From the NCBI RefSeq assembly GCF_040427915.1, contig NZ_JBETXJ010000002.1, forward strand, positions 496,001-560,000: a stretch of 64,000 nt of DNA. Direction: 5' to 3'. The notes under the pieces are model-generated. The model searched no databases, was not told where the DNA came from, and was given only the letters and a program-made list of their open reading frames with translations. Both the position numbers and the translations under genes were made by a program. This document shows positions 1 to 64,000 of this stretch, piece after piece. Positions within the stretch are counted from its first letter, which is position 1; every line of letters starts with the position of its first letter. This DNA comes from Gardnerella vaginalis. GTDB taxonomy: Bacteria; Actinomycetota; Actinomycetes; Actinomycetales; Bifidobacteriaceae.

Positions 1-881
1 GGACGCTGAACAGCGGAAGAAGGTATTGAGTTTTTATTATTAAATTCTGTTTGCTGATCTAAAAGTCTTCTTTCTATTTTTGAAAGAACTTTTGACACTA
101 CTAGAGCATCTTTAGGTCTGTCTTTTGGATTCTTAGAAAGCATTGACATTACAAATTGTCTTAATTGGATATCAACACTATCTGGAAGAGGTGGAACAGG
201 ATCGTTAACATGAGCTGCTGCAATATCTACAGGCGTAGCTCCAGTAAATGGTCTGTGTCCACAAAGTCCTTCGTAAGCAACGACTCCGAGAGAATATATG
301 TCAGATTGAGCAGTAGCTTGTTCTCCTTGAGCTTGTTCTGGAGAAATATATTGAGCCGTTCCTACTACCATTCCATCTTGGGTTATTTGTTCTTGATCAC
401 TAGAATAAGAAACACCAAAATCTGTTATTTTTACACTTCCAGTGTCAGAAACCATAATGTTTGCTGGTTTAACGTCTCTGTGTATAACACCATGAGAATG
501 AGCTACAAAAAGACCTCTAGCTGTTTGAATAAGAATAGGAAGCAAACGAGTTGGTTCCACAGTTTTTTCTTTATGATACAAGTCTGCTAAAGATTTACTA
601 GGCACATACTCCATAATCAGGAAGCCAATACCATCATGCTCATAATAATCAAATAATGCCGCAATATTAGGATGCGCTAAATTGGCTGAATTATGTGCTT
701 CTGCACGAAGTCTACGCAATTTAGCTTCAACGTTGTTGGTATCTGTTCTAAGAGCTTTAATTGCTACAATCCTGCCGAGCTGTATGTCAAAACCTTTCCA
801 TACCTCGCCCATACCGCCTTGTGCAAGACGTCTATCTAACCTATATCGATGATGAACTAATTGTCCTTCAACAAGTTTCAT
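1..881 (-). CDS. pknA: Serine/threonine protein kinase, PknA-like (3' end off window)
   Basis: This is a Hanks-type kinase that phosphorylates cell-wall and division proteins at the inner membrane face. It starts at the ATG at 881, overlaps the pbpA stop by 4 bases (ATGA), and has AGGAGG about 11 bases upstream. The glycine-rich loop is near residue 20, the catalytic Lys is in VAIK (about 42), and HRDVKPAN, DFG and the SPEQ activation-segment motif all follow, so the kinase domain is complete and looks active. About 293 codons are visible and the frame is open at the window edge, so any transmembrane or PASTA part cannot be seen. Gene order (fhaA, fhaB, pstP, rodA, pbpA, kinase) matches the mycobacterial cluster, where pknA follows pbpA. 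PknA rather than PknB is therefore inferred from position only. Confidence 0.88.
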   Translation of the reverse strand, partial: MKLVEGQLVHHRYRLDRRLAQGGMGEVWKGFDIQLGRIVAIKALRTDTNNVEAKLRRLRAEAHNSANLAHPNIAALFDYYEHDGIGFLIMEYVPSKSLADLYHKEKTVEPTRLLPILIQTARGLFVAHSHGVIHRDVKPANIMVSDTGSVKITDFGVSYSSDQEQITQDGMVVGTAQYISPEQAQGEQATAQSDIYSLGVVAYEGLCGHRPFTGATPVDIAAAHVNDPVPPLPDSVDIQLRQFVMSMLSKNPKDRPKDALVVSKVLSKIERRLLDQQTEFNNKNSIPSSAVQR

Positions 882-2344
882 TGCTTAAGAGCCTCCTTCA
901 TCACCTGTTTCATAATAGGTCCTGCAGTATAAGTTCCATATGTGTTCGCATTATGAACTACTACTGCTATAGCTATTTTAGGGTCTTCTGCTGGGGCAAA
1001 TCCAATTACCCACCCATTTGCAGACTGATTTTTTACACCAATCTGCGCTGTTCCAGTTTTTGCTGCAACATGAATATTTGGTAGAGAAAGATTTGAATTT
1101 TCTTTAACTACTACACTTTGCATCATACTATTAAGTTTTGCAGCTGTCTGTGCACTAATAGCTTGGCTCATAACAGTAGGATTTGTTTGCGATATAACAG
1201 ACAAATCACTAGATCTTACGCAATCAACCAAAGTTGGTTTCATAAGAGTTCCGTTATTAGCTATAGCCGACGCAATCATAGCATTTTGAAGCGTAGTAAT
1301 CTTTGCATCTCCTTGACCTATAGATTCTAGAGCTAATTTATCTTGAGATGGTTTAGTAGAAAGTAATGATGTTACTACTCTCATAGGGAAACCAGTTGAA
1401 TCTGATCCATCTAAAGTAAATGAGCTAAAGAATCCAAATTTCTTAGCTTGCTTTATTATTGCGTCAGACCCTAACGATATTCCTAACTGTGCAAAAGCAG
1501 TATTTGAAGAATAAGCTAAAGCATCTTCAAATGATATTTGTCCGTTAACTCCATTTGCGGGAACAACAACATTTGTTAAATGTGTTCTAGTTCCGGGAAG
1601 AGTGTAGCTTGAACCAGCCGGAATCTGAGTATTTAAATCATATTTTCCAGATTCTAACGCTGCAGCAGCAATAAGTGTTTTTAAAGTAGATCCTGGTGCA
1701 TACAGTTCAGAAATGGAACGATTAAGCATCGGATTATAAATATTAGATATAAGATCCTTGTAAGACCTATTTACAGAAGAAACATTGTGAGAAGCAAGAA
1801 GTGAAGGATTGTAACTTGGAGTGCTAACCATTGCTAGTATTCGTCCAGTTTTTGGCTCTATAGCAACTAAAGCACCTTCTTTATTTTTTAGTAAATTATA
1901 TGCAAGAGTCTGAAGCTTAGTGTTAATAGATGTTTCTATTGAAGCACCCCTATTTTCTGCTCCAGTAAACAATGACTTAAACTTTTGAAGGAATAAAGCA
2001 TCTGACTGTCCACTTAAAAGCTCATTCCTTGACGCTTCTATTCCTCTATCAGCTCTTTGACTTATTGAATAATATCCTGTAATCGGAGCATAAACTTCAC
2101 CATTGAAATATGAGCGCTGATAAACAAAAGCATCTTTAGATGGATCAGATTTCGCTAATACTGTTCCATCAGACGCAAGTATTGCTCCTCTAGGAGACCC
2201 AAATTCATGGTATAGTGCTCGTCTATTTCTAGGATCTGAATTTAACTCGTTTGCTTTTATAGAAGTTATGTAGGTACTAGAAACACAAAGTATTACGAAT
2301 AATATTATTACTGCAGTAAAAAGCTCTTTTAAACATTTATTCAT
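878..2344 (-). CDS. pbpA: Class B penicillin-binding protein (transpeptidase)
   Basis: D,D-transpeptidase that cross-links peptidoglycan outside the membrane, probably with the adjacent RodA glycosyltransferase. All three active-site motifs are present, numbered from the ATG at 2344: STLK (about 219-222, Ser nucleophile), SSN (279-281) and KTG (429-431). One N-terminal membrane anchor is followed by a short dimerisation-like region; the protein has 488 aa, near the actinobacterial PbpA length. A frame-open start exists at 2359, but the ATG at 2344 has a strong GGAGGTGA site 6-7 bases upstream, so it is preferred. It overlaps the rodA stop by 8 bases and is followed by the kinase with a 4-base overlap, which indicates translational coupling. 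Confidence 0.92.
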   Translation of the reverse strand: MNKCLKELFTAVIILFVILCVSSTYITSIKANELNSDPRNRRALYHEFGSPRGAILASDGTVLAKSDPSKDAFVYQRSYFNGEVYAPITGYYSISQRADRGIEASRNELLSGQSDALFLQKFKSLFTGAENRGASIETSINTKLQTLAYNLLKNKEGALVAIEPKTGRILAMVSTPSYNPSLLASHNVSSVNRSYKDLISNIYNPMLNRSISELYAPGSTLKTLIAAAALESGKYDLNTQIPAGSSYTLPGTRTHLTNVVVPANGVNGQISFEDALAYSSNTAFAQLGISLGSDAIIKQAKKFGFFSSFTLDGSDSTGFPMRVVTSLLSTKPSQDKLALESIGQGDAKITTLQNAMIASAIANNGTLMKPTLVDCVRSSDLSVISQTNPTVMSQAISAQTAAKLNSMMQSVVVKENSNLSLPNIHVAAKTGTAQIGVKNQSANGWVIGFAPAEDPKIAIAVVVHNANTYGTYTAGPIMKQVMKEALKQ

Positions 2345-3761
2345 AACTTTCACCTCCATCTTCTTTAAGATCAGAGGCTTTATTTTCTCTCTCCCTAAGT
2401 TCTCGTTCTCTTAAGGCAGCTAAAGCTTCGTATTGGAAAGTATCAGACATAACAGCAGTTTCAGGCTTATTTGCAGCATTAGAGATAACAATCAAAATAG
2501 CAGCAAGCAAATAATTTGCCACTAATGAGGATCCTCCAGCAGCCATATATGGCATTGTTAAACCAGTTAAAGGAATTACAAGAGTAATACCTCCAACAAC
2601 AGTAAAAACTTGGAAAGCCATTGTAAAAACTAAACCAGATGCAAGGAGTTTTCCAAAACCATCCTTGATTTTCATTGCCGTTATCATACCCGAAGCAATA
2701 ATAATCAAGTAAAGCATTAATACTATGAACAAACCCGTCAATCCTAATTCTTCACCAACTGAAGCGTAAATAAAATCAGAATTAGCAAGAGGTGTCAAAG
2801 ATGGGTGACCTTGCCCTAATCCGGTTCCTGTAACACCACCAGCTGCCAATCCAAATAATCCTGTAACAATCTGAGCAGAACCACCTGGGAATCTATTGTA
2901 AACAACTGGGTCATACGGGTTAAGCCAAGCATCTACTCTATATTGCACGTGAGCAAATAATTTAACAGCTACAAAGCATCCAATCATGAATGCTATAAAT
3001 CCAATTGCAAGCCAACCTTTTCTGCCTGTAGCAACATACAACATGGAAACAAACATTGCGAAGAACATTAAAGATGTTCCTAAATCATGTTGTACAACAA
3101 GAACGCACATTGATGCAGCCCAAACAAGTGCAATAGGACCCATGTCTTTAAATCGCGGAAGATGCACGCCTAAAATCTTTTTTCCGCCAACAGCAAGCCT
3201 GTCTCTATGGTCAAACAAATATGCTGCAAAGAAGAATGCTAAGAATAACTTTGCAAATTCTCCAGGTTGAAGAGTGTGGTTACCAAAACCAATCCATATT
3301 CTTGCTCCGCCAATTTCCTTACCAACTATAGGAAGCATTGGAGATAGTAACAATATAAGACCTATTATCATGCTTACGTACGAGAAGCGTCTAAGTATTC
3401 TGTAATCTTCAAGAACAAGCACAAAAATTATTGACAAAACAAGAGCAACACAAACCCATATAAGCTGTTTCATAGCAATATCTGTATTGTGCTGTTTATC
3501 TATCCTAGCAATCAGTACTGTTCCGATAGTTGTAAGCAGAAGCATACATGGCAATATAACTTGACTGCAATAAGGTTTTTTTACTATTAAAACTCCCCAT
3601 AGAACCAAGTATAAGGCTGTTGTAAAAGTAAGCATTCCAATATAATCTGCTGGAATATATCCGTTAATCCTCAAAAACATCTGCAAAAATGCTAATGAAG
3701 ATATAATTATGGAAAACAGAAGTAGAGAAATTTGTTTAATCCTAATACTCAACATATTCAT
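2337..3761 (-). CDS. rodA: RodA/FtsW-family peptidoglycan glycosyltransferase
   Basis: SEDS-family polytopic membrane enzyme (474 aa, about ten hydrophobic segments) that polymerises lipid II into glycan strands. The conserved SEDS features are visible: the GGARIWIGFG-type segment with the following PGEFAK region (about residues 150-170), and the C-terminal GGSSLVAN segment. A charged cytoplasmic tail of about 40 residues ends the protein. Overlap with pstP upstream (4 bases) and pbpA downstream (8 bases) makes it part of one transcription unit. RodA is favoured over FtsW because of pairing with pbpA and the cluster context; FtsW normally lies in the dcw cluster. Confidence 0.9.
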   Translation of the reverse strand: MNMLSIRIKQISLLLFSIIISSLAFLQMFLRINGYIPADYIGMLTFTTALYLVLWGVLIVKKPYCSQVILPCMLLLTTIGTVLIARIDKQHNTDIAMKQLIWVCVALVLSIIFVLVLEDYRILRRFSYVSMIIGLILLLSPMLPIVGKEIGGARIWIGFGNHTLQPGEFAKLFLAFFFAAYLFDHRDRLAVGGKKILGVHLPRFKDMGPIALVWAASMCVLVVQHDLGTSLMFFAMFVSMLYVATGRKGWLAIGFIAFMIGCFVAVKLFAHVQYRVDAWLNPYDPVVYNRFPGGSAQIVTGLFGLAAGGVTGTGLGQGHPSLTPLANSDFIYASVGEELGLTGLFIVLMLYLIIIASGMITAMKIKDGFGKLLASGLVFTMAFQVFTVVGGITLVIPLTGLTMPYMAAGGSSLVANYLLAAILIVISNAANKPETAVMSDTFQYEALAALRERELRERENKASDLKEDGGESYE

Positions 3762-5437
3762 GAGGTTTTACCCCCTGAATCAGAGTCTGAATTTACAACT
3801 CCACTATTATTGCCATCTTTATCGTCTAAACTAGATTTAGCACTTTTTTGTTTATTAGTGCGTTTTTCAATCTCTCTGGCACGCATTTCACGTCTTATTA
3901 ATTTTGCGTGTCCTCTAGCTTCTTTAAGACTGCTAAAACTTATTCCTTCATCGAGCTGATCTTGCCAAGATTTATCTAGGTTTTTTACTCTTATATCTGT
4001 TTCTTCGATCTGATGCGAAAGTTCTAAACCAAAAATATTTGTAGGAACACCCTGGTAAATAACTACTCTATCGTTACCTTTACCAATGTAATACTGCTTT
4101 TGAGTCCACGAATATACAAGATATGCTCCAGAAGCAACAATAGCGCATACTACAAGTATTGCGAAAGCAACTCCTATTCTCATCCATCTTTTTCTAATCT
4201 TATTTGCTTTGTGTGCTTCAGCTTGTTCTCTTTTTACAGCTCTAGCAACATCTGGGTCTCTAGGATCAGTTGAGATTCTTCCATTCTTCTTTTTTACAAT
4301 AGGAATCTCATTTGTATCTGTAGACCTAAGTTCTTCTTCATTTCTTAAGTGAGAAGGCTGAACTAAACGAGTTGTCTCAACTTTTTCAACATCTTTTTCA
4401 CTCGACTTTTCACCATCTTGTATAAGAGCAGCGGCTCTTTGAGCAGGCGAATTTTTACCTTCTCGCAACACTGGTGTGGAAGATACTGCCTTATTAACAA
4501 TATCTGCTATCGATTCTAAATCCTTACTTGCAGCACCGCCAATCAATGGTGTTTGGTGAGGCAAATCAAACGCATCTGCGTCTAGTGCCAAAGTCGCATC
4601 CGCAATAACAGCTGTGGCATTATCGGTACTTCCAGCTTTAAGAGCCATTGAAACAAGTTTTTGAGCACATTCTTCTTGATTAGATACGCTGCTCATAACT
4701 TCTTGAATAGTGGAATCTTCTAATACTCCACATACTCCATCTGAACAAAGCAACCAGCGATCTGAAGGATGAGCTAATCGAATTGCCATATCTGGGCGTG
4801 GATCAATATCAAAATCACCTAATACTCGCATAACAACATTGCGCTGTGGATGATTTCTTGCTTCTTCTGGAGTAATATGACCAGTATCAATTAAATGTTG
4901 AACATAACTATGGTCACAAGTCATTCTTATAAGATGATTATCTCGCAACAAGTATGCTCTAGAATCACCTAAATGTGCAAGAACCCAGTATCCGTTTACT
5001 AAAGAAACAGCTGTTACTGTCGTTCCCATGCCAGCAAGTCGTCTTTCACGCTTTGCTTTTCCAACAATCGCGTCGTGAGCTGCCATAATTGATGTTTCCA
5101 TCATAGAAGAAACAGCTTTTACATCATTTGGTCTTGAATCCTGCTCAATATGAGCTAAAGATCTTATTGCAATAGTAGACGCTGTATCTCCACCAGCATG
5201 ACCACCCATACCGTCACATATAGATGCTAAACGCTCTCCTGCGAACGCTGAATCTTGATTATTACTACGAACTGTACCAACATCACTAACAGCCGTAGAA
5301 TACATAAACAACGCTTTATCAATAAATGAAGCTTTATTAAAATTATTTTCTTCATCTCGATTAGTGTTTTTATTATTTAAAGAATTATTTATAATATCGG
5401 AATTTCTACTATCAATGTCTGAATTTAATTGTGTCAT
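3758..5437 (-). CDS. pstP: PP2C-family Ser/Thr protein phosphatase, PstP-like
   Basis: Metal-dependent phosphatase that reverses phosphorylation by the kinases of this cluster. The PP2C domain (about residues 45-282) shows the metal ligands in DGMGGHAGG (75-83), GDSRAYL (157-163), CSDGV (231-235) and the GSTDNATAV end motif (269-277). A basic and acidic linker of about 130 residues leads to one transmembrane helix (420-444) and an extracytoplasmic tail of about 115 residues rich in charged residues. A GAGGTGAT ribosome site precedes the ATG. The gene lies 4 bases after fhaB and overlaps rodA. PstP extracellular tails vary in length between actinobacteria; this one shows no recognisable domain. 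Confidence 0.92.
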   Translation of the reverse strand: MTQLNSDIDSRNSDIINNSLNNKNTNRDEENNFNKASFIDKALFMYSTAVSDVGTVRSNNQDSAFAGERLASICDGMGGHAGGDTASTIAIRSLAHIEQDSRPNDVKAVSSMMETSIMAAHDAIVGKAKRERRLAGMGTTVTAVSLVNGYWVLAHLGDSRAYLLRDNHLIRMTCDHSYVQHLIDTGHITPEEARNHPQRNVVMRVLGDFDIDPRPDMAIRLAHPSDRWLLCSDGVCGVLEDSTIQEVMSSVSNQEECAQKLVSMALKAGSTDNATAVIADATLALDADAFDLPHQTPLIGGAASKDLESIADIVNKAVSSTPVLREGKNSPAQRAAALIQDGEKSSEKDVEKVETTRLVQPSHLRNEEELRSTDTNEIPIVKKKNGRISTDPRDPDVARAVKREQAEAHKANKIRKRWMRIGVAFAILVVCAIVASGAYLVYSWTQKQYYIGKGNDRVVIYQGVPTNIFGLELSHQIEETDIRVKNLDKSWQDQLDEGISFSSLKEARGHAKLIRREMRAREIEKRTNKQKSAKSSLDDKDGNNSGVVNSDSDSGGKTS

Positions 5438-5441
5438 ATAA

Positions 5442-5966
5442 TCACCTCAATTCAAACATTGTTGCGCCAATTCGCACAGAAGTGCGTGGTTGCAAAACGA
5501 CTGGCTCATTAACTCTATTATGGCCAATCATAGTTCCATTAGTACTGCCCAAATCTTCGAGTACCCAAGATTTTACAGATTGGTTAAAATAAACGCGAGC
5601 ATGATGAGACGATACAAATTCGTCATTTAAAACTACAGTATTGTTTGCCGATCTTCCAAGAGTTACACCAGATGGTTCAAGAGGGAAGGATGAACCAGCC
5701 AAAGGACCATCAATAATAACAAGTAAAGTAGGATTTTCTGAAAGTTTATTAGATTCTTCATTCCTAGAAACTATATTATTTTGATTATTTTCACTACTTG
5801 AATTACTTGGCTTACGACGATACTTATTCTTAAAAGAACGAGACTTTTTAGGACTAAAAATCTCAATATCTCTACGAAGAGAACGAACAGCAAACCACAC
5901 GAATACCCACAAAAGTACTAAGAAACTGTACTTAAGTATAGCAAAAGTTAACTCGGTTAATATCAT
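5442..5966 (-). CDS. fhaB: Membrane-anchored FHA-domain protein, FhaB/FipA-like
   Basis: A phosphothreonine-binding adaptor of 174 aa. It has an N-terminal hydrophobic helix (about 8-28), a basic low-complexity linker, then a C-terminal FHA domain with GRS (104-106), SSHH (119-122) and STNG (141-144), the residues that contact phosphothreonine. In mycobacteria the equivalent (FhaB/FipA) recruits phosphorylated division proteins. It sits between fhaA and pstP in the conserved order. The upstream ribosome site is weak. Function in this organism is inferred from family and position. Confidence 0.87.
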   Translation of the reverse strand: MILTELTFAILKYSFLVLLWVFVWFAVRSLRRDIEIFSPKKSRSFKNKYRRKPSNSSSENNQNNIVSRNEESNKLSENPTLLVIIDGPLAGSSFPLEPSGVTLGRSANNTVVLNDEFVSSHHARVYFNQSVKSWVLEDLGSTNGTMIGHNRVNEPVVLQPRTSVRIGATMFELR

Positions 5967-5999
5967 GCGCGTACTCGTATCTCTTTATGTATTCGTCTA

Positions 6000-6692
6000 T
6001 TACTCCTGATCCTGCGATGAAGCCCAATAGAAAATACGAGTACGTCCGATAGTTATAGTATTTCCATCTAAAAGTGTTGCTGCTGGAGTTTGATGTCCTT
6101 CAACATAAGTTCCATTAGTAGAACCAAGATCTCTAGCAATAACACCATCAGGCGTAATATCTATTCCAAGATGACGACGAGAAATACCAGGATCGTCAAT
6201 AACAATATCGCAGCCAGATCCTCTGCCTAATATCGTGCGATCTTTTGTTAACAAATATCTATTTCCATTAATTTCAAGCATTGGATGATTTTCTGACTGC
6301 TCTTGAGTTGTTACAGGAACAGCATTTCCTGGAACAGAGTCAGAAATCAAATTGAAATTACCTTTAGCAAGATCTGTGTCTTCTTCAAAAATAACTGCAA
6401 CAGGTCCAACAAATGCATAATGCTGGCTTTTTGCATATTGTGTAAGATTATCTGCAAGCTCGTTAGCTAACGCTTCACTACCAAGCTGATCAAAATCTGG
6501 CGTACTCAGTTTAAAGTGATATTCATTCGGAGCAACTGTACGATCGCGATCAATTGGCATAGATTGATTATCAATCTCTCGCTCTAATGCACTGGAAAGA
6601 TCAACAGGCTGCAAGTCTTTAGAGCCGAATTTTGCGAAGACCCCGTTCATTGCACCTTCAACGCTCTTCTCAAGTCGGTCAAGCATGCTCAT
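6000..6692 (-). CDS. fhaA: FhaA: DUF3662 plus FHA domain protein
   Basis: Cytoplasmic phosphoprotein-binding protein of 230 aa. The N-terminal part (residues 1-105) is the DUF3662/FhaA_N domain found in first genes of this cluster; the C-terminal FHA domain contains GRGSG (156-160), SRRH (171-174) and STNG (191-194). In M. tuberculosis FhaA binds the phosphorylated pseudokinase domain of MviN (MurJ) and restrains peptidoglycan synthesis. That is relevant here because a MurJ-associated pseudokinase is encoded at 25951-28434. The linker between domains is much shorter than the long mycobacterial one. The start has AAAGG 8 bases upstream. It is the first gene of the leftward operon, so the promoter should lie in 6693-6892. 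Confidence 0.88.
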   Translation of the reverse strand: MSMLDRLEKSVEGAMNGVFAKFGSKDLQPVDLSSALEREIDNQSMPIDRDRTVAPNEYHFKLSTPDFDQLGSEALANELADNLTQYAKSQHYAFVGPVAVIFEEDTDLAKGNFNLISDSVPGNAVPVTTQEQSENHPMLEINGNRYLLTKDRTILGRGSGCDIVIDDPGISRRHLGIDITPDGVIARDLGSTNGTYVEGHQTPAATLLDGNTITIGRTRIFYWASSQDQE

Positions 6693-6892
6693 TGTAAACC
6701 CTTTCTATCTTTTCCTCATACTACTCGTCACCTCGTACGGTGTTCAACTTATTACATTCGTATATTAATACTTGTTTAATCAATATTCTTTTATATTACA
6801 AAATCATCCATCAAATCATCCATTTAAATGAATTAACACATACACTCATAATACATATTTATCATATATATTTCTAAGTGTAATCTTTAACT

Positions 6893-7573
6893 ATGAATCA
6901 AAAAAATCAATTTTATGACTTTTGGCAAAAAATAGTAAACAATAAGAAGTCTTCTATTGTTTTACTTCTTGCCATTCTAATCCCTTGCATTGGTAAAGGG
7001 CTGCTTGTTATGAGTGAGGAAAGATCTTTAGAAACAGGCATCGTTGCATTTTTCCATAATTATTCCCCATCTTTCATAATGTCTATTTCAAAGATTCTTG
7101 CAATAATTTTTTCTACAAAATGTTGCATAGTCATACTTCTTGTTTTATCTATTATTTCTTACTTTATTAAAAGAAATTGGCGTATAACTCTTACACAACT
7201 TGTTATTTCTCTTTTGCCTATGGTTTATATTTTTGCAATTAAATTCATAGTTCATAGACCTAGGCCTTTTATTGGAGTAAAGGTTAAACTTCCACCAGAT
7301 CCAAGTTTCCCAAGTGGTCATACTGCAGCAGCTGTTGCGATTTGCGCTATGATTCTTATGATTCTTTATGTATCTAATAAATCATTGTTAAAACTTGGCT
7401 TGATAATAAGCATTGTTGTTGTTGTAATAGTGGCTCTTTCTAGGCTTGTTGTTGCAGCTCACTTCCCTACTGACGTTATAACTTCTGCAATAATGTATCC
7501 AATATTAGTTATGTATAATCTTGATTTCTTTAAAAACAGTAGTTTTATTAATAGAAAAATATTAAAAAGATAA
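6893..7573 (+). CDS. PAP2-family membrane phosphatase
   Basis: Integral membrane phosphatase of 226 aa with the three PAP2 catalytic signatures: Lys117 to RP (KX6RP), PSGH (140-143) and SR-X5-H-X3-D (Ser183 to Asp194). Such enzymes dephosphorylate lipid phosphates such as undecaprenyl pyrophosphate or phosphatidic acid; the substrate cannot be told from sequence. About six hydrophobic segments are present. The ATG has no Shine-Dalgarno sequence. A TAATCT hexamer lies 6 bases upstream (6881-6886), so the mRNA may be leaderless. mscL follows after 13 bases. Confidence 0.85.
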   Translation: MNQKNQFYDFWQKIVNNKKSSIVLLLAILIPCIGKGLLVMSEERSLETGIVAFFHNYSPSFIMSISKILAIIFSTKCCIVILLVLSIISYFIKRNWRITLTQLVISLLPMVYIFAIKFIVHRPRPFIGVKVKLPPDPSFPSGHTAAAVAICAMILMILYVSNKSLLKLGLIISIVVVVIVALSRLVVAAHFPTDVITSAIMYPILVMYNLDFFKNSSFINRKILKR

Positions 7574-7586
7574 AGGTAAATAAACA

Positions 7587-7994
7587 ATGTTTAATGGTTT
7601 TAAAAAATTTATTTCTCGTGGCAGCGTTATCGACATGGCAGTCGGTGTTGTTATGGGCGGTGCTGTTACAGCAGTTGTTAATTCAATAGTTAAAAATATT
7701 ATTAATCCTCTTATAGCAATAATTTGTGGAAAACCAGATTTAGATGGTGTTCTAACAATAACAATAAATGGTGCAACTATTTCGTTTGGTGCTGTTATTG
7801 GATCTGTATTAAATTTCCTTATTATTGCTGTAGCTGTTTACTTTTTCATTGTTTTGCCTATTAACAAATTGAGAGAAATGGGTGTTAATTTCTTAAATAT
7901 TGAAAAAGAAAAAACAGATGAAGAAAAACGCAAAGAACGTGAAGAAAAAATGATTAAAGTATTGGAAGATATTAGAGATTCTGTTTCTAAGTAA
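7587..7994 (+). CDS. mscL: Large-conductance mechanosensitive channel
   Basis: MscL forms a homopentameric channel that opens on membrane tension and releases solutes after hypo-osmotic shock. The 135-aa protein has the family N-terminus (F-K-F-I-S-R-G-S-V-I-D-M-A-V-G), TM1 with the glycine-rich GVVMGGA pore segment, a periplasmic loop, TM2 (about 75-97) and a charged C-terminal helical bundle. The start has AAAGGT about 8 bases upstream. It ends 20 bases before a strong bidirectional terminator. Confidence 0.95.
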   Translation: MFNGFKKFISRGSVIDMAVGVVMGGAVTAVVNSIVKNIINPLIAIICGKPDLDGVLTITINGATISFGAVIGSVLNFLIIAVAVYFFIVLPINKLREMGVNFLNIEKEKTDEEKRKEREEKMIKVLEDIRDSVSK

Positions 7995-8014
7995 AAATGC
8001 TTTGATTTTAATTT

Positions 8015-8059
8015 AAAAATTCCCCTGCTAGTCTAAATAAGATTAGCGGGGGAATTTTT
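8015..8059. terminator. Bidirectional intrinsic terminator between mscL and the DUF3566 gene
   Basis: A 16-bp inverted repeat (arms 8015-8030 and 8044-8059, one G-T wobble) with a GC core and A-run before and T-run after. It lies between converging genes and can stop transcription from both sides. Confidence 0.9.
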
Positions 8060-8085
8060 GATTATTTTATTTTAAATCACTTATT

Positions 8086-8577
8086 TTAATCATCGCCAAG
8101 CGTTAGATGGATTCCACCAACTAATGAACCAACAACGTTATATAGCAAAGCACCAATTGCAGAAAGTAGTGTTAAAATAACTATTTCCACAACAGAAAGA
8201 ATTGTTACAGCACTTAAAATTGTTGGAAGAGAGAATACGTCAGCAAGATTAAAACCGTTGCTATCCAAACCTGTTGATGAAACAATCTGAGTTACTTGAT
8301 CAAAGACACCAACCATGTTTAGAAATAGCCAAACTAATCCTGCTGCAATTACTTGAATTATTCCTCCAGCTACGCTAAGAAGAAAAGTAACTTTTGCAAC
8401 AGACCACGCATCTACCCTAACTAAGGAAAGACTCATTCTTCTAGCACGCGGCTGACTAGTTTTTCTCTTGGCATAACCATTAGATTCAAAACTAGCTGTT
8501 CCACCAATTGTTCTTGGAGAATTAGTGTTAGATTCGCCATTAACTTTGCTATTGGATGTTTCAAAATCCTCACTCAT
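8086..8577 (-). CDS. DUF3566 transmembrane protein
   Basis: A small membrane protein (163 aa) of the actinobacterial DUF3566 family, usually found directly after gyrA (Rv0007 in M. tuberculosis). The first 45 residues are polar; then comes the family segment around residues 45-70 beginning [11 protein letters not shown], and two long hydrophobic helices. Function is unknown; a cell-division or membrane role has been suggested for mycobacterial relatives by context. It overlaps the gyrA end by 8 bases and has AAGGA within gyrA as its ribosome site, so it is translationally coupled. Confidence 0.85.
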
Positions 8578-11209
8578 CTAAGTTCCTTCTGCTAGTATTT
8601 TCTTCTACTTCTTCATTCTTATTTTCACTTTCATCATCTCTTTCCTCATTACGAGCTATAGAGATGATTTCGTCACCCTTATCTGGCTTAGCTAAAGTCA
8701 CGCCTTGAGTTGTTCTACCAGTACGCTTAACCTCGTTAACATCAGAGCGAATTACCTTACCAGACTTCATAATTGCCATTACTTGATCTGTTTCCTCAAC
8801 AATCAAGGCACCAACCAAAGACCCGCGACCTTCTGCAAGTTGAACAGCTTTAACACCGTATCCGTTTCTTCCTTGCAAACGATACTCTTCAATAGCAGTT
8901 CGCTTAGCAAATCCTTCGTTTGTAACAACGAGAAGATCTTTACTTGTTTCTACAGATACAACATCCATATCAAGTAATTCATCGCCTTCTCTAAATCGCA
9001 TGCCTTGAACGCCTGCAGTTTGGCGACCCATTGGTCGAAGTTGCTCATCATCTGCCCTAAATTTAAGGCTCATTCCAAGCTTAGAAACAAGAATAATGTC
9101 GTCTTCTGGATTGCACAAAGCTGCACCAATCAACTCATCAGCAGGTTCGCCTGTTTCTTCGTTTGTCATTAGTCGAACAGCAATCAAACCACCTTGACGT
9201 GGAGAATCATATTCTTGTAAAGCAGTTTTCTTAACTTTTCCAGAACGAGTTGCCAAAACCAAATACTTCGCTACATCATAATTTGGAATTGATAACACTG
9301 CTTGAATTGTTTCTCCAGGAGTAAATTGAAGCAAATTAGCAACATGCTGTCCTTTAGAATCTCTTGATCCTTCTGGAAGCTCATATGCTTTAATGCGATA
9401 AACGCGTCCGCGATTAGTAAAGAACAACAACCAATTGTGTGTAGAAGTTAAGAAGAAGTGATCTACAACATCATCTTCACGAAGCTTTGCACCCTTAATG
9501 CCTTTGCCTCCGCGGTGCTGAGCACGATACTCGTCTGCTTTTGTGCGCTTAATATAGCCTGCACGAGTTACTGTAACAACAACGTTTTCTTCTGCAATAA
9601 GATCTTCAACATTCATTTCTCCCGAGAATGGAAGAATCTTAGTTCTGCGCTCATCACCATACTTAGCAACAATTTCATCAAGCTCATCGCCAACAATTTT
9701 GCGCTGACGCTCTGGGCTTGCAAGAATATCGTTGTAATCTTCAATCTTGCGCATTAATTCTTCATGCTCGTCAAGAATCTTTTGACGTTCCAAAGCTGCA
9801 AGTCTACGAAGCTGCATTGCAAGAATAGCATCTGCTTGAACATCATCAACATCAAGCAAATTCATCAAACCAGTACGAGCAGAATCAACATCTTTAGAAG
9901 ATCTGATTAAAGCCACAACTTCATCGATCATATCCAAAGCTTTCAAATAGCCTTGCAAAATATGATCTCGCTCTTCTGCCTCACGCTTTAAGTAGCGTGT
10001 ACGCCTATCAATAACTTCAAGCTGATGACTTACCCAATGACGAATAAACGCGTCTAAACTCAAAGTGCGCGGCACACCATCAACCAAAGCAAGCATGTTA
10101 GCGCCGAAAGTTTGCTGAAGCTGCGAATGCTTATACAAGTTGTTCAAAACAACTTTTGGAACAGCATCTCTTTTAAGAACAAGCACTAAACGCTGACCAG
10201 TACGGCCAGACGTTTCATCGCGCATATCTGCAATGCCTTGAATCTTTCCATCTCGCACAGCTTCCCTAATAGAAGCAGCTAAGCGATCAGGATTAACTTG
10301 GTATGGAAGCTCGGTAACAACCAAGCACATACGTCCCTTAATTTCCTCGGTATTAACTACTGCTCGCATTGTAATTAATCCGCGGCCTGTACGGTAAGCT
10401 TGCTCGATTCCCTTGTGACCTAAGATCGTTGCTCCAGTAGGAAAATCAGGTCCTTTAATTCTCTGAATTAAAGCTTCAAGAAGCTCAGAATTACTAGCAT
10501 CTGGGTGGTCCAAAGCCCAATGTACACCATCGGCAACCTCACGCATATTATGAGGTGGAATATTTGTTGCCATACCAACAGCAATACCAGCAGAACCATT
10601 AACTAAAAGATTCGGGAAACGAGCTGGCAAAACTGTTGGTTCTTGAGTTTTACCATCGTAGTTTGGTAAGAAATCAACAGTATCTTTGTCAATATCTCGA
10701 ACCATTTCCATAGCAAGAGGCGCCATACGGCATTCCGTATAACGCATTGCTGCTGCAGGATCATCACCTGGGGAACCAAAGTTTCCTTGACCATCAACAA
10801 GCATGTATCTCATTGACCAAGACTGAGCCATACGAACCAAAGTGTCATAGATAGCAGAATCACCATGAGGGTGATACTTACCCATAACGTCGCCAACAAC
10901 GCGAGAGCACTTGTTGTACCCTCTATCTGGCCTATAGCCGCCATCATACATAGCGTAAATAACACGACGATGCACTGGTTTTAAGCCATCTCGAACATCT
11001 GGTAAAGCGCGCTCAACAATAACAGAAAGTGCATAAGCAAGATATGATTCACGCATTTCCTGCTGCAAATCCATGTGCTTTACGCGAGCACCTTTCATTA
11101 AGCCATAATCAGTATTATCTGATTCTTGCGGACTTTGTGGTTCCATAGACCCATCAGGCAACTGATCTCTATATTCACCATCATTAGCGGCGTTTATTTC
11201 GTCTACCAC
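8570..11209 (-). CDS. gyrA: DNA gyrase subunit A
   Basis: The DNA-cleaving subunit of gyrase (879 aa), which introduces negative supercoils with GyrB. The catalytic tyrosine is Tyr157 in AAMRYTECR. The quinolone-resistance region reads [10 protein letters not shown], with Ser118 and Asp122 at the positions of E. coli Ser83 and Asp87, so no classical resistance change is seen. The C-terminal DNA-wrapping domain contains a GyrA box reading QHRGGKG, with one change from the usual QRRGGKG. The tail is acidic. Translation starts at GTG (11209) with AAGGA 6 bases upstream. gyrB lies 69 bases upstream on the same strand. Confidence 0.97.
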
Positions 11210-11278
11210 TGCTATTCCTTCTTATTTATATTTTAAAGTTTATTTTGCTTTATTTTTACGTTGATTTATTAACTATTT

Positions 11279-13354
11279 TTAAGCATCAATAAATCTTGCA
11301 TCATGAGCATTACGTTGAATAAAGAGCCTACGAGGTTCCACTTCGTCTCCCATAAGCATTGAGAATGTCTCATCAGCTCGAGCAGCATCTTCAATATGAA
11401 TTTGCTTTAAGATTCTGTGTTCAGGGTCCATCGTTGTTTCCCACAGCTCCTGATAGCTCATCTCACCCAAGCCCTTGTATCGCTGAATACCTTCGCCTTT
11501 AGGAAGTTGTCTGCCTGCAGCTTTACCTTCTGCAAGAACTCGATCACGCTCAGCATCGGTATAAACAAAGTCATGTGCTCCCTTGCTCCACTTCAAACGG
11601 TAAAGAGGCGGCATAGCAACATAAACGTATCCTGCTGTAATCATTGGACGCATATAGCGGAAGAACAGTGTTAAATTCAATGTAGCAATATGAGCGCCGT
11701 CAACATCAGCATCAGCCATAATAATGACTTTGTGATATCGAACCTTACTTAAATCGAAGTCTTCACCATAACCGCCTCCAACAGCAGTTATTAAGGATTC
11801 AATAGTTTCCGACTTCATCATTCGATCAATTGAAGCGCGCTCAGTATTCAAAATCTTACCGCGCAAAGGCAAAATCGCTTGAGTAATAGGATCTCGTCCT
11901 TGAATTGCGGAGCCACCTGCGGAATCACCCTCCACTATAAACAGCTCGCATTCTTCTGGGTTATTAGACTGGCAATCCTTCAATTTATCTGGCATTCCAG
12001 CTGTTTCAAAGATTGACTTTCTACGAGTATTTTCGCGAGCTTTCTTAGCTGCAATACGCGCACGAGAAGCTTCAATTGCTTTTTGAATAATGTTCTTTGC
12101 TTCACTTGGATGAGCGTCAAACCAATCTCCAAGCTTTTCAGTCATTACTCGCTGAACAAAGGTTTTAGCCTCTGAATTACCAAGCTTGGTTTTAGTCTGA
12201 CCTTCAAACTGTGGAGTTGTAAGCTTTACTGAAACAACCGCTGTTAATCCTTCGCGAACGTCATCACCAGAAAGATTAGTATCTTTTTCCTTTAAGATAT
12301 TCTTTTCTCGAGCATAACGATTTACAAGAGATGTAAGCGCTGCACGGAAGCCTTCTTCGTGAGTACCACCTTCTGTAGTAGAAATTGTGTTTGCAAAAGT
12401 GTGAACCGCTTCCGAATAGGCAACAGTCCATTGCATAGCAATTTCTGCAGAAATACCAATCTCAAGGTCTTCAGCCTCAAAATCAATAACATCTGGCTCT
12501 ACTGGAACAGCTTTTCGAGATTTAACCAAGTAGTCAACGTAATCTTTAATTCCGTGATCATACTTGTAGCTAACGCTTTGATGCTTCTCTTCGCTATCTG
12601 ATTCATTTTCTCCTGTGACTTCGTCACCTGCTTCATCAGGTTTACGCAAATCAGTCAAAGAGATCTTCAATCCCTTGTTTAAGAAAGCCATCTGCTGGAA
12701 TCTAGATCTTAATGTTTCAAAATCGTATGTAGTTGTTTCAAAAATAGCACCATCTGGCCAGAATGTTACGGATGTACCAGTAGATTCACCTTCTTCCATT
12801 GGCTTTCCTTTTTCCAATGGTGCTGTAGGATGCTGATCTACATAAGTTTGAGTCCAGTGGAATCCTTGACGACGAACTTCAATTTCTACGCGTGTAGAAA
12901 GTGCGTTAACAACAGAAATACCAACGCCATGCAAACCACCAGAAACGGCGTATCCGCCGCCTCCAAACTTTCCACCAGCATGAAGCTTAGTCATAACTGT
13001 TTCAACACCAGAAACGCCTTCTCCTGGTACTTCGTCAACTGGAATTCCTCTACCGTCATCCACAACTTTTATTGCATTGTCTGGCAATATTGTCACTTCA
13101 ATGTGAGAAGCATAACCAGCCAAAGCCTCATCAACCGAATTATCTACAATCTCGTATACAAGGTGGTGTAAGCCTCTTGGACCAGTTGAACCAATGTACA
13201 TACCTGGTCTGATTCGAACTGCTTCTAATCCTTCGAGAACGCGAAGATCGCTAGCATCATAATGTTCAGGAGAAAGTGAATCATCAAGCTGAGCGTCATC
13301 GAGTTTATGTTCTTCAACAGAATTTTCCATTGAATTATCTTCAGTGTTTAACAC
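11279..13354 (-). CDS. gyrB: DNA gyrase subunit B
   Basis: The ATPase and TOPRIM subunit of gyrase (691 aa). The GHKL ATP site includes Glu68 in YEIVDN and the DDGRGIPVD loop (99-107); the TOPRIM residues EGDSAGGSA (about 473-481) and DADVDGAH bind Mg2+. The C-terminus keeps RYKGLGEM. The start is a GTG at 13354, supported by AAGGGA 6 bases upstream. Two small inverted repeats lie in the upstream 150 bases. Confidence 0.97.
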   Translation of the reverse strand: MLNTEDNSMENSVEEHKLDDAQLDDSLSPEHYDASDLRVLEGLEAVRIRPGMYIGSTGPRGLHHLVYEIVDNSVDEALAGYASHIEVTILPDNAIKVVDDGRGIPVDEVPGEGVSGVETVMTKLHAGGKFGGGGYAVSGGLHGVGISVVNALSTRVEIEVRRQGFHWTQTYVDQHPTAPLEKGKPMEEGESTGTSVTFWPDGAIFETTTYDFETLRSRFQQMAFLNKGLKISLTDLRKPDEAGDEVTGENESDSEEKHQSVSYKYDHGIKDYVDYLVKSRKAVPVEPDVIDFEAEDLEIGISAEIAMQWTVAYSEAVHTFANTISTTEGGTHEEGFRAALTSLVNRYAREKNILKEKDTNLSGDDVREGLTAVVSVKLTTPQFEGQTKTKLGNSEAKTFVQRVMTEKLGDWFDAHPSEAKNIIQKAIEASRARIAAKKARENTRRKSIFETAGMPDKLKDCQSNNPEECELFIVEGDSAGGSAIQGRDPITQAILPLRGKILNTERASIDRMMKSETIESLITAVGGGYGEDFDLSKVRYHKVIIMADADVDGAHIATLNLTLFFRYMRPMITAGYVYVAMPPLYRLKWSKGAHDFVYTDAERDRVLAEGKAAGRQLPKGEGIQRYKGLGEMSYQELWETTMDPEHRILKQIHIEDAARADETFSMLMGDEVEPRRLFIQRNAHDARFIDA

Positions 13355-13375
13355 TTTAGATCCCTTCCCGCATTA

Positions 13376-13390
13376 CCTCATGCCATGAGG
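13376..13390. repeat. Short hairpin just upstream of gyrB
   Basis: Perfect 6-bp arms (CCTCAT / ATGAGG) with a 3-base loop, about 20 bases upstream of the gyrB start. It lies in the probable gyrB leader; no function can be assigned. Confidence 0.45.
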
Positions 13391-13409
13391 CATTTACGAG
13401 GTCGATACA

Positions 13410-13441
13410 CGCTAGAAAGCACAAAAAAGGGGTTTCTAGCG
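13410..13441. repeat. Inverted repeat between DciA gene and gyrB
   Basis: Perfect 9-bp arms (13410-13418 and 13433-13441) enclose a loop with an A6/T6 run. It follows the DUF721 gene by about 60 bases and could be a terminator of the dnaN-recF-DUF721 unit, but no T-run follows the stem on the minus strand. A regulatory element for gyrB is an alternative. Confidence 0.45.
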
Positions 13442-13504
13442 ATTTAACTACATTACATGACATTCTACACACACATAATGACCGCTCTTTAGTAAGAGGC
13501 TTTA

Positions 13505-13996
13505 TTAATGATTCTTAATAATAAACCTATTATTATTTGATTTTTTACTTAAATCAAATGATGTTGGACCTACTATTTTGACTTCTTTAATATTAATATT
13601 TTTTGAATATTCAAATATTTTTTTCTCAAGCATAGGCTTGCAATAGCTAAGTTGTGTATACCAAACGTTTGATTTTGTTCTAACTATTAAAATACCGTCT
13701 TTTATTTGATCTATATAACAATTTAAAGATGCACTTTTGCCAACTATTTTCCACCAATCTTCTCGCATTCTTGCTATAGCAAGCGGCTCATTCCAATGTT
13801 TTTGATTAGCAAAATTACCTAGCAACGAATACAGATTTTGTGGGTCCCTACCAGGTTTTCCAAAACTTTCCCAAGCTTTATAAGCATTTTGCTCGTTTAT
13901 TGTTTTCTTTTCTCCCCTTTTTTCTATAGGAGAAAAAACAATCTCAGGAAGCTTTCTAGTGTCTAATTTTAATAATTTATTTACGGGAATTTTCAT
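13505..13996 (-). CDS. dciA: DUF721 / DciA-family protein
   Basis: A 163-aa basic protein in the position of the actinobacterial DUF721 gene between recF and gyrB (Rv0004). DciA proteins help load the replicative helicase DnaB in bacteria lacking DnaC. The DUF721 core (about residues 75-150) contains the W-x-x-I-V-G motif and the WYTQLSY segment. The start has AGGGGA 7 bases upstream. It lies 10 bases after recF in the dnaN-recF unit. The helicase-loader role is known for the family; here it is an inference. Confidence 0.82.
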   Translation of the reverse strand: MKIPVNKLLKLDTRKLPEIVFSPIEKRGEKKTINEQNAYKAWESFGKPGRDPQNLYSLLGNFANQKHWNEPLAIARMREDWWKIVGKSASLNCYIDQIKDGILIVRTKSNVWYTQLSYCKPMLEKKIFEYSKNINIKEVKIVGPTSFDLSKKSNNNRFIIKNH

Positions 13997-14006
13997 TATT
14001 TTCCCC

Positions 14007-15275
14007 TTAACTATTAGAATTATTTTCGATATTATTTTTTCGATTATTAATAATATCTTTTAATAGATCTTTGTGATTAGAGTCAAGATTATTATTAAAG
14101 AAATCTTCATCTTTATTATTATTTTTTTCTACTATTTTAGATATATCAATAAATGATTCTTCTGAAAGATTCTCATCTTTTGGTATATCACTTAAGGATG
14201 CAACTGTAATAAAAACTTGTTCTTGTTCTTTTGCAAACTCTAAAATCTGTTTTCTTCTAGATTCATCTAATTGTGAAAAAACATCATCCAAAATAACTAT
14301 TGGTTTTTGATTAGTTTTTTCTTCTAAAGTCTTGAATAAAGCCATTTTTAAAGCTAATGCTAAAGTCCACGATTCACCATTAGAAGCAAATTCTTTTGCA
14401 GGATGATTATTTATTAATATTGTAAAATCATCTCTATGAGGACCTATTAGGTTGTAGCCTCTAGCAACTTCCCCAGCATAAATTCGTTGAAAATGCTCGC
14501 TTATAGCCTTTTGTGGAAAATAATCTTCTTTTGATTCAACTTCTAACTCTTCAAAAGACGGATTATATTGTATCGAAGCAAAATTAGAAGATTTAGAAAG
14601 TTTATCCACTATTTTAGGAAAAATTTCATTTAACAAATTTATTATTTTTTTTCGATTTTTTGTAAGAATTATTCCTGACTCAATAAATTTACCAGTCCAT
14701 ATTTCCAAATCAGATATAGGATTATATCCATTTGTTGAACTAGCTAAATTGTTATTAGATATACTTTTAAGAAGATACGACCGCTGTTTTGCAATGTGAT
14801 TATATTCTTGTAGAACTTGTAAATAATTTGGTATTAATAACGCTCCAGCTTGATCTATAAAAGTCCTACGAATATTAGGATCTGAAAAAATCAAATTTTG
14901 ATCTCTTGGAGTGAAAGAAATGGATTTAACTAATCCAACTATGTCCTTCATATATAATGATTTTCCACTATTAATTCTTGCTCTGTTAGCTCCTTTTGAA
15001 TTAATCGTAAGCTCATATGTAGTTTCATCTAAATCATTATTATCAAAATATTTAGCATTAAGTCGTATAGTAGCACAACTGTTATTGCACTCTATCAGTG
15101 GCATCAAAGATGATATTCTATGACTTGTTCCAGTAGAAATAACTTCTATAGCTTCAACAATATTGGTTTTGCCTAAGCCATTTGAGCCAAATAGAACATT
15201 AATTTTTGGAGAAAAGTCTAATACACAATTACTCCAAGAACGAAAATGATCTAGTACAAGTCTTGAAACATACAT
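14007..15275 (-). CDS. recF: DNA replication/repair protein RecF
   Basis: An SMC-like ATPase (422 aa) that helps load RecA at gaps. The Walker A motif FGSNGLGKTN (29-38), the signature region near the C-terminus and the Walker B segment IVILDDVFSQLD are all visible. Compared with typical RecF (about 360-390 aa) it carries a C-terminal tail of about 45 residues that is rich in Asn, Asp and Lys, probably disordered. It follows dnaN by 10 bases, with only a weak ribosome site. Confidence 0.93.
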   Translation of the reverse strand: MYVSRLVLDHFRSWSNCVLDFSPKINVLFGSNGLGKTNIVEAIEVISTGTSHRISSLMPLIECNNSCATIRLNAKYFDNNDLDETTYELTINSKGANRARINSGKSLYMKDIVGLVKSISFTPRDQNLIFSDPNIRRTFIDQAGALLIPNYLQVLQEYNHIAKQRSYLLKSISNNNLASSTNGYNPISDLEIWTGKFIESGIILTKNRKKIINLLNEIFPKIVDKLSKSSNFASIQYNPSFEELEVESKEDYFPQKAISEHFQRIYAGEVARGYNLIGPHRDDFTILINNHPAKEFASNGESWTLALALKMALFKTLEEKTNQKPIVILDDVFSQLDESRRKQILEFAKEQEQVFITVASLSDIPKDENLSEESFIDISKIVEKNNNKDEDFFNNNLDSNHKDLLKDIINNRKNNIENNSNS

Positions 15276-15285
15276 TTATTTATCT

Positions 15286-16404
15286 TTAAGGATGCATTGG
15301 AACAACAAGATATCTGTAATTCATAGACTCATCGCCATCAGCTTCCTGCTGACCATTAAATTCAACAGGCTTAACTGCAGATGTGATTTTTGCATGAACA
15401 AATGGCTCACTTATAGCGCTCAAACCTTCAATTAAATAATTAGGATTAAAAGCAACTATAATATCTTGACCGTCCATGTCTACATCGATAAGTTCTTTTG
15501 CTTGAGATTCTGAATCATTTCCAGCACTTAAAGTTAACTCATCTCCAGAGAAAGACATGTAAATAGGAGCATCTTTTTCTGCAACAAGTGCAACTCGCTT
15601 AATAGCATTAATAAGCATTGTTCGATTAATAATTGCATGAATAGGATATTCATCAACAAAAAGTCGATCTACAGAAGGAAATTCTCCATCAATTAGTTGA
15701 GAAGTACTTACTCTACCAGAATTTTCAAAACCAAGAATAGATGGTTCTTTATCGTTTAGATTTACAATAACATTTTGATGTTCATCTATTGAGCGAGAAA
15801 TATCTCTAAGAATGCTTCCTTTGATTAGAGTAGAAGTATTTATGTCAGAATGTTCTGGTGTCCACTTAAAAGTTGATCTTGCAAGGCGATATCTATCTGT
15901 AGCAGTGAAAGTAACAGAATCATCTTCAAAATGAGCATGAATTCCAGTCAAAACAGGTCTATCTTCTTCTCTTGAAACAGCCACAGAAGCTTGTACTACT
16001 GCCTGAACAAAAGTAGGAGCATCTACCTGACCAAGTTTTTCAGGAATTTGTGGTAAATCAGGATATTCTCCTTCAGGCATTAGTTGAAGTGTAAAAGTTG
16101 ATTTTCCAGAAGAAATAGTAAGAGTAGTTTCATTAGAGGATAAATAGGTTTTTTCTGATGGCAAAGATTTAGTTATATCTGCCATCAATTTACCTAATAC
16201 GAGTACACTACCCTGCTCATCTATTCCAGCTTCAACATGATGCCTGCTAGATAGTTGATAGTTAAAAGCAGAAAGTTGCAGAATTCCATCTTTTGCTTCT
16301 AGTTTTAATCCTGCAAGAATAGGATTAGCTGGTCTAGAATCTATGACTCTAGTTGTCCAAGCTACTGCATCAGCAAAAGAAGCGGAATTAACTTCAACTT
16401 TCAT
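15286..16404 (-). CDS. dnaN: DNA polymerase III beta sliding clamp
   Basis: Processivity clamp (372 aa) with three repeated clamp domains; it tethers the replicative polymerase and is a hub for repair proteins. The N-terminus (KVEVNSASFADAV) and the C-terminal YLVVPMHP closely match actinobacterial DnaN. GAGGAAAA precedes the ATG. It is separated from dnaA by 426 bases with DnaA boxes and heads the dnaN-recF-dciA unit. Confidence 0.96.
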   Translation of the reverse strand: MKVEVNSASFADAVAWTTRVIDSRPANPILAGLKLEAKDGILQLSAFNYQLSSRHHVEAGIDEQGSVLVLGKLMADITKSLPSEKTYLSSNETTLTISSGKSTFTLQLMPEGEYPDLPQIPEKLGQVDAPTFVQAVVQASVAVSREEDRPVLTGIHAHFEDDSVTFTATDRYRLARSTFKWTPEHSDINTSTLIKGSILRDISRSIDEHQNVIVNLNDKEPSILGFENSGRVSTSQLIDGEFPSVDRLFVDEYPIHAIINRTMLINAIKRVALVAEKDAPIYMSFSGDELTLSAGNDSESQAKELIDVDMDGQDIIVAFNPNYLIEGLSAISEPFVHAKITSAVKPVEFNGQQEADGDESMNYRYLVVPMHP

Positions 16405-16830
16405 TTTTCCTCATTTCTGTTTAAATCTGTGTTTTATTCTATATCATGCTGCCAATTAAAAAATCATATTTTATGAAAGTTAGTTGAGTAAGTAATTAAG
16501 TATGAATATTAGATAAAAATAAAATAGTAAACGTAATAAAGGTTGTTAACATGTGGATAAAGTTGAAGGACTGCTGATTTAAAGCCGTTATCCACATTCC
16601 AAAAATGTTGATAACATAAATAGAAGTATGTGCATAAATGCTGGAGTTATCCACAGAATTTTCTAATTTTTGATTTATTAACATTTTTATTGCAGTTAAA
16701 AACAATTTACTCACTTTTTAAACGGCGTTTTCCACCAGCTATCCGCAGCTTTTACCCACATTTGTTACTAACTATGTGGATAACTTTATTTATTTTAATA
16801 AACAAATTATGAATAAAATTGTGTAAAAAT
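16405..16830. other. oriC: oriC-type region between dnaN and dnaA: DnaA-box cluster
   Basis: Four perfect TTATCCACA boxes occur in this non-coding stretch: 16552-16560 (minus), 16588-16596 (plus), 16647-16655 (plus) and 16775-16783 (minus). Near matches lie at 16606-16614, 16629-16637 and 16752-16760. The flanks are A/T-rich. The dnaA-dnaN spacer is the usual actinobacterial oriC. Gene direction flips around this region, which supports it. The small open frames here are not credible genes. Confidence 0.85.
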
Positions 16831-18438
16831 CTATTTTTTAGAAGGATTTTGTTTCAAACGAACAGTCAATTCCATTACATAGTTATAAATTTCTTGCTTT
16901 TCCTGCATTTCGCCACTAATTCTGGTATAAGCATGCATTACTGTGGTATGATCTCTACCGCCAAAAACTTCTCCAATATCAACCAAGCTCATGCTAGTCA
17001 TTTCTCTAGCTAAATACATTGCAATTTGACGAGCTAAAGCAACATTTTTAGTTCTTGATCTTCCAACCATCTCATCAAAAGTCATATGGAAATATTGAGC
17101 AACCTGACCAATGATATCTGTTGGTCTAACTTCAATATCGGATGCAAAAAAGTCTTGTAAGGCTTGCTCAGCTAAAGCCTTACTAACTGGTTGGTTACTA
17201 AGAGAAGCAACAGCCGTAACGCGAGTTAAAGCACCTTCAAGTTCGCGAATATTTTCAGTAAAACGTTCCGCAATAAGATCCAAAACATCACTAGGAACAT
17301 TGGACCCATTCATAGAAGCCATCATTCTTAAAATAGCAATACGAGTTTCTAAATCAGGAGGTTTAATATCTACTGTTAAACCAGATTCAAACCTAGAGAT
17401 AAGCCTAGATTCAAATCCCCTAAGATTTTTAGGAGCAACATCAGAAGCTATTACTATTCTTTTATTAGCCTGATATAAAGCGTTAAAAGTGTGGAAGAAT
17501 TGTTCAAGAGTTGCTTCTTTACCACCTAAAAATTGAATATCATCAATTAGTAGAACGTCAACTTCGCGGTATTTTCTATTAAAGTTAGCAATCTGACCTT
17601 GATTTTGACTTGTATTTTGTAAAGCCTCAATAAATTCATTAGTAAACTCTTCGCTTGTAATATATCGAACTTTAAGTGAAGAATCTTTAACAAGGGCATA
17701 ATTTCCAATTGCATTAAGCAAATGGGTTTTACCAAGACCAGATCCACCGTAAATACACAAAGGATTAAAATCACGTCCTGATCCTTCTGCAACTGCTAAT
17801 GCTACTGTGCGAGCAAAACGATTGGAATCGCCAGGAACAAATGTGTCAAAAGTGGCATAAGTATTCAAATGAGTTGTTGGATCTCTATTAACTGATGCAG
17901 GTATATTTGTCTGCTTTTGATTAATAGATTGCACATTGAGATTTGTATTTTGCATGGTTTTCAAACCAGTTGCGTAATCAAAATCTTTCTGCACAGGAAT
18001 TGAATCATAAGAATCGTCCAAAAAAGATTCAACTTTTTTAGAATCAGAAGAATCATTAGAATCTGACGAATCAGAATTATTATTTGTAGTATTATCTAGC
18101 GATTGAGAAGTTTTTGAAGTATTACTTACATTTTGTAAAGTATTGTTATTTTCTTTTTCACTATTTTGGATAATTTTAAATGCTGGAAACATGTCTTTTC
18201 CAGTACAAATTTTCAAAGAAGTTAGCAAAGCAGAACTAAGCTCGTTTTGCAGAGCTTGCTGAGTTTCAATATTAGAAACGCATAAAACAATTGTTGTTCC
18301 AAAAATAGCTTCAGGTTTTACACTCTCAAACCAACTTTTATCCCGATTGCTTAGAAGTGCATTATGGCGCAACACGGCGAGAGTATTAGACCATACTATG
18401 GCAGCTTGAGCACTAGGATCCTCAAAGGCTTCAGACAT
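16831..18438 (-). CDS. dnaA: Chromosomal replication initiator DnaA
   Basis: AAA+ initiator (535 aa) that binds DnaA boxes and melts oriC. Domain I is N-terminal; domain II is a long Asn/Ser/Asp-rich linker (about 90-195). Domain III has Walker [10 protein letters not shown] (about 230-238) and Walker [10 protein letters not shown]. Domain IV ends with the DNA-binding signature [11 protein letters not shown] (about 497-507). The start has GGGGGT 6 bases upstream. DnaA boxes lie on both sides of the gene, so autoregulation is likely. Confidence 0.97.
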
Positions 18439-18846
18439 GTTACACCCCCAATCAAAAGTAATTTTCTTTTCGCATTAGCAACTCAGTGTATTTTTTAATA
18501 CACGTTTATGTGTGAAAAGAGTGCTAGTAGAATATGTTTACTCCGACCCTAAGAAGTTATCCACAGCCTAGCGTGTTGAAAATACTTGTATGTTAATAAC
18601 ATGTGTGTAATTTGTGGATAATGTAAAACTTAGTAATCCACATTTTCCAACGATTTTAAGACGAATTATTTACGTTTTTTAATAGATTTATAAAGTTATT
18701 TAGAGAATAAGAATTATTCTAAAAGACTTATTTAAAACACGATAATTAATAAAATTTTAGCTCTTGGTGAGGGGTGATAGTAATTTGGTATAGCTTGACT
18801 CATACGGAGCCATGCTTTTGCATGGCTAAATACAGGAGCGTTAGTT
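18439..18846. other. dnaA-rpmH divergent spacer with DnaA boxes and A/T-rich tract
   Basis: Perfect DnaA boxes lie at 18557-18565 (plus) and 18613-18621 (minus), with a near match TAATCCACA at 18634-18642. A strongly A/T-rich stretch (about 18660-18765) follows and is a plausible unwinding element. The stretch must also hold promoters for dnaA (leftward) and rpmH (rightward). It may be a second half of a bipartite oriC or a dnaA autoregulatory region. Confidence 0.75.
18809..18826 (+). promoter_or_regulatory. Small hairpin in the rpmH leader
   Basis: GCCATGC and GCATGGC arms with a TTTT loop, just before the AGGAG ribosome site of rpmH. It may modulate ribosomal-protein translation or mRNA stability; no direct evidence. 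Confidence 0.4.
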
Positions 18847-18981
18847 ATGAAGAGGACATTCCAGCCTAACAACCGTCGTCGTCACATGAAGCACGGCTTC
18901 CGCGTTCGCATGCGTACGCGTGCTGGTCGCGCAGTGATTAACCGTCGTCGTGCCAAGGGCCGCAAGACACTTTCTGCCTGA
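18847..18981 (+). CDS. rpmH: 50S ribosomal protein L34
   Basis: A 44-aa, very basic ribosomal protein, complete from [12 protein letters not shown] to the stop. Its sequence follows the L34 family closely ([22 protein letters not shown]). AGGAG lies 10 bases upstream. It is the first gene of the rightward rpmH-rnpA-yidD-yidC-jag block next to oriC. Confidence 0.97.
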
Positions 18982-19001
18982 GCTGGGACGCGTCGTAAAG
19001 C

Positions 19002-19529
19002 ATGGATAGGCTGAAAAGCCATCGCGATTTTGTTGCGGTGCTCAAAAAACGACGCAAAGTGTGTTCACGGGATATCGTTGCGCATTATGATATGCGTGGA
19101 TGCGTGACCGTGTTAGACGCGCTTAACGAAGACAGGAAAGTAAGTCCAGATGATATTGCCACGGGTTTTGAAAACACTCCCGCGGCATTTTGTGATACCT
19201 TAAAGCAACCTCAAAAAAATGATGTTGCTTTAAGGTTGGGTCTTGCTGTATCTAAATCAGTTGGAAAAGCTGTTATTCGAAATAAGGTAAAACGACGTTT
19301 TAGGGTAATAGCAAAAGAGCACGAGTCGTTGCTTCCATATGGTTGCGATGTAGTATTGCGTGCAAAACCTACTGCTGCACAATCTTCGTTTGATTCGTTG
19401 AATGAGCAAATCAAAAAGATTTTCGGCAAAATAGCCAAAAATCTTCAAGATCAAAATCAATTCATGCAAACTATGTGCCTAAAAACTAGCGAAGATAGTG
19501 ATAGTAAAGCAGGCTCGCAGGATCAGTGA
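19002..19529 (+). CDS. rnpA: Ribonuclease P protein component
   Basis: Protein subunit of RNase P (175 aa), which helps the RNA subunit mature tRNA 5' ends. The family signature is [15 protein letters not shown] (about residues 87-101, with the RNR core). The protein is longer than the usual 110-130 aa: an acidic insertion (about residues 38-78) splits the N-terminal beta-sheet part, and a tail of about 25 residues follows the core. It starts 20 bases after rpmH and leads into yidD. Confidence 0.93.
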
Positions 19530-19535
19530 TAAGTC

Positions 19536-19856
19536 ATGAGCGGTAGAAATAGTGTTGTAGCGAATTTGATTATAAAAGCGATTCGCTGGTACCAACGAGT
19601 GATTTCTGCCAAAAGACCTGCTTGCTGTCGTTATTATCCAACGTGCTCAAGATACGCTATAGAAGCCGTTAGCCGCTATGGGGCGTTTAAGGGTGGTATT
19701 CTAGCCGTTTTACGTCTGTTGCGCTGTAGACCATGGACTAGCTGCAGTATTGACGACGTACCACGAAAATATTCAATTTTTTATCGTTGCGCATGGTCTA
19801 AAGCGCATGAAGAGCCACGGTTAACTCCCTTGGCTGAAGAAGACAAGGATAACTAA
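19536..19856 (+). CDS. yidD: Membrane protein insertion efficiency factor YidD
   Basis: Small amphipathic membrane-associated protein (106 aa) that assists YidC/Sec insertion. The diagnostic motif with three cysteines, C-C-R-Y-Y-P-T-C-S-R-Y-A, lies at about residues 29-40, followed by YGAFKGG and the C-R-P-W segment. A charged C-terminal extension is present. Its stop overlaps the yidC start by one base (TAATG), so translation is coupled. Confidence 0.94.
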   Translation: MSGRNSVVANLIIKAIRWYQRVISAKRPACCRYYPTCSRYAIEAVSRYGAFKGGILAVLRLLRCRPWTSCSIDDVPRKYSIFYRCAWSKAHEEPRLTPLAEEDKDN

Positions 19857-20863
19857 TGTTTAATCAAGATCATTTCTTACTTGATAACGGAATTTGGGGA
19901 TGGTTTTATAAAATCCTTACGCCAGTTGAATGGCTGATGACTCAAGTAATGTCACTTTTTCACAAGTTATTCGTTCTTATTGGGATGAATGAAATTGGGT
20001 TCTCTTGGGTTCTTTCAATAGTCTTTCTTGTGCTTGTTGTGCATGCGTGCATATTTCCTGCCTTTATAAAAAGCATTAAAGGTATGCGCAATATGCAAGC
20101 AATCGCTCCTAAAATGAAGAAAATTCAGCAAAAGTATAAGGGTAAAAACGATCCTGCTAGCAAAGAAGCCATGCAGCGAGAAATGATGAAGCTGTATCAA
20201 GAAAACAACGCAAATCCTGCAGGAAGCTGCCTGCCAATGATGATTCAAGGTCCAGCGTTTATGAGTATTTGGTACACGCTTTCCGTTATACCATTTATTG
20301 CTAGAGGCAAGCATGCTCCTCTTGGCGCTTTTGATATTGCTACAGCACAGCAATTTGTTAAAACTCATGTGTTTGGCGTTGGTGTTTCCGACACGTTTAT
20401 GACGGTTCAAGCGGGCGGAAAAGTTGTTATTGTAATCTTTGTTATATTGATGTGTGCTGCAATGTGGTACATGCAATTTAACAATATTCGTAAGAATCTT
20501 CCGCCAGAATCGAAGCAGGGTCCCCAGTATACTATGCAAAAACTTATGATGTGGGGATTCCCATTAATCTACGTTTTCTCTGCATTTGCTCTTCCATTTG
20601 CAATGCTTGTTTATTGGCTTGTAAACAACATTATGAATATGCTTCGCTCTATTTGGCAGGTGTACGCCTTCCCAACTCCTGGCTCTCCTGCAGCTGAGGA
20701 AAAAGAAAAGCGAGATTATAAGAATGAATCCGAACGCCGTAAACGTGAAGGATTGCCATCTATTGAAGAAGAAAAGCTTCAACAAGCTCGTGAAGAGGCT
20801 AAGCGCAGAGAAGCCGAAGGGTTCCAGCGCAAGCAGCCTACACGTAAGCGAAAAAATAAATAG
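19856..20863 (+). CDS. yidC: Membrane protein insertase YidC/Oxa1
   Basis: Polytopic insertase (335 aa) that folds and inserts membrane proteins. There are five transmembrane helices as in Gram-positive and actinobacterial YidC; the hydrophilic cytoplasmic hairpin between TM helices (about 75-115) is rich in Lys and Gln. The PAGSCLPMMIQ segment (about 122-132) is characteristic. The C-terminus is a long, highly charged tail (about 280-335, many R/K/E) likely to contact ribosomes. Confidence 0.95.
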   Translation: MFNQDHFLLDNGIWGWFYKILTPVEWLMTQVMSLFHKLFVLIGMNEIGFSWVLSIVFLVLVVHACIFPAFIKSIKGMRNMQAIAPKMKKIQQKYKGKNDPASKEAMQREMMKLYQENNANPAGSCLPMMIQGPAFMSIWYTLSVIPFIARGKHAPLGAFDIATAQQFVKTHVFGVGVSDTFMTVQAGGKVVIVIFVILMCAAMWYMQFNNIRKNLPPESKQGPQYTMQKLMMWGFPLIYVFSAFALPFAMLVYWLVNNIMNMLRSIWQVYAFPTPGSPAAEEKEKRDYKNESERRKREGLPSIEEEKLQQAREEAKRREAEGFQRKQPTRKRKNK

Positions 20864-20969
20864 ATAAAAATATGTGAATAAGCAAGTATGTAATTTTGGA
20901 TTTATCTTCAGTTACACTTGTAGACAGAATTGTGATTCTTGACATTTATTGCAATTAAGGAGTATGTAA

Positions 20970-21527
20970 ATGGCGCAAGACGAAACTAGAAGCATTGACC
21001 AGCTCAATGAGGAAGCTGATATAGCTGCCGATTACTTAGAAGGACTTCTAGATATTGCTGATTACGAGGGCGATATTGAAATGGGTGTTCGTAACAATAG
21101 ACCGATGATTCAGATTGTTGCGGATGATGATTCCGATATTAAGCATTTGATTGGTAGGGATGGAGAAGTTGTTGACGCATTGCAGCAGCTTAGCCGATTA
21201 GCTATTCAACAAAAAACTGGTGAGAGATCTCATTTAATTGTTGATGTTGATGGATTCCTTAAGCGTAAGCGTCAGCATTTGCGTGATATTGCTTTGGATG
21301 CTGTTGATGAGGTTCGTGAGACTGGGGATCCAGTTGAATTGAAGCCGATGAATTCATTTGAGCGTAAAGTCATTCATGACACTGTGCGAGACGAGGGCCT
21401 GCGTTCTAGGTCTCATGGAGAAGAACCACATCGTTATGTAACTGTTTATATGCCTGTAAGTGCAGTTGAAGATGAAGATCTTGATGATATAGCTGCTGAT
21501 GTTGATGAAGAGTATATAGAAGACTGA
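20970..21527 (+). CDS. jag: Jag/KhpB RNA-binding protein (KH plus R3H)
   Basis: Cytoplasmic RNA-binding protein of 185 aa. An acidic N-terminus is followed by a KH domain (about 45-110, with LIGRDGEVVDALQ) and an R3H domain (about 125-170, with MNSFERKVIHD). The Jag_N domain of firmicutes is absent, as in other actinobacteria. It follows yidC, the conserved order. An acidic C-terminus ends the protein. AAGGAG lies 6-7 bases before the ATG. Confidence 0.92.
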   Translation: MAQDETRSIDQLNEEADIAADYLEGLLDIADYEGDIEMGVRNNRPMIQIVADDDSDIKHLIGRDGEVVDALQQLSRLAIQQKTGERSHLIVDVDGFLKRKRQHLRDIALDAVDEVRETGDPVELKPMNSFERKVIHDTVRDEGLRSRSHGEEPHRYVTVYMPVSAVEDEDLDDIAADVDEEYIED

Positions 21528-21576
21528 TTTAAGGTTTTGCAATTTTTATGATTGCATGAGGCTGTTGAAACACTAT

Positions 21577-21624
21577 AAAAGTAACACAATAAAACAAAAA
21601 ATGTTTTATTGTGTTACTTTTTAT
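21577..21624 (+). terminator. Strong intrinsic terminator after jag
   Basis: A 20-bp perfect inverted repeat (arms 21577-21596 and 21602-21621, A-rich loop) ends in a T-run. It separates the rpmH-jag block from rsmG, whose start is only about 20 bases downstream, so rsmG may need read-through or a promoter within the repeat. Confidence 0.85.
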
Positions 21625-21643
21625 TTGATAAGTGCGGGGAAGT

Positions 21644-22354
21644 ATGGAAGAAAATTTAAATATAGATAATAAAGATAATACTCAAGAAACAATTGATGAA
21701 TTAGAAAATTCGCCATTGCTAAGCGAAGTTCTAGGTGATGCTCTAGATAAATGTAAGATGTTTCACGTGAAACTTCAAAAAGAGGGCTTGCTGAGAGGAT
21801 TAGTTGGACCTAGAGATATGAGTATTCTCTGGGAAAGGCATATACTAAATTCCGCAGCTGTTGTCCCTTTTATTAAGGATGCTATTAAAAATTCTAAGAA
21901 AAAATCTATAGCAGATGTAGGAAGTGGTGGCGGATTTCCTGGTATTGTTATAGCAGCATGTTTGCCTGATTGTGATGTAACATTAATTGAACCTATGGAA
22001 AGACGCGTTCTTTGGTTGAAAGAATGTGTAGAACTCATGGGATTAGACAATGTCACTATTTTTCACGGAAGATCAGATGAAATTATTGAAAAAATAAAAT
22101 CTCATGATATATCACCGTTTGACGTTGTAACTTGTAGAGCTGTAGCGCCTATGACAAAACTAGCAGGGTGGACTATCCCTCTATTAAATACACATGGTCA
22201 ACTGATTGCGTTAAAGGGGAAATCTGCACAGGCTGAAATTGAGAAAGCCGCAAAAATGATCAAAAAGGCTAAGGGTGTAAATCCTAGGGTTGTTGATGCT
22301 CCTGTTGTAAATGGTCTTCAATCTACAACCGTTGTATTAGTTGACAAAGCATAA
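21644..22354 (+). CDS. rsmG: 16S rRNA (guanine527-N7) methyltransferase
   Basis: SAM-dependent methyltransferase (236 aa) that modifies G527 of 16S rRNA (formerly GidB). The SAM-binding motif VGSGGGFPG and the catalytic-region CRAVAPM are present. The ATG at 21644 is chosen over a GTG at 21632 because GGGGA sits 6-7 bases upstream. A parS site (21759-21774) lies within the coding sequence. It precedes parA and parB, the usual arrangement near oriC. Confidence 0.93.
21759..21774. other. parS: parS site 1 (inside rsmG)
   Basis: TGTTTCACGTGAAACT, one base from the canonical 16-bp ParB-binding palindrome. Confidence 0.9.
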
Positions 22355-22384
22355 TTCATATTATTAATTACATATAAAATAATT

Positions 22385-22400
22385 CGTTTCACGTGAAACT
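22385..22400. other. parS: parS site 2 (rsmG-parA spacer)
   Basis: CGTTTCACGTGAAACT; the inner 14 bases match the consensus exactly. Confidence 0.88.
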
Positions 22401-22412
22401 TTAATCTTCAAA

Positions 22413-22428
22413 TGTTTTACGTGAAACA
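22413..22428. other. parS: parS site 3, degenerate (rsmG-parA spacer)
   Basis: TGTTTTACGTGAAACA, one change in the left arm; it lies 12 bases after site 2. Binding may be weaker. Confidence 0.75.
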
Positions 22429-22520
22429 AATATTTTTATGTAAAAATATTTGTATAAAATACATATAAAATCGTTTACTTTATTTTCTATTTTTCGTTAT
22501 TTTCTTTTATATTTAGCACG

Positions 22521-22536
22521 TGTTTCACGTGAAACT
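22521..22536. other. parS: parS site 4 (upstream of parA)
   Basis: TGTTTCACGTGAAACT, about 105 bases before the parA start; it could also couple parAB transcription to ParB binding. Confidence 0.9.
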
Positions 22537-22640
22537 TGTGCTCTTTTTGCTGTGTTTTATGTCCATAGAAGAAACGAAACTTGAAAATACTAAGGTTTAA
22601 ATTAGTTGAATTATGGTAATTTTCCCATAGGTGGTCGGGG

Positions 22641-23606
22641 GTGGATGAAGTTATGGTGGAGTCAGCTGAAGATACAATTAAGCGTATTTTTGGAGATTCT
22701 GGATCTTCCTTAGGTAGTGAATTGGCTAATATATCAAGCCGATTTCATGCCATTGATGGGGTAGTTTTTCCTAAGCCTAAAGAAACGAGATTTATCGCTG
22801 TTGCTAATCAAAAGGGTGGTGTTGGCAAAACCAGTTCGGCTGTAAATTTATCTGCAGCTATGGCTATTGGTGGTTCAAAAGTTTTGTTGATTGACATGGA
22901 CCCTCAAGGTAATGCTTCCACAGCTATGAATATACCTCATTCATCAGCAGATCCTTCTGTTTATGATGTTATCGAGGGAAGAAAAACTATTTCTGAAGTA
23001 AAGAAAACTTGCCCAGATATTGAAGGACTTGATGTTGTTCCTGCTTCTATTGATTTAAGTGGAGCAGAACTAGAAGTTGCGCAGATGGAAGATCGAAATA
23101 ATCTTCTTAAAAATGCAGTTAATGAGTTTCTCGATAATAATAATGAGCACTACGATTATGTGTTTATTGATTGTCCACCATCTCTAGGTCTTTTAGTAAT
23201 TAATGCAATGTGCGCTGCTCATGAAATGCTAATACCAATCCAAGCGGAATATTATGCACTAGAAGGATTAGGACAACTCATTAGGACAATTGGCTTAGTG
23301 CAACAACATTACAATCCTACGTTGGTTGTTTCAACAATGTTAGTAACGATGTTTGATAAACGAACTCTTCTTGGTAGAGAAGTATTCCAAGAAGTTAAAA
23401 ACCATTATCCAAATATTGTTTTAAATACTACCATTCCAAGGACTGTCAAAATACCAGAAGCACCAAGTTTTAATCAAAGTGTTATAACTTATGATCCACA
23501 CGGAACTGGAGCAGTGTCGTATAGAGAAGCTGCGTTAGAGATAGCAAATAAGTCTGATGCTATTTTAGCTGTGATTGACGCTAAAAGAGAGGGTAATGCA
23601 CAATGA
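22641..23606 (+). CDS. parA: Chromosome partitioning ATPase ParA/Soj
   Basis: Walker-type ATPase (321 aa) that drives segregation of the origin with ParB. The deviant Walker A KGGVGKT (58-64), the D-M-D-P-Q-G-N motif and the later D-C-P-P-S-L-G-L motif are intact. The N-terminal extension of about 50 residues before the ATPase fold is typical of actinobacterial ParA. The start could be the GTG at 22641 or the in-frame ATG at 22653; the ribosome site does not decide. It overlaps parB by 4 bases (ATGA). Confidence 0.94.
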   Translation: MDEVMVESAEDTIKRIFGDSGSSLGSELANISSRFHAIDGVVFPKPKETRFIAVANQKGGVGKTSSAVNLSAAMAIGGSKVLLIDMDPQGNASTAMNIPHSSADPSVYDVIEGRKTISEVKKTCPDIEGLDVVPASIDLSGAELEVAQMEDRNNLLKNAVNEFLDNNNEHYDYVFIDCPPSLGLLVINAMCAAHEMLIPIQAEYYALEGLGQLIRTIGLVQQHYNPTLVVSTMLVTMFDKRTLLGREVFQEVKNHYPNIVLNTTIPRTVKIPEAPSFNQSVITYDPHGTGAVSYREAALEIANKSDAILAVIDAKREGNAQ

Positions 23607-24883
23607 GTACAACTAAATCTCGTTTAGGCAAAGGATTAGGGGCACTATTTCCTGCACTACCTGGGGAAAATGCTCTTGTTAATGCTGAGGCAAAAAATAA
23701 TGAAAATGTTTCACATGAAACATTAATACAAAAAGATGTTTTTAACGATGTTTCACGTGAAACTAAGGTTCCTAGTATTGATAAAGCAATTTCTCCACAT
23801 GAAGGTCAAAATAATGTTCAAAAAGCCACCGTTTCACGTGAAACAGTGCCTCCGATTACTAATAAAAACAAGCATTCGTCAAAGCGATCTTCTATGCCAT
23901 CAATTGACGATGTAACTAGACCAATTGACTTTTTCTTTGGTGATTCTGCATCTAAAACGTTTGTGTCTTCAAAACAAAAAATTGAAGAAAAGAAAATTTC
24001 TAATAAAACAATTGACGAAGAACACAACGCAGAAAATAAAGAATTAAAACCAGTTGAAGGTGGTTATTTAGCATATTTAGATCCAACTGATATTGTTCCA
24101 AATGCTCACCAACCGCGTACGATTTTTGATGAAGAAGAGCTTCAAGAATTAGCTGCATCAATCAAAGAAGTTGGAGTTTTGCAGCCTATTGTTGTGCGAA
24201 AAATTAATAACGTAGATCAAGATGATACGCATAATGCTCATTACGAATTAATAATGGGTGAGCGCAGATGGAGAGCAACTCAATTAGCTGGTCTTAAAAA
24301 AGTCCCAGCAATTGTTAGAACAACTTCTGATGAGAATATGCTTAGAGATGCTCTTTTGGAGAATTTGCACAGAGTTGCTTTAAATCCTTTAGAAGAAGCT
24401 GCAGCGTATGCTCAGATGATTGATGATTTTGGATTAACACAGGTTCAACTTTCAAAATCTGTGTCTAAATCTCGTCCACAAATAGCAAATACTTTACGTC
24501 TGTTAAATCTTCCAGCTAGCGTGCAAAAACATGTTGCATCTGGTGTGCTTTCTGCAGGTCATGCTCGCGCACTTCTTGCTTTGCCTACACCTGAAGAAAT
24601 GGAATCATTGGCAAAACGAATAATTGCAGAAGGCTTATCTGTTAGAAGTACTGAAGAGATTGTGTCTATTAAAGTGGACAATAGTGATGAGTCTTCTAAG
24701 AGAAATAGGGTTCAAAGAAACAATAAGTGGGCTCATTCGCCTATTCGAAAACAACTTGAGAATATATTCTCTACAAAAGTTGCAATTAAGGGCACAGAAA
24801 ACCATGGAAGAATCGAAATTGTATTTTCATCTCCAGAAGAAATGCAGAGGATTTTTGACATTTTAGTAAACAAAAAAGATTAG
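23603..24883 (+). CDS. parB: Chromosome partitioning protein ParB
   Basis: CTP-dependent DNA clamp (426 aa) that loads at parS. The N-terminus SRLGKGLGALFP (ParA-stimulating region) is followed by a long linker, then the ParB/Srx-like domain with GERRWRATQ, the helix-turn-helix domain (VQLSKSVSKSRPQIANTLRLL) and a C-terminal dimerisation domain. Three parS sites lie within the linker part of this gene. Each is read as V-S-(R/H)-E-T (residues 36-40, 50-54, 77-81), so the protein has a repeated pentapeptide imposed by the DNA sites. Confidence 0.95.
   Translation: MSTTKSRLGKGLGALFPALPGENALVNAEAKNNENVSHETLIQKDVFNDVSRETKVPSIDKAISPHEGQNNVQKATVSRETVPPITNKNKHSSKRSSMPSIDDVTRPIDFFFGDSASKTFVSSKQKIEEKKISNKTIDEEHNAENKELKPVEGGYLAYLDPTDIVPNAHQPRTIFDEEELQELAASIKEVGVLQPIVVRKINNVDQDDTHNAHYELIMGERRWRATQLAGLKKVPAIVRTTSDENMLRDALLENLHRVALNPLEEAAAYAQMIDDFGLTQVQLSKSVSKSRPQIANTLRLLNLPASVQKHVASGVLSAGHARALLALPTPEEMESLAKRIIAEGLSVRSTEEIVSIKVDNSDESSKRNRVQRNNKWAHSPIRKQLENIFSTKVAIKGTENHGRIEIVFSSPEEMQRIFDILVNKKD
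23707..23722. other. parS: parS site 5, degenerate (inside parB)
   Basis: TGTTTCACATGAAACA: one central base differs from consensus. It encodes V-S-H-E-T. Confidence 0.8.
23749..23764. other. parS: parS site 6 (inside parB)
   Basis: TGTTTCACGTGAAACT, encoding V-S-R-E-T; 42 bases after site 5, so in the same reading frame. Confidence 0.9.
23830..23845. other. parS: parS site 7 (inside parB)
   Basis: CGTTTCACGTGAAACA, encoding V-S-R-E-T; 81 bases after site 6, again in frame. Confidence 0.9.
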
Positions 24884-24911
24884 CGATATAAGATTAGCGA
24901 TATAAACTGAA

Positions 24912-24946
24912 AAGCCCAGAATTACTTTAAAAGTAATTCTGGGCTT
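24912..24946. terminator. Bidirectional terminator between parB and trxB
   Basis: A 16-bp perfect stem (24912-24927 and 24931-24946) with a 3-base loop between converging genes. It is followed at once by parS site 8. The T-run on the plus side is short. Confidence 0.85.
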
Positions 24947-24948
24947 CT

Positions 24949-24964
24949 TGTTTCACGTGGAACA
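24949..24964. other. parS: parS site 8, degenerate (parB-trxB spacer)
   Basis: TGTTTCACGTGGAACA: one change in the right arm. It abuts the terminator stem. Confidence 0.72.
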
Positions 24965-24971
24965 TAATTTA

Positions 24972-25913
24972 TTATTCGCTTAAATCATTTAAATAAGCTT
25001 GAGCATCAAGAGCAGCGCGGCAGCCCATTCCCGCTGCAGATATTGCCTGTCTATAAACGCTGTCTACCACATCTCCTGCGGCAAAAACACCAGGAATAGA
25101 CGTTTTAGTAGACGCACCCTGTACTGAAATAGTTCCATCTGCGTTAAGAGCTATAGAGTTATTTAAGAATGAGGTTGATGGTAGATGACCAATAGCAACG
25201 AAAATACCAGATGCTTCAATATCTTGAGTTTCTCCAGTTACAACATTTTTTACCGTTACAGACTGAGCATCTTCGTTGGAACCATTTATTGATTGAACAA
25301 CAGAGTTCAAAACAAATTTAATCTTCTCATTTTTGCGAGCTCTATCAATCATGATTTTAGAAGCACGGAACGAATCGCGCCTATGAATCAATGTTACAGA
25401 AGAACCAAATCTAGTTAGGAACAATGCCTCTTCAAAAGCTGAATCGCCTCCGCCAACTACAACGATTGGTTTTCCTTTAAAGAAGAATCCATCACAAGTT
25501 GCACAATAGGAAACACCTCGTCCAGAGTATTCTTGCTCTCCAGGAACTCCCAATTTTCGCACTTGAGAGCCGGTAGAAATGATTACTGCATTTGCTGTAT
25601 AAGTTTTTCCGTCGTCTGTCGTAACCGTCTTCAAATCGTCCTTAAAATCTACAGACACGACATCGTTTAATATAATTTGTGCTCCAAATTTTTCTGCTTG
25701 CTTTTGCATAGCTTCCATTAAATCTGGTCCAAGTATTCCATCTGCAAATCCTGGATAATTTTCAACCTCTGTAGTGTTCATGAGTTGTCCGCCAGGAGTT
25801 AATGCTCCGGCAATGACCAAAGGAGTGTAGCCTGCGCGCGCTAAATACAAAGCTGCAGTATAACCCGCAGGACCAGAGCCAATAATTATTACTTTTTTGT
25901 TTAGTTTTTCCAT
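24972..25913 (-). CDS. trxB: Thioredoxin reductase
   Basis: FAD- and NADPH-dependent flavoenzyme (313 aa) that reduces thioredoxin in the cytoplasm. The FAD-binding GSGPAG (12-17), redox-active CATC (Cys137 and Cys140), NADP-binding GGGDSA and the C-terminal FAD segment GVFAAGDVVD are all present. AGGAAT lies 6-7 bases before the ATG. It follows the pseudokinase gene by 37 bases, so it may share its transcript; no thioredoxin gene is adjacent in the window. Confidence 0.95.
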   Translation of the reverse strand: MEKLNKKVIIIGSGPAGYTAALYLARAGYTPLVIAGALTPGGQLMNTTEVENYPGFADGILGPDLMEAMQKQAEKFGAQIILNDVVSVDFKDDLKTVTTDDGKTYTANAVIISTGSQVRKLGVPGEQEYSGRGVSYCATCDGFFFKGKPIVVVGGGDSAFEEALFLTRFGSSVTLIHRRDSFRASKIMIDRARKNEKIKFVLNSVVQSINGSNEDAQSVTVKNVVTGETQDIEASGIFVAIGHLPSTSFLNNSIALNADGTISVQGASTKTSIPGVFAAGDVVDSVYRQAISAAGMGCRAALDAQAYLNDLSE

Positions 25914-25950
25914 AAAATATTCCTAATATTCCCAATAATCTTAATAAAAT

Positions 25951-28434
25951 TTAGTAAATTTTTACGTAATTAATGTATAGGCTGTTTTGAGGCATAGAGT
26001 CCTCTGGAACCCACAAAATAAAGTCTTGTGCCGTAATAGGTTTTTTGAACTTTACATCTGTTACACCACTGGCATCAAAGGTAAAATCAGCAACTTTATC
26101 TCCAGCACTAGGATCATTTTTAGAATTCGCGATCAAATAACCATGTCCTCCAGAAGAACGAATTGAAACAACAAAACGATACGCTTCTTGAGGTTGAGCC
26201 AAATGCATGTAATAGCCATAACCTCTCTGGTTAGCCGTGTAATCCAAGAATTGTTGTACATCTATAGGATAAGGCGTAGTGTTAGTAGGCATTTTAGGTT
26301 TTGGAACCTGCTTTACCTTCTTATTCTTATTAAGTTTTTTATGCTTAGTTTTATTTGATTTGGTTTCTTTATTTGATTTGTCTTTCTTTGCGTTTGTATC
26401 AGCCTTAGAAACAGAATTTGAGTCAGATTTTGCCTTATTCTTAGGCGAATCACTTTTATCTTCTGGAAGAACACCTTGACTTCCAAAAGGAACATTTTCT
26501 ACGCTTTGAGAATCCCACGAGTTGGATCTTGTAAAACTAGAAGGAGCATCATGAGAATTAAAAAGACTATGCAAAGATAATGCGAATACTACTACAACCA
26601 ATATTGCAACAACACTGATTGCAAGAACCTTCGTTGAAATACCGCCAAAAATTTTTGCGTCTGCTATATCCACGCCATTCTGCCCAGAATTCTTCTTGGA
26701 CTCCAGAGATTCCTGACGCTCATGAGGCTGGAAACTAGGAGGCATTGAAGAATAAGATGACTTTAAAGAACTGCCATCATAATCTTCATAGTCGCCATTT
26801 TCCAACTCTTCTTCGCGCAAAGCGCGTGCAGATTCTTCTCCAGGAGCAATAAAACGCCCATTACTATCTACAACTGGTACCCTACCTGTTGATTCTGCTT
26901 CCAAAGGTAAACTTTGTGGTCTAGACATCAGCTCTGTGTGTTTAGTGTTATCTGTGAGAAGGTCTTCAAAATCAAATCTTCTAGGCATTAACGGAGAAGC
27001 TAAATTATCTTTTTGTGAATAATCGTTTTTAGAATCTGATTCGTTTTCTATATTGTTATATTTTTCTGCTTCTTCATTATTTAGCGCATCAGAAGACTTG
27101 TTTTCTGAATAACTAGGAAAACTTGTGTATGTGGAAGATAGGTTGTGGAATATAGAATCATCTGCATCAAGTTCCGTAGGTGCTAAAATATTAGCCATTT
27201 CTGCGGCAGCAATATCATGGAAATCATAATCTGTTCCAGTAGAGTCAGTTTCTGTAGAAGAATCTGAATTATTATCTAAATCGTTCTTATTGTTTCTTTT
27301 AAGAAGAGCGCTTAATGCTCCTATAGTCCTTCCAGCATTTTTTAAACCAGATCCTGCTGCAGAAAGTCCGCCCGTAAAACCAACATTTTTATTGGATTTA
27401 CCCTGTTTACTATCATTTAGTTTCTCAACAGAGTCAAGACTGTTATTGGACTCCTGTTCTGATAATTGATTTTCTAGCAAATCCTCATTTTGAGCTAATC
27501 CTTCTGGAAAATCAAGAAGATTTTTATCGTCTTCTGGAAGCAATAATGCATTTTGAACGGAGGCTTTACTTGTAGTTTTATCAAAAATAATATCTTTATC
27601 AGAAAGTTTTCTAACAGGAGTATAAGACCCAAGTAATGCTAATAGCTCTCCTATTGACGCCATAGGTATAATATTGGAATCTTCTGTAGAAGAAAGTCCT
27701 CTTCTACAAATCATAGAAAATTCACTAGGAACTCCATCTGTAAGCCTAGAAAGATTAAATACAGAATTATTCTGAGTGTAATTTGTTCTAGTTAGTAGAG
27801 CATATAGCAATGCTGAAAGCTGATGCGTAGCAATATTTTCTATGCTCTTATTTTGAGCTTTAGGAGAGTTAAAGTCATTACCTGAACCTTCATCGGTAGA
27901 CTCTACAGCAGATTCCCCATCTTCTGCTGACTTTTTTGGCTCTTCATCTTTAATAGTCACATCTTTTAAAAGAGGGCTTATCGGAGCATCTGCCAGTTCT
28001 ACTCCAGAATCAGTAAGCCTTACAGTATTCGTAGAAATAGCATAGTGTGTTATTCCGTCTGCTAACAGTTTACTAAGCGCATTAGCTGTTTCTGCAACTA
28101 TGGAACGTATTGCTTCATAGCTAAGTGTTGAACTATGTAGCTTCATATAATCGCTTAAAGTTACTCCAGAATCCAGCTCGGTTATAATAATCGCGACATC
28201 ATCTATATGATGAAGCTTCAAAACTGGCGTAAATTTGCGTATTCTAGACAAAGCAAGAGTAGAAGATATAGTGTTGACTTCTGGAAGAAAACGAGAATCG
28301 CGTACTATAAAAAGTTGACAATCGCGAGCAAGTATACGATCGCTAGCGTGCCATGCTTGAAGACCCGCTTCTTCGCGCAAAGGTGATACTAAAGCGTAGC
28401 GATCAAGTATAATATCTCCCAACTGAGGTTTCAT
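25951..28434 (-). CDS. MurJ-associated pseudokinase with transmembrane helix and extracellular C-terminal domain
   Basis: An 827-aa protein. Residues 1-160 resemble a protein kinase fold, but the catalytic Lys, HRD and DFG motifs are not recognisable (the HRD position reads H-Y-A, the DFG position L-A-D-A), so it should be a pseudokinase. A Ser/Asp/Glu-rich disordered stretch follows (about 160-595), then one transmembrane helix (about 599-622), a Lys/Ser/Asn-rich spacer and a globular C-terminal domain (about 718-827) like the discoidin/galactose-binding domain that ends mycobacterial MviN. In M. tuberculosis these parts are fused to MurJ; here they are a separate gene 125 bases after murJ. 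FhaA (6000-6692) is the likely phospho-dependent partner. GGGGAG precedes the ATG. Confidence 0.8.
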   Translation of the reverse strand: MKPQLGDIILDRYALVSPLREEAGLQAWHASDRILARDCQLFIVRDSRFLPEVNTISSTLALSRIRKFTPVLKLHHIDDVAIIITELDSGVTLSDYMKLHSSTLSYEAIRSIVAETANALSKLLADGITHYAISTNTVRLTDSGVELADAPISPLLKDVTIKDEEPKKSAEDGESAVESTDEGSGNDFNSPKAQNKSIENIATHQLSALLYALLTRTNYTQNNSVFNLSRLTDGVPSEFSMICRRGLSSTEDSNIIPMASIGELLALLGSYTPVRKLSDKDIIFDKTTSKASVQNALLLPEDDKNLLDFPEGLAQNEDLLENQLSEQESNNSLDSVEKLNDSKQGKSNKNVGFTGGLSAAGSGLKNAGRTIGALSALLKRNNKNDLDNNSDSSTETDSTGTDYDFHDIAAAEMANILAPTELDADDSIFHNLSSTYTSFPSYSENKSSDALNNEEAEKYNNIENESDSKNDYSQKDNLASPLMPRRFDFEDLLTDNTKHTELMSRPQSLPLEAESTGRVPVVDSNGRFIAPGEESARALREEELENGDYEDYDGSSLKSSYSSMPPSFQPHERQESLESKKNSGQNGVDIADAKIFGGISTKVLAISVVAILVVVVFALSLHSLFNSHDAPSSFTRSNSWDSQSVENVPFGSQGVLPEDKSDSPKNKAKSDSNSVSKADTNAKKDKSNKETKSNKTKHKKLNKNKKVKQVPKPKMPTNTTPYPIDVQQFLDYTANQRGYGYYMHLAQPQEAYRFVVSIRSSGGHGYLIANSKNDPSAGDKVADFTFDASGVTDVKFKKPITAQDFILWVPEDSMPQNSLYINYVKIY

Positions 28435-28559
28435 CTACTCCCCGTCTTCCTACATGAGTAATGAATAATAATGCGTTACATAATAAATCCCACAAATTAT
28501 TGTAACTGTAGAATCTAGTGAAACGCCCTGAGTTACTGCATTTAATTATCTTGATTTAA

Positions 28560-30347
28560 TTATCGCTCACTGTGTTGATTTATTTTCGATCTAATAATCC
28601 TAGTATGTGCATTCTTATTATTTTCACTATGATTAGTCTGTTTATTATTTAAATTGTTTTTATTGAGGTTTTCAAGATTCAACAAAAATGGCAGTTTTAC
28701 GCCTATTCTTCTAAGAATTGGATTAATAAGACCTGCCAGTTCACTTGTTCTTAAAAGTAACAAAATAGATATGTAAATAATCGCCAAAATAATGGTGATA
28801 ATTGCACAAACAAAAATCGCAAGCAACCAACGACTAACACCATGAAGGTTTGGCGAATCTAAAGAAATCCATCTGTAAATAAATTCTCTAAACAAAATTC
28901 CAACAAGAATAGACACTATAGAAGCTGCAAGCACCTTTAGATGCGTAATAACAAGCTGCTTATCGTCTAAATCGTTGTTAAAACGAGATCTAATCATTTT
29001 AACAAGCGAAGGAAAAGTGAGAATATAACTAAAAGATGCGGCTGCAGCCAAAGCGGTAACCCAATAATTTGGCGGAAGGAATTGTATGCAAGAAAATACA
29101 ATAATAAGTTCCACAAATAATTGTGCTGCACAAAACATAAACGGATGTTTACCGTCTTCAAAAGCGTAGAATGTGCGTTGAATAATTAAATACGCGCTAG
29201 ATAAAGGCAATCCAAGCGAAAGCATCATAAGTGGATTTGCCATAAGATACGCTTCTTTTATGCTGATTGAAGGTAAAAGAGCCAAAGATATAGGCATTGG
29301 AATCACAATAAAAGCAACACTAAAGAAGTACATTAAAATGCTTACATTTCTAAGACAAGAGCTTAAATCTACACGAACTGTTGATAAGTCATGATTTGCT
29401 ATTGATCTAGAAATTTTAGGAAAAACAGCGGTAGCAACCGATACGGCGATAAGCGAATAAGGAAGAATAAACATTGTGTATGCATTTTGAAAAGTAGCAT
29501 TTCCAGCAACATCAAATTGACTTAACCCCAACGTTTTTTCTGCTACAGAAGGAGCACTTGTAGTTATGTGAGTAGTTGCCATTGTAGAAAGCTGGCTAAC
29601 AGCCACTATTGCAAAACTCCATGCTGCAACAGGGCCCATTGAACGCAAGCCAATGCCGCTAATGCCGAAACTTGGTTTGTATCTTAGTCCGATCTTTCTA
29701 AGAGGAATAAATAAAACAAGCGCCTGAGCTGCAACACCCAAAGTCCAAAATCCTGCGGTAAGAAGCATCGTAGTGTTGTTCCAAAAACCCACTGGTTGTC
29801 TGCTTGCTCTGCCAAAAATTGCAATAAAAACGCCGAAGCCTACGCAACTGACGATATTTGCTGCAACGGAACTCCAAGCGTACATTGCAAACTTGCCTTT
29901 TGCGGCTAAAACTTGACCGAGCACGGTGTAAAGTCCATAGAAAAATATTTGAGGCATGCACCATAACGTAAAAGCGTTAGTAAGAGCAATCATGGATTGG
30001 TTTGAGCCAACATAGAGCCATGTTAAAACAGGTGTGGCAATTGCCATTAAAGCGGTTACGCCTAAAAGCAGAATAATCGCAAAGGTTATAAGCTTATTTA
30101 ACCTATCTTTTGCATCTTGTTTTTCTAGAGTTTTAACGATTTGTGGAACTAAAACAGCATTGAAAATTCCACCAGACACAAGAGTATAAATAAGCTGAGG
30201 GATCATAGACCCAGCCTGATATGCATTAGCTGCTAGACCTGTAGTGCCAAGGGCTGCAGCAAGTAATATAGTTCTAACCTGACCAGTTATTCTTGAAGCT
30301 GCCGTGCCGCTTGCCATTATGATTGAGTTGCGGCCTACTGAATTCAT
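28560..30347 (-). CDS. murJ: Lipid II flippase MurJ (MviN)
   Basis: MOP-family membrane protein (595 aa, about 14 helices) that moves lipid II across the membrane. The N-terminal family segment (S-I-I-M-A-S-G-T-A-A-S-R-I-T-G) and the QIFFYG and S-Y-L-I-I-Q-R-T-F-Y-A regions are typical. After the last helix there is only a polar, Asn-rich tail of about 45 residues, so the pseudokinase found fused in mycobacteria is absent and encoded by the next gene. It overlaps the DUF6049 gene by 4 bases. Confidence 0.92.
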   Translation of the reverse strand: MNSVGRNSIIMASGTAASRITGQVRTILLAAALGTTGLAANAYQAGSMIPQLIYTLVSGGIFNAVLVPQIVKTLEKQDAKDRLNKLITFAIILLLGVTALMAIATPVLTWLYVGSNQSMIALTNAFTLWCMPQIFFYGLYTVLGQVLAAKGKFAMYAWSSVAANIVSCVGFGVFIAIFGRASRQPVGFWNNTTMLLTAGFWTLGVAAQALVLFIPLRKIGLRYKPSFGISGIGLRSMGPVAAWSFAIVAVSQLSTMATTHITTSAPSVAEKTLGLSQFDVAGNATFQNAYTMFILPYSLIAVSVATAVFPKISRSIANHDLSTVRVDLSSCLRNVSILMYFFSVAFIVIPMPISLALLPSISIKEAYLMANPLMMLSLGLPLSSAYLIIQRTFYAFEDGKHPFMFCAAQLFVELIIVFSCIQFLPPNYWVTALAAAASFSYILTFPSLVKMIRSRFNNDLDDKQLVITHLKVLAASIVSILVGILFREFIYRWISLDSPNLHGVSRWLLAIFVCAIITIILAIIYISILLLLRTSELAGLINPILRRIGVKLPFLLNLENLNKNNLNNKQTNHSENNKNAHTRIIRSKINQHSER

Positions 30348-32764
30348 TCGTCTGGATCCTTTTTACGGTGGAACTGCCTCCAAAGCCCCAAAATTCCAAG
30401 CGCGAAGGCAAATATTATAATAATCGTACCGCTTTTATCGCTGATTTGCAGCGTACTTGTAATCATTGTTTCTTTATGATTGTAGAAAGCGCGATGGCTT
30501 CTATCTTCTAGCCCGAAAATTGCTCTAACTTTACTAGAAGTTGTAGATCTAAGTGGCAAAATAATTTGTGTTTCACTATTTGCAGCAATCTTAACTGGAG
30601 TTTTTCTAGGAGTTACTATCTCCATCGAATTAGTGTAAGAAGTAAGATATACGCTAACAGGGTACGGATTAGTATTGCTGATTGTAATCGGCATTGTTGC
30701 TGTTTCGCTTACAAGCGTTACATCTTTTGGAGGAATAATATGTATTCCAGAAATCAAAATTTTGGATAGATTATGAGTGCCTTTAGAATCAACATTATTT
30801 GGTCTACTATCGTTTACTTCTCGTTGAGCCATAGCATCAAAAAGTTTAAGAAGATTCTTACTCCAAATATTACTGTTCTGGTTAATTTTCAGTTTTGCGT
30901 TTTGTTTTGCAAGAGATTGAACATCTGACTCATTAATGTGATGATTATTTAATTCACCGTGGTCAAGAATATTACTTATGAACTGTTTAATATTTTCTCT
31001 ATCTGAAGATAGTTGATTTAGAATTGACTTTCTATTGATTATAGATTCGTTTGATATCGCACTATCTTTAGGAACTGGATTGTACCCAAGATATTCTTTA
31101 GAAAAAGATTTTGCGTTAGATAAAGATCTTAAATCTAGCAGGGAAATCCACGGAGATTTTTCCAAATTGCTTATAACAGAATCGATATAAGAAGATGGAG
31201 TATCTTGGTGGAATGTTATAAGCAAGTGTCTTGAAGAATACGGTTGTTCCATCTGATAAAACGCGCTTTGAGCAACAATCCTGTTTAGTTTGCCAGCATT
31301 AGTGTTTTCGCCAGTTGACTTACTACTTGTTGGTTTTTCGTTTGCCAAATCACTAAGAGTTTCTTGCGAGGAAAGCACTTTTACGTTTCCAAAAGAAGTC
31401 TGAACGTCATACACGCCATTCTTAACTGCAAAACGGTGCGCTAAAGCATCAAATCCGTTTGTTGCCACAACGGTCTTATAACCATTGCTTTTAGCCTGTT
31501 CTAGTGCCTTTAAGGTCCATTTTCCGCCTGTTTGAAAAGCGTATGACTCGAATTTTTGCGCTTTACCTGTATGATCTTTTGGAATTGACGATTCTTCACT
31601 CCAAGACTCAGCGTCAATACCAGATGATTGGTAGTAAGAAGAATTACTTGTTTCAGCATATTTACTTATGTCAAAACCGTTATTTTGCATAAATGCAGAA
31701 GGAGTGAAGCTAATTCCAGAAGATTTAAGAGTATTTAAATCTGCTATCGTTTGTAATCGAGGATGCTTTTGTGCAAGAGATATCAAAGAAGCAATATGCT
31801 TTATGCTCTTTTTACTTAACCTTATTTTATTGTCTTTAAATTGGTTTAAATCTTTGTTTACTTGGGAAGAGTCGCCAGCAACCGTTTTTGTGTTAGTTTT
31901 GCCCGGATTTTCTTTTTTAGTATCTACTTTAGATTCCTCTTTAGAAGCAATATTAGATTCGCTAGGTGGAATATTCATCGAAGGAGAAATATTCTTCTTG
32001 TTAATTTCATAACGCCAGTCAGACGCTTTAGCGACTATAGGAATAAGCAATGTGACATTAATCGGAGGTGTTTGTATGTTTCTAACGCCAATATTTGCTC
32101 GTGTTACAAACGATTTTACAGAAGAATAATGTTTAAAATCCGATGAAGAATACGTTACAGAAAGAGGCTTTGGTCCCCAATAAAGAATGTTAGAAAGATT
32201 AGGGCTGCTTGAATCAACATCAATTTGCGCGTTATAAGATTTGCCACGAGCAAGCGCTGGAACGCTAACTTCACCAATTAGCTGAGGAGTAGGGATTCTG
32301 GATTCGGCTTGACTCCATTTTTGCAAATCAGTACTAGACATAAACGTGTACCAAGGGTTAAATGCAACCTGAATTTTTCCATCTGGAAAATCTTGCGAAC
32401 CAGTATTTTTAAGCAAAATAGTTATATGGTATCCGCTTTTGTCTGTAAGAATTGAAGTTGATTTAACTATTTGTAAAGAAATGCCCTTAGCTTTGGAATT
32501 ATAAGATTCGTAATATTTTACAGAAGCTTGATTTACATTAGATGAATGGCTTGTATTCTGCGATGCTTCGTAAGCAAAAGCTGTATTTGAAACACAATAA
32601 AGCGGTGTAATAACAAGCGAAAGCACTACTAGAATTAAAGTAATACTAAATTTAAAACAAAATTGAATAGGATTTTTAAAATAAAACATTTTACGGGCGA
32701 TTTTATTAGTGACTTTTTGTAACCCCCGTAATTGGTTGTTTGCAAAATCAATCACATTAATCAC
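30344..32764 (-). CDS. DUF6049 family secreted/membrane protein
   Basis: Large exported protein (806 aa) corresponding by position to Rv3909, the gene between the NUDIX gene and mviN in mycobacteria. A basic N-terminus and hydrophobic helix (about 33-58) form a signal peptide or anchor, with an A-F-A-like cleavage site. The extracytoplasmic part is rich in Ser, Asn and Lys; one C-terminal helix (about 775-797) is followed by a basic stop-transfer tail, as in a type I membrane protein. No catalytic motif is recognised. The first ATG (32764) overlaps the NUDIX stop by 8 bases; an internal ATG near residue 26 would also leave a full signal sequence. A role in envelope assembly is inferred from context. 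Confidence 0.75.
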   Translation of the reverse strand: MINVIDFANNQLRGLQKVTNKIARKMFYFKNPIQFCFKFSITLILVVLSLVITPLYCVSNTAFAYEASQNTSHSSNVNQASVKYYESYNSKAKGISLQIVKSTSILTDKSGYHITILLKNTGSQDFPDGKIQVAFNPWYTFMSSTDLQKWSQAESRIPTPQLIGEVSVPALARGKSYNAQIDVDSSSPNLSNILYWGPKPLSVTYSSSDFKHYSSVKSFVTRANIGVRNIQTPPINVTLLIPIVAKASDWRYEINKKNISPSMNIPPSESNIASKEESKVDTKKENPGKTNTKTVAGDSSQVNKDLNQFKDNKIRLSKKSIKHIASLISLAQKHPRLQTIADLNTLKSSGISFTPSAFMQNNGFDISKYAETSNSSYYQSSGIDAESWSEESSIPKDHTGKAQKFESYAFQTGGKWTLKALEQAKSNGYKTVVATNGFDALAHRFAVKNGVYDVQTSFGNVKVLSSQETLSDLANEKPTSSKSTGENTNAGKLNRIVAQSAFYQMEQPYSSRHLLITFHQDTPSSYIDSVISNLEKSPWISLLDLRSLSNAKSFSKEYLGYNPVPKDSAISNESIINRKSILNQLSSDRENIKQFISNILDHGELNNHHINESDVQSLAKQNAKLKINQNSNIWSKNLLKLFDAMAQREVNDSRPNNVDSKGTHNLSKILISGIHIIPPKDVTLVSETATMPITISNTNPYPVSVYLTSYTNSMEIVTPRKTPVKIAANSETQIILPLRSTTSSKVRAIFGLEDRSHRAFYNHKETMITSTLQISDKSGTIIIIFAFALGILGLWRQFHRKKDPDE

Positions 32765-33521
32765 GATTAGACCGCCTGTTTGCCTTTTTAGCGTACATCC
32801 ACGCTATCTTGCGCTCATTAGGATAACTTAACACATCGTTAAGCTCTTTGAAGTCCACCCAAATTGCATCTTCTGCCTCATGGTCTGGATCTCCAAGAAC
32901 AGATAGTTCTCCACTAACATATTTCAAAGCAAAATGATGAACTAGCTTATGCACACGTTGACTTGTTCCAGTAAACCAGTAGTCAATAGTAGCAATAGAA
33001 TCCACTACTTCTCCAAGAATTCCAGTTTCCTCATGAATTTCCCTAACAGCTGTTTGCTGAGGAGTTTCGCCTTTTTCTATATGGCCCTTCGGCAAGCACC
33101 ATTCCATATGTCCACTTCTTGAATGACGAGCTATAATCGCGACACGCCCGAGGGTGTCAAAAACTAGTCCTCCAGCGGAATATTCTCTCACAATAGGTAA
33201 GTCTTGAGCATCTAAAGATGCAAAAGTTTTAGGACCGTCGTTAACTCTTCTCTGAGGCATTAAAGCCGGAGAAGGTGCTTCTAATGATGTTATTTGTTGG
33301 CGAGATTCCGTTATATCAACATGAATATTTTCAACGTGATAATCGCTCGAAAAGCTTGAAATATCAACGAAAATTGACTCGTCTTCTTCTGCCTGTTGAG
33401 GCTGTATTTTGCTTTTCATCCTAGCGATATCAAGTGGTGTAACTCGAATATCTGGCGTATTTTGGGCATGATTATCCGAGGCTCTGGCGAGCATGCGTCT
33501 TAAGTCTGCTGGGGTAACCAT
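32757..33521 (-). CDS. NUDIX hydrolase
   Basis: Nucleotide-diphosphate-X hydrolase (254 aa from the preferred start), corresponding by position to MutT4 (Rv3908). The NUDIX box GX5EX7REUXEEXGU is complete (G-H-I-E-K-G-E ... R-E-I-H-E-E-T-G-I) at about residues 147-169. About 110 residues precede the domain and contain no known motif. The frame is open to an ATG at 33551, but that would overlap the divergent cca gene; the ATG at 33521 has GGTGGAG just upstream and is preferred. The substrate cannot be told from sequence. Confidence 0.87.
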   Translation of the reverse strand: MVTPADLRRMLARASDNHAQNTPDIRVTPLDIARMKSKIQPQQAEEDESIFVDISSFSSDYHVENIHVDITESRQQITSLEAPSPALMPQRRVNDGPKTFASLDAQDLPIVREYSAGGLVFDTLGRVAIIARHSRSGHMEWCLPKGHIEKGETPQQTAVREIHEETGILGEVVDSIATIDYWFTGTSQRVHKLVHHFALKYVSGELSVLGDPDHEAEDAIWVDFKELNDVLSYPNERKIAWMYAKKANRRSNRD

Positions 33522-33563
33522 ACACTCCACCTTACTCAATCCGCTGTGCATTGGGGTAACGGT

Positions 33564-35033
33564 ATGCTGGAATATAGTTTGATTTTTGTTGAAAGGGTGT
33601 TTCCAAGCGTGTCTGTGAACTTTGAAGTTTGGCCTGAAGCCATGGAGTTGGGTAGATTATTCGCTAAACATAATTATGAGCTGGCTCTTGTAGGGGGTCC
33701 TGTACGAGACATGTTGTTGCATAGAACGTCGCACGATCTTGATTTTTGCACTTCTGCCAAACCAGAAGAATTTGAGCATATTCTTAGGAGTTGGGGGCAT
33801 GATGGCTTTTGGGATATGGGTCGAAAATTTGGCACGCTTGGAGCTGTGCGTCGCAGAAAAGACGGAACAGAAGTAAAAGTCGAGATAACAACATACAGAT
33901 GTGATGATTATGAGCCAGATTCTAGGAAACCAGAAGTAAAATATGGCGATACTTTGGAAGGTGATCTTTCTAGGCGTGATTTTACTGTGAACGCAATGGC
34001 TTTGCGTGTTCCAGATTTGGAATTTGTAGATCCATTCGGTGGAGCGAATGATTTAGCAAAGGGTATTCTGCGTACTCCGGTAGATCCGCGTCAATCTTTT
34101 GACGATGATCCTTTAAGAATGATGCGTGCTGTTCGTTTTGTTGCTCAACTTGGTTTCTCTATTGAAGCAAATACTGCAGAAGCTATTTTAGATATGGTTT
34201 CTAGGTTGGATATTGTTTCTGCGGAGCGCGTTCGCGATGAAATAACAAAAATGCTGCTTTCTGCTAATCCTCGTGCTGGTATTGAAGCTATGGTCGAGTC
34301 TGGTATTGCAGATAGGGTTTTGCCAGAGATTCCTGCATTGCGCTTAGAAATTGACGAACATCACAGGCATAAGGATGTTTTTGAGCATACAATGATGGTT
34401 CTTGAACGAGCAATAGCTTTGGAAACAGATGACGAAGGTGCGGTTCCTAGACCTGATTTGACTTTGAGACTTGCTGCTCTTTTGCATGATATTGGCAAGC
34501 CTCGCACTAGAAAATTTGAAGAAGGCGGAAAAGTAAGTTTCCATCATCATGATGTTGTTGGAGCTAAAATGACTCGCAAACGCATGAAAGCTCTTCATTT
34601 TGATCACCATATTATTGATGATGTAAGCGAGCTTGTGAATCTGCATTTGCGATTCCATGGATATGTTGACGAGCCTTGGACTGATTCTGCTGTACGCAGA
34701 TATGTTAAGGATTCAGGACACTTGTATGAGAGATTAAATCGCCTAACACGCGCGGATGCAACTACACAGAACAAGCGTAAATCGCTCATGTTTGAGCAGG
34801 CTATGGATGAGATGGAAGAGCGAGTTAAAGAGCTTAAAAAGCAGGAAGATTTTAACGCGATTCGCCCAGATCTAGATGGCAATGAGATTATGCAATTGCT
34901 TGATTTGAAACCTGGTCCTATTGTTGGTAAAGCATATAAGCATATGTTGGATTATCGCCTTGATAACGGTCCAGTAGATCACGATATTGCTGTTGAAGAA
35001 TTAAAGAAGTGGTATTCCAGCTTAAATAAATAG
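33564..35033 (+). CDS. cca: CCA tRNA nucleotidyltransferase
   Basis: Adds or repairs the 3' CCA of tRNAs (489 aa). The polymerase-beta-type head has GGPVRD (44-49) and the catalytic D-L-D-F (58-61). The RRDFTVNAM motif and the D-P-R-Q-S-F-D-D-D-P-L-R-M-M-R segment follow, and then an HD domain (His308-Asp309 in LLHDIGKPRTR) as in other actinobacterial class II enzymes. The ATG at 33564 has GGGG 7 bases upstream and avoids overlap with the NUDIX gene; a GTG at 33546 is in frame but less likely. Confidence 0.94.
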   Translation: MLEYSLIFVERVFPSVSVNFEVWPEAMELGRLFAKHNYELALVGGPVRDMLLHRTSHDLDFCTSAKPEEFEHILRSWGHDGFWDMGRKFGTLGAVRRRKDGTEVKVEITTYRCDDYEPDSRKPEVKYGDTLEGDLSRRDFTVNAMALRVPDLEFVDPFGGANDLAKGILRTPVDPRQSFDDDPLRMMRAVRFVAQLGFSIEANTAEAILDMVSRLDIVSAERVRDEITKMLLSANPRAGIEAMVESGIADRVLPEIPALRLEIDEHHRHKDVFEHTMMVLERAIALETDDEGAVPRPDLTLRLAALLHDIGKPRTRKFEEGGKVSFHHHDVVGAKMTRKRMKALHFDHHIIDDVSELVNLHLRFHGYVDEPWTDSAVRRYVKDSGHLYERLNRLTRADATTQNKRKSLMFEQAMDEMEERVKELKKQEDFNAIRPDLDGNEIMQLLDLKPGPIVGKAYKHMLDYRLDNGPVDHDIAVEELKKWYSSLNK

Positions 35034-35043
35034 CTTAAATAAG

Positions 35044-35067
35044 TAAAGTTTTATCATTCAAACTTTA
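35044..35067. terminator. Weak A/T-rich hairpin between cca and the LytR_C gene
   Basis: Perfect 8-bp arms (TAAAGTTT / AAACTTTA) plus a longer imperfect extension and a T-rich stretch between converging genes. GC content is low, so termination efficiency is uncertain. Confidence 0.5.
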
Positions 35068-35117
35068 TTTTGCTTTATTTAACATCCTTGATTTAACATC
35101 ATGTAGTTGAATAAAAC

Positions 35118-35741
35118 TTATTGAACTGGATTATGATTTGCGGATTTTGGAAGATTTTTCATAGAGTTAAAATCAGCGCATCCTTTTATTTCCGCTATTG
35201 TTGCACCTGCTGCAGGAACATCAGTCTTAGGTTTAAGATTGTTGAATGTTGCACCTAAAACCACGTCAATTAGCTTATCTTGTCTATCGTCCATTCGCAA
35301 AATAGCGTCTTTAAAGTTAGCAGCTAAAGTATAAGCTTCATTAATTGATTGCTTACCAAAGTAGATTGTTGTGCGTTTTACACTTTTTTCGCTATTTCCA
35401 ACTTCGATCAGGTTAAAACCGCGGTTTCTTAGTCCTTCTCCTACTGCTCTTGCGAATCCACGGAATTTTGTTCCGTTTAGTACTCGAATAGGAACAGCAC
35501 GATTATCGATATAAGTAGCCTTATTCTCATCTTTATTTTTTGTAGGGCAAGGCGCTTGAACTCCATAATTTGGGTCGATTTCTGGAGTTTTAGGGGCAGC
35601 AATACCAAATACATGGCATTGCACTAGAACAGCAAGAAGAAACGCTGCTCCAACACAAATTCCAACAGTAGTAAGTACAAATCGTTTCTTTTGGTACATG
35701 AACTCTCTGCGCGCCAGTCGCTCGTCGTAAAATTGCGTCAT
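35118..35741 (-). CDS. LytR C-terminal domain membrane protein
   Basis: A 207-aa protein with one N-terminal transmembrane helix (about 22-45) and a LytR_C domain (about 82-170; begins P-I-R-V-L-N-G-T, then GLRNRGF). LytR_C domains are found alone or after LCP domains in cell-wall polymer attachment proteins; this one has no LCP domain. It presumably acts outside the membrane in wall metabolism, but the role is not established. GGAAG lies 6 bases before the ATG. Confidence 0.82.
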   Translation of the reverse strand: MTQFYDERLARREFMYQKKRFVLTTVGICVGAAFLLAVLVQCHVFGIAAPKTPEIDPNYGVQAPCPTKNKDENKATYIDNRAVPIRVLNGTKFRGFARAVGEGLRNRGFNLIEVGNSEKSVKRTTIYFGKQSINEAYTLAANFKDAILRMDDRQDKLIDVVLGATFNNLKPKTDVPAAGATIAEIKGCADFNSMKNLPKSANHNPVQ

Positions 35742-35883
35742 GCTAACTTCCGATCTGTACTATGTTTCTGTTGCGTATCTTATTGTACGAGACTTGCAAT
35801 TGTGCATAAAATCATAATGTTTTATGCACAAAACAATACTAGCAATTTTACTTACTATGTATGACTGTGTTTTTAAAAATAAT

Positions 35884-36774
35884 TCATATCTGTGAAGCCT
35901 TATAAAGAGCCAAGAATTCTGCGCATGTAAGGGTCTCTCCACGCCTAGTTGGGTCTATTCCAGCAATATCGTACGATTCATTAGAAATAATGCCTTTAAG
36001 AGCGGAATGCAGTGTTTTTCTTCTTTGTTGGAACGCTGCATCAATAATTTTAAACACTTTTTCTCGCTCTTGATCATCTTCTCTTATCGCGTTGTTTCTT
36101 TCAAAATAAACGAGAGCAGAATCAACATTTGGAGCAGGCCAGAATACATTTCTACCAATTAAACCAGCTTTTTGAGATTCGCCATACCAAGCCAACTTTA
36201 CGCTTGGAGTTCCATATGTTTTTGTGCCTGGTTGAGCGCAGAGGCGATCTGCCACCTCTTTTTGAACCATTACAAGGAAACTCGTAAGATTATTAAACTT
36301 TTCAAGAAGAGTAAGAATAATAGGGGTTGCAACATTATAAGGAAGATTAGCAACAAGAGTAAAGTGTTGTGCATTTGCTAAATTTGGAACGTCTTGAGCG
36401 TTTAATTCGAGCGCGTCTTTAAGAATCACATTAAATCGTTCCAAGGCGTTAGGCATAAATTCTTTAACGGTACTAGGCAAACGTTTAGCAAGCGGAGGAT
36501 CTATTTCTACAGCCGTAAGATTTGCTCCAGTTTGCAAAATAGCAAGTGTTAAAGATCCAAGACCTGGACCTACTTCCATAACGTAATCACATGAATTAAT
36601 TTTTGACGCAGCAACGATTTTCTTAACCGTACCAGGGTCAATAACGAAATTTTGACCGAATTTTTTAGTAGGAGTAATACCCTCTTCTGCTGCAATCCTA
36701 CGGATGTCAGCGGCTCCAAGAAGAGAGCCTTCTTGCTCACTAATATTATTTTCTGTCAATTTAATACCATCCAA
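35884..36774 (-). CDS. ksgA: 16S rRNA dimethyladenosine transferase KsgA
   Basis: SAM-dependent enzyme (296 aa) that dimethylates A1518 and A1519 of 16S rRNA during 30S maturation. Conserved segments: KKFGQNFVIDP, the SAM loop EVGPGLGSLT, and the catalytic NLPYN. The start is uncertain. No in-frame ATG or GTG occurs before the conserved core; the predicted start is TTG at 36774 without a ribosome site, 4 bases after the RpfB-like stop, so coupling is likely. A near-duplicate of about 14 bases spans this junction. Order rpfB-ksgA matches mycobacteria. Confidence 0.92.
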   Translation of the reverse strand: MDGIKLTENNISEQEGSLLGAADIRRIAAEEGITPTKKFGQNFVIDPGTVKKIVAASKINSCDYVMEVGPGLGSLTLAILQTGANLTAVEIDPPLAKRLPSTVKEFMPNALERFNVILKDALELNAQDVPNLANAQHFTLVANLPYNVATPIILTLLEKFNNLTSFLVMVQKEVADRLCAQPGTKTYGTPSVKLAWYGESQKAGLIGRNVFWPAPNVDSALVYFERNNAIREDDQEREKVFKIIDAAFQQRRKTLHSALKGIISNESYDIAGIDPTRRGETLTCAEFLALYKASQI

Positions 36775-36777
36775 ACT

Positions 36778-38304
36778 TTAATACCATCTAAACTTTTCTG
36801 AATGCTTCCATGCTTCGCTAGGATTCCCGTATTTGCTTTTAATGTAATTAATTCCCCACGTTATTTGTATTGATGCATCTTCGTGCCAATTTGCTCCTGC
36901 GCTCGCCATTTTGTTTGCTGGAAGAGATTGTGGTATTCCGTATGCGCCAGAGCTTTTATTTTCTGCGTTCCAACGCCAGTGAGATTCTCTTGTCCACAAT
37001 TTAACAAGATCTTCCCACATTGCGCCAGTCCAACCAATTTGAGCACATGCAGCTTGAGCATATAGTTTTGCTTGCTCAGGAGTGGCGTGAACCATGCCAT
37101 TGGGATTGTTGGCTGGTGGAGCAGGTGCTGGTGGAGCTGAAGGAGCGGGAGCTGGTGTTTGTGATGCTGGCTGTGATGCTGCAGGTGCTTGTGTTTGAGA
37201 AGAGGAAGAAGGATTTTGCTGATTATTCGCATTAGGTTGAAGCTGATTTTGTGAACTACTATTGCTCTGGTTTTGAGAATTTTGCACACTTTGTTGGGAT
37301 TGACTATTTTGAGAAGGTTTTTTAGATTCTTGTGTTTTTGTTTCTTGTTTAGTGTTAGTTTTATTCAAATTAGTATTACTAGAAGGTTTTTGTGAAGTCT
37401 TTCCGTTAGTGTTGTTACTACTTTGCTTATTCTGCTTAGGGGTTTGAGGATTAGGTTTGCTACCTACAGCAACAATCTGATCTGTTGCAGGAGTAATCAC
37501 GTTTTGTTTTATTAATACAGAGCTTTCTGCTTTACCGTCAACATAAGTCACATTGTATAAGTCTGTGCGTTCGCCATTTATGCCAGATTGTCTAACAACT
37601 CTCACTCCAGATGGCAAATTTGGATCATTTATCGTTCTAGTGTCAAAAGGAATGATGACATTTCTAGATTCTTTTCCATGAGTTACGCGAAGAATGCGTA
37701 ATACGGTTTGTGATCCATTTTCGCTTACGGTAACTCTATCTTCTTTTCCCAAAACGATTCCTAGAGAATCGAGAATAGAACTTGCTGGAAGTGTTCCATC
37801 TGGCGCTATCCTAGATTTGCCATCGCAAATAACCTCTACAGGTCCTTTTTTGTTAATAGACAATCCTCCAGTGAGTTTGTCGTAAATATTTTGCAAATTT
37901 ACTGTGATTTTTGCAGCATGATATGCATTTGCTTGGAAGAATCCAATTAGTTGATCTACGCTGGTTGCAACAGTCCAAAATGGTATTGTTATGCCATCTA
38001 CTGTTACAGAAGTTTGGTAAGCGCTCCTAACAGTTACAGTTGTGTGATCTGCAAGAATTTCTCCCGAAGTACTAATAACTTGATCATGCGTTTTAACAGG
38101 TATTTTTTGTTCCTGCAAAAGTCTTTGTGCAGTAGACGCATAGGTTGTGACAATTCTTGTTTTACCATTGACAATTAGAGCTACAGATTTGCGCGCAGAA
38201 AGAGTAAAAATCCCAGTGCTTGAAATAATAAGAGCCAAAACGCATACAAGGATGCGTATTCTTCTCATTACAACAAACCTTTGAGGCGTCCATCTGCGTG
38301 CCAT
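36778..38304 (-). CDS. RpfB-like protein: DUF348, G5 and lysozyme-like domain
   Basis: Secreted wall-acting protein (508 aa). An N-terminal hydrophobic helix (about 15-32) is a signal peptide or anchor. Tandem DUF348-type ubiquitin-like repeats follow (about 35-200), then a G5 domain (about 205-275). A low-complexity Gln/Asn/Ser then Pro/Ala linker (about 280-400) precedes a transglycosylase-like domain (about 410-508) with a Glu in T-R-E-S-H-W and A-Y-G-I-P-Q-S. The architecture is that of resuscitation-promoting factor RpfB, but the last domain looks like the bifidobacterial SLT/lysozyme-like type. Start ATG at 38304 has GAGG close upstream; an in-frame ATG at 38268 is possible. It precedes ksgA by 3-4 bases. 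Confidence 0.85.
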   Translation of the reverse strand: MARRWTPQRFVVMRRIRILVCVLALIISSTGIFTLSARKSVALIVNGKTRIVTTYASTAQRLLQEQKIPVKTHDQVISTSGEILADHTTVTVRSAYQTSVTVDGITIPFWTVATSVDQLIGFFQANAYHAAKITVNLQNIYDKLTGGLSINKKGPVEVICDGKSRIAPDGTLPASSILDSLGIVLGKEDRVTVSENGSQTVLRILRVTHGKESRNVIIPFDTRTINDPNLPSGVRVVRQSGINGERTDLYNVTYVDGKAESSVLIKQNVITPATDQIVAVGSKPNPQTPKQNKQSSNNTNGKTSQKPSSNTNLNKTNTKQETKTQESKKPSQNSQSQQSVQNSQNQSNSSSQNQLQPNANNQQNPSSSSQTQAPAASQPASQTPAPAPSAPPAPAPPANNPNGMVHATPEQAKLYAQAACAQIGWTGAMWEDLVKLWTRESHWRWNAENKSSGAYGIPQSLPANKMASAGANWHEDASIQITWGINYIKSKYGNPSEAWKHSEKFRWY

Positions 38305-38393
38305 TCAACCTCACTTCCAAAGTAAAACTGAACTTTAATTATATATAATGCTCGCAACTGAGCTAAAAGCTTATAAATGTTGATGAAATCTAT

Positions 38394-38518
38394 CATAAAA
38401 GTGGGGGCGGGAGAGAAGGGGATTGTTCCCGCCCCCATAGAGGAGGAGCTGGTTGGGGGACGCTCCACCCTCTTACTCGGAAATCCTGAGTTGGGGGAAG
38501 ATTTCCGAGAACTTACTC
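38394..38518 (-). ncRNA. 6C-type small RNA with its own terminator
   Basis: On the minus strand three hairpins follow one another. The first has a 10-bp perfect stem (38500-38509 with 38476-38485) and a loop containing TTCCCCCAACTC. The second has a bulged stem of 5+5 bp (38439-38473) and a loop GTCCCCCAACCA. The third is an 11-bp GC stem (38427-38437 with 38402-38412) followed by CTTTTA, an intrinsic terminator. Two adjacent stem-loops with C-runs in the loops are the defining feature of the actinobacterial 6C RNA family; here the runs are five C. The 5' end is estimated. It lies upstream of the RpfB-like gene on the same strand. Function in this organism is unknown. Confidence 0.72.
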
Positions 38519-38730
38519 AAGCAAAGTCTACAATGCAAATCTTTTGTAAGTTTTTATTTTATATTTTATGATGAATACAAGTCTTACTTTTTATAAATTA
38601 TCATACGACAAATCTATAAACTTATTTGCTTTAATTCTAACCCTTTAACGCAAATTTTACTAAAATTGCCAAAGGCCTTCAACTTAACACTATCAACAAT
38701 TATATTTCAACAAGTAGAAGAATAAAACAG

Positions 38731-38804
38731 AGCCTCCTGCCGGGATCGAACCGGCGACCTGCCGCTTACAAGGCGGCCGCTCTGGCCATCTGAGCTAAGG
38801 AGGC
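38731..38804 (-). tRNA. tRNA-Thr (anticodon TGT)
   Basis: Full cloverleaf on the minus strand: 7-bp acceptor stem GCCTCCT/AGGAGGC, D arm, anticodon loop CTTGTAA with TGT anticodon on a GC-rich stem, T arm with GGTTCGATCC. The CCA end is not encoded. It stands alone between the 6C-type RNA and the DsbA-like gene. The flanks 38519-38730 and 38805-38910 are A/T-rich with no other feature seen. Confidence 0.96.
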
Positions 38805-38910
38805 GCGTTCCTGCGTGCAATAACTAGCGTGCGCGCAAAACATTGATTAGTGTACCAGCACCCAATGCCAAAATGCAACTTGTTCGCGCTGAAACGCTAA
38901 TCAACAAGAA

Positions 38911-39852
38911 CTAGTCAATAGGATTTGGCTGATCTTTGTCAGTTATTTTTGGCATAACGCCAGAAACGCCAACCTTAGACTTGTCTAATCCAATAGACTT
39001 AAGAATAGCATCCGGTGTACTGAGATTCTTCTTACCAACCACAACCATATCAAGCAGTTTTCCGTTGATAGTAGTTGTTGGAGTGGTCATAGCGCCCTTA
39101 TTTTGTCCGCTAACATTCCACAAAGCTTTACGATTTGGAGTATCGGAATTAATAGCATCTTGCCAAGCGAGATAATTCCTATCAAACGCTTTACTTGCTA
39201 CCTCTTTGCTAACTCCAGCCTTAATTGCCTGTTCAATAAGCTTTTCATTGCTTACAGGCTTGTAATCATCTCCTTCTTCTGGCTGGAAATCTTCAGCAAA
39301 AATGTTGTTAATAAATTGAAGTAAATGCAAAGGATTGTCGTCGTTAGACGAAATGTATGCGATTGCGCCAGTTACACGTGTTGAATAGTGGTCGCTAGAA
39401 ATTCGATCTAAGAATGACATTGGGTGAATTTCAAGATTAATCTGACCAGCCTTCATCATGGCAATAAGCATTTGATCCGATTCGCGATTAAAATTACCGC
39501 ACCCAGGGCATAGTGGATCGGCATAAACTGCAATGGTTGGAGCATTCTCAACTGTTGTTCCATATCCGTTTTTGCTGATTAAAATTCCGCCCTCGTTGTT
39601 AGCGTACTTAGGCTTTTGGTCACCTGTAAGATTTTTAACCGCTTTCTTTGCTTGTTGAGCTTGCTCAATTTTCTTTTGATTTTCCATATTGCTTGCGTTA
39701 AGAGCCGTAATGCCAATTGCAGCAATCATGCCAATTAAAATAACCACAACAACGATTCCAACAATAGTTTGCTGGCGTAACTCTTTAGCCTTTTTATCTT
39801 TAAGATCTTTACCATTGTGATTCTGCATGCTGTTTTGATTAATATCTGGCAT
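38911..39852 (-). CDS. DsbA-like thiol-disulfide protein, membrane-anchored
   Basis: A 313-aa protein: basic cytoplasmic N-terminus, one transmembrane helix (about 30-50), then an extracytoplasmic thioredoxin-fold domain of the DsbA/thioredoxin_4 type with redox motif C-P-G-C (Cys115, Cys118) and the cis-Pro region T-T-P-T-T-T-I-N-G. It probably oxidises or isomerises disulfides in exported proteins, as in other actinobacteria. The frame is open to 39924, but AAAGGA lies 6 bases before the ATG at 39852, which is preferred. No VKOR gene is adjacent. Confidence 0.87.
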   Translation of the reverse strand: MPDINQNSMQNHNGKDLKDKKAKELRQQTIVGIVVVVILIGMIAAIGITALNASNMENQKKIEQAQQAKKAVKNLTGDQKPKYANNEGGILISKNGYGTTVENAPTIAVYADPLCPGCGNFNRESDQMLIAMMKAGQINLEIHPMSFLDRISSDHYSTRVTGAIAYISSNDDNPLHLLQFINNIFAEDFQPEEGDDYKPVSNEKLIEQAIKAGVSKEVASKAFDRNYLAWQDAINSDTPNRKALWNVSGQNKGAMTTPTTTINGKLLDMVVVGKKNLSTPDAILKSIGLDKSKVGVSGVMPKITDKDQPNPID

Positions 39853-39951
39853 GTTATTCCTTTCTGCACAGGTTTCTGTACAAGCAAATTTGGTGATGTT
39901 CTCGTGGAATAAAAATATCTGCAAAATAGTCTAGTTGACGGTATCAACTGT

Positions 39952-41688
39952 CTATATTTCTTGCTCGTTTGAGATTTTTCCCGCTCCGAGAATTGCTCCT
40001 GCTCCGATTCTGAAAATCTTAGTTTTCCCTAAAATAAAAGCAATAATCCATCCTGCTATAAAACCAATAAGATATCCAATTGATGTTTGAGAGAAAACAT
40101 CTGGAGAGTAAGTTGGAAATTGTATGGTAATAAACCATATTTTGAATTTAATTAATTGTGGAGTCGCATGAATCATAAGTGGGTAGATATATGCGCCAAT
40201 AACACCTGTAATTATCATTGTGACTAATCTAGGAATCGTGTAAATAGACGCTCGTACAAAATGCCAAGGTATACTACCGATTCTTATCAACCAATCTTTC
40301 CCACCAGTCGAATCGTTTGCGGATTGTCTGCGTAATTGTGCGCAAACATTGTATCCTATTGTGGCTGTAACAAGCATAAGAATAATGTTTGCAGATAGTG
40401 CGTCAATAATAGAGAATACTGAAATAGATGAGGAAAGTATTGCAAATATTATTAAAGAAAATGTTCCGCGAAACATATATTTACTTGTTTTAGGATGTAT
40501 ATTACCCTGTTCAGAATTTTTCGCGTATTCTTGTTCATTCGCGTATTCTTGTTCATCTTGATAAACATTATTCTGTTCATCAACATCTTGTTGATCAAAA
40601 TTTTGTCTATCAACAATTTTTGTAGAGTCATCAGAATCTGTATTAAAACGTGTTGTATTAAAAAGTGTCGTATCAACAGGTGTTGTAAAATCACTGCTTT
40701 TAGGATCTTCAGCAACCCACAGTTTTCTAGGATTTTCTGGCATAATGCGAGTTTGTGTTAGCTGATTAGGTACAGTTAACCCATCAGACGTATGGTCAAA
40801 AGGGTAATTAGATTCCTGTAAAGCCATAGGATTTAATGCATCTTGGCAAATAGCTTGTTCAAGTTGTTCGGGAGTACAGCGTTCGCTTCTTTTAGGGCTT
40901 AATGCAGACTTAAATGCACGCATAGTATTTATAGGGAGTCCATTAAGATTAGCGTTTCCTGAAGCTGCCCTTTCCAAAACCGCCATTATTGGTTTTGTTC
41001 CAAAAACAGGCTTTCCTGTTGCGGCAAAAGCAAGAACTGCAGCGACGCTCCACCAATCTGTAATCTCGTCAGAATCTGATCCTTCAATGATTTCTGGAGC
41101 AATAAAACCAGGGGTGCCCATAACTAAACCAGTGCGTGTAACATGCGATTCGCCCTGACCCATAGATATACCAAAATCAACCAAAACTGGTCCTGTTGTA
41201 GAAATCATAACGTTTGTAGGCTTAATGTCTCTGTGTATTATTCCAGCGTTGTGAACCGCTTTTACTGCATCGATTAGCTTGTGAGCTAGTCGTTCTAAAT
41301 CGTCTGCTACATATGGACCGTTAATAGCTACATCTTCTTTAAGATTGTGACCATCAATTAGCTCTGTAACTATAAATGCTATGGAAGCGTCAAGTTCCAT
41401 ATCTACTATTGAGCACACGCCTTCGTGATGAATTTTTTGTAAAGCTAGAGCTTCTCGTCTAAGTCTAAGTCTTGCTTGTTCTTGAGGATTAGTGTTTTCT
41501 AATGAATCTAAATCTTCACTTTGATCTTCTAACATAGATGCGCGCAGAATTTTCATTGCGTAAAATTGGCCACCGTCATCGTGGACGCGCCAGACAGAGC
41601 CCATAGCTCCTCCGCCTAAGCGTTCAATTAGCGTGTATCCGCCAATGTTTTGGCCAGAACGCAAATCAAATATGCTCACATCTTCCAT
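39952..41688 (-). CDS. Membrane Ser/Thr protein kinase
   Basis: A 578-aa Hanks-type kinase with an intact catalytic domain at the N-terminus: glycine loop LGGGAMGSVW (24-33), Lys46 in AMK, HRDIKPTN (152-159), DFG (171-173) and a GTPGFIAPE activation segment. Acidic Gln/Asn/Glu-rich linker follows (about 310-400), then four to five hydrophobic helices to the C-terminus; no extracytoplasmic sensor domain is seen. The start codon lies inside a 16-bp perfect palindrome (41685-41700) and lacks a ribosome site; a CATAAT hexamer 5 bases before it suggests a leaderless mRNA. Target unknown. Confidence 0.87.
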   Translation of the reverse strand: MEDVSIFDLRSGQNIGGYTLIERLGGGAMGSVWRVHDDGGQFYAMKILRASMLEDQSEDLDSLENTNPQEQARLRLRREALALQKIHHEGVCSIVDMELDASIAFIVTELIDGHNLKEDVAINGPYVADDLERLAHKLIDAVKAVHNAGIIHRDIKPTNVMISTTGPVLVDFGISMGQGESHVTRTGLVMGTPGFIAPEIIEGSDSDEITDWWSVAAVLAFAATGKPVFGTKPIMAVLERAASGNANLNGLPINTMRAFKSALSPKRSERCTPEQLEQAICQDALNPMALQESNYPFDHTSDGLTVPNQLTQTRIMPENPRKLWVAEDPKSSDFTTPVDTTLFNTTRFNTDSDDSTKIVDRQNFDQQDVDEQNNVYQDEQEYANEQEYAKNSEQGNIHPKTSKYMFRGTFSLIIFAILSSSISVFSIIDALSANIILMLVTATIGYNVCAQLRRQSANDSTGGKDWLIRIGSIPWHFVRASIYTIPRLVTMIITGVIGAYIYPLMIHATPQLIKFKIWFITIQFPTYSPDVFSQTSIGYLIGFIAGWIIAFILGKTKIFRIGAGAILGAGKISNEQEI

Positions 41689-41700
41689 AATGCATTATGG
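41685..41700. repeat. 16-bp palindrome over the kinase start codon
   Basis: CCATAATGCATTATGG reads the same on both strands and covers the ATG at 41688. It could be an operator over a leaderless start or a chance palindrome. Confidence 0.6.
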
Positions 41701-41888
41701 TAATGGGAGAGTATGCCAATTATGCGTTCCAGAGGAAAATTTATACAAAATTTTATAAACAAATGTTTAGATATTTAACACATATTAATGCGTGTTTATT
41801 AAACATTGTTTATATGTGATTTATCTGTTCGACACGCCGAAATGCCAGAAAATACTGTAATTTTGCTGTTTTTACTAAATAAACATGA

Positions 41889-42041
41889 TATATTGGAGCA
41901 TGGCTCAACGAAGAGAACCTTCAATGAACCATGTAAGTAAATGTGGACGATTGACGCCGCCGATGTAGGACTTGGGGTCTTGAGTGCACACCCTTCACAA
42001 CGGATCGTTCGGCACGTACCTGCCGATGAAAGGAAAATATC
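41889..42041 (+). promoter_or_regulatory. Promoter and long structured leader of the sugar ABC ATPase gene
   Basis: An extended -10 element (TG at 41886-41887, TATATT at 41889-41894) is followed by about 140 bases of leader clearly richer in GC than the surrounding spacer. It contains inverted repeats, including CATGG/CCATG near its start and TCGGCA/TGCCGA (42009-42014 and 42021-42026) just before the AAAGGA ribosome site. The rest of the spacer, 41701-41885, shows nothing recognisable. Confidence 0.5.
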
Positions 42042-43169
42042 ATGGCAGAAGTTGTATTTGATCATGTCACCCGTATCTACCCAGGCAATGACAAGCCATC
42101 GGTTGATGATTTGAACATGACTATTAAGGATGGCGAGTTCCTTGTACTCGTTGGTCCATCTGGTTGCGGTAAGTCAACGACATTGAGAATGTTGGCTGGT
42201 TTGGAAGAGGTTAACAAAGGTCGCATTCTTATTGGTGGTCAAGATGTTACTACTATGCAGCCAAAAGATCGCGATATTGCAATGGTGTTCCAGAACTACG
42301 CATTGTATCCGCATATGACTGTTGCAGACAATATGGGCTTTGCTCTTAAGATTGCAGGCGTAAGTAAGGAAGAAATCCGCAAGCGTGTTGAAAAGGCTGC
42401 TGAGGTTTTGGATTTGACTGAGTACTTGGATCGTAAGCCTAAGGCACTTTCTGGTGGTCAGCGTCAGCGCGTGGCAATGGGTCGTGCAATTGTTCGTGAA
42501 CCAAAAGTCTTCCTCATGGATGAGCCTCTTTCCAACCTTGATGCAAAGCTTCGTGTACAGACTCGTACACAGATTGCAGCATTGCAGCGTCAGCTTGGCG
42601 TCACTACCCTTTACGTGACCCACGATCAGACTGAAGCTTTGACAATGGGTGACCGTATTGCTGTAATCAAGCTTGGTGTTTTGCAGCAGGTTGGTGCTCC
42701 TACCGAGCTTTATGATCGTCCAGCGAACGTGTTCGTTGCAGGCTTCATTGGTTCCCCATCTATGAACATCAACCAGCATCCAGTTGTTGACGGCAAGGCT
42801 CAGATTGGCGAAGATTCCATCACTCTTCCAGCAGAAGCTGTTGATAAGCTTACTGAAGAAGATAAGGGTCAGATTATTGTCGGCTTCCGTCCAGAAGATG
42901 CAAGCTTGGCAACTTCTGATGATCCAAATGCCTTCTCCTTGAAGGTTGTGAACGTGGAAGATCTTGGCTCTGACGGTTATATTTACGGCAACATCATCAC
43001 TGATGGCTCTCCAGAAGAGGCATCTACAATGATGAGCGACCAGAACAAGCTCACAACGATTCGCGTGAACCCACGTGCGCTTCCAAAGGTCGGTGACACT
43101 GTAAAGATCAAGATTGATCCATCCAAGATGCACCTGTTTGCACCTTCTACAGAGCTGCGTTTGAACTAA
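42042..43169 (+). CDS. Sugar ABC transporter ATPase, MsiK/UgpC/MalK family
   Basis: Cytoplasmic ATPase subunit (375 aa) of CUT1-type carbohydrate importers. Walker [10 protein letters not shown] (38-46), Q-loop FQNYALYPH, signature LSGGQRQR (136-143), Walker B LMDEP (158-162) and the H-loop in VTHDQTEA are intact; the C-terminal part has the regulatory OB-fold domain of MalK-type proteins. The coding sequence uses more C/G-ending codons than its neighbours, consistent with high expression. It is alone, without permeases, which is typical of a shared MsiK-type ATPase that energises several importers, possibly including the one at 50-54 kb. Confidence 0.92.
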
Positions 43170-43227
43170 TTGCTGTTTTCTTGGGTGCTTTGTTTAAAGT
43201 GCCCAAGATTTCTGTATAAGGGTATGG

Positions 43228-43254
43228 CGGGGTTCGCTACGCGAGCCCCGTTTT
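43228..43254 (+). terminator. Intrinsic terminator after the ABC ATPase gene
   Basis: A 10-bp GC-rich stem (43228-43237 and 43241-43250, one wobble) with a 3-base loop, followed by TTTT. Confidence 0.85.
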
Positions 43255-43347
43255 CGCATCGTTTGAATTATTTACGATTAGTTATAATTTGATTGCGATT
43301 TATTATTCGATTATTGGCGTTCGAACTTAACGGGTAGATTAAACTTT

Positions 43348-44763
43348 ATGGAATGGAACGATACTCCTTTATTGGATCCACGTGCTATGCAAGCAACATC
43401 AGTATCTGCGCAGGATGAAACTGTATCTTCTGCAGAGCCTCAAGCTTTGAAGATTACTGCTGCAAGCTCTAATCCTCAAATGTTTATGCTTCCGTGGGAG
43501 CTTCCATTATCTCAATGGCCTACAAATCTTTTTGTAAACTTGCCGCGCGGTATCTCTAGGCACGTTGTGCGATTTGTGCACGTAGGCGACGAAGTGTATG
43601 CAATGAAGGAAATTACTCGTCAAGTTGCTGAACGCGAATATGAGCTTTTAAGGCGTTTGCGCAAATTGGAGCTTCCAACTGTTACTCCTATAGCTGTTGT
43701 AGCTGGTAGAAAAGATAAGAACGGTGAACCGCTTGAGGCAATGCTGGTAACTCGTCATCTTAAATTCTCTCTTCCATATCGCGCTCTGTTTGCTCGTACA
43801 TTAAGACCTGATACTGCAGAGCGTTTGATTGATGCGCTTGCTGTGCTTATGGTTCGTCTGCATCTTTCGGGATTCTATTGGGGAGATGTTTCTCTTTCTA
43901 ACGTTCTATTTTTAAGAGACGCGGATGCTTTTACAGCATTTCTAGTTGATGCTGAAACAGGTGATTTGCATGGAAGCCTTACAGAAGGTCAGCGTGAATA
44001 CGATATTGATTTAGCTCGCACAAACATAATTGGCGAACTAATGGATTTAAGTTCTGGTCAACTTTTGCCTGGTGAGGTCGATGAGATTAGCATTGGAGAT
44101 AGGCTCGTTGACCGTTATCATTCTCTTTGGAGCACGCTTACAGATGTGGACAAATTTAGTCCAGACGAAATGTGGCGTATTGAAAGACGAGTCAATAGGC
44201 TTAATGAGCTTGGTTTTTATGTTGACGAGTTGGAAATGAAAACTTCTGTGGATGGGCGAAGAGTGTTGGTTCGTCCACGAGTTGTGGATGCTGGTTATGC
44301 TTCACGTAAGCTACTTCGTTTGACTGGTCTTGATGTTCAGGAGAACCAGGCTCGTAGGCTTCTTAATGATTTAGACGCTTATCGTACGTCTACGTGGCGC
44401 CAGGGTGAAGAGTTGGAGATTGTTGCTACTGATTGGATGCGTGAGGTGTTTGAGCCTACGGTACGCATGATTCCTGCTGAGTTTAGATCGCAAATCCAAC
44501 CTGCACAGTTCTTCCATGAAGTATTAGATCATCGTTGGTTTATGGCGGAACGCGTTGGGCATGATGTTTCTATGCAAGATGCTGTAACAAGCTATATTAA
44601 GAACGTTTTGCCGCAATATAAGATGGACAAGCGTGTTTTGGCCGCGATTAATGCAGATGCTGATTCTGGTGTGGTAGACGATGAATACACGTATTCTACT
44701 TCGTCTCCTATGACTCGCGATATTGATGAAGATGACCAAGACGCTAGCGTTTGGGCTAGTTGA
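43348..44763 (+). CDS. DUF4032 protein (kinase-like fold)
   Basis: A 471-aa cytoplasmic protein of the actinobacterial DUF4032 family. The N-terminal half has traits of an atypical kinase: a Lys in Y-A-M-K-E, then S-G-F-Y-W-G-D-V-S-L-S-N-V-L-F (about 170-184), which resembles the G-D-x-x-x-x-N catalytic loop of small-molecule kinases, and L-V-D-A-E-T as the metal-binding position. The DUF4032 region follows. Substrate unknown. There is no ribosome site; TAGATT lies 7 bases before the ATG (43335-43340), so the mRNA may be leaderless. Confidence 0.8.
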   Translation: MEWNDTPLLDPRAMQATSVSAQDETVSSAEPQALKITAASSNPQMFMLPWELPLSQWPTNLFVNLPRGISRHVVRFVHVGDEVYAMKEITRQVAEREYELLRRLRKLELPTVTPIAVVAGRKDKNGEPLEAMLVTRHLKFSLPYRALFARTLRPDTAERLIDALAVLMVRLHLSGFYWGDVSLSNVLFLRDADAFTAFLVDAETGDLHGSLTEGQREYDIDLARTNIIGELMDLSSGQLLPGEVDEISIGDRLVDRYHSLWSTLTDVDKFSPDEMWRIERRVNRLNELGFYVDELEMKTSVDGRRVLVRPRVVDAGYASRKLLRLTGLDVQENQARRLLNDLDAYRTSTWRQGEELEIVATDWMREVFEPTVRMIPAEFRSQIQPAQFFHEVLDHRWFMAERVGHDVSMQDAVTSYIKNVLPQYKMDKRVLAAINADADSGVVDDEYTYSTSSPMTRDIDEDDQDASVWAS

Positions 44764-44812
44764 ATTCACTCGTTAGTGCATATTTTTCTTTAGTTAGCAA
44801 AGAATATTTTGC

Positions 44813-44818
44813 TATAAT
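44813..44818 (+). promoter_or_regulatory. Candidate -10 element upstream of fucU
   Basis: Perfect TATAAT about 104 bases before the fucU start; the -35 at the right distance is poor (TTAGTT). Two palindromes lie downstream of it, in the leader. Confidence 0.5.
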
Positions 44819-44833
44819 TATGGAATTTTTTAT

Positions 44834-44851
44834 TAATATCGTGTGATATTA
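44834..44851. repeat. Palindrome in the fucU leader
   Basis: TAATATC-GTGT-GATATTA: perfect 7-bp arms, about 15 bases after the candidate -10. Possible operator. Confidence 0.5.
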
Positions 44852-44859
44852 TTCAACCT

Positions 44860-44886
44860 GTTAGTTGCCAATGATTGTCAACTAAC
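44860..44886. promoter_or_regulatory. 27-bp near-perfect palindrome upstream of fucU
   Basis: Arms of 13 bases around one central base with a single mismatch; outer halves GTTAGTTG and CAACTAAC, inner halves CAAT and ATTG. It ends 35 bases before the fucU start. Length and symmetry suit an operator for a dimeric regulator; a hairpin in the mRNA is an alternative. Confidence 0.6.
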
Positions 44887-44921
44887 GGAAATAGTTATTA
44901 TGTAAATCAAAGGAGATTTCT

Positions 44922-45368
44922 ATGTTAAAGGGCATTGATCCCATTATACCGCCAGAATTATTGAAAGTACTTTGCGAAATGGGACATGGAGATGTTTTGG
45001 TTTTGGCAGATGGAAATTTTCCAACCGAATCGGTAGGAAAAGATGCAATTGTTGTTCGTTGCGATGGACATGGTACTTCAGAATTGTTAAAAGCTATATT
45101 GAAGCTTATGCCTCTTGACCAGTACACATCTAAGCCAGTTACTCTTATGGAAGTTGTTCCAGGGGATCCTTGTGAAACCCCAATTTGGAACGACTATGAA
45201 GATATTATCTCTGGTTTTGATAAGCGCGGCGCTAATGCCATAGGAACCTTAGAGCGTTTTGCATTTTATGATGAAGCTAAGAATGCATATTGTGTGGTTG
45301 CTACTGGTGAACGCGCTCAATATGCGAATATTATGCTTCGAAAAGGTGTGGTTTTCGCTGGAGAATAA
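44922..45368 (+). CDS. fucU: L-fucose mutarotase (RbsD/FucU family)
   Basis: Small enzyme (148 aa) interconverting alpha and beta anomers of L-fucose or a similar sugar. The family N-terminus (L-K-G-I-D-P-I-I-P-P-E-L-L) and the catalytic-site M-G-H-G-D segment with His are clear, as is the C-terminal E-R-F-A-F-Y-D region specific for FucU rather than RbsD. AAAGGAG precedes the ATG. Its neighbour is a GH29 fucosidase, which would release the fucose. No fucose isomerase, kinase or dehydrogenase is in the window. Confidence 0.9.
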   Translation: MLKGIDPIIPPELLKVLCEMGHGDVLVLADGNFPTESVGKDAIVVRCDGHGTSELLKAILKLMPLDQYTSKPVTLMEVVPGDPCETPIWNDYEDIISGFDKRGANAIGTLERFAFYDEAKNAYCVVATGERAQYANIMLRKGVVFAGE

Positions 45369-45419
45369 ATAACTCTTAAACAAATAAACCCTACCAGAGA
45401 TTTTGGTTAGAGTATTTTT

Positions 45420-45476
45420 AACACTGCATCGTTGTAAATAAGATTTTTGTAATTTCTTATTTTGCGCTGCAGTGTT
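45420..45476 (+). terminator. Terminator after fucU
   Basis: Nested inverted repeat: outer 9-bp arms AACACTGCA (45420-45428) and TGCAGTGTT (45468-45476), inner AATAAGA/TCTTATT, followed by TTTT. It separates fucU from the fucosidase gene. Confidence 0.7.
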
Positions 45477-45504
45477 TTTAGTTTTGTATTGATAATGATT
45501 TAAC

Positions 45505-45533
45505 TGGCACACATCCTTGTTTTTTGTTAATAT
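45505..45533 (+). promoter_or_regulatory. Promoter of the fucosidase gene
   Basis: TGGCAC (45505-45510) and TAATAT (45528-45533) with 17 bases between them. The predicted transcription start falls on the palindrome at 45538-45551. Confidence 0.6.
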
Positions 45534-45537
45534 AGTA

Positions 45538-45551
45538 AACAATTAATTGTT
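45538..45551. promoter_or_regulatory. Operator-like palindrome at the fucosidase promoter
   Basis: Perfect 14-bp palindrome AACAATTAATTGTT placed 5 bases after the -10 element, over the predicted transcription start: a typical repressor position. Confidence 0.55.
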
Positions 45552-45591
45552 CGGTGTGAAGTTGCATTGATTACTAAAGCAGGGTGGCAGT

Positions 45592-47019
45592 ATGAATGAG
45601 GATTATCTCGCAAATGTAAGGCCTACAGCACGTCAAATTTCTTGGCAGAGTATGGAAATGTATGGTTTTATTCATTTTGGAATGAATACTATGACAGATC
45701 GTGAATGGGGGCTTGGCCATGAAGATCCGAAGCTATTCAATCCAGATAATTTAGATGTTGACCAGTGGCTTGATGCTTTACAATCGGCAGGTATGACTGG
45801 TGTGATTCTAACTTGCAAGCATCATGATGGTTTTTGCTTGTGGCCATCAAAGTACACCAAGCATACCATTGCGTACTCTCCATACAAAAATGGCAAAGGA
45901 GATATTGTGCGCGAAGTGAGTGAATCAGCTTGTCGACATAATATGAAATTTGGCGTATATCTTTCACCATGGGATCGTACCGAATCATCATACGGAACTG
46001 GCAAAATTTACAACGATTTTTATATTAATCAACTTGTTGAATTGCTAACGCACTATGGTCCTATTTTTTCCGTCTGGCTTGATGGTGCTTGCGGCGAGGG
46101 GGAGAATGGTAAAACACAAACTTATGACTGGCAACGAATCTATAGTACAATCCGTGCTTTGCAACCAGATGCTGTTATCAGTGTTTGCGGTCCAGATGTG
46201 CGTTGGTGCGGCAATGAAGCTGGTCATGCACGCTCTAACGAGTGGAGCGTATTGCCTACAGAATTACGTAGTGCTGAATTAACCTCTTCAAAATCACAAC
46301 AATCAGATGATGGTAAGTTCTCTCGCAAATTTGCGTCTACTGATGAAGATTTGGGGTCTCGTAAAGCGCTTGCAAACTACGAAGGCGATTTTGCTTGGTA
46401 TCCAGCAGAAGTTGATACCTCTATTCGCAAAGGTTGGTTCCATCACGATAATGAGGATAATAATGTTCGCAGTTCTGATGAATTATTTGATATATGGTGT
46501 CAATCTGTAGGGGGTAACTCAACACTTTTGTTGAATGTGCCGCCAACGCGTCATGGTTTATTAGCAGATTCTGATGTTAAGATTTTAAAAGAATTGGGCG
46601 ATAAAATTCGTAAATTCCATGAGCGTGAATTACGAGATCCTGAAGCATTATCAATACAAGTTTTAAGTACTAATGCATATGAGGGAAATCCAAAGTACTT
46701 GATTGACAGAAAACAGGGTACGGCATTGTCATCTTCTAAGCCGATTGATTTTCGTATGGTATTTACTGAGCCTACTGATATTGATGGCTTAGTTATTGAA
46801 GAAGATATTAGTAAAGGACAACATGTTGAAACAGCTGAAATTCACATTGTTGATGAAAGTGGAGTAAATCATCATGTTTCAGATGTTCATGCCATAGGAT
46901 ATCGCAAAATTCTACGTTTTGACACGATTCGTGCAGTATCGTTAACTGTGAAAATAACTAGTATTCGTCAATATGTAGCTCTTCAATCATGCTATCCACT
47001 AGTTGCACAAGACGAGTAG
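45592..47019 (+). CDS. Alpha-L-fucosidase, GH29
   Basis: Glycosidase (475 aa) that removes terminal alpha-linked fucose. The N-terminal (beta/alpha)8 domain shows the family F-I-H-F-G-M-N-T segment (26-33), C-K-H-H-D-G-F (75-81) and the nucleophile Asp164 in VWLDGACGEG. The last 120 residues form a beta-sandwich-like domain. There is no signal peptide or anchor, so it acts in the cytoplasm on imported oligosaccharides. Compactness and motif detail suggest the GH29-B group (alpha-1,3/1,4-specific), but this is only an inference. GGTGG precedes the ATG. Confidence 0.9.
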   Translation: MNEDYLANVRPTARQISWQSMEMYGFIHFGMNTMTDREWGLGHEDPKLFNPDNLDVDQWLDALQSAGMTGVILTCKHHDGFCLWPSKYTKHTIAYSPYKNGKGDIVREVSESACRHNMKFGVYLSPWDRTESSYGTGKIYNDFYINQLVELLTHYGPIFSVWLDGACGEGENGKTQTYDWQRIYSTIRALQPDAVISVCGPDVRWCGNEAGHARSNEWSVLPTELRSAELTSSKSQQSDDGKFSRKFASTDEDLGSRKALANYEGDFAWYPAEVDTSIRKGWFHHDNEDNNVRSSDELFDIWCQSVGGNSTLLLNVPPTRHGLLADSDVKILKELGDKIRKFHERELRDPEALSIQVLSTNAYEGNPKYLIDRKQGTALSSSKPIDFRMVFTEPTDIDGLVIEEDISKGQHVETAEIHIVDESGVNHHVSDVHAIGYRKILRFDTIRAVSLTVKITSIRQYVALQSCYPLVAQDE

Positions 47020-47062
47020 TAGAAAACAAAACTCTGATATAAATTTATTTCACTAGTAATAA

Positions 47063-47108
47063 AATACCGCTGACATAGAAACTTTTTTGTAACTATATCA
47101 GCGGTATT
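47063..47108. terminator. Terminator between fucosidase and beta-galactosidase genes
   Basis: Perfect 11-bp arms AATACCGCTGA (47063-47073) and TCAGCGGTATT (47098-47108) with a T6-containing loop, between converging genes. Confidence 0.75.
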
Positions 47109-47125
47109 GGCTATAGGAGGGAGGG

Positions 47126-50296
<3,171 letters not shown>

Positions 50297-50331
50297 TTAG
50301 TAAAAGTTAAGAATACGTATAGATTAATTAT

Positions 50332-50360
50332 GCTTCTGACAGCATAAAACTGTCAGAAGC
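50332..50360. terminator. Hairpin between permease gene and lacZ
   Basis: Perfect 11-bp arms (50332-50342 and 50350-50360) with a 7-base loop. It could terminate the importer transcript before lacZ, although no clear T-run follows on the minus strand. Confidence 0.6.
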
Positions 50361-50381
50361 AATAAAAGCAGATTTAGTAGG

Positions 50382-51299
50382 TTATCCTTTTGTTGCTCCA
50401 ATTGCTAAGCCTGATTGCCAGTAGCGTTGCAATGCTAAGAACAACAGGATCAGTGGGAATACGACCAGCAAAGATGCGGTAATGACTAGGTTTGGAATAA
50501 TCGGCATATTGCCGCCTTCATTTCCTTGAGCATTCCACTGTGCAAGTCCTAATGCCAATGGATACCATTTAGAGTCTTTAAGCATTATCAATGGAAGGAA
50601 GTAATTGTACCAAATAGAAACAAATGCAAACAATGACACTGTTACCAATGATGGCTTCATAAGTGGTAATGCCACTTGGAAGAAAATGCGTCCTTCACCA
50701 GCGCCATCAATACGTGCTGCTTCTATAAGAGAAGTTGGAACACTTTGCCCTGAGAATGTCCACATTAAATATAGACCAAATGGGTTTAGGAGCGATGGGA
50801 TTATTACAGCCCAAGGAGTGTTCGTTAAACCAAGTTGCGAGAAAATCAAGAACTGTGGAACTACCAGCAGTACTCCTGGAATTGCCATAGATCCTAAGAT
50901 GGTTAGCAAAATAAAGTGTTTACCTTTAAAATTGAGTTTTGCTAGAGCATATCCTCCCATAGTTGCAAACAATACAGAAATAATAGTGCCAATTATTGTG
51001 TATAGGACCGTATTCAGAATCCATCGCGCGAAAATGCCATTGTTATATGTAAATACCTCTATTATATTGTCCCATAGCGCGAATGAGGATCCAAATGATA
51101 GGCCGAATGTAGAAGCAAAATCAGCCTTAGTTTTTGTAGCATTTATGAATAGCCAAACAAATGGAACGAGGGCATATAAGAGATATAGATACACCCAGAA
51201 TGTCATCATTGGGCTCTTCTTTGGATGTTCAACAGTGTAGAACCTCGTGCGTGGAGGCATCGCTGCCTGATTGTTTGATGATTTTGTTGTATTAATCAT
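50382..51299 (-). CDS. Carbohydrate ABC permease, MalG type
   Basis: Inner-membrane permease (305 aa, six helices) of a CUT1 sugar importer. The EAA loop for ATPase contact reads L-I-E-A-A-R-I-D-G-A-G-E (about 185-196). The ATG at 51299 has AAAGGAAG 8 bases upstream and is preferred to one at 51323, which has none. It follows the MalF-type gene closely. The C-terminus R-Y-W-Q-S-G-L-A-I-G-A-T-K-G is typical of MalG-type subunits. Confidence 0.9.
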   Translation of the reverse strand: MINTTKSSNNQAAMPPRTRFYTVEHPKKSPMMTFWVYLYLLYALVPFVWLFINATKTKADFASTFGLSFGSSFALWDNIIEVFTYNNGIFARWILNTVLYTIIGTIISVLFATMGGYALAKLNFKGKHFILLTILGSMAIPGVLLVVPQFLIFSQLGLTNTPWAVIIPSLLNPFGLYLMWTFSGQSVPTSLIEAARIDGAGEGRIFFQVALPLMKPSLVTVSLFAFVSIWYNYFLPLIMLKDSKWYPLALGLAQWNAQGNEGGNMPIIPNLVITASLLVVFPLILLFLALQRYWQSGLAIGATKG

Positions 51300-51340
51300 T
51301 TGTTCTTCCTTTGGATGCTTCATTGCATGTTTGTTTAGTG

Positions 51341-52273
51341 TTAATCAGCAGTGACATTTTTGCGCATATTGCGAATTTGAATTGTAAATGTAACAACAAT
51401 AACAATGATTGCCATAATCAATGCCGCTGCTGCAGCATATCCCTGTGAAGAATCACCAAAAGCTAGATTGTAAATGTATAAGTTTGGTGTCCAACTGGTT
51501 GTAATGCCAGTGCCTCCAACCATTTTAGACAAAATTTGCGGCTCGTTGAAAAGCTGTACACTACCTATTATTGAGAAGATAGTAGTGATAGCCAATGAGC
51601 CTCTAATCTCTGGAAGCTTGATATAACGATCTATTTGGCGATAGCTTGCACCGTCAATTACAGCAGCTTCGTAAAGATCTGGTGAAATAGCCTTTAATGA
51701 AGAATAGAAGATGAGCATGTTATATCCAATAGCAGCCCAGCTAATCATTACTCCAATAGAAATCATGATAAATGAAGGAGAAAATGGATTTATATCAGTA
51801 TGAGATATTTCATTAAAATTCTTAAACAGACCATATCTGGTTCCTAGGATGAACCCCCACATTAATGTGGAGATAACACCAGGAACGGCGTATGGAATGA
51901 ATATTGAGATTCTGCACCAGTTTGTACCATATAGACGTTTCGAGTCGATAGCAAGCGCTAGACAAATCGAAATTATTAACATTAGAGGGACTTGGATTGC
52001 TGTAAATATGAGAACGCGTGCAATACCCTGCCACAATAATGGATCTTTCAAGAGTTCGAGATAGTTTTTTGCGCCGACAAACACAGTTCCGCCAATTAAT
52101 TGGTGTCCAAAGAAACTAATGTACATCGAGTATACAAGTGGAATAATAAACACGAAGGTAAAGAGAAGCAAAAATGGAAGCACGAACATCCAACCAGCAG
52201 CTCCTTCGCGTTTAATGCCATTGCGTTGCCGTGTTAAATTCGCTCGTTTATTTTTAGAAGTGTTCAATATCAT
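51341..52273 (-). CDS. Carbohydrate ABC permease, MalF type
   Basis: Partner permease (310 aa, six helices). The EAA loop reads L-Y-E-A-A-V-I-D-G-A-S-Y (about 206-217). GGGGGA lies 7 bases before the ATG. It comes after the binding-protein gene, separated by a hairpin, and before the MalG-type gene, the usual order. Substrate is not told by sequence; neighbours point to fucosylated or galactosylated oligosaccharides. Confidence 0.9.
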   Translation of the reverse strand: MILNTSKNKRANLTRQRNGIKREGAAGWMFVLPFLLLFTFVFIIPLVYSMYISFFGHQLIGGTVFVGAKNYLELLKDPLLWQGIARVLIFTAIQVPLMLIISICLALAIDSKRLYGTNWCRISIFIPYAVPGVISTLMWGFILGTRYGLFKNFNEISHTDINPFSPSFIMISIGVMISWAAIGYNMLIFYSSLKAISPDLYEAAVIDGASYRQIDRYIKLPEIRGSLAITTIFSIIGSVQLFNEPQILSKMVGGTGITTSWTPNLYIYNLAFGDSSQGYAAAAALIMAIIVIVVTFTIQIRNMRKNVTAD

Positions 52274-52308
52274 TGCTTTCCCCCAATGTAAAAATTTTTC
52301 AGTTAAAT

Positions 52309-52342
52309 AGGTGCTGCTGGTGTTGTAGCACCAACAGCACCT
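52309..52342. promoter_or_regulatory. Intergenic hairpin between binding-protein and permease genes
   Basis: 14-bp arms with one mismatch (52309-52322 and 52329-52342). Such hairpins after the binding-protein gene protect its mRNA and reduce read-through, so the binding protein is made in excess over the permeases. Confidence 0.7.
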
Positions 52343-52381
52343 TAAAATGGTAATGAGTTTATTTGCTACTATGAGTAAACA

Positions 52382-53701
52382 TTATTTGCTTACTGTGAAG
52401 CCCTGCTTGTTTCCATAGTCAATGCACAGCTTAGCCCAGTTTTCTAGCTGCGTTTGAAGTGATTCGCCTTTTGCAACCTTTGCATAATCCATATTGTCGC
52501 CATATAGATCACGCACTTTTTCCATGAACGGAAGGTACTGCCATCCTTCTCCTACTTTTTGAGCTGAATCAGCAATAGGCTCACGGTACTTCTGGTCTCC
52601 GAAGTAAGGGTCAGTAGAAGAGAGGAACTCGCTATTCTTAAGTACGGAAACATTTGGAGGGAATACTCCAGCATCAACGCGTGCTTTCACGCCTTCCTTA
52701 TCGTAGGCGAGGAAGTGCAAGAATTTCCAAGCCCATTGATGATTCTTTGCTTTCGCTGGAATAGCAAAGCCAGAGCCGCCGTTTTCTGCGCTCAACTGTT
52801 CGCCTGCTTTCCATTGAGGCATAGGAGCAACACGGAAGTTTCCAGCTTGTTTTGGAGCGCGGTCTTTAATGCTAGAGGTGAACCATCCTCCTATGATTTG
52901 TGTGGCAATAGTTCCATCGTTTAAAGCTCTGTTCCAATCATCGGACCAAGTTTTGATATTAGTTGCAATCAATCCTTCTTGAATCATCTTCTGATAGTAA
53001 GATACAGCTTCCTGCATCTTTGGATCTTTTACGTTAATATGAGCAGTGGTTCCGTTCACCTTAAATGGATGCCCTCCAGCTTGCCATACAAGAGATAGCA
53101 ATGTGAAGATATCGCTTGCGTCATTTGTTATGTAGTACTTGTCTCCGAGCGCTTTTACTTTCTTAGCTGCTTGGTAATATTCTTCCCAAGTTTCTGGTAC
53201 TTTGCTTACTCCTGCTTTTTCTAATATGGCCTTATTGTAGAACATAACGCTTGGGCCGTAATCCATTGGAATTGCGTATGGCTTATTGTTGAAGCTGATG
53301 TCCTGCCATGCGCCTTTCACAAATGTGCCTTTATCATTATTGGCGCCAAGAGTGCTTAAATCTACAAGTTTGTTTTGAATTGCGAAATAAGGAACTGTCA
53401 AGTACTCAAATTCCATAACGTCTGGAATTCCAGATCCAGCTTGAATGGCTGTATCCAGAGCCTGATAAGCGTCTGTTACAGTTTCTACTTTAATTTTTAC
53501 GTTTGGATATTTCTTTTCAAATATTGCTGCTGCTGCTTTTGTTGGTGTTGTATTACCAGTCCACACAGTGAGGTTAACAGGTGTTTTAGTATCAACTTGC
53601 GCTGATGAACTCGAGTTATTGGTGTTACCGCATCCAGCAAGCGATAGTAGAGCGGCGCTCGCTGCTGCAATGATGCCAATAATTTTCTTTCCACTATGCA
53701 T
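52382..53701 (-). CDS. Sugar-binding lipoprotein, ABC solute-binding family 1
   Basis: Extracellular substrate-binding protein (439 aa) of the CUT1 importer. A lipoprotein signal peptide with lipobox L-A-G-C (Cys24) anchors it outside the membrane; the mature part is a MalE-like two-lobed fold (N-terminal P-V-N-L-T-V-W-T-G and N-G-G-S-G-F-A-I-P segments). The frame is open to 53785, but the ATG at 53701 has AAGGA 7 bases upstream and puts the signal peptide at the N-terminus. It is divergent from the ROK regulator. Confidence 0.92.
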   Translation of the reverse strand: MHSGKKIIGIIAAASAALLSLAGCGNTNNSSSSAQVDTKTPVNLTVWTGNTTPTKAAAAIFEKKYPNVKIKVETVTDAYQALDTAIQAGSGIPDVMEFEYLTVPYFAIQNKLVDLSTLGANNDKGTFVKGAWQDISFNNKPYAIPMDYGPSVMFYNKAILEKAGVSKVPETWEEYYQAAKKVKALGDKYYITNDASDIFTLLSLVWQAGGHPFKVNGTTAHINVKDPKMQEAVSYYQKMIQEGLIATNIKTWSDDWNRALNDGTIATQIIGGWFTSSIKDRAPKQAGNFRVAPMPQWKAGEQLSAENGGSGFAIPAKAKNHQWAWKFLHFLAYDKEGVKARVDAGVFPPNVSVLKNSEFLSSTDPYFGDQKYREPIADSAQKVGEGWQYLPFMEKVRDLYGDNMDYAKVAKGESLQTQLENWAKLCIDYGNKQGFTVSK

Positions 53702-53789
53702 GGCGCTTCCTTTCTTTGAAGCTTTACTTGTCGACTTTGACGAGTTGTGTATTGATTGCCGGCGGCATCTATGTCGTTGGAACATTCAA

Positions 53790-53806
53790 TGTTAACTATC
53801 TTAACA
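53790..53806. promoter_or_regulatory. Palindrome upstream of the binding-protein gene
   Basis: TGTTAA-CTATC-TTAACA, perfect 6-bp arms, about 90 bases before the binding-protein start. Possible operator for the ROK regulator. Confidence 0.45.
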
Positions 53807-53834
53807 AATTATTTATTTGTTGTAAAGGCCAAGA

Positions 53835-53860
53835 AATATACAAACACTTGTGTGTATATT
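53835..53860. promoter_or_regulatory. 26-bp inverted repeat in the binding protein-ROK spacer
   Basis: Arms beginning AATATACA and ending TGTATATT, nearly perfect over 11-12 bases. The divergent spacer (53702-54089) holds this and the 53790 palindrome; no gene is supported in it. TATACT at 54073-54078 is a fair -10 for the ROK gene. Confidence 0.45.
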
Positions 53861-54089
53861 GGGATGAAATCATTGTTAAGAATTATGGTAATTATGGTAG
53901 TTATGCCTAGCGCGTATGCGTTACAGATGGCTACAATGGTTGAGAGAGTACAATATAGTTTATTGTGAAATTTTGTTGTGAGTGCATGCGCTGACAACAA
54001 TTTTCCTGATGATTTGGCCTATTGGTGGGATGGTACGATGTAGTACTTACTTTCAGTATGCTGCAACAGCCCTATACTTGAGGAGTGTC

Positions 54090-55313
54090 ATGTTTGGAAC
54101 AACTGATGATAATGCCCTGTCTTGCTTTCTATCACCTTCTATGACAGTTACTAAAAAACATGAACCCGCTGATGTACGAATCAATAATCGCATGATGGTT
54201 TTTGGACAAATTTTTTCATCATGTCCTATGTCTAGAGCACAAATTGGCAGGAAAACCGGATTATCGCGAGTTGCTGCATGCGAAGTCGTGTCTGATATGT
54301 TAGATAAACACTTTCTGATGGAAAATGGATATGAACAACCAACGCGACCTGGTAAAAAAGGTACTTTAGTAAGTGTAGATGATCAATATTGGAATGTGAT
54401 TGTTCTGGACTTATCAATGCCATTTTTGTTGCAAGCTGCTGTCATGAATTTACGCGGTGAAATTGTAACTAGGGTTGAAAAATCCTTTGATAAAATTACT
54501 GCTGTTACGCCTGAAACTGTAATTGCTTTAGCTGAGTCACTACTTGATGGTGCCTCGCACATACTTGGTTTTGGTGTTGCTGTCCCAGGCATTGTTGATG
54601 AAGATGGTGTAGTAGTTGAAACTGCGAATTTTGGGTGGAAGAATGTACCTTTACGTAAGATGTTTCAACAACATTTTGGTAAGTTTTGTGCAGTAGATAA
54701 TGACGCGAATAGTGCTTTGATCGGTGAACGTTTTTGTGGGACTGGCAGAGCAACTGGCATTTTTGTTCAAATCGCTGTTGGCGTAGGCGCAGCATTGTTA
54801 ATCGATGATTCGCTCGTTTTGGGTATTCATCATGCTGCAGGTGAAATCGGCCACGTAGTTGTTGATCCAGATGGTCCACAATGCACGTGTGGTAAGCGTG
54901 GTTGTTTAGAGACTTTTATATCTGCAGCTAACTTACGAAGAAGAATTAATGAGAATCCTTTAGACAGAACAACAATACTACAGGAAGCAGGTCGTTCACT
55001 TGGACATGTGCTTGCTCCGTCGGTTAGCTTACTTGATTTAGATGATATTTTTGTATACGGTTCAAAAGATATTGTCGATGATATATTTTTAGGCGCAACC
55101 GAATATGCAATTAATGCCGAAGCCGCCTCAACATTACAAAATCATTCTATTCGTGTACAACAATGTTCTTGCGGTAATGACATAGTTTTACGTGGTGAGA
55201 GCATTGCTGTTGTACAGGCAGTACTTCGAAATGCAAATGAGTATAAAAAAGTGCCCCCTGTGGGACTCGAACCCACAACCCAAGACTTAAAAGGACTCTG
55301 CTCTGCCAATTGA
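54090..55313 (+). CDS. ROK-family transcriptional regulator, 3' end running into tRNA-Lys
   Basis: Sugar-responsive repressor: N-terminal winged helix-turn-helix (about 36-75, S-R-A-Q-I-G-R-K-T-G-L-S-R), then the ROK domain with D-N-D-A-N-S-A, the G-E-I-G-H segment and the zinc-binding C-T-C-G-K-R-G-C. The ATG at 54090 has AGGAG 4-5 bases upstream; upstream in-frame codons are not supported. The last 20-odd residues are read from the opposite strand of tRNA-Lys (the familiar P-V-G-L-E-P-T-T string), so the natural C-terminus seems to have been lost or replaced. It is divergent from the importer and the likely regulator of the glycan locus. Confidence 0.85.
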   Translation: MFGTTDDNALSCFLSPSMTVTKKHEPADVRINNRMMVFGQIFSSCPMSRAQIGRKTGLSRVAACEVVSDMLDKHFLMENGYEQPTRPGKKGTLVSVDDQYWNVIVLDLSMPFLLQAAVMNLRGEIVTRVEKSFDKITAVTPETVIALAESLLDGASHILGFGVAVPGIVDEDGVVVETANFGWKNVPLRKMFQQHFGKFCAVDNDANSALIGERFCGTGRATGIFVQIAVGVGAALLIDDSLVLGIHHAAGEIGHVVVDPDGPQCTCGKRGCLETFISAANLRRRINENPLDRTTILQEAGRSLGHVLAPSVSLLDLDDIFVYGSKDIVDDIFLGATEYAINAEAASTLQNHSIRVQQCSCGNDIVLRGESIAVVQAVLRNANEYKKVPPVGLEPTTQDLKGLCSAN

Positions 55314-55324
55314 GCTAAAGGGGC
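55252..55324 (-). tRNA. tRNA-Lys (anticodon TTT)
   Basis: Cloverleaf on the minus strand: acceptor GCCCCTT/AGGGGGC with one wobble, D arm, anticodon loop CTTTTAA (TTT), T arm GTGGG-TTCGAGT-CCCAC, discriminator A. The anticodon stem GAGTC/GTCTT has a T-T mismatch at 30-40 and a G-T at 27-43. Its 3' half overlaps the ROK reading frame by 62 bases on the opposite strand. Confidence 0.93.
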
Positions 55325-55423
55325 AACAAATGCCTAGTGTACTACATTTTGTAGACTAATCCAACTCATGTCTACATGTAGCGTGTGTTTTGCGGAAAGT
55401 CGCTGCAAAATTGCAAGCAAAAA

Positions 55424-55687
55424 TCACAAATTGATCTGTCCTAGTTCCTCAAGTTTTTCTTTAATCTGAGTTGCAGTCGGCTCAACCATAAAACTTCCAT
55501 CGCTAAAAGTAACGACAGGAATATGCTTCTGCCCGCTAATATCGATAGCCTTTTGTTCGGCGCCTTCTTCAGATTCAATGTTATGCCAAGTAAAAGCAGC
55601 ATTAAACTTATTAAGCGCAGCTTTAGCTCTGATGCAATCGCCGCACCAATCTGCTCCATAAACATCAATCAATGGCGAGTTTTCCAT
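55424..55687 (-). CDS. Glutaredoxin-like/mycoredoxin protein
   Basis: Small thioredoxin-fold protein (87 aa) with W-C-G-D-C (Cys15, Cys18) and the cis-Pro region I-P-V-V-T-F, followed by T-A-T-Q-I-K-E-K-L. It likely reduces mixed disulfides in the cytoplasm; actinobacterial proteins of this type use mycothiol or other thiols, but the partner here is unknown. The ATG at 55687 has GGAG 8 bases upstream and is preferred to a TTG two codons earlier. Confidence 0.85.
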   Translation of the reverse strand: MENSPLIDVYGADWCGDCIRAKAALNKFNAAFTWHNIESEEGAEQKAIDISGQKHIPVVTFSDGSFMVEPTATQIKEKLEELGQINL

Positions 55688-55838
55688 ACGCAATACTCCA
55701 ATTCAATTTTTGATTACAAAATTAACTTACAAAAGTATTGTATTAAAATGCTAATATTTACGTGATTTTTGCTTACTGTAGCAACAGTCTTTGTTGCAAT
55801 CTAATCAACTGTCCCTTTAATTTCATAGTCTTTATTAT

Positions 55839-56960
55839 ATGAATATAGTTATGGATTTAGATTTGATTATATGGTCCGCTGTTGGCACAGTTATTTTAGC
55901 AGTGCTTTTAGTGGCTGCGGCAGTTGTGCTGAGAATTATCAGCAAGTCGCGAGGTCCTTTAATACCTACTAGCAAAGATAATCCACTGCCTAGCGTGGTA
56001 AAAAGTGATAGCAATGTTGAACCATCTGCGCCTGAAAACGTTGCCTCTCGAGTTACAAGATTGCGCTCTAAACTTGCTAATAGTGCGAATCCTTTTGGTC
56101 GTGCTCTGTTCAACATATTGAGCAAAGATAATCTTTCAGAAGAAGATTGGCAAGATGTAGAAGATACGCTTTTAATGGCAGATGTTGGAGCACAGGCAAG
56201 TGATGAATTGGTTGAATCACTTAGAAAAGATGCTAGGATTTCTGGAACAGCAAGTGCACAAGATGTACGTGAAATACTTCGTGCAAAATTGCTGGATATT
56301 GTTGGTGCCAAAACAGATAGAAGCCTAAATGCGGATTCTTCTAAAGCACATAAGCCAAGTGTAATCATGATGGTTGGTGTAAATGGCACTGGAAAAACCA
56401 CCACTGCTGGGAAACTTGCTAGATTGATGGTTTCGAAAAATCGCTCGGTAATATTAGCTGCAGCAGATACTTTCCGCGCTGCAGCTGCCGATCAGCTTGA
56501 AACTTGGGCAAATGCTGTAGGTGTTAAAATCGTTCGATCCGAAAAAGACGGTGCAGATCCAGCTTCTGTAGCATTTGACGGTGCTACTAAAGCAAAGGAA
56601 TCCAATTCAGATGTTTTGATCGTAGATACGGCTGGAAGGCTGCAAAATAAGGCAAATCTTATGGACGAGCTTGGCAAAATTCGCCGAGTTATTGAAAAAA
56701 CTGTTCCTGTAGATGAAGTCCTTTTGGTTCTTGATGCTACAACTGGTCAAAATGGCATGGTTCAGGCAAAAGTTTTTGCTGAGGCAATTGGAATTACAGG
56801 TGTGGTTTTAACTAAGCTAGACGGTTCCGCGAAAGGCGGCATCGTGGTTTCTGTTCAAAAAGAGCTAGGTGTTCCTGTAAAACTTGTCGGATTGGGAGAA
56901 GGTCCAGACGATCTAGCTCCATTCGATCCAGAAAGTTTTGTGGATGGAATATTGGATTAA
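55839..56960 (+). CDS. ftsY: Signal recognition particle receptor FtsY
   Basis: SRP receptor GTPase (373 aa) that delivers ribosomes to the Sec translocon. An N-terminal membrane helix (about 8-33) anchors it, as in many actinobacteria. NG domain: G1 GVNGTGKTT (about 179-187), DTFRAAAADQL, DTAGR and TKLDGSAKGG. The ATG at 55839 has TAGTCT 7 bases upstream and no ribosome site, so it may be leaderless; an ATG at 55851 is also in frame. amt follows after 114 bases. Confidence 0.94.
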   Translation: MNIVMDLDLIIWSAVGTVILAVLLVAAAVVLRIISKSRGPLIPTSKDNPLPSVVKSDSNVEPSAPENVASRVTRLRSKLANSANPFGRALFNILSKDNLSEEDWQDVEDTLLMADVGAQASDELVESLRKDARISGTASAQDVREILRAKLLDIVGAKTDRSLNADSSKAHKPSVIMMVGVNGTGKTTTAGKLARLMVSKNRSVILAAADTFRAAAADQLETWANAVGVKIVRSEKDGADPASVAFDGATKAKESNSDVLIVDTAGRLQNKANLMDELGKIRRVIEKTVPVDEVLLVLDATTGQNGMVQAKVFAEAIGITGVVLTKLDGSAKGGIVVSVQKELGVPVKLVGLGEGPDDLAPFDPESFVDGILD

Positions 56961-57074
56961 TCTATAGTAATTAGTTATTAATCACGCAGCGCCAGTTGAG
57001 TAGAATATAAAAGAACATATAAAATAGAATATTGAAAGCATAACCGCCGAGGGTTGTGTATTGTGAGGTGAAAG

Positions 57075-58907
57075 ATGACCGCAATGGATCCGCAATGGGC
57101 ATTATTGGCCGCTGCTTTAGTGTTTATAATTACGCCAGGGATTGCTCTATTTTATGGCGGTCGCGAACGAGCAACATCTATGGTCAACATGATGATGCTT
57201 TCTGCTGGAGCGATTGCGGTAACAACCATAGTTTGGACGCTATGGGGATGGTCAATGGCTTTCGCTGGAAAAGACATGATTGGCGGCGTTGTGGGCGATC
57301 CTGTGAGTGGTTTGCTGCTACGTGATTCAATGGTTGCAGATCATGGAATTTTTACTTCTATGGACGCGAACACAGGCTTGTCTGGCGGAGGTATTCCAGC
57401 AGCCTTTAGATTAGCGTGCGCTGTTGTAGCAGTTGCTCTTATTACTGGCGCGTTGGCTGGGCGCGTAAAATACGCAATTTGGCTTATATTTGTGGCGGTG
57501 TGGGTCACTTTAGTATTTGCTCCGCTAGCGCATATGGTTTGCGGAGGAGGATTGCTTTCTCCTAATGGCGCAATATCACAAGCTCTAGGAATTCAAGTAC
57601 ATGATTTTGCTGGAGGATCGTTGCTGCACCTGACTGCAGCAGTTTCTGCGCTCGCAATCGTGCTAATTATTGGTGGTCATGCGCACTTCCCGTTAAAGCG
57701 ATTTGTGCTTCATACCAAATCCTCTGCTGTTCAAGATAAGAGTAGTAACAGTAGTAACAATTCTGAGCATAAGGGGAATTTGGTTCGTGCATTGTGGGCT
57801 GACGTTGCGAGATTTAGTAAATTAGAAACTAATACGGGTTCGTCATCTTCTAAGGCAGAAGATTCTAGTGGTTCTGTTGAAGCTGTTAGTGATGTTGCGG
57901 ATAATTCTGTAAATGTTCTAAAACGCCATCCGCATAATGTGCCGTTTGTTGTTCTAGGAATTTTTATTATTTGGTTTGGCTGGCTTGGCTTAATGATTGG
58001 ATCTTCTGTAGGTCTTCCTGGAGTTGCTGGATATGCTTGGGTTTCGTCCACTATTACAGCATCTGCTTCTATGCTTGCTTGGGGTGTTATAGAGCGCTTG
58101 CGTTCAGGCTGTTTTACTGCTGTTGGTGCCGCGTCTGGAATTATGGCGGGTTTGGCTGCTAGCGCTGCCGCTGCAGATGTGATTGCGCCTTTATGGGCAA
58201 TGGTATTAGGTGTTATTGTTGGTGTTGCTACATGCCTTGCAACGCATTCTAAGACTTTTGCGCGTTATGATGGAGCGCTTCACGTTGTGAGTGTGAACGG
58301 CATCGCTGCTCTTATCGGTATTTTTGCAGTGGGATTGTTTGCTGATGGTAGCGGGCTGTTTTGCGTTGGTGACTGGCATCAGCTTATAGCTCAGATTTGT
58401 CTACTTGTAATCACCGTGCTTTATTCCGGTGCAGTTACTGCTTTAGTTGCATTTGGTTTAGAGAAGCTTTTTGGTTGGAGAATATCGGAAGCTAAGGAGC
58501 GTAAGGGTGTTGATTTGGCAGATCAGGGTGAGCGCGCATACGACTTTTCGAGTATTGCTCAAGCTAGAGCTGGAGCTGTTGTAGAAGTTGCTGATTCTGA
58601 AGAAGGGAAAACCCAAGTTGCAGTTCTTACTCCAGTAGCTATTTCTGTTGATGAATCAGTTGTAGATGCAGATGGTGATTTTGTAGATTCAGATAGTGAT
58701 TCAGCGGTTGCTGGCGACAATTCAGCTCATTCTTATGACAATGTTTCTGCTCAATCGCAAGACGAAGTTGAATTGGGCGAAGAGAAGATTGAAACTGAAA
58801 AAGATGGAGAAGAGTCAGAAAATTCAGAAGAAGCTGATTCTAGTTCTGTGGAAAATAAGTCGGATAAATCTAGAAGTAATTCTAAGAAATCTCAAAAAAA
58901 GCAATAA
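57075..58907 (+). CDS. amt: Amt-family ammonium transporter, divergent and extended
   Basis: Polytopic ammonium channel/transporter (610 aa; family usually 400-450). Conserved parts: N-terminal P-G-I-A-L-F-Y-G-G, F-A-P-L-A-H-M-V, and D-F-A-G-G-S-L-L-H with Asp177 and the first pore His185. The position of the second pore histidine (V-H-G in E. coli AmtB) reads V-N-G, with Asn408. A Ser-rich insert of about 75 residues (212-288) interrupts a cytoplasmic loop, and an acidic tail of about 140 residues follows the last helix. No glnK gene follows, contrary to usual. GAGGTGAAAG precedes the ATG. Confidence 0.87.
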   Translation: MTAMDPQWALLAAALVFIITPGIALFYGGRERATSMVNMMMLSAGAIAVTTIVWTLWGWSMAFAGKDMIGGVVGDPVSGLLLRDSMVADHGIFTSMDANTGLSGGGIPAAFRLACAVVAVALITGALAGRVKYAIWLIFVAVWVTLVFAPLAHMVCGGGLLSPNGAISQALGIQVHDFAGGSLLHLTAAVSALAIVLIIGGHAHFPLKRFVLHTKSSAVQDKSSNSSNNSEHKGNLVRALWADVARFSKLETNTGSSSSKAEDSSGSVEAVSDVADNSVNVLKRHPHNVPFVVLGIFIIWFGWLGLMIGSSVGLPGVAGYAWVSSTITASASMLAWGVIERLRSGCFTAVGAASGIMAGLAASAAAADVIAPLWAMVLGVIVGVATCLATHSKTFARYDGALHVVSVNGIAALIGIFAVGLFADGSGLFCVGDWHQLIAQICLLVITVLYSGAVTALVAFGLEKLFGWRISEAKERKGVDLADQGERAYDFSSIAQARAGAVVEVADSEEGKTQVAVLTPVAISVDESVVDADGDFVDSDSDSAVAGDNSAHSYDNVSAQSQDEVELGEEKIETEKDGEESENSEEADSSSVENKSDKSRSNSKKSQKKQ

Positions 58908-59283
58908 AATATCAAAGTTTGTGTAAAGTAATCCCCCATTGGTGTGAATATCTCAAGATTATGACACACACGGGCTAAGCGATGTGGATAAAAACTTTGA
59001 GTTATCCACATTTTAGGCGTGTTGCTGTGCGTATATCAAAAAGTTATACACAAATGGGGGATAACATTGTGGATATCCTGCGGATAACTTTTCCAAAAAT
59101 AATTTTGATTTGCAATTGGCAAATATTTATGATAGCGAAATGGAAAAGGAAAAGTCGCAAGCTTCCGAACATCAGATTTAGAAAAGTAATGTAATAAGTA
59201 ATAAAAATAATAAAAGTAATAAAAATAATAGTTTTATTAAATACTTAATCGTATAAGTTTTTTCGACAGTACAATAGTGCATT
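58908..59283. other. Non-coding spacer with second DnaA-box cluster and A/T-rich tandem repeat
   Basis: Perfect TTATCCACA boxes lie at 58983-58991 (minus) and 59002-59010 (plus). One-mismatch boxes lie at 59044-59052 (plus), 59068-59076 (minus) and 59079-59087 (minus): five in about 105 bases. About 110 bases further is an exact 18-bp A/T-only-but-one tandem repeat (59196-59213 and 59214-59231) in a very A/T-rich tract up to the MATE gene. No gene is supported here. Confidence 0.8.
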
Positions 59284-60675
59284 ATGACAATAGCTAAGAG
59301 CAACACAGTTACCAATAGTCAAGAAGATAAAGAATCTACTATAAACAAAAAAGATTTACTGAAGCATATATTTTCTCTAGCTATTCCTACATTTGGCCAG
59401 CTTATCGCAGAGCCAGCGTTTGTTTTAATAGACACCGCAATAGTAGGTCATTTAGGTAAAACGCAGCTAGCGGGGCTTTCAATAGGATCAACCGTGCTTT
59501 TAACAACAACGGGACTATGCCTGTTTTTGGCGTACAACACCACAAGCCAAGTTGCGAGACTATTAGGTGCTGGGAAAAATCGTCAAGGACTAAGCGTTGG
59601 AATGGACGGATTGTGGCTTGCGCTTGGGCTTGGAGTTGTTTTAACGCTTGTTTTAATGCTGTTTGCGAGTCCGCTTTGCCAAAGCTTTGGCGCAAGCGGC
59701 GAAACGCTTAAAAACGCGATTATTTACACTCAAACTGTTATGCCTGGATTGCCTGCAATGTTGCTAATTTACGCTGCAAATGGCATTTTTAGAGGACTTA
59801 GCAAAGTAAAAATCACGCTTTTTGCTGCAATAAGTGGAGCTGTGCTAAACGCTATTTTAGATATTCTATTTGTGTTCGGAATGAACCTTGGAATTTTTGG
59901 TTCTGGAATAGCAACAATGATAGCGCAATGGTATATGGGAATTGTTTTAACGTTGCCAGCGATTTTTTGGGCAGCGCGCGAAAAAGCAAGACTTATGCCG
60001 CAAGCGCATAGCATACTTAAAAGCGCTGGAAGTGGAATTCCACTGTTTATACGCACATTGGCGTTGCGTGCATGCATGGTGGCAACTGTTGCAGCGGCTG
60101 CGCGACTTGGAACAAACACTTTAGCCGCATACCAAGTTGCAAATTCTTGCTGGAATTTTGTTATGAACATATTAGACGCTATAGGAATTGCAGCTCAAAC
60201 AATAGTCGCTTCTGCGCTTGGAGCAGGATTAAAAACACGTGCTAACATAATCACAAAAATATGCGCACAAGTAGGCGCATTGAGTAGTGTAGTGGTTGGA
60301 TTATTAATGATGCTTGCAGGATGGCTACTATCCCCACTGTTTAGCCCAAACGTAGAAATACAACTTTTAGTTTCAATAGGAATGACGATTCTTGGAATTT
60401 TCTTGCCTCTATCTGGATTTATGTGGGCTTTAGACGGAGTGCTAATCGGAGCTGGAGATCACAAGTATTTGGCCAAATCGTGCTCGATTACAGCTATTGT
60501 GTACCTTGTTGCGATTAGTGCAATGTGCTTAGTAAATATAGCTTTCTGCTCTACTGACATAATTAGAACTGTGTCATTGTGGGTGGCGCTAAACCTTGTA
60601 TACATTGGTGGAAGAGCTTTAGGAAATTCGCATAGAGTTAAAACAGATGATTGGATGAAGTCTGCAATTATGTAA
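59284..60675 (+). CDS. MATE-family multidrug efflux transporter
   Basis: Membrane antiporter (463 aa, 12 helices) of the MATE/DinF type, which exports cationic compounds using Na+ or H+ gradients. Conserved signs: S-L-A-I-P-T-F-G-Q-L near residue 31, the I-D-T-A-I-V-G-H-L-G segment in the first helices, and the G-A-G-D-H repeat near the C-terminus. TACAAT lies 8 bases before the ATG and no ribosome site is seen: candidate leaderless mRNA. Substrate unknown. Confidence 0.88.
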   Translation: MTIAKSNTVTNSQEDKESTINKKDLLKHIFSLAIPTFGQLIAEPAFVLIDTAIVGHLGKTQLAGLSIGSTVLLTTTGLCLFLAYNTTSQVARLLGAGKNRQGLSVGMDGLWLALGLGVVLTLVLMLFASPLCQSFGASGETLKNAIIYTQTVMPGLPAMLLIYAANGIFRGLSKVKITLFAAISGAVLNAILDILFVFGMNLGIFGSGIATMIAQWYMGIVLTLPAIFWAAREKARLMPQAHSILKSAGSGIPLFIRTLALRACMVATVAAAARLGTNTLAAYQVANSCWNFVMNILDAIGIAAQTIVASALGAGLKTRANIITKICAQVGALSSVVVGLLMMLAGWLLSPLFSPNVEIQLLVSIGMTILGIFLPLSGFMWALDGVLIGAGDHKYLAKSCSITAIVYLVAISAMCLVNIAFCSTDIIRTVSLWVALNLVYIGGRALGNSHRVKTDDWMKSAIM

Positions 60676-60706
60676 GTATACAAATATGTGAAGTATACAA
60701 ATATGT
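60674..60706 (+). repeat. 16-bp tandem direct repeat between MATE gene and dnaB
   Basis: AAGTATACAAATATGT occurs at 60674-60689 and 60691-60706. The first copy overlaps the end of the MATE gene. Probably a local duplication. Confidence 0.7.
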
Positions 60707-60750
60707 AAAATATGCAACTTGCGACTTGTGTTGGTTTATATCAACTTTTG

Positions 60751-60779
60751 TTGGTGTGCTCCGTGCAGACGTTTATACT
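60751..60779 (+). promoter_or_regulatory. Leaderless promoter of dnaB
   Basis: TTGGTG (60751-60756), 17-base spacer, TATACT (60774-60779), then 7 bases and the ATG. Transcription should start on or next to the start codon. Confidence 0.8.
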
Positions 60780-60786
60780 CGATTTT

Positions 60787-62262
60787 ATGGCAGATAATGA
60801 TATGTGGCAGTCAAATCGAAATGACTCAAACCGATTAAACAACGCTAACGCTAATGTTAGCTTGTTTGACAAGGTTCCTCCTCACGATGAAGATGCGGAA
60901 ATGGCTGTTTTAGGCGGAATGCTAATGAGCAAGGATGCTATTGGCGAAGTCTCGCAAATACTAGAAACAGCAGACTTTTACGTTCCAAAGCATCAAACGA
61001 TTTACGACGCGATTATAAGCCTGTTTTCTGGCTCACAACCAGTAGACGTTGTTTTAGTTGCAAACGAGCTTCTAAAAGACGAAAACTTGGAGAAAATTGG
61101 TGGAGCAGACTACTTGCATAGCCTTGTAGCATGCGTTCCTACAGCCGCAAACGCGCTATATTATGCGGATATTGTGCACAAAAATGCAATTTTGCGAAAC
61201 GTGATTGCCTCTGGAACAAAGATTGCGCAAATGGGGTATTCTGCTACGGGAGATCAAGCGGAAGACGTTGTAAATCTTGCACAATCCGAAGTTTATGAGA
61301 TGAGTTCTGGCAAAGTTCACCAGGATTATTCCGCTATTGGTCCTGTTGTGCAAGATGCTCTAGAGCAGTTAGACAAGTTGCAAAGTAACGAGATTGAAAA
61401 AGGCGTTCCAACAGGATTTAGAGATATTGACGATATGACGCAAGGCTTGCAACCAGGGCAAATGGTAGTCGTAGCCGGTAGGCCTGCAATGGGAAAGTCA
61501 ACTCTTGGAATCGACTTTGCGCGTTCTGCAGCGTTGCATCACAATATGACAACAATCGTGTTCTCGCTAGAAATGAACAAGTTGGAGCTTGCTCAAAGAA
61601 TAATCGCAGCCGAAACAGATATTCCAATGACTGCAATGCATCGCGGAACTTCGGAAGACATTACAACAGATAGGTGGACTAAGCTAAATGCGTTTTGGTC
61701 AAAGATGAAAGACGCTCCGCTTTTTATAGACGATAGCCCAAATATGAGTCTTATGGAAATTCGCGCAAAATGCAGACGACTAAAGCAAACGAACGATCTA
61801 AAATTGGTTGTAATCGACTATTTGCAGCTTATGACTTCTGGAAAGAAAGTTGAATCTAGACAGCAAGAGGTCTCGGAGTTTTCGCGTGCATTAAAGCTGC
61901 TCGCAAAAGAGCTGGAAGTGCCAGTTGTTGCTCTAAGCCAGCTAAACCGCGGACCAGAAATGCGAAACGATAAAAAGCCTCAGCTTTCGGATTTGCGTGA
62001 ATCGGGATCTATTGAACAGGATGCTGACGTTGTGTTTCTTGTGCATAGACCTGATTTTTACAACAAAGAAGATCGCCCAGGAGAAGCAGACATTATCATG
62101 GCAAAGCATCGTAATGGTCCTACAGAAACGTTTAATCTAGCTTTTCTTGGAGCAACATCTAAGTTTAAAGATATGCCGCAAGGATACCAGCCACAATCAT
62201 ATTCGCAAGGCAATGATGCTCAAGGTTATGATTCGCATCAGTCTCAGGCATATCAGCAGTAG
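60787..62262 (+). CDS. dnaB: Replicative DNA helicase DnaB
   Basis: Hexameric 5'-3' helicase (491 aa) of the replisome. The N-terminal DnaB domain (P-P-H-D-E-D-A-E-M-A-V-L-G) is followed by the RecA-like ATPase with Walker A AGRPAMGKST (about 229-238), Walker B V-I-D-Y-L-Q-L and the L-R-E-S-G-S-I-E-Q-D-A-D motif. A Gln/Ser/Tyr-rich tail ends it. The frame is open to 60712, but the promoter at 60751-60779 rules out starts before 60787. No intein is present. murT follows after 18 bases. Confidence 0.96.
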   Translation: MADNDMWQSNRNDSNRLNNANANVSLFDKVPPHDEDAEMAVLGGMLMSKDAIGEVSQILETADFYVPKHQTIYDAIISLFSGSQPVDVVLVANELLKDENLEKIGGADYLHSLVACVPTAANALYYADIVHKNAILRNVIASGTKIAQMGYSATGDQAEDVVNLAQSEVYEMSSGKVHQDYSAIGPVVQDALEQLDKLQSNEIEKGVPTGFRDIDDMTQGLQPGQMVVVAGRPAMGKSTLGIDFARSAALHHNMTTIVFSLEMNKLELAQRIIAAETDIPMTAMHRGTSEDITTDRWTKLNAFWSKMKDAPLFIDDSPNMSLMEIRAKCRRLKQTNDLKLVVIDYLQLMTSGKKVESRQQEVSEFSRALKLLAKELEVPVVALSQLNRGPEMRNDKKPQLSDLRESGSIEQDADVVFLVHRPDFYNKEDRPGEADIIMAKHRNGPTETFNLAFLGATSKFKDMPQGYQPQSYSQGNDAQGYDSHQSQAYQQ

Positions 62263-62280
62263 AAGTTAATAGGGGGATTG

Positions 62281-63663
62281 ATGATCGCCAAAAATAAAGT
62301 GGTAAAACGCTGTTGTTTTGAATTCATAATGCCAGCTGTAGGAAAACTGGTTAGGATGATTTCGCGCGCGACAAACCACGGAGGAAGTGCTTTACCGGGC
62401 AAAGTTGTAGAAACACTAGACCCTGGGTTTTTGGCAAGAACGCTAGGAAAATTACCTTATGGTGTTGTATTAATTTCTGGAACTAACGGTAAAACAACTA
62501 CGACTCGCATGGTTGCGTCTATGCTTAGAGATGCTGGATTGCGCGTGTTTACAAATCCTACGGGATCGAATTTTACACGCGGAGTTGTTGCATCATTGGT
62601 GCAAGAAATGCCAGTTTTTGGTACAAAGTTAGATGCGGATATAGCTGTTTTAGAGCTTGATGAAGCTTACGCGGTGCATTTTGTAAATCAAATAAAGCCG
62701 CAATATTCTCTGCTTTTAAATGTTATGCGAGACCAGTTAGATAGATTTGGCGAGATTGACACTACAGCTAAATTGTTGAGCAATGTTGCGTCTTCGACAG
62801 AGCGAGTGGTTGTGTTAAATCGTGAAGATCCGCGAATTTCTGCGCTTTCTAAAGATGTTTTGCCGTCTTGTAAGGTAAAATATTTCGGTTTGGACGAATC
62901 GTTAAGAAGCATGTTTCCAACCGACGACGATTTGCACAATGATTTGGGCGGCGATTTGCATAGTGATTCGCGCAATCTTCCGCATGCAGATGTTGTTTTG
63001 GCAAAAGTTGCAGATGCAGATAATAAAGCCGATTTTTTGATTGATGGGCATAGAAAAACTACTAGCGTTAAGTTGCGAGGCGTGTATAACATTTTTAACG
63101 CGGCTGCTGCGTCTACGATTGTGCGCGCTATTTTGGCAGATGCTGATAAAAAAGATGCAACACTCGCAAAATTCGACGACGATGCGCTTATGGAAGCTAT
63201 TTCTCGCGTAACGCCAGCATTTGGTCGAGGCGAAGTAATCGAAGTTAACGGCGCACCTGTGGAGCTTGTTCTAGTGAAAAATCCTATTGGATTTAGACTT
63301 GCACTCGCTTCGGATAAGCCTGCAAATCATGACACAATGATTGCGATTTGCGACGAATACGCGGACGGTCGAGACATGAGCTGGCTGTGGGACGTTGATT
63401 TTACGTGCTTTAGTGGCACTGGAGTCGCTTGCGTTTCTGGCACACGCGCGTGGGATATGGCTTTGCGTTTGCAATACGACAAAGTTGCTTCTAGAAATGT
63501 GAACACTGATTTAGAAGAAGACGTTAAAGCTTTTGTGAATGGCGATTTTAGTAGCAATGCTAAAAATGCTAAGCGCATATATTGCACATACACTGCTATG
63601 CTTCGCGTGCGAGCTACATTAGGACAAATCGCAAGCATTAAAGACGTTGGAGTTGGAAAGTAG
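62281..63663 (+). CDS. murT: Lipid II isoglutaminyl synthase subunit MurT
   Basis: Mur-ligase-like ATPase (460 aa) that, with GatD, amidates D-Glu of lipid II to isoglutamine. ATP loop SGTNGKTTTTR (67-77), the D-E-A-Y segment and the C-terminal DUF1727 domain are clear. A region around residues 215-245 is low-complexity Asp/His/Ser-rich. The expected Cys4 zinc ribbon is not seen, unlike in staphylococcal MurT. The ATG at 62281 has AGGGGG 4 bases upstream. gatD follows after 16 bases. Confidence 0.92.
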   Translation: MIAKNKVVKRCCFEFIMPAVGKLVRMISRATNHGGSALPGKVVETLDPGFLARTLGKLPYGVVLISGTNGKTTTTRMVASMLRDAGLRVFTNPTGSNFTRGVVASLVQEMPVFGTKLDADIAVLELDEAYAVHFVNQIKPQYSLLLNVMRDQLDRFGEIDTTAKLLSNVASSTERVVVLNREDPRISALSKDVLPSCKVKYFGLDESLRSMFPTDDDLHNDLGGDLHSDSRNLPHADVVLAKVADADNKADFLIDGHRKTTSVKLRGVYNIFNAAAASTIVRAILADADKKDATLAKFDDDALMEAISRVTPAFGRGEVIEVNGAPVELVLVKNPIGFRLALASDKPANHDTMIAICDEYADGRDMSWLWDVDFTCFSGTGVACVSGTRAWDMALRLQYDKVASRNVNTDLEEDVKAFVNGDFSSNAKNAKRIYCTYTAMLRVRATLGQIASIKDVGVGK

Positions 63664-63679
63664 CAAGAAAGTAGTCGTC

Positions 63680-64000
63680 ATGAATGATATGAGTGATGTT
63701 AATGATATTAGTCAAGCGAATGCTACTAATGAAGCCGAAAATCGTGTATTAGATATTGTGTCGCTCTACCCGAAAGACATGAATATTTACGGTGACTATG
63801 GCAATGTGCTTACGATTATGCGTCGAGCGGAATTGTATGGTTACAAGCCTGTGCTTCACGAGTACAACGTTGGCGATGATTGGCCAAAGCAAGTAGATAT
63901 GATTCTTGGTGGCGGCGGTCAAGATCATGGTCAAAGTAGGGTTACGGATGATTTATTTGCGCGCGCAGACGCAATTCGTGAGCTTGCAAAAGATGGTGTT
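63680..64000 (+). CDS. gatD: Lipid II isoglutaminyl synthase glutamine amidotransferase GatD (3' end off window)
   Basis: Class I glutaminase subunit partner of MurT. The first 107 codons are visible: a variable Asn/Asp-rich start, then L-Y-P-K-D-M-N-I-Y-G-D-Y-G-N and I-L-G-G-G-G-Q-D, both conserved in GatD. The catalytic Cys and His lie beyond the window. The start could also be the ATG at 63689; no strong ribosome site is seen. Coupled position after murT supports the call. Confidence 0.92.
   Translation, partial: MNDMSDVNDISQANATNEAENRVLDIVSLYPKDMNIYGDYGNVLTIMRRAELYGYKPVLHEYNVGDDWPKQVDMILGGGGQDHGQSRVTDDLFARADAIRELAKDGV

What the first reader, a model, noticed from the sequence alone, without database searches (positions are those of the whole stretch)
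58983..59231. Second oriC-like DnaA-box cluster with A/T-rich tandem repeat, about 40 kb from dnaA
Five DnaA boxes (two perfect, three with one mismatch) sit in about 105 bases of a non-coding spacer, followed by an exact 18-bp A/T-rich tandem duplication in a tract that could unwind easily. The density equals that of the real oriC spacers at 16.4-18.8 kb. It might be a DnaA-titration site like E. coli datA, an accessory or ancestral origin, or a DnaA-regulated promoter for the MATE gene and dnaB downstream. Being next to dnaB makes the last idea attractive.
Basis: partly seen in the sequence, partly recalled or inferred. Interest (0 to 1): 0.7.

Follow-up and report, generated by a model that had tools for sequence, protein, structure and literature searches.

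The report
Conserved DnaA-box cluster near dnaB
A short stretch of DNA packed with predicted binding sites for DnaA, the protein that starts chromosome copying, sits near the gene for the replication helicase in Gardnerella and in nearly all bifidobacterial genomes examined, with fixed spacing between its main sites; it is probably a control site for replication and not a second origin.

Summary
In detail: five DnaA boxes (two perfect, three with one mismatch) in window 58983-59087, far above chance. They belong to a 126-bp element (E, 58963-59088). A model of E matches 112 of 112 genus genomes, 109 strongly, and 8 of 10 other sampled family genomes at E<1e-9. Two main boxes lie 42 bp apart in 116 of 118 sequences (template-anchored).

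An origin is unlikely: GC skew in the window flips at dnaA, and the A/T repeat was seen in 1 of 11 related loci. In most relatives E lies just upstream of dnaB. Across the class, 29 dnaB loci hold 104 boxes in the 800 bp upstream, against 2 for ftsY. Mycobacterial DnaA binds upstream of dnaB (PMC7738170 passages). E is best read as the bifidobacterial counterpart.

In about a third of loci E is separated from dnaB by 0.75-6 kb or lies on the other side, without lower scores, so E may also act on the DnaA pool. A second cluster lies beside a rhomboid gene.

New member of a known kind; binding in Gardnerella untested.

The parts
58963..59088 (+). Element E, the conserved DnaA-box array (model R1)
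   Evidence: 93.9 bits, the only strong R1 match in the window, next best 17.6; alignment of 14 relatives and 118 relatives
58963..58969 (+). GACACRC motif at the left edge of E (GACACAC here)
   Evidence: GACAC invariant in the 14 aligned sequences; binder unknown
58983..58991 (-). S1, DnaA box TTATCCACA (perfect)
59002..59010 (+). S2, DnaA box TTATCCACA (perfect)
   Evidence: TTATCCACA in 104 of 118 relatives
59014..59022 (-). S3 slot; here TAGGCGTGT on the + strand instead of TGGGGATAA
   Evidence: within 1 mismatch of TTATCCCCA in 59 of 118; ACACGCC-type in at least 39 of 118
59026..59034 (-). S4 slot, degenerate here (TGTGCGTAT on the + strand)
   Evidence: within 2 mismatches of the slot consensus in 94 of 118
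59044..59052 (+). S5, DnaA box TTATACACA, 42 bp after S2
   Evidence: 42-bp spacing in 116 of 118; within 1 mismatch in 117 of 118
59056..59064 (-). S6, variant box TTATCCCCC
   Evidence: TTATCCCCA-type within 1 mismatch in 103 of 118
59068..59076 (-). S7, box ATATCCACA
   Evidence: within 2 mismatches of the slot consensus in 109 of 118
59079..59087 (-). S8, box TTATCCGCA
   Evidence: within 1 mismatch of the slot consensus in 91 of 118
59105..59133 (+). Promoter-like TTGATT-17-TATGAT reading towards MATE; overlaps a conserved TTGC..TGnTA block
   Evidence: consensus scan only, no more promoter-like sites than in shuffles; block conserved in alignments, less clear in some groups
59196..59231 (+). 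A/T-rich near-exact 18-bp tandem repeat
   Evidence: among 11 related Gardnerella-type loci, of which up to 230 bp right of E were printed, seen only in the nearest one, L110
57075..58907 (+). amtB (ammonium transporter), left neighbour
   Evidence: PF00909
59284..60675 (+). MATE-family transporter gene, right neighbour
   Evidence: PF01554
60787..62262 (+). dnaB, replicative helicase (start codon chosen by me; the open frame begins at 60712)
   Evidence: PF00772 and PF03796; best class relative outside the family 59% identical

Best explanation
E is a DnaA-binding control site outside oriC, the bifidobacterial counterpart of the DnaA site upstream of dnaB in other Actinomycetes. DnaA would fill the two strong boxes (S2 and S5, four helical turns apart) and spread to the weaker oppositely oriented boxes at 11-12 bp steps, forming an ordered oligomer. 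Most likely this complex has two effects. It holds, and perhaps changes the nucleotide state of, part of the DnaA pool in the origin-proximal part of the chromosome, which delays or times initiation. Where E abuts dnaB it also tunes helicase transcription. In Gardnerella an inversion has placed E in front of MATE-dnaB. Shown here: the boxes, the fixed spacing, the family-wide conservation, the class-wide box enrichment upstream of dnaB, and persistence of E after separation from dnaB. Inferred: DnaA occupancy in Gardnerella, the oligomer, and both effects.
For: R1 matches in 112 of 112 genus genomes, 109 of them at E<=4e-15. S2-S5 spacing 42 bp in 116 of 118. Class-wide: 104 boxes in the 800 bp upstream of 29 dnaB genes, at least one in 29 of 29 and two or more in 27 of 29, versus 6 downstream, 2 upstream of 29 ftsY genes, and a shuffled mean of 4.75. 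DnaA binds upstream of dnaB in M. tuberculosis (in vitro) and M. smegmatis (ChIP-seq), and one DnaA variant that bound there less also under-expressed dnaB (PMC7738170 passages). Caulobacter dnaB is listed in the DnaA regulon (PMC8203912 passage). Pool role: E keeps its score when separated from dnaB (median 94.2 adjacent n=77, 95.3 far n=21, 102.4 flipped n=15) although 29 of those 36 dnaB genes have no box within 600 bp upstream. A B. subtilis strain lacking six such clusters initiated early (PMC5295017 passage).
Against: No binding data were found here for any bifidobacterium. Separated copies mostly stay within a few kb of dnaB, so they may still serve it or be relics of recent rearrangement; the relatedness of genomes was not corrected for. 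In one genome (G005) whose canonical E is on another contig than dnaB, a diverged cluster of five boxes remains upstream of dnaB, which favours a dnaB role. For B. [quoted passage not shown]
Confidence: 0.52

Rival explanations
1. E is simply the operator of the dnaB transcription unit (in Gardnerella, of MATE-dnaB): DnaA bound there activates or represses the helicase gene, and there is no separate pool function.
For: Class-wide position 5' of dnaB, 82 of 104 boxes on the dnaB strand; adjacent divergent dnaB in 77 of 118 loci; lower dnaB expression with a DnaA variant that binds less in M. tuberculosis; G005 keeps a cluster at dnaB although its canonical E is on another contig.
Against: 36 of 118 loci have dnaB 0.75-6 kb away or on the other side. 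In L169 an AAA-ATPase gene, and in L151 a uracil-DNA-glycosylase-family gene, lies between E and dnaB in the orientation opposite to dnaB. E scores are not lower in such loci. The distance from E to the start of the dnaB alignment (not the start codon) varies from 12 to 594 bp even when adjacent.
Confidence: 0.36
2. E is an accessory or former replication origin with the A/T tract as unwinding element.
For: Box density similar to oriC; an A/T-rich tandem repeat follows in this genome. For B. longum a genome paper says that the observed oriC lies slightly off the place predicted from genome asymmetry (PMC2430713 passage).
Against: In this window GC skew changes sign at 16-18 kb, at dnaA, not at E. 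The A/T repeat was seen in only one of 11 related Gardnerella-type loci. E lies 42-418 kb from dnaA on either arm in 24 closed genomes. The 120 bp right of E are only 8 points below locus GC on average, the 120 bp left 7 points.
Confidence: 0.04
3. E is bound mainly by another protein whose site resembles DnaA boxes, with GACACGC as part of its site.
For: GACACGC and the alternative S3 sequence GGCGTGT form an inverted pair in at least 39 of 118 sequences; a TTGC..TGnTA block is also conserved. The TTATCCCCA form of slots S3, S6 and S8 is rare among boxes near dnaA (one listed in 19 oriC-region sequences).
Against: The strong slots match the boxes of the same genome's oriC, and the corresponding mycobacterial region is bound by DnaA.
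Confidence: 0.05
4. Chance clustering in an A/T-rich spacer.
For: The DNA is 42% GC near here, so boxes are not rare: TTWTNCACA occurs 279 times in the genome, the backwards control pattern 179 times.
Against: Simulation and conservation in 112 of 112 genus genomes; the 118 fetched loci average 60% GC.
Confidence: 0.01

Closest known systems
Mycobacterial DnaA binding region upstream of dnaB (Rv0057 region of M. tuberculosis and its M. smegmatis homologue; PMC7738170, passages)
   Same: DnaA site upstream of dnaB in an actinobacterium; the class-wide box enrichment links the two.
   Different: E has a fixed 42-bp two-module layout; R1 gave nothing better than E=1.9e-6 in 273 sampled genomes of the order outside the family and was not run on mycobacteria. 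In Gardnerella a transporter gene intervenes.
Bacillus subtilis DnaA-box clusters outside oriC (Okumura 2012, not held, seen only as summarised in PMC5295017; PMC4447404 passages)
   Same: Several-box clusters outside oriC; the six strongest DnaA regions outside oriC have 4-11 predicted boxes; deletion of six clusters advanced initiation. Four Listeria genomes carry the E core pattern, in L294 upstream of a Sua5 gene (PF01300), apparently the ywlC cluster locus.
   Different: Different flanking genes; none of the eight strongest B. subtilis regions is named after the helicase gene.
Escherichia coli datA
   Same: Non-coding multi-box locus away from oriC whose position matters (PMC5295017 and PMC5010248 passages); E lies 2.5-16.7% of the chromosome from dnaA.
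   Different: datA needs IHF and promotes DnaA-ATP hydrolysis; neither was testable for E. No sequence relation was tested.
Streptomyces coelicolor DnaA-box clusters H69, H24 and D78 (recalled; the search found no paper on them)
   Same: Actinobacterial clusters near oriC reported to restrain initiation (recalled).

Membership tests
DnaA-box cluster outside oriC (B. subtilis type) | Several DnaA boxes close together in non-coding DNA away from oriC, above chance | tested here: met
DnaA-box cluster outside oriC (B. subtilis type) | Bound by DnaA | not testable with these tools
   No binding data for bifidobacteria found; bound at the corresponding place in mycobacteria
Actinobacterial DnaA site upstream of dnaB | Boxes in the 5' region of dnaB | tested here: inconclusive
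   77 of 118 family loci have E adjacent to divergent dnaB; in the 11 Gardnerella-type loci E is upstream of MATE-dnaB with 1.5-1.9 kb between
Actinobacterial DnaA site upstream of dnaB | Enrichment shared across the class | tested here: met
   104 boxes upstream of dnaB versus 2 upstream of ftsY in 29 loci each, the best-scoring of 118 class genomes
datA | IHF-dependent stimulation of DnaA-ATP hydrolysis | not testable with these tools
   biochemical
datA | Constant relative distance from oriC | tested here: not met
   2.5% to 16.7% of the chromosome, either arm, in 24 closed genomes; these are many species, whereas the datA statement is for E. coli strains
oriC | Location at the GC-skew switch | tested here: not met
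   this window only
oriC | Conserved adjacent unwinding element | tested here: not met
   A/T repeat seen in 1 of 11 related loci; flanks not conserved beyond the TTGC block

The most novel reading that the evidence does not exclude
E, together with the cluster beside the rhomboid gene, belongs to a class-wide pair of DnaA control sites near oriC in Actinomycetes. In Bifidobacteriaceae the dnaB-side site has become a fixed-geometry platform that builds a defined DnaA oligomer and controls the DnaA pool independently of dnaB transcription, an actinobacterial equivalent of datA or DARS.
Probability: 0.3. Interest if true: 0.75.

Novelty: new member of a known kind. Interest (0 to 1): 0.5.

Why it matters
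How actinobacteria limit initiation to once per cycle is, to my knowledge, poorly understood. If E controls the DnaA pool or helicase supply, it gives a small, single-locus, deletable target in laboratory bifidobacteria. Its fixed layout would allow the geometry of a DnaA complex outside oriC to be worked out from natural variation. The class-wide comparison also suggests that a mycobacterial binding result is a general property of dnaB upstream regions.

Tried and rejected
Rfam gave no match to the spacer. A 161-bp query around E found no plasmid match. The first look for the cluster upstream of MATE found it in 14 of 30 loci, but loci from minus-strand hits are not turned round, so 13 were read on the wrong side, and 3 plus-strand loci had no cluster within 1.5 kb; replace that count. 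The first class-wide counts (99 boxes at dnaB, 82 at rhomboid) misplaced loci cut by contig ends; one search corrects them (104 and 81), with the same conclusion. A fixed relation to oriC was considered and rejected. A MATE-promoter role was considered: 48 of 118 loci have no MATE within 1.5 kb on that side, and many of those have a gene running towards E instead, so MATE cannot be the constant target. Promoter-like sites were no more numerous than in shuffles, so no dnaB start site could be assigned. Greedy ORF calls in GC-rich loci include spurious antisense frames; of the proteins between E and dnaB only three were checked with Pfam. Okumura 2012 is not held; I rely on review passages.

Full report
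OBSERVATION. The spacer between amtB (57075-58907) and a MATE transporter gene (59284-60675) holds five DnaA boxes within one mismatch of TTATCCACA at 58983, 59002, 59044, 59068 and 59079. In 60 simulated windows no 105-bp stretch held more than two. The genome has 32 perfect boxes. dnaA is 42 kb away, and in the window the GC skew changes sign there, not here. The A/T-rich repeat is a near-exact 18-bp duplication.

A CONSERVED ELEMENT. Aligning the spacer with related loci showed an element about 126 bp long, window 58963-59088. A sequence-only model (R1) built from 14 sequences, the window's own among them, matched 112 of 112 genomes of the genus at E<=0.01; 109 of 112 scored E<=4e-15, the weak ones being G006, G063 and G122. 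Scored again in a small search, G006 still has only a diverged cluster (30 bits) about 1.4 kb upstream of dnaB. In a sample of 297 genomes of the order, 8 of 10 other family members matched at E<1e-9 (G284 only at 1.7e-4, G162 not at all), while outside the family 19 of 273 matched, none better than 1.9e-6 (the counts of 10 and 273 are mine from the kinship column). The sequences used to build the model match by construction.

ANATOMY. On the + strand: GACACGC, then S1(-), S2(+), S3(-), S4(-), S5(+), S6(-), S7(-), S8(-). Relative to S2 the slots S2-S8 begin at 0, 12, 24, 42, 54, 66 and 77; S1 lies most often 17-20 bp to the left. Among 118 relatives the best S2-S5 distance was 42 bp in 116 and 41 in 2; the search for it was anchored on the same template, which favours 42. 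S2 is TTATCCACA in 104 of 118, S5 is within one mismatch in 117, S6 is TTATCCCCA-like in 103. The unit of one forward and two reverse boxes thus occurs twice, four helical turns apart. In the window S3 and S4 are degenerate, so fewer boxes were seen. S3 alternates between TGGGGATAA and a GGCGTGT form that mirrors the GACACGC motif.

CONTEXT. I classified 118 loci (110 genus genomes plus 8 others of the family; the own window and G006 not among them, and G284, without element, dropped) by dnaB position. In 77, a divergent dnaB begins within 0.6 kb of E; in 21, dnaB lies on the same side 0.75-6 kb away; in 15, including the 11 Gardnerella-type loci, dnaB lies on the other side; in 5, dnaB was not in the fetched DNA. 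For those five, dnaB lies on another contig in four and about 9 kb from E in G095; four of the five have no box within 1.5 kb upstream of dnaB, the fifth is G005. The MATE gene is present beside E in 70 of 118 loci (43+14+9+4); elsewhere the right neighbour is often a leftward gene of the c1 or c25 cluster (c1 looks like glnD to me, unchecked). The common arrangement suggests that Gardnerella carries a local inversion of E with MATE.

SEPARATED COPIES. Of the 36 loci with dnaB far or flipped, 29 have no box within 600 bp upstream of dnaB (18 of 21 far, 11 of 15 flipped), while E keeps 4-9 boxes. Median E scores are 94.2 (adjacent), 95.3 (far) and 102.4 (flipped). In L169 an AAA-ATPase gene and in L151 a UDG-family gene lie between E and dnaB in the opposite orientation; in a few far loci no long open frame lies between. 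This argues that E is kept for more than reading dnaB. Against this, G005, whose canonical E lies on another contig than dnaB, has five boxes of a diverged cluster just upstream of dnaB. I did not correct for relatedness.

CLASS-WIDE LINK. In 29 non-own dnaB loci (the best-scoring of 118 class genomes, for which loci were returned), the 800 bp upstream held 104 boxes, at least one in 29 of 29, two or more in 27 and three or more in 21; downstream held 6. The same count at 29 ftsY loci gave 2 upstream and 4 downstream; shuffled dnaB upstream sequence gave a mean of 4.75 and a maximum of 9 in 60 rounds (which corrects). A few flanks are shorter than 800 bp. The ftsY flanks are more GC-rich (0.73 versus 0.65), but the shuffles match composition. 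Literature: in M. tuberculosis the five top DnaA regions in vitro are oriC, rpmH-dnaA, Rv0010c-Rv0011c, Rv0057 upstream of dnaB, and one more, and M. smegmatis ChIP-seq found homologues of the same five (PMC7738170, passages). A review notes dnaB in the Caulobacter DnaA regulon (PMC8203912, passage).

POSITION. In the 24 single-contig genus genomes E lies 42-418 kb from dnaA, 2.5-16.7% of the chromosome (median 11.6%), on the dnaA-downstream side in 15 and the upstream side in 9. Its + strand points towards oriC in 23 of 24, the exception being Gardnerella-like G130. This would follow from dnaB orientation and need not be selected on E.

SECOND CLUSTER. R1 secondary hits led to a dense cluster 3' of a rhomboid gene: 16 of 20 fetched loci contain the rhomboid gene and 12-20 boxes in about 4 kb, the other four have 3-7 boxes and no rhomboid hit. 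The own genome has 4 boxes there at C2:489.6 kb, 23 kb from dnaA (rhomboid PF01694). Of the 30 best genus rhomboid loci, 25 have three or more boxes in the 1.5 kb on the 3' side (my tally with the strands). Among 30 class rhomboid loci the 1.5 kb downstream held 81 boxes against 2 upstream, three or more in 15 of 30. It may correspond to the mycobacterial Rv0010c-Rv0011c site; that Rv0011c is crgA is recalled. The M. tuberculosis paper reports no expression change of those two genes in its dnaA mutants.

PATTERN SCAN. The core pattern over genome contigs returned 80 stretches, possibly a cap: 73 from records named Bifidobacterium, Gardnerella or Bifidobacteriaceae (two of the species, vansinderenii and pongonis, twice), four Listeria, two Ornithinimicrobium (L313 beside a rhomboid gene, PF01694; L344 not read for genes) and one unnamed actinobacterium.

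JUDGEMENT. E is a DnaA-box cluster of a known kind in a new group, with a strict layout and a class-wide positional relation to dnaB. I found no paper describing it in ten searches of open-licence papers, of which I saw listings and the passages cited. The two genome papers that mention bifidobacterial DnaA boxes describe oriC (passages). Occupancy, oligomer and effect are inference.

Noticed in passing
G000:C2:489.6 kb, outside the window (L230:1087-1228): Second DnaA-box cluster 3' of a rhomboid gene: four boxes here, 12-20 in 16 fetched Bifidobacterium loci; also enriched at class rhomboid loci.
   Followed up: partly
G000:C2:701114-701134 (L231:1115-1135): Two perfect DnaA boxes 12 bp apart, shortly after what looks like a tRNA 3' end; not examined further.
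   Followed up: no
58963-58969 and 59016-59021: GACACGC-like motif and, in at least 39 of 118 relatives, a GGCGTGT counterpart in slot S3; binder unknown.
   Followed up: no
59105-59133: Conserved TTGC..TGnTA block right of E, promoter-like, also present in loci without MATE on that side.
   Followed up: partly
L294, L303, L311, L316: Four Listeria genomes carry the same 42-bp core pattern; in L294 it lies upstream of a Sua5 gene, apparently the B. subtilis ywlC cluster locus.
   Followed up: partly
G001, G116, G118, G028 and others: Some genus genomes have 9-14 R1 matches; L248 and L249 show boxes repeated at 40-41 bp steps.
   Followed up: no
G005:C15:20710 and C16:52237 (L465, L469): Two E-like elements in one genome: a canonical one on another contig than dnaB and a diverged one upstream of dnaB.
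   Followed up: partly
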